A stretch of DNA of 15,352 bases, from contig BDTG01000014.1 of NCBI GenBank assembly GCA_002897695.1, positions 1 through 15,352 of the forward strand. Direction: 5' to 3'. Shown in pieces: positions 1 to 15,352 of the stretch (positions are counted from its first letter, which is position 1; each line of letters begins with the position of its first letter). The translations under genes and the position numbers were made by a program. Origin of the DNA: a bacterium BMS3Abin14 (GTDB lineage Bacteria; BMS3Abin14). Below the pieces are notes generated by a model. That model saw nothing but the letters and a program-made list of their open reading frames with translations, searched no databases and was not told the DNA's origin.

Positions 1-2
1 TT

Positions 3-332
3 GTCTGGATTGAGCAGATGATGCCTGTCATGCCCATCGTGCGGGTGGCGAATGTCCAGGAAGGAATTGATTTCGCCGTTGAGGTGGAACAGGGCAATCG
101 GCACACGGCCATAATGCACTCGACCAACGTGGACAACATGACAGCCTTTGCCCGGGCTGTTCAGACCACGCTTTTTGTCAAGAACGGTCCCTCCTATGCC
201 GGACTTGGTCTTGGTGGCGAAGGACATACCGCCTTCACCATCGCCGGGCCGACAGGTGAGGGGTTGACCTCGGCGCGCACCTATACACGGCAGCGGCGCT
301 GTACCCTGGTGGAAAGTTTCCGCATTATCTGA
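3..332 (+). CDS. CoA-acylating aldehyde dehydrogenase, C-terminal part (PduP/EutE-like)
   Basis: The frame is open from the window edge, so only the last 109 residues are present. The reading VWIEQMMPVMPIVRVANVQE, followed by the segments HTAIMHSTNVDNM, FVKNGPSYAGLGLGGEGHTAF and TIAGPTGEGLTSARTYTRQRRC, matches the C-terminal end of propionaldehyde/acetaldehyde dehydrogenases of the PduP/EutE type. These convert an aldehyde + CoA + NAD+ to acyl-CoA. The catalytic cysteine and the NAD domain would lie upstream of the window. The C-terminus looks intact, so the gene is cut only by the window edge. It is on the opposite strand from the large operon and is followed within 50 bases by IS debris, so it is probably not functionally tied to it. 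No microcompartment shell gene is visible. A CoA-independent aldehyde dehydrogenase is less likely given the GPTGEGLTSAR motif. Confidence 0.85.
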   Translation, partial: VWIEQMMPVMPIVRVANVQEGIDFAVEVEQGNRHTAIMHSTNVDNMTAFARAVQTTLFVKNGPSYAGLGLGGEGHTAFTIAGPTGEGLTSARTYTRQRRCTLVESFRII

Positions 333-376
333 TTGGCCCGGGGGAAGATACCGCCTGAGATCAGGGAACAAGGAAT

Positions 377-520
377 CGGTGCCACCCTTGGAATCCGGTG
401 CGGAAGGTGCTTTACTTGGCTGTCCAGAGGATCTCGAAGAAGTGGACACGACCTGTTAACGATTGGGCTACCGCACTGAACTACTTCACCGTCGTGTTCG
501 GGGCCAGGATGCCGGTTTAG
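377..520 (+). pseudogene. IS256-family (mutator type) transposase, C-terminal remnant
   Basis: One frame reads NPVRKVLYLAVQRISKKWTR, then PVNDWATALNYFTVVFGARMPV and a TAG stop. The LYLA...I.KKW..P...W..ALN......F pattern is the typical C-terminus of IS256-type DDE transposases. Only about 45 residues are recognisable and no start or catalytic residues are present, so this is a dead 3' fragment. Upstream the frame continues without recognisable similarity to the end of the aldehyde dehydrogenase gene. The assignment rests on remembered family patterns. Confidence 0.7.
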
Positions 521-556
521 ATGAGAGGCTGTTTACACAGTTTATTGGACAGGCCC
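521..556 (+). mobile_element. Probable right end of the IS256-type remnant
   Basis: Directly after the transposase stop comes a stretch containing GGCTGTTTACACAG, then TTTATTGGACAGGCC. It resembles the short 3' untranslated tail and terminal repeat of IS256-family elements (GTTTACACA near the stop and a GACA(G/C)GCC-like end). The matching left end is not in the window, so the boundary cannot be proven. Confidence 0.4.
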
Positions 557-611
557 AAGTCCGCCGATCCGAAGAACAGTTTCCTTAGCCCTACCCTGGC
601 CAGCCTCACTG

Positions 612-626
612 TCCGGTTAAACCGGA
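612..626. other. Short perfect palindrome after the operon
   Basis: TCCGGTT-A-AACCGGA has 7-base arms around one central base. It lies 19 bases beyond the stop of the last gene of the leftward operon. It has no T-run on the minus strand and almost no loop, so it is a poor intrinsic terminator. It could be a protein site or a chance palindrome. No better operon terminator was seen between 560 and 645. Confidence 0.3.
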
Positions 627-644
627 ATGCTGGGAAAGATTCTA

Positions 645-2237
645 CTAAAATCCTGACGGTTGTCCGTTCCCGCGAGGATCAGCGGCTCCTTCGATCAAAC
701 CATCCGGATGTTTAACAACGGCTCCGGCATGCCCCATGACTTCGTCGAAATCACCCAGGATCTCCACATCGTGACCGGCGTTCCTTAAAGCCTTCAGAAC
801 TTCGGTGTCGAACCGGTTCTCAATGCGAAGGTTGGTTGCACTGGCCCCCCAAGTCCGCCCGAGTAACCAGCGTGGTGCTGTGACTGCCTGCTGCAGTTCC
901 TGACCAAAAAGGACGTATCTGGCGAAAACCATGGCCTGCGTCTGGGGCTGGCCCTCACCTCCCATGGTTCCGTAAGATACCACACGTCCATCGCTCAGCT
1001 GTGCCAAAGCAGGCTGAATAGTGTGGAAAGGCCTACGGTGGGGAATCAGACTGTTGGTGTGATCAGGGTCCAGGCTGAAGCTGACGCCCCGATTCTGCCA
1101 GGTGATCCCGGTTTCCGGCAGGACCACGCCGGAACCGAACTCCCAGTAAATGCTCTGAATGAAACTGACTATCCTTCCCTCACTGTCTACGGCGCCCAAC
1201 CAGACCGTGTCCCCGGAGTCCGCCTTTTCATGCCAGGGCAGGGCATGGTTCGGAGAAACCTCTGATGCCATGGCGTCGAGGGACTTTGTTGAAAGGAAAA
1301 TTGCCGGATCCACATCCATGTACTCAGGGTCGGTGACATATCTGTCCCGGATCCTAAATGCCCTTTTGGTGGATTCCACCAGCCCATGCACAAAATCGAA
1401 ACCTTCGACTTCGGTAATTCCCAACCTGTCAAAAACCCCCAGCAGGATCAGGGACGCCAGCCCCTGGGTCGGAGGCGGCATATTGTAGACCCGGTGCCCG
1501 GCCACCTCTACAGACAGAGGCCTTACTCTGAGGGCACGGTGCCGATGAAGATCTGCCAGGGCAACCGGTGATCCTGCGCGCTGAAGTTCGGCGGCGATAG
1601 TGTCAGCCAGAACCCCCCGGTAAAAGCTGTCGAATCCTTTTTCAGCCAGCAGTTTCAGGGTCCGGGCCAGGGCAGGCTGGCGGAACCGGCTCCCGACATC
1701 TGGCGGTTTTCCGTTTTCCAGAAAGTTAGCGGCAAAACCCGGTACATCCCTGAGTTCATCCAGCTTGGCAACAGTATTGACCGCCTGGGTTCGCGTCACC
1801 GCGACGCCGTCCTGGGCGAAAAATGCGGCATCTTCCAGGATCCGTGACAGAGACAGATGGCCACCGAGCTTCTCGGAGCTGAAGCGATGAGCTTCCTGCC
1901 AGCCGGACACTGCCCCGGCCACCGTCAATGCGGCAAGAGGGCCACGGCTCGGGATCGAATCCAGACCTTTTCTCTTGTAGAACTCGATATCCGTCCTGCC
2001 TGCGGCGCCGCCGCAGGCATCGATGCCTGCGATTTCACCGTCCGGGGTGTGGATCAACCAGAAGTTGTCGCCTCCGAGGGCGTTCATGTGGGGATAGACC
2101 ACAGCGATGGTACTGGCCGCTGCGATCATCGCCTCCACCGCGTTTCCACCGTCCTCCAGCACCCGCAACCCGGCCTGGGCCGCCAGATGGTGGGGGGCGG
2201 TTACCATACCCCTGAATGATCGGACCGTTTGCAGCAT
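645..2237 (-). CDS. hpxW: Gamma-glutamyltransferase-family Ntn hydrolase, probable oxamate amidohydrolase (HpxW-like)
   Basis: The family consists of self-cleaving N-terminal-nucleophile hydrolases. HpxW splits oxamate to oxalate and ammonia. With the ATG at 2237 the product has 530 residues. This start is preferred because GAGGAG stands just upstream. An in-frame TTG at 2267 has no ribosome binding site and would add 10 residues. The N-terminal part has RGMVTAPHHLAAQAG, GGNAVEAMIAAAS and YPHMNALGGDNFWLI. The self-processing site is most likely SGDT|VWLGAVD, giving Thr344 as nucleophile (from ATG2237). It is followed by FGSGVVLPETGITWQNRG, PHRRPFHTIQPAL and GTMGGEGQPQTQAMV. The APHHLAA, YPHMN-LGGD-FWLI and GGEGQPQTQ stretches look closer to HpxW than to glutathione-type enzymes. 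No signal peptide is seen, which fits a cytoplasmic hydrolase. It is the last gene of the oxamate carbamoyltransferase operon, 39 bases after allH. A gamma-glutamyl hydrolase of other specificity remains possible. Confidence 0.8.
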   Translation of the reverse strand: MLQTVRSFRGMVTAPHHLAAQAGLRVLEDGGNAVEAMIAAASTIAVVYPHMNALGGDNFWLIHTPDGEIAGIDACGGAAGRTDIEFYKRKGLDSIPSRGPLAALTVAGAVSGWQEAHRFSSEKLGGHLSLSRILEDAAFFAQDGVAVTRTQAVNTVAKLDELRDVPGFAANFLENGKPPDVGSRFRQPALARTLKLLAEKGFDSFYRGVLADTIAAELQRAGSPVALADLHRHRALRVRPLSVEVAGHRVYNMPPPTQGLASLILLGVFDRLGITEVEGFDFVHGLVESTKRAFRIRDRYVTDPEYMDVDPAIFLSTKSLDAMASEVSPNHALPWHEKADSGDTVWLGAVDSEGRIVSFIQSIYWEFGSGVVLPETGITWQNRGVSFSLDPDHTNSLIPHRRPFHTIQPALAQLSDGRVVSYGTMGGEGQPQTQAMVFARYVLFGQELQQAVTAPRWLLGRTWGASATNLRIENRFDTEVLKALRNAGHDVEILGDFDEVMGHAGAVVKHPDGLIEGAADPRGNGQPSGF

Positions 2238-2276
2238 GTTCTCCTCACTTGATCGGTTGTCTTCCAATTCACAGAT

Positions 2277-3227
2277 TTAATTATTCGGCGTGGCGGGACT
2301 GTTTTCTCTGGTCTCCACCCAAAGGCGATAGACAATTACGATACCTGCCAGCATATCCCAACCCGAGGTATGGCCGATCTTTTCGATCTCCTTCAAAACA
2401 TCCGGGAAACCATTGAGGTTGCCTGAATGTATTGTGTTCATGACCCTGTGGGCCGCCTCACTTCCCATCCCTTCCATGGCCGTCCTCAGGTGGGCGGCAC
2501 TGATGGGATGTGTTCGTTCAGTAATGATCTTCGCAACTGCTGCTGACATGGACCTGACGACCGCGGCCTGCCCAAGGCTGTGGAGGGCCAGCATCATACC
2601 ACCTACCAGATCATCGCCTGATGGTGTCAGCCCAGGGCCAAGTCCCAGCAGGTCCTGCCAGGCTGAGACATTCGGGTCCCCGGCATCCTGCGGATCGACC
2701 AACGATTCCCTTAACCAGCTCTTTAACCTTTCCAGAGGTTTAAAGGCATATCCCAGCAAGTGACCGTTAATGGGACTCCCGGGCTCCAGGGGATACATAA
2801 GCCGTCCCAGTCCTTCCGTTTGAATCCGCCCGGCCATCAACACATCCAGGGCTAAAAGACCTTCTCTTACTTTTTCGAAACACGGATCAATGGGGAAAGA
2901 AGGTCTCCAGATACGAGCCTGGTCCAACGTCAGGGAAAAGTGTCCCCCGATCCTGACCTGTCCCCGGAAAACACTTACCAGCATACCGGTGCGAAAACAG
3001 TGTGATGACCAGGCGTTGCCCTCCGGGATCGAAGTGATGACGTTCAGCGGGCACATACCCAGCGACTCAGCGCCTACACAGATATAATTATCCTCAATTA
3101 CGCAATAGATGCTGCGGTCGAAAACCGTGTCAACAAAGCCTTGACCGGGTCTCCCGAGGGTGCGGGCGGCTACAGTCCCCATCCGTGAAACCCCGTATCC
3201 TGTTTGAAACTGTTCACTGAACTTCAT
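2277..3227 (-). CDS. allH: DUF2877 protein, oxamate carbamoyltransferase subunit (AllH/YlbF-like)
   Basis: The product has 316 residues and is soluble, with no signal or membrane segment. The family signature is LLGLGPGLTPSGDDLVGGMM at about residues 193-212, the typical glycine-rich core of DUF2877. E. coli YlbF (AllH) belongs to this family and works with AllF and AllG in oxalurate phosphorolysis to oxamate and carbamoyl phosphate. The order here, allG-allF-allK-allH, keeps all partners adjacent. A GTG at 3230 directly precedes the ATG at 3227. Neither has a convincing Shine-Dalgarno sequence, and the start lies inside the 3' end of allK (14-base overlap), so translational coupling is likely. 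The function follows from the E. coli assignment and the neighbours, and catalytic residues are not known to me. The substrate could be another carbamoyl compound. Confidence 0.82.
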   Translation of the reverse strand: MKFSEQFQTGYGVSRMGTVAARTLGRPGQGFVDTVFDRSIYCVIEDNYICVGAESLGMCPLNVITSIPEGNAWSSHCFRTGMLVSVFRGQVRIGGHFSLTLDQARIWRPSFPIDPCFEKVREGLLALDVLMAGRIQTEGLGRLMYPLEPGSPINGHLLGYAFKPLERLKSWLRESLVDPQDAGDPNVSAWQDLLGLGPGLTPSGDDLVGGMMLALHSLGQAAVVRSMSAAVAKIITERTHPISAAHLRTAMEGMGSEAAHRVMNTIHSGNLNGFPDVLKEIEKIGHTSGWDMLAGIVIVYRLWVETRENSPATPNN

Positions 3228-4191
3228 CACAGACGATGTGCGTGCCGGTTTCGCCGGACAGAGCTTCCATCGCTTTTTCCAGGTGACCGATTATGACACG
3301 CTTGCCGCCTCCATCGAGGAACCGTATAGCAGCCAGAATCTTCGGCCCCATGCTTCCTTCAGCAAAATATCCTTCATTATAATAGGTGCGCAGTTCGTCC
3401 AGAGTCACATGGTCCAGATCCCTCGAATCAGGCTTGCCGAAGCGAACCACCACCTTTGGGACAGAGGTCAGGATAAGCATGTCCTCTATGCCAAGGACGT
3501 TTCCCATTAAGGCCGACGTATGATCCTTATCGATGACCGCTTCGACGCCTCGCCTCACACCCTTTGGCCCCCTGACTATAGGGATGCCGCCTCCCCCTCC
3601 CGCGATGACGACGGTACCTCTCTGGGCCAGAGCCTGGACAAGCGAAATATCACATATATGCAGCGGCTTTGGTGACGGGACCACGTGACGCCAACCACGC
3701 CCGGCATCTTCCTTCATGAGCCAACCGATCTCCTGAGATATCTTCCCGGCATCTGATTCGCTGAAAAAAGGACCGATCGGTTTGGTCGGGTTCTCGAAAG
3801 CCGGATCCTCAGGATCGACCTCGACCTGCGTTAGCAGACAGGCTACATGTCTCGGGCTGCCCGCTTCGCGAAGGGCATTTTCCATAGCCTGCATCAGCAG
3901 GTACGCTATGCCACCCTGGCTATGGGCTACGCAGATATCAAGGGACATGGGGGGAATGCGATCCCGGGTAAGGACCTGGCGCATAAGGATCTTCCCGACA
4001 ACCGGCCCGTTACCATGGGTCACAACTAGCTCGTTGTCAAAAAGGGTGAGAGGCAGCAGCGCTCTGGCCGTGTTGGCGGCGATGGCTATCTGCTCGTCCG
4101 ATGTCCCTGTGATATTTTCCGGGTGCGTCGCGTTACCACCGATTGCAACCAACATCCGCGAGGGAAGCCCTATTTTCTGTGAAGTAGACAT
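3214..4191 (-). CDS. allK: Carbamate kinase (AllK/ArcC family)
   Basis: This 325-residue protein of the amino-acid-kinase fold transfers phosphate between carbamoyl phosphate and ADP, yielding ATP, NH3 and CO2. Family landmarks are VAIGGNA (about 15-21), VVTHGNGPVVG (56-66), CVAHSQGGIAY (87-97), the lid stretch NPTKPIGPFF (134-143), VVIAGGGGGIPIV (194-206) and AVIDKDHTSALMG (218-230). The length is usual for ArcC. The ATG at 4191 has GGGAG seven bases upstream. The gene starts 3 bases after the allF stop and overlaps allH. In E. coli the carbamate kinase encoded beside fdrA-ylbE-ylbF (ybcF, allK) captures the energy of the carbamoyl phosphate released from oxalurate, and the same role is inferred here. 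No arginine deiminase or ornithine carbamoyltransferase gene is nearby, which argues against an arc role. Confidence 0.93.
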   Translation of the reverse strand: MSTSQKIGLPSRMLVAIGGNATHPENITGTSDEQIAIAANTARALLPLTLFDNELVVTHGNGPVVGKILMRQVLTRDRIPPMSLDICVAHSQGGIAYLLMQAMENALREAGSPRHVACLLTQVEVDPEDPAFENPTKPIGPFFSESDAGKISQEIGWLMKEDAGRGWRHVVPSPKPLHICDISLVQALAQRGTVVIAGGGGGIPIVRGPKGVRRGVEAVIDKDHTSALMGNVLGIEDMLILTSVPKVVVRFGKPDSRDLDHVTLDELRTYYNEGYFAEGSMGPKILAAIRFLDGGGKRVIIGHLEKAMEALSGETGTHIVCDEVQ

Positions 4192-4194
4192 GGA

Positions 4195-5694
4195 TTATCT
4201 CCCTTTTTTTATACAGGCCAACGCAAGGAGGGCTGCATCCACATTGGATGGCGCCACCAGCACACCGGCATTTTCCAGGCACTTGACCTGGGATGATCGG
4301 TTCTGGATATCAGCGTCGGTCCCGGTGACCGACGTGATTACCAGGGGACCGTCGTTATTATAGTTTCCGAGTGTGGAGACCAGATGACCGGCAGGATCCT
4401 GATGAGCCCCGTACCCGATGACGATATCAACCAGAACGACACCGACCTTTGGGTTGTCCATGGCTCTTTGAATGCCATCGTCACGTACAGCCGGGTCGAT
4501 CATGGGGTGAGGACGGCCCAGGGTGTAAGCATCCTCTCCAAGATCAATGAAATGGTGTCCCCTCTCAACTTCTTCAATCTGCGAGACACCAGGTACGGGG
4601 GCATTGGAGCTCAGTGCCTCACCGGCATCGAGGAATATCAGCTGAGCCTCAGCACAGAGGGTGCCGCCCGAAAACAGGCCTATGACCTCATTCCGCCCAT
4701 TGGAGAGGCCGACAGCTGACCTGGACACGTCAAAATCGTCGAAGATCGATTTGCCGCCGAGCGCCGACTGTGCAGCGGCCTTCAAGGTCGGAGCCCGAAC
4801 GGCGTTATCGGGCAGTTCCAGCTCAGACAGGCCAAGGTAACAGATGGTAAAATTTTTTGAGCTTGCCTTGATCTTTTCCATGATCCTCTCGGCCACAGAC
4901 GGTCCAGGTGATTTAGAGACCAGCACGATGTGACGGGTTTTGGAATCCTCCTCCAGAGCTTCAAGAGCCATCATGGTGGAGATGCCCCCGACTTCTTCCT
5001 TGAGATCACGTCCGCCGACCCCTATGGCCTGAGAGATGCCACCGCCGCTGCGGCTGATCAGGCACGAAATCTCCTGGATGCCCGTTCCGGAAGCACCGAT
5101 GATGCCGATGTCTCCGTGATTAACCTTGTTGCCAAAAGCAAGGGCCGCACCGCTGATGATCGTTGTTCCGCAATCAGGACCCATCATCAACCGGTCAAGC
5201 TCTCGAGCTTCTCTTTTCAGCTGGATCTCCTCCGAGAGAGGCACGTTATCACTGAAGATCATGACGTGAAGACCCTTATGCAGAGCTTTTCTCGCTTCCG
5301 CCCCGGCAAACTCCCCGGCTACCGAGATCAGGGCAAGGTTGACGTCCGGTGCCGATTTAACTGCGGAAGCAATGGTCCTGGGCCGCAACGTCGCACCTTT
5401 TCCGCGTATGACCTTCGAATTGGCAAGCAGGTTCACCGAGCCTTCCAGCGCCTTGTCTGCAGCCTCCCGGCTCACCGCGCGGATGCCGATGATAAGATCA
5501 CGACCTGAAGCGTTCTCTCCTTCAGCCCCCAGAATACCGGCCTCTTTCATAATCTCTTTGTTCGATGGCGTTCCTATCATGAGGGCCGATTCCTCAACAC
5601 CTTCCAGTTCGGAGATCGTGCGGGAAAGTCTCATCAAGGCCACCGAATCCAGGAAAAATCCCGTTCGGACCATGTTTACCACTACACTTTTCAT
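4195..5694 (-). CDS. allF: FdrA-family protein, oxamate carbamoyltransferase subunit (AllF)
   Basis: This 499-residue protein has the succinyl-CoA-synthetase-alpha-like architecture of FdrA. Visible motifs are GPDCGT (172-177), the nucleotide-binding-like IGIIGASGTGIQEISCL (196-212), AIGVGGRDL (223-231), KSPGPSVAERI, and near the C-terminus VVLVDIVIGYGAHQDPAGHL and VITSVTGTDADIQ. FdrA was long annotated as an acyl-CoA synthetase. In E. coli it is now assigned as AllF, a component of the transcarbamylase acting on oxalurate/oxamate. The start ATG overlaps the allG stop as ATGA, so the two are translationally coupled, as expected for subunits needed in fixed ratio. The gene is followed 3 bases later by allK. 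Family assignment is secure, while the reaction is inferred from the complete four-gene set. Confidence 0.9.
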   Translation of the reverse strand: MKSVVVNMVRTGFFLDSVALMRLSRTISELEGVEESALMIGTPSNKEIMKEAGILGAEGENASGRDLIIGIRAVSREAADKALEGSVNLLANSKVIRGKGATLRPRTIASAVKSAPDVNLALISVAGEFAGAEARKALHKGLHVMIFSDNVPLSEEIQLKREARELDRLMMGPDCGTTIISGAALAFGNKVNHGDIGIIGASGTGIQEISCLISRSGGGISQAIGVGGRDLKEEVGGISTMMALEALEEDSKTRHIVLVSKSPGPSVAERIMEKIKASSKNFTICYLGLSELELPDNAVRAPTLKAAAQSALGGKSIFDDFDVSRSAVGLSNGRNEVIGLFSGGTLCAEAQLIFLDAGEALSSNAPVPGVSQIEEVERGHHFIDLGEDAYTLGRPHPMIDPAVRDDGIQRAMDNPKVGVVLVDIVIGYGAHQDPAGHLVSTLGNYNNDGPLVITSVTGTDADIQNRSSQVKCLENAGVLVAPSNVDAALLALACIKKGR

Positions 5695-7127
5695 TTAGCA
5701 CCTGCCCTTCCGGCAAAAGCTTCAAGTGCTTTCTCGAAACATGCCATAGGCGCGCGCGCTACGCCTGCACCGACCTGCCCCACCCCCGGTTTTTTGTGGG
5801 CCATACCAGTGTTGATCGTAGGCACCAGTCCCGTTTCAACAACGAGATGAATGTCGATCCCGGTGGGAACGCCGGTATAGTCCATGGCAGGGATGGTCCA
5901 CTCCAGATTTTCACCCACTGTGATCTCCGCCATGGATCGGGTGAAATTGATGGCGTCGGCCGCCATACCGGCCCCCACAAATCCTGCCACCGAAGGGGAG
6001 GCGGCCATGGCAAAACCACCTAGGCCGACTGTTTCCAGAATGCTTGAATCACCCATGTCAGGGTTGGCATCATCTTCAGTAAAGCCCGGGAAGTAGAGCC
6101 CTTTTGGCATTTCCACCGGGGCCGTGAACCACTCATCACCGGTCGCGCTCACACGGACGCCGAAATCCGTCCCGTTGCGGGACATGGCGGTGACCACACA
6201 CGCATTCTCAATACCGGCCACCGGGTCCATGATGGCTTTCCCCATGGCCATGGCGATATTCAGGAAAAACTGGTCATTTCCACCGATAAAAGCCAGGGCA
6301 CGCTCGAGGGCATTGACATCCGATGACGTTCTGGCCAAAGCCGGCGCAAGTTCCTTGAGTATCAGACCGGTGCACCCGACGTTCCGCTGGTGCATTTCAT
6401 CCCCCATGGAAAGACCTCGCGCCACGAGGTTTTTCAGGGGAATCCCTCCCATGTTTCGAAGAGCTCCGCCAAGGGCCGGCCCGAACTCATCCCTGAGCCA
6501 CCTCAGCCGGTCCAGAACCTCCTCATCGTTTCCACCGAAACGCATGACCTTGCCCAGCCCCTCGTTGATGGTGCAGAAGGAACGGTTGCCGAACTTCCTG
6601 TTCTCGACCACAAGAACCGGTTGGCTCACAGTGGTCATTCCGGTCATGGGTCCAACTGCCCCGTGGTGATGGTTCGGTGAAAATTCAAACGCTCTCCCGG
6701 CAGCCATTTTTTCAGCGGCTGGAAGATCAGGCGCCCACCCCTCGAACACCGCGATCCCGGCAATAGCTCCGCGGAGCGGCCCGCACATGCGATCCCATCC
6801 GATGGGCGGGCCGGCGTGAAGGATCATGCGGTCACCTAGCGTCGGGATGGCCTCTTTCGCGGGCACCACATCCACCAGGACCGGGTCCGCGGAAACCATC
6901 CGCTCGAACGCTTCACTGTTAGCCTTTTCGATCTTGCCCTTAACAGCGCCGGAACCCAGTTTCTCCAAAAGGCCGACCATCTCTGGATTGCCGCCTGCCG
7001 GTGGCAACCAGTCCATGTGGGTCACCGGCACATTCTGGGACTCCAGTGCATCAGCGAACTCCTGGAGCCCTACATTGATAACTTGCAGAGGTTCTGTGAG
7101 AAGTTTGGAAATATTTTTCGGATTCAT
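5691..7127 (-). CDS. allG: DUF1116 protein, oxamate carbamoyltransferase subunit (AllG/YlbE-like)
   Basis: The product has 478 residues from the ATG at 7127, which follows an AAGGAAGG ribosome site. An upstream in-frame start at 7223 would overlap the end of dctM and add a non-conserved cysteine-rich extension, so it is rejected. The N-terminus reads MNPKNISKLLTEPLQVINVG, and the motif NVPVTHMDWLPPAGGNPEM (about 32-50) is typical of YlbE/DUF1116. Later stretches include FSPNHHHGAVGPMTGMTTVSQPV, GNRSFCTINEGLGKVMRFG and GNDQFFLNIAMAMGKAIMDPV. The protein is cytoplasmic. In E. coli AllG acts with AllF and AllH. The ATGA overlap with allF and the 40-base gap after dctM tie transport and catabolism into one transcript. 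Family assignment is firm and the exact substrate is inferred. Confidence 0.9.
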   Translation of the reverse strand: MNPKNISKLLTEPLQVINVGLQEFADALESQNVPVTHMDWLPPAGGNPEMVGLLEKLGSGAVKGKIEKANSEAFERMVSADPVLVDVVPAKEAIPTLGDRMILHAGPPIGWDRMCGPLRGAIAGIAVFEGWAPDLPAAEKMAAGRAFEFSPNHHHGAVGPMTGMTTVSQPVLVVENRKFGNRSFCTINEGLGKVMRFGGNDEEVLDRLRWLRDEFGPALGGALRNMGGIPLKNLVARGLSMGDEMHQRNVGCTGLILKELAPALARTSSDVNALERALAFIGGNDQFFLNIAMAMGKAIMDPVAGIENACVVTAMSRNGTDFGVRVSATGDEWFTAPVEMPKGLYFPGFTEDDANPDMGDSSILETVGLGGFAMAASPSVAGFVGAGMAADAINFTRSMAEITVGENLEWTIPAMDYTGVPTGIDIHLVVETGLVPTINTGMAHKKPGVGQVGAGVARAPMACFEKALEAFAGRAGAK

Positions 7128-7167
7128 TGAACCTTCCTTTCCATTGTCAGATTCCGTCGAGACTACC

Positions 7168-8454
7168 TTATACGATCCCCTTGTAAACCATCCGGGGCAG
7201 CCACATGCTAACTTCGGGTACATAGGTCAATATGGCCAGTGCTATGAGCGCCAGAACAATGAAGGGGAGCGATCCCCGAACGGCCTGTATATAATCCACG
7301 TCGCCAAGCGAACTTGCTACAAACAGGTTAAGACCGAAGGGGGGAGTGAACATGCCTACAGCGCCGTTTACAGTCAGCACTGCTCCGAGATGGATGGGAT
7401 TAATGCCGACCTGAATACCGATCTTGTAGAACAGCGGCGCGAGGATGACCATGATCGAAGCGGCGTCAATGAACATGCCGACGATCAGGACCGTGACGTT
7501 TATCAGGAAGAACACATGGTATGGGTTGGAGCTCAAGGACAACACAGAATTGGCGATGGTTAGAGCCAAGCCCTGACTTGTCAGGAACCAGGACAATACG
7601 GAAGCGGCGGACAGGATGATCATCACCTGGGCCGTGGTAACGGCGGCATTCTTGATGGCGCCAAATAGTTGGGTTACTGTGGCTTCCTTGTAAATGAGCG
7701 CCGAGATGGCCAGGGAATAGATCACCGATGCCGCGGCGGCTTCAGTAGGGGTGAACACTCCCATATAAATCCCACCCAAAACGACTATGGGCACACCAAG
7801 GCCCCATGAGGAATCTTTCAGCCCTTCCCAGAGCTGCTTTCTGCTTGGCGGCGGCGAGGGAACGACCCCGTCTTTTCGGGCCTGATAGTAGCAGTAGGGC
7901 AGGAAACATAAGCCGTAAAGCAGGCCGGCGCCGACCCCAGCCATGAAGAGAGCGCCCACCGAGACACCGGTGACCGCCGCGTAGACGATCATGACTATGC
8001 TCGGGGGGATGATTATCCCGATGGAACCGGAAGCTATGATGACACCAATGGAAAACGGCTTGTTGTATCCCTGGTCCTTGAGGGCCGGGTACAACAGCGA
8101 GCCGACGGCGACGACAGTGGCCGGGCTGGAACCCGAGATGGCGCTGAAAAACATACTCGAGGACACTGCCGTCATCCCCATGCCGCCGGTGAAACGTCCC
8201 ACCAGCAGGTTGGCCAGGTTCACAATCCTTCGTGAAAGTCCTCCAACATTCATGAGATTCCCGGTGAGGATGAAAAACGGAATGGCCATCAGGGCAAACT
8301 TGTCGAGACCAGCGAACAACCTTTCCACCACAATAGCAGGCGGAAGGTTCCCTCCCACCAGTATGGCGCCGAGCACCGAGCCGGAAAGGGCGATGAAGAT
8401 CGGCACACCCAGGACAAGAAAAACAACAAGCAGTAAAAAAAACAGAGTGATCAT
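7168..8454 (-). CDS. dctM: TRAP transporter large permease subunit (DctM family)
   Basis: The 428-residue, very hydrophobic protein has about 12 predicted membrane segments, the usual size for DctM. Typical stretches are VFLVLGVPIFIALSGS near the N-terminus, DKFALMAIPFFILTGNLMN, SAISGSSPATVVAVGSLLYP, GSIGIIIPPSIVMIVYA, GVFTPTEAAAASVIYSL and GAVGMFTPPFGLNLFVAS. DctM is the Na+-coupled translocating subunit in the inner membrane and pairs with DctQ. The ATG at 8454 lies 4 bases after the dctQ stop, indicating coupling. The substrate is set mainly by DctP. Location directly before allG suggests that it imports the substrate of the carbamoyltransferase module. Confidence 0.95.
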   Translation of the reverse strand: MITLFFLLLVVFLVLGVPIFIALSGSVLGAILVGGNLPPAIVVERLFAGLDKFALMAIPFFILTGNLMNVGGLSRRIVNLANLLVGRFTGGMGMTAVSSSMFFSAISGSSPATVVAVGSLLYPALKDQGYNKPFSIGVIIASGSIGIIIPPSIVMIVYAAVTGVSVGALFMAGVGAGLLYGLCFLPYCYYQARKDGVVPSPPPSRKQLWEGLKDSSWGLGVPIVVLGGIYMGVFTPTEAAAASVIYSLAISALIYKEATVTQLFGAIKNAAVTTAQVMIILSAASVLSWFLTSQGLALTIANSVLSLSSNPYHVFFLINVTVLIVGMFIDAASIMVILAPLFYKIGIQVGINPIHLGAVLTVNGAVGMFTPPFGLNLFVASSLGDVDYIQAVRGSLPFIVLALIALAILTYVPEVSMWLPRMVYKGIV

Positions 8455-8458
8455 ATCC

Positions 8459-8968
8459 TTATCCTATGCTCTCCAGATGGGATTCCATTTTGTTGCCAAC
8501 GGTTAGACGCCATATCTGCTGGGCGAAGCGAAGAGCCATAAGGCCGGCACCAAAGGGAATGGCCAGTTGCACCATCCACATGGGCATCTGCAGCGCTGGG
8601 CTGACCTGTCCGAACATTCTGGTCTGAATGATCAAAGCGGCACCGTAGTAGACGATGAAACCGCAAAAGACCAGGGAGATCACATTGATCAAAATGTTAA
8701 TCGGTTTGCGTAAGGGCCGTGGCGCGAACCTCACAAGGAGGTCGACCCCGATGTGGAGCCCCTGCCTCGCGGCGACGCTACCGCCGAGGAACACCATCCA
8801 GATGATCTCGTAACGAACCAGCTCCTCAGCCCAGGGGAAACCCCAGTTGAACACGTAACGGGCAATAATGTTGGCGAACAGCACTAGGGATGCGGTTGTC
8901 ATTAGAACCCCGAGCAGAAATTCTTCAGTCTTTGATAGAACCGCGTCCAATTTAGACATTTTTGTCAT
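8459..8968 (-). CDS. dctQ: TRAP transporter small permease subunit (DctQ family)
   Basis: The 169-residue protein has four hydrophobic segments at about residues 14-36, 48-66, 88-110 and 130-150. The DctQ signature IIARYVFNWGFPWAEELVRY, followed by IIWMVFLGGSVAARQGLHIG, is clear (about 29-74). It forms the membrane complex with DctM. The ATG at 8968 has only a weak ribosome site, and an ATG three codons later (MTKM) is an alternative. It is separated from dctP by a 91-base gap containing an 18-bp hairpin, which would favour higher DctP than DctQM production. Confidence 0.93.
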   Translation of the reverse strand: MTKMSKLDAVLSKTEEFLLGVLMTTASLVLFANIIARYVFNWGFPWAEELVRYEIIWMVFLGGSVAARQGLHIGVDLLVRFAPRPLRKPINILINVISLVFCGFIVYYGAALIIQTRMFGQVSPALQMPMWMVQLAIPFGAGLMALRFAQQIWRLTVGNKMESHLESIG

Positions 8969-9006
8969 AACTCAACCCAGGCCTGTTTTAGAATTAATGC
9001 CTCCAA

Positions 9007-9046
9007 TTTGAAGCCTGCAGCCTCCAGCGAGGCTGCAGGCTTCAAA
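9007..9046 (-). promoter_or_regulatory. 18-bp perfect hairpin between dctP and dctQ
   Basis: TTTGAAGCCTGCAGCCTC (9007-9024) is followed by the loop CAGC and its exact reverse complement (9029-9046). The hairpin lies 13 bases beyond the dctP stop and 38 bases before dctQ. On the minus strand no T-run follows, so it is not a standard intrinsic terminator. By position it resembles intercistronic hairpins that protect the upstream binding-protein mRNA or dampen downstream expression. Partial termination is also possible. Confidence 0.8.
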
Positions 9047-9059
9047 CCATGGGGCTTAA

Positions 9060-10091
9060 CTATTTACTGTCCTTCTTGATTTCCTGATAGAAGGCGTCCA
9101 GAAGGTTCTGGCCTATCTGGTTAGCGAACTTCTTGTAAACGGGACGAGTGGCTTCCTGGAATTTCACCAGTTGCTCCGGACTGAGCCGGGTAACGATGGT
9201 TCCGCTCTCCCGGATCGTCTTGAGGTACCCTGCCTCACGTCTTGCGGTCTCCTCACGCTCGAAGCTCGTCATCTCCCGTGCAGTGTCAACAAGGATCTTC
9301 TGATATTCCGGCTTCAGTCCGTCGAACCACTTCTTGCTGAAGACGAAAGCGTAGCCAAGGTACGCGTGGTTGCTGATGATCAGGTTCGACTGGACTTCGT
9401 AGAACTTCATCTTGGTGATGGAAACGAGGGGGTTCTCCTCGCACTCCACCACGTGTTGCTGAAGGGCGTTGTAGGTTTCGCCAAAGGAGATGGGCACCGG
9501 ATTCGCACCGAGAGCCTTGAACTGCTCCATGATTATGGGGCTCTGCATGACCCGGACCTTGTAACCCTTGAAGTCCGAGGGTTTCTGAATAAGATGGTTG
9601 CAGGTGAACTGCTTGAATCCGCTCTCCCAAAAGGTGACTCCTTTAAGGCCGACCTTGTCAAGGGTGGCAAGAAGCCTGTCGCCGGTTTTGCTGTCAAGGA
9701 CTTTGTGGGCAACGGCAGGGGAAGGGAACAGGAAGGGCAAATCGATCAATTGCAGGGCCGGCACGAAATTGCTCAGCTTTGCCGTGGGAATGATGCCACC
9801 CTGAATGGCGCCGAACTGCATCTGCTGTGTCGCCTCCACGTCGTTTCCAAGCGCATTGCTGGGAAAGATCTTCACCTTGATCCCGCCGTTGGTTCTGTTT
9901 TCCACTGCCGTTTTGAACTTCTCAGCCGCCAGGTGCTGGGCGCTGTCCTCCGGAAGGTCGTGGTGGAATTTCAGCTCAATGGCCGCCGCGGAAATCCCGA
10001 TGGTGCCGAGGACGGCAGCCGTGGTCACCGCTATCACCATGAAAACCCTCAGAACATTTTGAGCCACTTCAGCCTTTTTCGACTTGATCAT
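9060..10091 (-). CDS. dctP: TRAP transporter substrate-binding protein (DctP family)
   Basis: The 343-residue protein starts with a basic stretch and a long hydrophobic signal segment (about 15-37, ending GISAAA), so it is exported to the periplasm, with cleavage probably near residue 37. The mature part begins IELKFHHDLPEDSAQHLAAEKF, typical of DctP. It contains GGIKVKIFPSNALGND, IQLIDLPFLF-like LQLIDLPFLFPS, FKGYKVRVMQSPI and FGETYNALQQHVVECEENPL. Arg180 in KVRVMQ matches the conserved arginine that binds the ligand carboxylate, so a carboxylate substrate is expected. The ATG at 10091 has AAAGGAG six bases upstream. The gene follows tetR by 22 bases and heads the transport genes. Oxalurate or oxamate is an inferred ligand from the downstream enzymes, and other ureide acids or unrelated carboxylates are possible. 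Confidence 0.94.
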   Translation of the reverse strand: MIKSKKAEVAQNVLRVFMVIAVTTAAVLGTIGISAAAIELKFHHDLPEDSAQHLAAEKFKTAVENRTNGGIKVKIFPSNALGNDVEATQQMQFGAIQGGIIPTAKLSNFVPALQLIDLPFLFPSPAVAHKVLDSKTGDRLLATLDKVGLKGVTFWESGFKQFTCNHLIQKPSDFKGYKVRVMQSPIIMEQFKALGANPVPISFGETYNALQQHVVECEENPLVSITKMKFYEVQSNLIISNHAYLGYAFVFSKKWFDGLKPEYQKILVDTAREMTSFEREETARREAGYLKTIRESGTIVTRLSPEQLVKFQEATRPVYKKFANQIGQNLLDAFYQEIKKDSK

Positions 10092-10113
10092 CTTTTTCTC
10101 CTTTCGTAGTAGA

Positions 10114-10683
10114 TCACCTTCTTACAGCATGCCATGTTGCTCCAATAGCCCGGTCTATAAGATCATCATCCAGGACCAGGAGGCCGGAATTGTGATCCAT
10201 TATGGCATTGATCATGGGACCAAAGGTCAGATCGAACAGCAGCATGAGAGGCAGTTCCTTGATGATCTGCTGCTCCGCGCCCTGCTTGAAAAGGGCGTGA
10301 AAAGGTTCAATATAACTGTCCAGTCTTCGCCTCAAATTCGCTACACCATATGGGGACATGGAATACTGCTCAACAAAGCTGAACTCCAGGGGATTTTCCA
10401 TAAGATACAGGTACATGTTGCGGCACAGGTGAAAAAACCGCTTCCTGAACGGCAGGTCCTCGGAATAGCCTTTCAGAATAAAGGTCCGCTGCCTGCTTTC
10501 AAGTTCACCATACAGAGCATGGATAAGTTCCTCCTTGCTCCTGAAATAACGATAGATGGTCCCAACGCTGACACCTGCCCGATCAGCGATCATGGACGTT
10601 GGAGATCCATGAAAACCGTTCTCTGCGATCATCTCCATTGTCGCCTGAAGGATGGCAGAGCGTTTATCAACTCTTTTAGTCAT
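10114..10683 (-). CDS. TetR/AcrR-family transcriptional regulator
   Basis: The 189-residue protein has the N-terminal TetR helix-turn-helix. ILQATMEMIAENGFHGSPTSMIADRAGVSVGTIYRYFRSKEELIHALY covers about residues 11-58, with the recognition helix in VSVGTIYRYF. The C-terminal ligand domain is not diagnostic of an inducer. It is the first gene of the leftward operon, 22 bases before dctP, so it probably represses its own operon. The immediate upstream DNA is not a native promoter: an ISL3 terminal repeat begins 13 bases before the ATG. A promoter with two TetR-type operators stands about 3.1 kb further upstream in the correct orientation, which suggests the control region was displaced. Ribosome site is weak. 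Family assignment is secure and the regulatory target is inferred. Confidence 0.93.
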   Translation of the reverse strand: MTKRVDKRSAILQATMEMIAENGFHGSPTSMIADRAGVSVGTIYRYFRSKEELIHALYGELESRQRTFILKGYSEDLPFRKRFFHLCRNMYLYLMENPLEFSFVEQYSMSPYGVANLRRRLDSYIEPFHALFKQGAEQQIIKELPLMLLFDLTFGPMINAIMDHNSGLLVLDDDLIDRAIGATWHAVRR

Positions 10684-10696
10684 AGCAATATTTTTC

Positions 10697-10926
10697 GGCT
10701 CTTCGCTGTTTTGAGTAGGTTAAAATGAGGGTTCAACCTTTCAAATATGGAGGTGCCCCTTATGGATATGAAGTTTCTGTTTGCGGAAGCGCCTGGATTG
10801 CCTCCCCCTTGGAAGGTGAAGGACTTGGGTTTCTCCATGGAGGACAAACACTTGGACATCACCATAGATTTTCCTCGTGGCAACACTTTCTCTTGTCCTG
10901 TCTGTGGTGTTGCCGGAGCCAAGTGA
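10697..10926 (+). mobile_element. ISL3-family left end with truncated transposase gene
   Basis: Terminal repeat GGCTCTTCGCTGTTTTGAGT (10697 on) is of ISL3 type. It shares TCGCTGTTTTGAG, TTCAACCTTTCAAA and ATGGAGGTGCCCC with a second copy at 13546. The segment runs through the transposase start and ends abruptly where an IS3-type end begins (10924-10926). The terminal repeat lies 13 bases upstream of the tetR start codon. Confidence 0.8.
10762..10926 (+). pseudogene. ISL3-family transposase, N-terminal 54 residues
   Basis: The reading is MDMKFLFAEAPGLPPPWKVK, then DLGFSMEDKHLDITIDFPRG, then NTFSCPVCGVAGAK and a TGA. This is the usual N-terminus of ISL3 transposases, including the first half (CPVC) of the zinc-finger. 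The full family protein is about 400 residues, so over 85% is missing. The TGA is formed by the first bases of an IS3-like end (TGACCTGG), so the truncation looks like an insertion into the gene. GGAGG precedes the ATG. Confidence 0.82.
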
Positions 10927-11084
10927 CCTGGTAAAGTAAAAATCGACACTTTTTTCAGCAACCTTTTTGAGAGCGACATCTCCTCAAATGTTTTTGGGCT
11001 CAGACATCCGAGGTAGGAATGACACCGCATGCAGTTGTAGAACATCTCCATGTAATCGACGATATCCAGACTCGCTGGTTCCAT
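10924..11084 (-). pseudogene. IS3-family transposase (OrfB) C-terminal remnant and IS end
   Basis: The minus-strand frame contains ASLDIVDYMEMFYNCMRCHS, then YLGCLSPKTFEEMSL. This is the C-terminal integrase signature of IS3-family OrfB (D.. .YIE.FYN..R.HS.LG.LSP..FE). The catalytic DDE residues are upstream and no longer readable. Beyond it, the minus-strand end ACTTTACCAGGTCA looks like the right terminus. On the + strand it starts TGACCTGGTAAAG directly after codon 54 of the ISL3 transposase. Homology is lost upstream of about 11084. Confidence 0.7.
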
Positions 11085-11149
11085 CCCGGCATGGTGTACA
11101 ACTCCCTGGCCGGACGACAGCGGAACTCGCTGTAGATGCCGGTCAGCTT

Positions 11150-11248
11150 ATGAACAGGCAGATTACGGGTCCGCCATATTTCGGGGTGTCCAAGCAACAT
11201 GGTATCGGCAATTCCAAATCGTCTGCGTTATTGCCAAAAACGGCCCAT
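11150..11248 (-). pseudogene. Possible IS200/IS605-type TnpA N-terminal remnant
   Basis: From an ATG at 11248 preceded by AGGAAAGGGG, the minus strand reads MGRFWQ and then stops. One frame over, it continues ITQTIWNCRYHVAWTPR. The N.RYHV.W.P motif resembles the start of Y1 (IS200) transposases. A single frameshift would join the two. No further TnpA sequence (HUH motif) follows. This is a weak call on about 25 residues. Confidence 0.35.
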
Positions 11249-11442
11249 CTGTTACCCCTTTCCTGATCTGTGGGGACAACTCAGGATTGGTTGTAACAAG
11301 GAGTCGTTCAGAAGGCAAAGCCCCGGAACCATAACCTTGCTCGGAGAGCAACGATTCCTGCATTCGATTAAAACAACTTCGGTAGACAAACCGTTTGAAG
11401 CGTTCGTCAAACTTCATACGCCCCGGCCTGCCCAAACAAGGG

Positions 11443-11490
11443 GGCAAGTGTGTCAGCCAAATTGCACCCCGGTGGCTGTACACACTTGCC
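11443..11490. repeat. Imperfect 17-bp inverted repeat (hairpin) beside DUF1097 gene
   Basis: GGCAAGTGTGTCAGCCA (11443-11459) pairs with TGGCTGTACACACTTGCC (11473-11490), with a single bulged base and a 13-base loop. It ends 17 bases from the DUF1097 stop codon (11507). It may be an IS end (subterminal hairpin) or act as a terminator of the DUF1097 transcript. On the minus strand no T-run follows it. Confidence 0.55.
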
Positions 11491-11506
11491 TTTCGGGACC
11501 CTAACC

Positions 11507-12010
11507 TTATTTTTCCTCCACCGGGAATGACAATTTAACATTCAGCCAAGCATAGATTGGACCTAGGAAATTCATGATGACCACGGCGATGAAAGCCGCA
11601 AATAAATTACCTTTCGTCGGTCCCCAGCCACCGAAATACGTTGCAAAATAACTGGCAAATCCGAAGAACATACCGGGAACAAACTGAAATAGCTTTGTCC
11701 GGCCAAGCGACATCATCAAAGCATTAAAGACAAAGATGATAATCATTTGGCCCAGAATACCCCAGTTACCCGGAAACATCGGTGCCGTAGTTTGTATTAC
11801 CAAAACGATAATCATGGCTGTAAACGAGCCCAAGGGCATAACCGGCCAAAGCTTTTTGAGGTTTTCTTTAGTGGGACCTCCGGCAGCAAATGTCCCGGCC
11901 CAGGTAATAAAGACAGCCCAGGGAGGAAAATTTGTCGGAGGCAGTGATAAGATAACCGTTGTTGCAGCTAAAACTGAAGCTACAATCTCAGAGGGAATCC
12001 GATTTTTCAT
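11507..12010 (-). CDS. DUF1097 family inner-membrane protein
   Basis: The 167-residue protein is strongly hydrophobic, with about five to six membrane segments. These are near residues 9-26, 30-44, 55-73, 80-97, 107-127 and 134-155. Glycine-rich stretches WAGTFAAGGPTKENL and TYFGGWGPTKGNLFAAF look like two repeats of one motif and are typical of DUF1097 (E. coli YcdZ-like) proteins. The function is unknown. It is 42 bases downstream of the cytosine-deaminase-like gene and on the same strand, so they probably form a two-gene operon in which this could move the amidohydrolase substrate or product (inference). The pair has lower GC than the neighbouring operon and sits between ISL3 ends. The ATG at 12010 has AGAGGTG upstream. 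Confidence 0.78.
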   Translation of the reverse strand: MKNRIPSEIVASVLAATTVILSLPPTNFPPWAVFITWAGTFAAGGPTKENLKKLWPVMPLGSFTAMIIVLVIQTTAPMFPGNWGILGQMIIIFVFNALMMSLGRTKLFQFVPGMFFGFASYFATYFGGWGPTKGNLFAAFIAVVIMNFLGPIYAWLNVKLSFPVEEK

Positions 12011-12052
12011 AACGTTTTACACCTCTTCCTTTCCATCATTTTTACCGTAATT

Positions 12053-13312
12053 TCACCGTAATTTTTCGGCCAATTTGGTCTCCAATTGATTTTCCACGAC
12101 TACCCTGCCGCCTTTAATTACATAGAGGGCAAGCGGTTGATCCTGAATTACATCGCATAACCTGCTGGAGTCAAACACAACCAGGTCCGCTTTTTTGCCC
12201 TTGGCAATGCCATAGGTATCTTCGATCCCCAGACACTTGGCAGCATTATAGGTAGCCATCTTCAAGACTTCCCGTTGTTGCTCGGCTGAACCCATGTGAT
12301 GTGTTTCCGCCAATAGATAGCCAATCGGTAGAAGGTTACCATTGCCAAAAGGCGTAAAGGCATTGCGAATATTATTGGAAGCAAAGACAACGTTAACACC
12401 ATGTTGCAACAGGGCCTGAACCGGTGCCATCCCACGCCGGACATTTTTCTTATCCTTACGCCCATTGAGATAAATATCCGTTGCCGGTAAAGGCATAATG
12501 GTTACATCGGCCTTGGCGATTTTGTCGAATAAGGGCCCGTGCTTGTCTACATCCAAGGCTCCAAGAGTTGTCACATGCCCCAAGGCTACCTTGCCTTGCA
12601 TGCCATAAGCCGTCGTCATGTCGCAAATGGTTTCCGTAGTCATATACCGTGGATCATCGACATCATCCGTAAAGTCCACATGCATATCCAGGGGCAAACC
12701 ATGTTTTTCTGCCATTTTAAAGACTATTTCCAGATGACGATTGGTGTCGTTAAGGTCTGTCTCGTTATAAGGACAAGCTCCGACAACATCAGCCCCCAGC
12801 CGGATACCTTCTTCCATGAGTTCCAGGGTATCGGGCGCTTTGATGATACCCTCTTGTGGGAAAACAACAATCTGCAAGTCAAGATATCCCGCGTATTTTT
12901 TTCGCAGCTCCAGCAGAGCTTGCACGCCAAGTAGCTTGGCAATCGGATCAACATCCGGATGCGCCCGCATGATTGTCGAACCATACATCATTGACCAACG
13001 CAGCACAGTCTCAGCCCGCTCGATCACATCATCTAAGGTATATTTTGCTTTTAAGACACCGGTATTATGGATAGCCTCAGCTAAGGTCCCGGAAACATTC
13101 GGCATACGTTCTTCCAGCAAGGCCTTGTCCGGATGCAGGTGACTCTCAACGAGACTTGGAATGACAACGTGACCCTGTATGTCAATAATTTCGATATCCT
13201 CCCCGCTCAAAATCTGCGGGGCTACCCCAGTTATTACCCCATCCTCGACAGATATATCCGTTAAGTCCTGGTCGTCGGAAACACGTGCGTTACGAAGTAA
13301 TAGATCTCTCAT
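12053..13312 (-). CDS. Cytosine-deaminase-like amidohydrolase (metal-dependent)
   Basis: The 419-residue protein belongs to the amidohydrolase superfamily, CodA-like branch. Landmarks are a small N-terminal composite domain (1-50), the metal pair ESHLHPDKALLEER with His58 and His60, LDMHVDFTDDVDD with His211, LGHVTTLGALD with His246, ASNNIRNAFTPFGNGNLLPI at 311-330, and the C-terminal GIAKGKKADLVVFD. In E. coli CodA the active site is His61, His63, His214, Glu217, His246 and Asp313. Here the Glu217 position appears to be Phe214 and Asp313 appears to be Asn313, so cytosine deamination is doubtful. Hydrolysis of another cyclic or open amide is possible. The ATG at 13312 has GGGAG upstream. DUF1097 follows 42 bases later. 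Lower GC and flanking ISL3 ends suggest acquisition by transfer. Confidence 0.85.
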   Translation of the reverse strand: MRDLLLRNARVSDDQDLTDISVEDGVITGVAPQILSGEDIEIIDIQGHVVIPSLVESHLHPDKALLEERMPNVSGTLAEAIHNTGVLKAKYTLDDVIERAETVLRWSMMYGSTIMRAHPDVDPIAKLLGVQALLELRKKYAGYLDLQIVVFPQEGIIKAPDTLELMEEGIRLGADVVGACPYNETDLNDTNRHLEIVFKMAEKHGLPLDMHVDFTDDVDDPRYMTTETICDMTTAYGMQGKVALGHVTTLGALDVDKHGPLFDKIAKADVTIMPLPATDIYLNGRKDKKNVRRGMAPVQALLQHGVNVVFASNNIRNAFTPFGNGNLLPIGYLLAETHHMGSAEQQREVLKMATYNAAKCLGIEDTYGIAKGKKADLVVFDSSRLCDVIQDQPLALYVIKGGRVVVENQLETKLAEKLR

Positions 13313-13376
13313 TTTAATACTCCCTTCTAATAAGAAATTATAAAAGGTAGCTTTGGTAAGTGTTATATAGCCCTTT

Positions 13377-13391
13377 ACCTACCTTAGGTAG
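13377..13391. promoter_or_regulatory. Small palindrome upstream of the amidohydrolase gene
   Basis: ACCTACCTTAGGTAG contains two overlapping short palindromes, ACCTA-CCT-TAGGT and CTACC-TTA-GGTAG. It lies 65 bases upstream of the amidohydrolase start. It could be an operator, but arms of five bases are weak evidence. Confidence 0.25.
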
Positions 13392-13396
13392 TTGAT

Positions 13397-13545
13397 GATC
13401 GGCCAAAATCCCTCCTTTCCTGTTTTGCCAAAGCAACACAATTATAATGGGTACAGACGCTGGATCGACGGCATTCTCCAGTTGCTGCACCACATTTATG
13501 AAAAGGCCACCCCCAAAAAGACCTTATGCAGACAAGTATATAAGG
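13397..13545. other. Stretch without a recognised gene upstream of the amidohydrolase
   Basis: On the + strand a frame without a start is open from 13397 to 13573, giving QHNYNGYRRWIDGILQLLHH and IYEKATPKKTLCRQVYKGF. It is protein-like but I do not recognise it, and it runs into the ISL3 end at 13546. It may be the tail of a gene cut by that element. On the minus strand a strong GGAAAGGAGGG stands before a 22-codon frame starting TTG at 13406. Confidence 0.3.
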
Positions 13546-13760
13546 GGTTCCTCGCTGTTTTGAGCGGGTAGATGATATTCAACCTTTCAAACATGGAGGT
13601 GCCCCGGAATCTATTACTCAATTCTGCAGTGACATGTCTCCCGTTTTCATCTCCGGCATAGAGGCGGGGGATACCGAATCAACAGGAACCTGGTCACCAT
13701 GGCTTATCTGATCGCTGGGAAGCTGCAATTCAATTTACCCACATGAAACAGCGAGGAACC
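13546..13760 (+). mobile_element. Internally deleted ISL3-family element (215 bp, MITE-like)
   Basis: The left terminal repeat starts GGTTCCTCGCTGTTTTGAG (13546) and the right end is GAAACAGCGAGGAACC (to 13760). Over 24 bases the two ends match as inverted repeats at 20 positions. Inside, the left part repeats the 5' leader of the ISL3 copy at 10697 up to GGAGGTGCCCC, and the right part encodes only the last residues of an ISL3 transposase. Everything between is deleted. No clear 8-base target duplication is seen at the immediate flanks (ATATAAGG versus GCCTTTTC). Confidence 0.82.
13669..13746 (+). pseudogene. ISL3-family transposase, C-terminal 25 residues
   Basis: The frame reads GYRINRNLVTMAYLIAGKLQ, then FNLPT and a TGA. 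The G(Y/F)RN...(L/F)..M.Y...GKL.F pattern is the usual C-terminal end of ISL3 transposases. It overlaps the right terminal repeat of the deleted element. A TGA in the same frame a little upstream (13629-13631) confirms it is not expressed as a protein. Confidence 0.7.
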
Positions 13761-13780
13761 GCCTTTTCTTCTATTTATGA

Positions 13781-13800
13781 ATGAGTGAACGCTCATTTAT
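13781..13800 (-). promoter_or_regulatory. TetR-type operator 1 (overlaps promoter start region)
   Basis: The + strand reads ATGAGTGAACGCTCATTTAT, an imperfect palindrome. Its reverse complement is identical to operator 2 at 18 of 20 positions. It touches the -10 box of the leftward promoter and would cover the transcription start, an ideal place for repression. TGAATGA..TCATTCA-like palindromes are common TetR-family sites. Which regulator binds is inferred: the only TetR-type gene in the window is the one at 10114-10683. Confidence 0.7.
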
Positions 13801-13828
13801 TTATAGATTAACAGGGCCTTATTGTCAA
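13800..13828 (-). promoter_or_regulatory. Strong sigma70-type promoter, leftward
   Basis: On the minus strand TTGACA (13828-13823), then exactly 17 bases, then TATAAA (13805-13800). This is a perfect -35, optimal spacing, and one mismatch in the -10. It points toward the amidohydrolase, DUF1097, tetR and the oxalurate operon. It is flanked by two near-identical TetR-type operators, so it is probably the displaced promoter of the tetR operon. Confidence 0.75.
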
Positions 13829-13833
13829 CAACT

Positions 13834-13862
13834 TTCCAATTCCGGCCTGTTTTTTGGATTAT
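13834..13862 (+). promoter_or_regulatory. Possible weak divergent promoter, rightward
   Basis: TTCCAA, 17 bases, GATTAT on the + strand. These are poor matches (about 3/6 and 4/6), but the -10 overlaps the first bases of operator 2, mirroring the leftward arrangement. A divergent control region is therefore possible. No intact gene follows on the + strand. Confidence 0.3.
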
Positions 13863-13880
13863 GAATGAACGTTCACTCAT
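13861..13880 (+). promoter_or_regulatory. TetR-type operator 2
   Basis: ATGAATGAACGTTCACTCAT is a 20-base palindrome with one mismatched pair (central TGAACGTTCA perfect). It is 18/20 identical to the reverse complement of operator 1. The centres are 80 bases apart. It lies 32 bases upstream of the -35 of the leftward promoter. Confidence 0.7.
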
Positions 13881-14162
13881 GTTTTATACACATTTAAAGC
13901 TTGGCGGTAGATTGTCGCCGATCCGGTTTTTTGCGCTTATCCCTGCTATCTCCTCATGAAGTCGCCAGATTACGCTCCAGGATAACCGGAAAATATGTGT
14001 CTGTATCATTTACTGGAAGGTTCATGAAAGTTGTGTTTGATCCTCACTACCTGACGGTAAGTTCCTCTCCTATGCAGGTCCCATTTAATTCATCTGTTCG
14101 AACAATCTTTGCGATTCATAAGGGACTTGGTCCCTCATGATGATGCAAGCGGCCAACCATGT
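13881..14162. other. About 280 bases with no recognised gene
   Basis: A 79-codon + strand frame (13901-14140) and short minus frames such as NLPVNDTDTYFPVILERNLA show no family I know. The + frame has no ribosome site. A 23-base palindromic segment at 14117-14139 (AGGGAC-TTG-GTCCCT core) could form a small hairpin. The stretch probably holds remains of whatever gene lay divergent to the operators. Confidence 0.4.
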
Positions 14163-14348
14163 GCGGTCACCGTTGTGGAAAATTTGATCAGGCGTTTGGG
14201 ATTGCCTGAAACGCTCCGGGAATTAGGTCTTCCCGAGGGGCAGGCGGAGACGATTGCCGGTGATGTCATGACCGATCCCCAGACCTTCTGGAATCCCCGC
14301 CGGGTGATCCGGAGTGACCTGGTGGAGCTGCTGGAAAATGCCTGGTAG
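14163..14348 (+). pseudogene. Iron-containing alcohol dehydrogenase, C-terminal remnant
   Basis: The frame reads AVTVVENLIRRLGLPETLRE, then LGLPEGQAETIAGDVMTDPQ, TFWNPRRVIRSDLVELLENAW and a TAG. This is the characteristic last about 60 residues of iron-dependent alcohol dehydrogenases (LGLP..L.ELG......A......D....NPR......D...LL..A). The full family protein is about 380 residues. The nucleotide-binding and metal histidine parts are absent, and similarity stops near 14163, although the frame is open to an ATG at 14109. The gene was therefore lost by deletion. It may have been the gene divergent to the TetR-type operators (inference). Confidence 0.75.
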
Positions 14349-14349
14349 G

Positions 14350-14367
14350 CGGTCGGCCGTCAGACCG
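14350..14367. terminator. Possible small terminator hairpin between convergent remnants
   Basis: CGGTC (14350-14354) and GACCG (14363-14367) form a 5-bp stem with an 8-base loop. It lies directly between the stops of the alcohol dehydrogenase and NrdG-like remnants, which converge here. No T-run follows on either side, so efficiency is doubtful. Confidence 0.3.
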
Positions 14368-14370
14368 GCA

Positions 14371-14634
14371 CTAGCGAAGCAAGCCCTCCATGGCCGTTTC
14401 TTTTCGGAACTTCTGGATCCGATATGATGATCCATCCGGGACCAGAGAACGGATTTTCTCTATATCACGCGTTGACAGCAGGGACTCTACGTTTGTTGTT
14501 CGAAACTCATGGGGAACTCCGCTTCCGGCTATAAGGTGGATGCTCCGGAGAATTTTTTCCTCATCAATCTTTACGCCTGCCAGACGGGCATACAATTCAA
14601 GCGGTGCCTTGATGTCCATGGCAATGTAGTCTAG
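14371..14634 (-). pseudogene. NrdG2-like anaerobic ribonucleotide reductase activating protein, C-terminal part
   Basis: The minus-strand frame reads LDYIAMDIKAPLELYARLAG, then VKIDEEKILRSIHLIAGSGV, PHEFRTTNVESLLSTRDIEK, IRSLVPDGSSYRIQKFRKET and AMEGLLR. DYIAMDIKAP and the later HEFRTT motif are typical of the second half of radical SAM activases of the NrdG2/PflA type. The CxxxCxxC iron-sulfur motif belongs in the missing N-terminal half. Similarity ends at about 14632-14635, where the ISNCY-type element begins. The gene was therefore interrupted by that insertion, and its 5' half may lie beyond the right edge. Confidence 0.8.
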
Positions 14635-15352
14635 TGTCCATCCGTAAACTCTAACCTGTTGATAATATTAGCAAATTGTGTGTTTTTTGTTTGTATTTTC
14701 CTTTGTTTATCATACACGATTTCGGTAACATATTGATATTATTGAATAAACCCTGTTGCCGGAGGTAGAAAATGCGTGAAAAACAGTTGGATCAGATGAG
14801 TATATTTTACACGATGCCGGGGCACAAGGTTGCCAAGGAGTTGGCCGCCATTTCCCTGATCGTTGATGACAATCCGGAGGTTCTTGATCTGGTCTACGGT
14901 GACCTTGTTCGTGACAATCGTACAGATACAGGTCGCACCGGGATGACCGCCGAGCAGGTTTTGCGTTGCACCATACTGAAGCAGTACCGGACTATGACCT
15001 ATGATGAGTTGTCTTATCATCTTGATGATTCTCTGACTTTCCGAACGTTCGCCCGTCTGAATCCGACGCAATCTTTTGGAGGCTCCACTCTTCAGGAGAA
15101 CATCAAGTCCGTATCGGTCGGCACATGGGAGAAGATCCACAACATCTTTGTCCGGCATGCCGTGTCCAGGGATATGGAGAAGGGCCGCAAGGTTCGACTG
15201 GACTCCACCCATGTGGACACCAATATCCATTATCCTATGGACTCTCTTCTGCTTCAGGACGGGGTCAGAATCATCACCCGCTGGCTCATAGAGGGGAAAC
15301 GTTTGAGGCCCGCACCGGGCTATGTCTTTGCCGACCATCGCCGTGTCATGAA
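14634..15352 (+). mobile_element. ISNCY-type insertion sequence, left part
   Basis: The element probably begins near GTGTCCATCCG (14634 on), where the reading of the NrdG2-like gene breaks. It has an AT-rich leader of about 135 bases and then the transposase, and runs off the window. The right end, and hence the terminal repeats, cannot be checked. Confidence 0.6.
14772..15352 (+). CDS. ISNCY-family transposase, N-terminal part
   Basis: The frame is open for 193 codons from the ATG at 14772 to the window edge. It is preceded by GGAGG at seven bases. It reads MREKQLDQMSIFYTMPGHKV and contains NPEVLDLVYGDLVRD, TGRTGMTAEQVLRCTILKQY, LSYHLDDSLTFRTFARL, STLQENIKSVS and EKGRKVRLDSTHVDTNIHYP. This arrangement is typical of ISNCY transposases, with Asp144 in RLDST the likely first residue of the catalytic acidic triad. 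No frameshift or stop is seen, so the element may be intact to the right. It has no relation to the metabolic operon except as a source of rearrangement. Confidence 0.85.
   Translation, partial: MREKQLDQMSIFYTMPGHKVAKELAAISLIVDDNPEVLDLVYGDLVRDNRTDTGRTGMTAEQVLRCTILKQYRTMTYDELSYHLDDSLTFRTFARLNPTQSFGGSTLQENIKSVSVGTWEKIHNIFVRHAVSRDMEKGRKVRLDSTHVDTNIHYPMDSLLLQDGVRIITRWLIEGKRLRPAPGYVFADHRRVM

Follow-up and report, generated by a model that had tools for sequence, protein, structure and literature searches.

The oxamic transcarbamylase activity of AllFGH has been proven in Escherichia coli, in which the route stops at oxamate (PMC11326118). The E. coli allFGHK genes encode the same four enzyme components as the locus described here (49% identity for AllG, 42% for AllF, 34% for AllH, and 38% for AllK), in the order F-G-H-K rather than G-F-K-H. 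E. coli also has a paralogous set, yahEFG-yahI-yahJ, which consists of AllH, AllF, AllG, and kinase relatives along with an amidohydrolase; neither an importer nor HpxW occurs within the 15 kb read at that locus, whereas our locus has both. The Klebsiella hpx uric acid pathway includes HpxW (PDB 5HFT), which is like the product of the last gene of our locus. Klebsiella pneumoniae lacks AllFGHK (PMC11326118), whereas our locus would split oxalurate with a gain of ATP. The allFGHK clusters of comammox and AOA are, like ours, without upstream purine genes, and it has been proposed that nitrifiers with allFGHK use external purine products such as oxalurate; these clusters instead lie beside biuret genes, and the term "TRAP" is not mentioned in that study (PMC12625717). 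A search of open-licence papers found no description of an oxalurate importer.

The window, by which we mean the whole stretch of DNA analyzed here, is an entire contig of 15,352 bp (BDTG01000014.1) from the 2.28-Mb, 49-contig genome of bacterium BMS3Abin14 (GCA_002897695.1), an assembly that contains no 16S rRNA. Its minus strand carries, head to tail, tetR, dctP, dctQ, dctM, allG, allF, allK, allH, and an HpxW-like gene (Table 1), and all nine reading frames are intact. The content and order of these genes, their homologies, and the conservation of the set are direct observations. A first-pass annotation of this DNA had listed the seven genes from dctP to allH, all of which were confirmed in strand, place, and family, but had missed two members of the operon, tetR and the HpxW-like gene. 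It had also described tiny gaps or overlaps between genes, which holds for most junctions (3–40 nt or overlapping) but not for DctP-DctQ. From the coordinates, the gaps are 22 nt for TetR-DctP, 91 nt for DctP-DctQ, 4 nt for DctQ-DctM, 40 nt for DctM-AllG, 3 nt for AllF-AllK, and 39 nt for AllH-HpxW, and the overlaps are 4 nt for AllG/AllF and 17 nt for AllK/AllH. The AllG start at 7127, an ATG with an AAGGA-type ribosome site, was preferred over one at 7223. The arrangement is not a matter of chance, since the complete operon recurs in synteny in another genome (L002), with proteins 68–87% identical to those of the window (50% for AllH).

Table 1. Features of the window.
Feature	Coordinates	Strand	Basis
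Two TetR-type putative operators and promoter region	13782..13879	-	Repeated motif; collinear with L002 over ~140 bp
Putative operators	13782-13797 and 13864-13879		Flank TTGACA-N17-TATAAA, about 13800-13828
Putative insert between promoter and tetR	10697..13760	.	IS-end borders, lower G+C
Cytosine-deaminase-like amidohydrolase (AmdH), insert cargo	12053..13312	-	Pfam Amidohydro_3/Amidohydro_1; best PDB match 4R7W, cytosine deaminase
DUF1097 membrane protein, insert cargo	11507..12010	-	PF06496
TetR-family regulator, operon gene 1	10114..10683	-	PF00440; 77% identical, same position in L002
DctP, TRAP substrate-binding protein	9060..10091	-	TIGR00787, 268.6 bits
DctQ, TRAP small permease	8459..8968	-	YiaM NCBIfam, 45.3 bits vs cut-off 260 (weak); orthologs in L002, L021, L038, L073
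DctM, TRAP large permease	7168..8454	-	TIGR00786, 409.9 bits
AllG, oxamate carbamoyltransferase subunit (DUF1116)	5691..7127	-	PF06545, 292 bits; PDB match 3CLQ
AllG N-terminal piece, equivalent to C-terminus of E. coli AllF/FdrA	6957..7100	-	3DMY; NCBIfam FdrA profile
AllF (FdrA), oxamate carbamoyltransferase subunit	4195..5694	-	NF004760, 477.6 bits, cut-off 433
AllK-type carbamate kinase	3214..4191	-	NF009007, 329.6 bits, cut-off 266; 1E19, 292 bits
AllH, oxamate carbamoyltransferase subunit (DUF2877)	2277..3230	-	PF11392, 83.6 bits
HpxW-like oxamate amidohydrolase (predicted), Ntn hydrolase, gamma-glutamyltransferase superfamily	645..2237	-	PDB match 5HFT

We consider it probable that these genes form a self-contained oxalurate salvage operon, combining import, AllFGH phosphorolysis, ATP formation by AllK, HpxW, and TetR control. 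DctPQM would import oxalurate, and AllF-AllG-AllH would phosphorolyze it to oxamate and carbamoyl phosphate. AllK would then convert carbamoyl phosphate and ADP to ATP, ammonia, and CO2, and HpxW would hydrolyze oxamate to oxalate and ammonia, for a net yield per oxalurate of oxalate, two ammonia, CO2, and one ATP. TetR would regulate the operon to which it belongs, acting at a promoter flanked by a pair of operators. The first-pass annotation had proposed a gain of ATP and ammonia; with HpxW added to the gene set, the route is predicted to go beyond oxamate and a single ammonia and to end in oxalate and two ammonia.

All three subunits of AllFGH are present together, with PF06545 and PF11392 above their gathering scores and NF004760 above its cut-off. 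A C-terminal piece of roughly 50 residues that belongs to AllF in E. coli is found on AllG in the window, where AllG residues 10–57 match residues 426–473 of FdrA (3DMY) and positions 499–554 of the NCBIfam FdrA profile. The window AllG is 49% identical to E. coli AllG as compared to 43% to YahG, and in the AllG tree its grouping with E. coli AllG is weakly supported (89/62, long branch). The kinase is instead closer to YahI (45%) than to E. coli AllK (38%). It exceeds the NF009007 cut-off (329.6 over 266 bits) but falls below that of TIGR00746 arcC (342.2 vs 358.25 bits).

The best PDB match of the last gene product is 5HFT (chains A and B, 335 and 275 bits; next best 281), and the match spans both processed chains nearly end to end. 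We take 5HFT to be HpxW, the oxamate amidohydrolase from Klebsiella described by Hicks and Ealick (2016), although the title of the PDB entry reads gamma-glutamyltranspeptidase. The Ntn mechanism needs a residue such as Thr at the new N-terminus of chain B, and the candidate nucleophile Thr344 aligns with residue 1 of that chain. A GAGGAG ribosome site precedes the ATG of the gene. The HpxW paper is among those cited in PMC5270733. A gamma-glutamyltransferase proper was ruled out, as TIGR00066 scored 312.7 bits against a cut-off of 357.85 and the HpxW match was far better. Prediction of 645–2237 as an HpxW-like oxamate amidohydrolase, which would supply the step missing from E. coli, is strongly supported. 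Compared to E. coli allFGHK, an importer leads the operon, HpxW comes last, and allantoin genes are absent; because HpxW follows AllH, oxamate would not be a dead end here as it is in E. coli. The predicted enzymatic part of the pathway, from oxalurate to oxalate, is likewise strongly supported.

A search with AllG yielded 80 loci, mostly from Alphaproteobacteria, whose neighboring genes were clustered. A class V aminotransferase of the UGXT type occurs in 34 of the 80 and lies directly before AllG on the same strand in 24. Its best PDB match is the ureidoglycine-glyoxylate aminotransferase 3NNK (543 bits), followed by PucG (465) and then a match at 302. Ureidoglycine-glyoxylate aminotransferase (UGXT) produces oxalurate. 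Allantoate amidohydrolase (AllC) is found in 28 of the 80 loci and HpxW in 32. The order UGXT-AllG-AllF-AllK-AllH-HpxW recurs in 11 loci, nine of which have AllC directly in front, and these AllC-headed loci are predicted to encode a full path from allantoate to oxalate. Such alphaproteobacterial sister operons (AllC-UGXT-AllG-AllF-AllK-AllH-HpxW, e.g., L008, L023, and L025) share the AllG-to-HpxW order with the window but form oxalurate from allantoate, whereas the window appears to import it. The AllG tree was built without 17 loci, including L021, because their AllG is split into one short and one long frame. In this tree, the window groups with L002 (100/99), and the pair falls in a large clade (93/96) to which 26 of the 34 UGXT/AllC-linked rows also belong. 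Given the sister operons and this placement, oxalurate is most likely the substrate of the AllFGH enzymes, so that genomic context backs this part of the first-pass proposal of oxalurate use.

The TRAP transporter is complete: DctP and DctM exceed their model cut-offs, and DctQ is assigned by a weak match and synteny. In the window and L002, the order is DctP-DctQ-DctM-AllG-AllF-AllK-AllH-HpxW. TRAP orthologs occur together with AllG and HpxW in L002, L021 (Mesorhizobium xinjiangense), L038 (Aurantimonas), and L073, that is, in four of the 80 AllG loci. A neighborhood search of this kind had been suggested in the first-pass annotation, and it found the TRAP genes conserved beside the all genes in several unrelated genomes, if rarely. 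A DctP-led search of 530 genomes (394 + 136) added one further relative above 50% identity, L132 (55%), which is also beside AllG, so the same TRAP accompanies AllG in five other genomes; a 44% relative, in L133, is not beside AllG. Percent identities to the window DctP and AllG fall in step (80/80 for L002, 66/69 for L073, 63/67 for L021, 63/72 for L038, and 55/56 for L132). In the three genomes searched among those of L002, L021, L038, and L073, the AllG-linked DctP is 64–81% identical to that of the window, as compared to 29–35% for the next-best DctP. The DctP-led search and the co-falling identities indicate a real link between TRAP and AllG, yet with four of 80 loci a rare one. The TRAP-HpxW link has p = 0.023 over the 80 AllG loci, uncorrected and with kinship ignored. 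None of the four TRAP loci has UGXT or AllC, as compared to 40 of the other 76, but this exclusion is not significant (p = 0.12), four TRAP loci being too few. A plasmid origin of the TRAP set was set aside, as a search of 72,556 plasmid records (E 1e-70) gave no DctP match.

TRAP ligand specificity is not readable from sequence. The model of DctP (pLDDT 90.8) has the usual TRAP fold but did not point to a ligand, and among the matches listed, DctP is at most 36% identical to solved structures, which are binders of C4-dicarboxylates or sugar acids or are unassigned; oxalurate is put forward here as the presumed ligand. Another ligand is possible, since L132 pairs its 55% identical TRAP with AllG and an amidohydrolase (AllG-AmdH-DctPQM) and has no AllF, AllK, or AllH within 17 kb. 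The TRAP might thus import another small acid, such as a C4-dicarboxylate, ureidoglycolate, or oxamate, with oxalurate made inside the cell by an unrecognized enzyme. The nearest solved DctP proteins do bind dicarboxylates or sugar acids, but we regard this reading as unlikely. The TRAP genes stand at the position of AllC and UGXT in the sister operons, where import would replace internal production of oxalurate; they co-vary with AllG over five genomes; and a genome-wide search with DctP gave a single match, making the window DctP the only one in its genome. The first-pass annotation had pointed out the absence of upstream allantoin-pathway genes, and this absence extends outside the window as well. 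In searches of the whole genome, we found no full-length member of the AllC/hydantoinase-carbamoylase family (best 33.8 bits vs cut-off 204), no allantoinase (AllB) above cut-off (249.8 vs 357.85), and no AllD-family gene. Use of oxalate through oxalyl-CoA decarboxylase was also considered, but this enzyme had no match over cut-off in the same genome, so oxalate would be a waste product.

With oxalurate import as the preferred reading, each part of the operon is known, E. coli AllFGHK and Klebsiella HpxW from separate studies, and what looks new is that an importer and a finishing enzyme are combined with them. It proposes answers to two gaps, the oxalurate importer (TRAP) and the oxamate dead end (HpxW). 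We would give an even chance to this TRAP forming an ortholog group of its own that has spread among distant bacteria along with AllFGHK and HpxW, and being the first importer dedicated to oxalurate. If so, this group could be annotated by ligand and not as generic C4-dicarboxylate carriers, and oxalurate would be a traded nutrient, each molecule of which brings in one ATP and two ammonia with no need for further purine genes. Cells could subsist on oxalurate that others release or that arises from urate through singlet oxygen; the latter reaction gives parabanate, which is hydrolyzed to oxalurate at neutral pH (PMC5703782).

A same-genus genome (G001) has an AllG of 42% identity in a different cluster, and close relatives lack the AllG type of the window. 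The window and L002 AllG pair sits among alphaproteobacterial sequences. RpoB had no match in L002's own genome; against a genome of the same order as L002, the RpoB of the window's genome reaches only 61% identity, while the operon proteins are 68–87% identical to those of L002 (AllH 50%). This means that either the operon arrived by lateral transfer or the contig is misbinned, which it may be because the window makes up the contig in its entirety at 15 kb. We consider it quite unlikely that the operon is a remnant, acquired laterally and by now poorly expressed, or that the contig was misbinned from another organism. An insertion between promoter and tetR would fit such a remnant. Against this, the nine frames are intact, and in base composition and tetranucleotide profile the operon is similar to other contigs of the genome, a similarity that does not decide its origin. 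The proposed oxalurate salvage function is independent of contig origin, while the description of an organism without upstream genes depends on it.

Both the window and L002 contain exactly two copies of the motif TRAGYRAACRYTCAKT, those of L002 directly preceding tetR; among 153 loci, it is otherwise confined to sub-loci of these two. As the motif was derived from the same four sites (chance expectation 0.02 per source), these counts are descriptive. In L002, the two copies surround TTGACA-N16-TATAAA right before tetR, and in the window they surround TTGACA-N17-TATAAA 3.1 kb upstream of tetR. We picked out the TTGACA/TATAAA pair by eye; a promoter scan gave no match, its rule requiring the second hexamer to end in T and so excluding TATAAA. 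The alignment of the promoter regions is the best of 210 L002 windows but only ~2 SD above shuffles, and their likeness therefore rests on shared architecture.

The intervening 10697..13760 is probably an insertion that has placed ~3 kb between promoter and tetR. Related IS-end sequences border it on both sides, insertion-sequence debris lies inside, and its G+C is 0.45–0.49 as compared to 0.555 in the operon. Because this insert cuts the promoter off from the operon, expression here is uncertain: the operon may be read through the insert or be poorly expressed. We infer that it is still expressed in this strain.

The insert also carries AmdH, which raises another route to oxalurate. The TRAP might import a ureide that is cyclic or N-substituted, for example parabanate, and AmdH would open it to oxalurate before AllFGH acts. 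Cytosine-deaminase-like relatives of AmdH (cluster c8) occur in 14 of the 80 AllG loci, in several directly before AllG, and the same kind of gene is present in the yah operon of E. coli and in L132. To judge from its title, a paper cited in PMC3364942 reports transcarbamylase induction by parabanic acid. We nonetheless hold this route to be very unlikely as compared to direct import of oxalurate. No AmdH lies near the TRAP in L002, L021, or L038, and the window AmdH lies in an insert of different composition. Parabanate, moreover, has no carboxylate, the group by which TRAP binding proteins usually hold their ligands, and it opens at neutral pH without an enzyme (PMC5703782).

A piece of ~50–60 residues changes its attachment between AllF and AllG, two of the oxamate carbamoyltransferase subunits. 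In E. coli it is a C-terminal fusion on AllF, in the window, as in 27 further loci, it is fused to the N-terminus of AllG, and in ~60 loci it stands alone as a small frame. The observation concerns the window; L082, L061, L067, L078, and L081, retrieved with AllG; and L132, retrieved with DctP. Among the AllG loci that have no AllF, five are missing the piece too, as if its role were to connect the two subunits.

In Nitrospinota loci and L132, the AllG core lacks AllF, AllK, and AllH; it is directly adjoined by a cytosine-deaminase-like amidohydrolase (L061, L067, L078, L081, and L132) and accompanied by branched-chain-type ABC genes. This would be a putative AllG-only system.

In the Afipia loci L062, L064, L072, and L076, a single AllGFK set is flanked by two HpxW-family genes. 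The second has just 40–41% identity to the HpxW-like protein of the window and may act on a different amide. In L134, from the same genus as the genome of the window, the FAD oxidase and iron-sulfur CCG set is a candidate glycolate-oxidase-type ureidoglycolate dehydrogenase.

Features of the window and of L134
Feature	Locus	Position	Remark
AllF/AllG-associated piece	window	6957–7100	N-terminal part of AllG
Cytosine-deaminase-like amidohydrolase	window	12053–13312	
CoA-linked aldehyde dehydrogenase, piece	window	within the contig ends (1–332 and 14071–15352)	profile match
Likely transposase	window	from ~14772	plus strand
AllG-AllK-AllF, then FAD oxidase, iron-sulfur CCG protein, AllH	L134	9130–16568	same genus

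Judged by eye, the contig ends of the window also seem to hold alcohol dehydrogenase and radical-SAM activase remnants. Plasmid records place AllG/FdrA pairs on many plasmids of Escherichia and other enterobacteria, most of them predicted to be conjugative.
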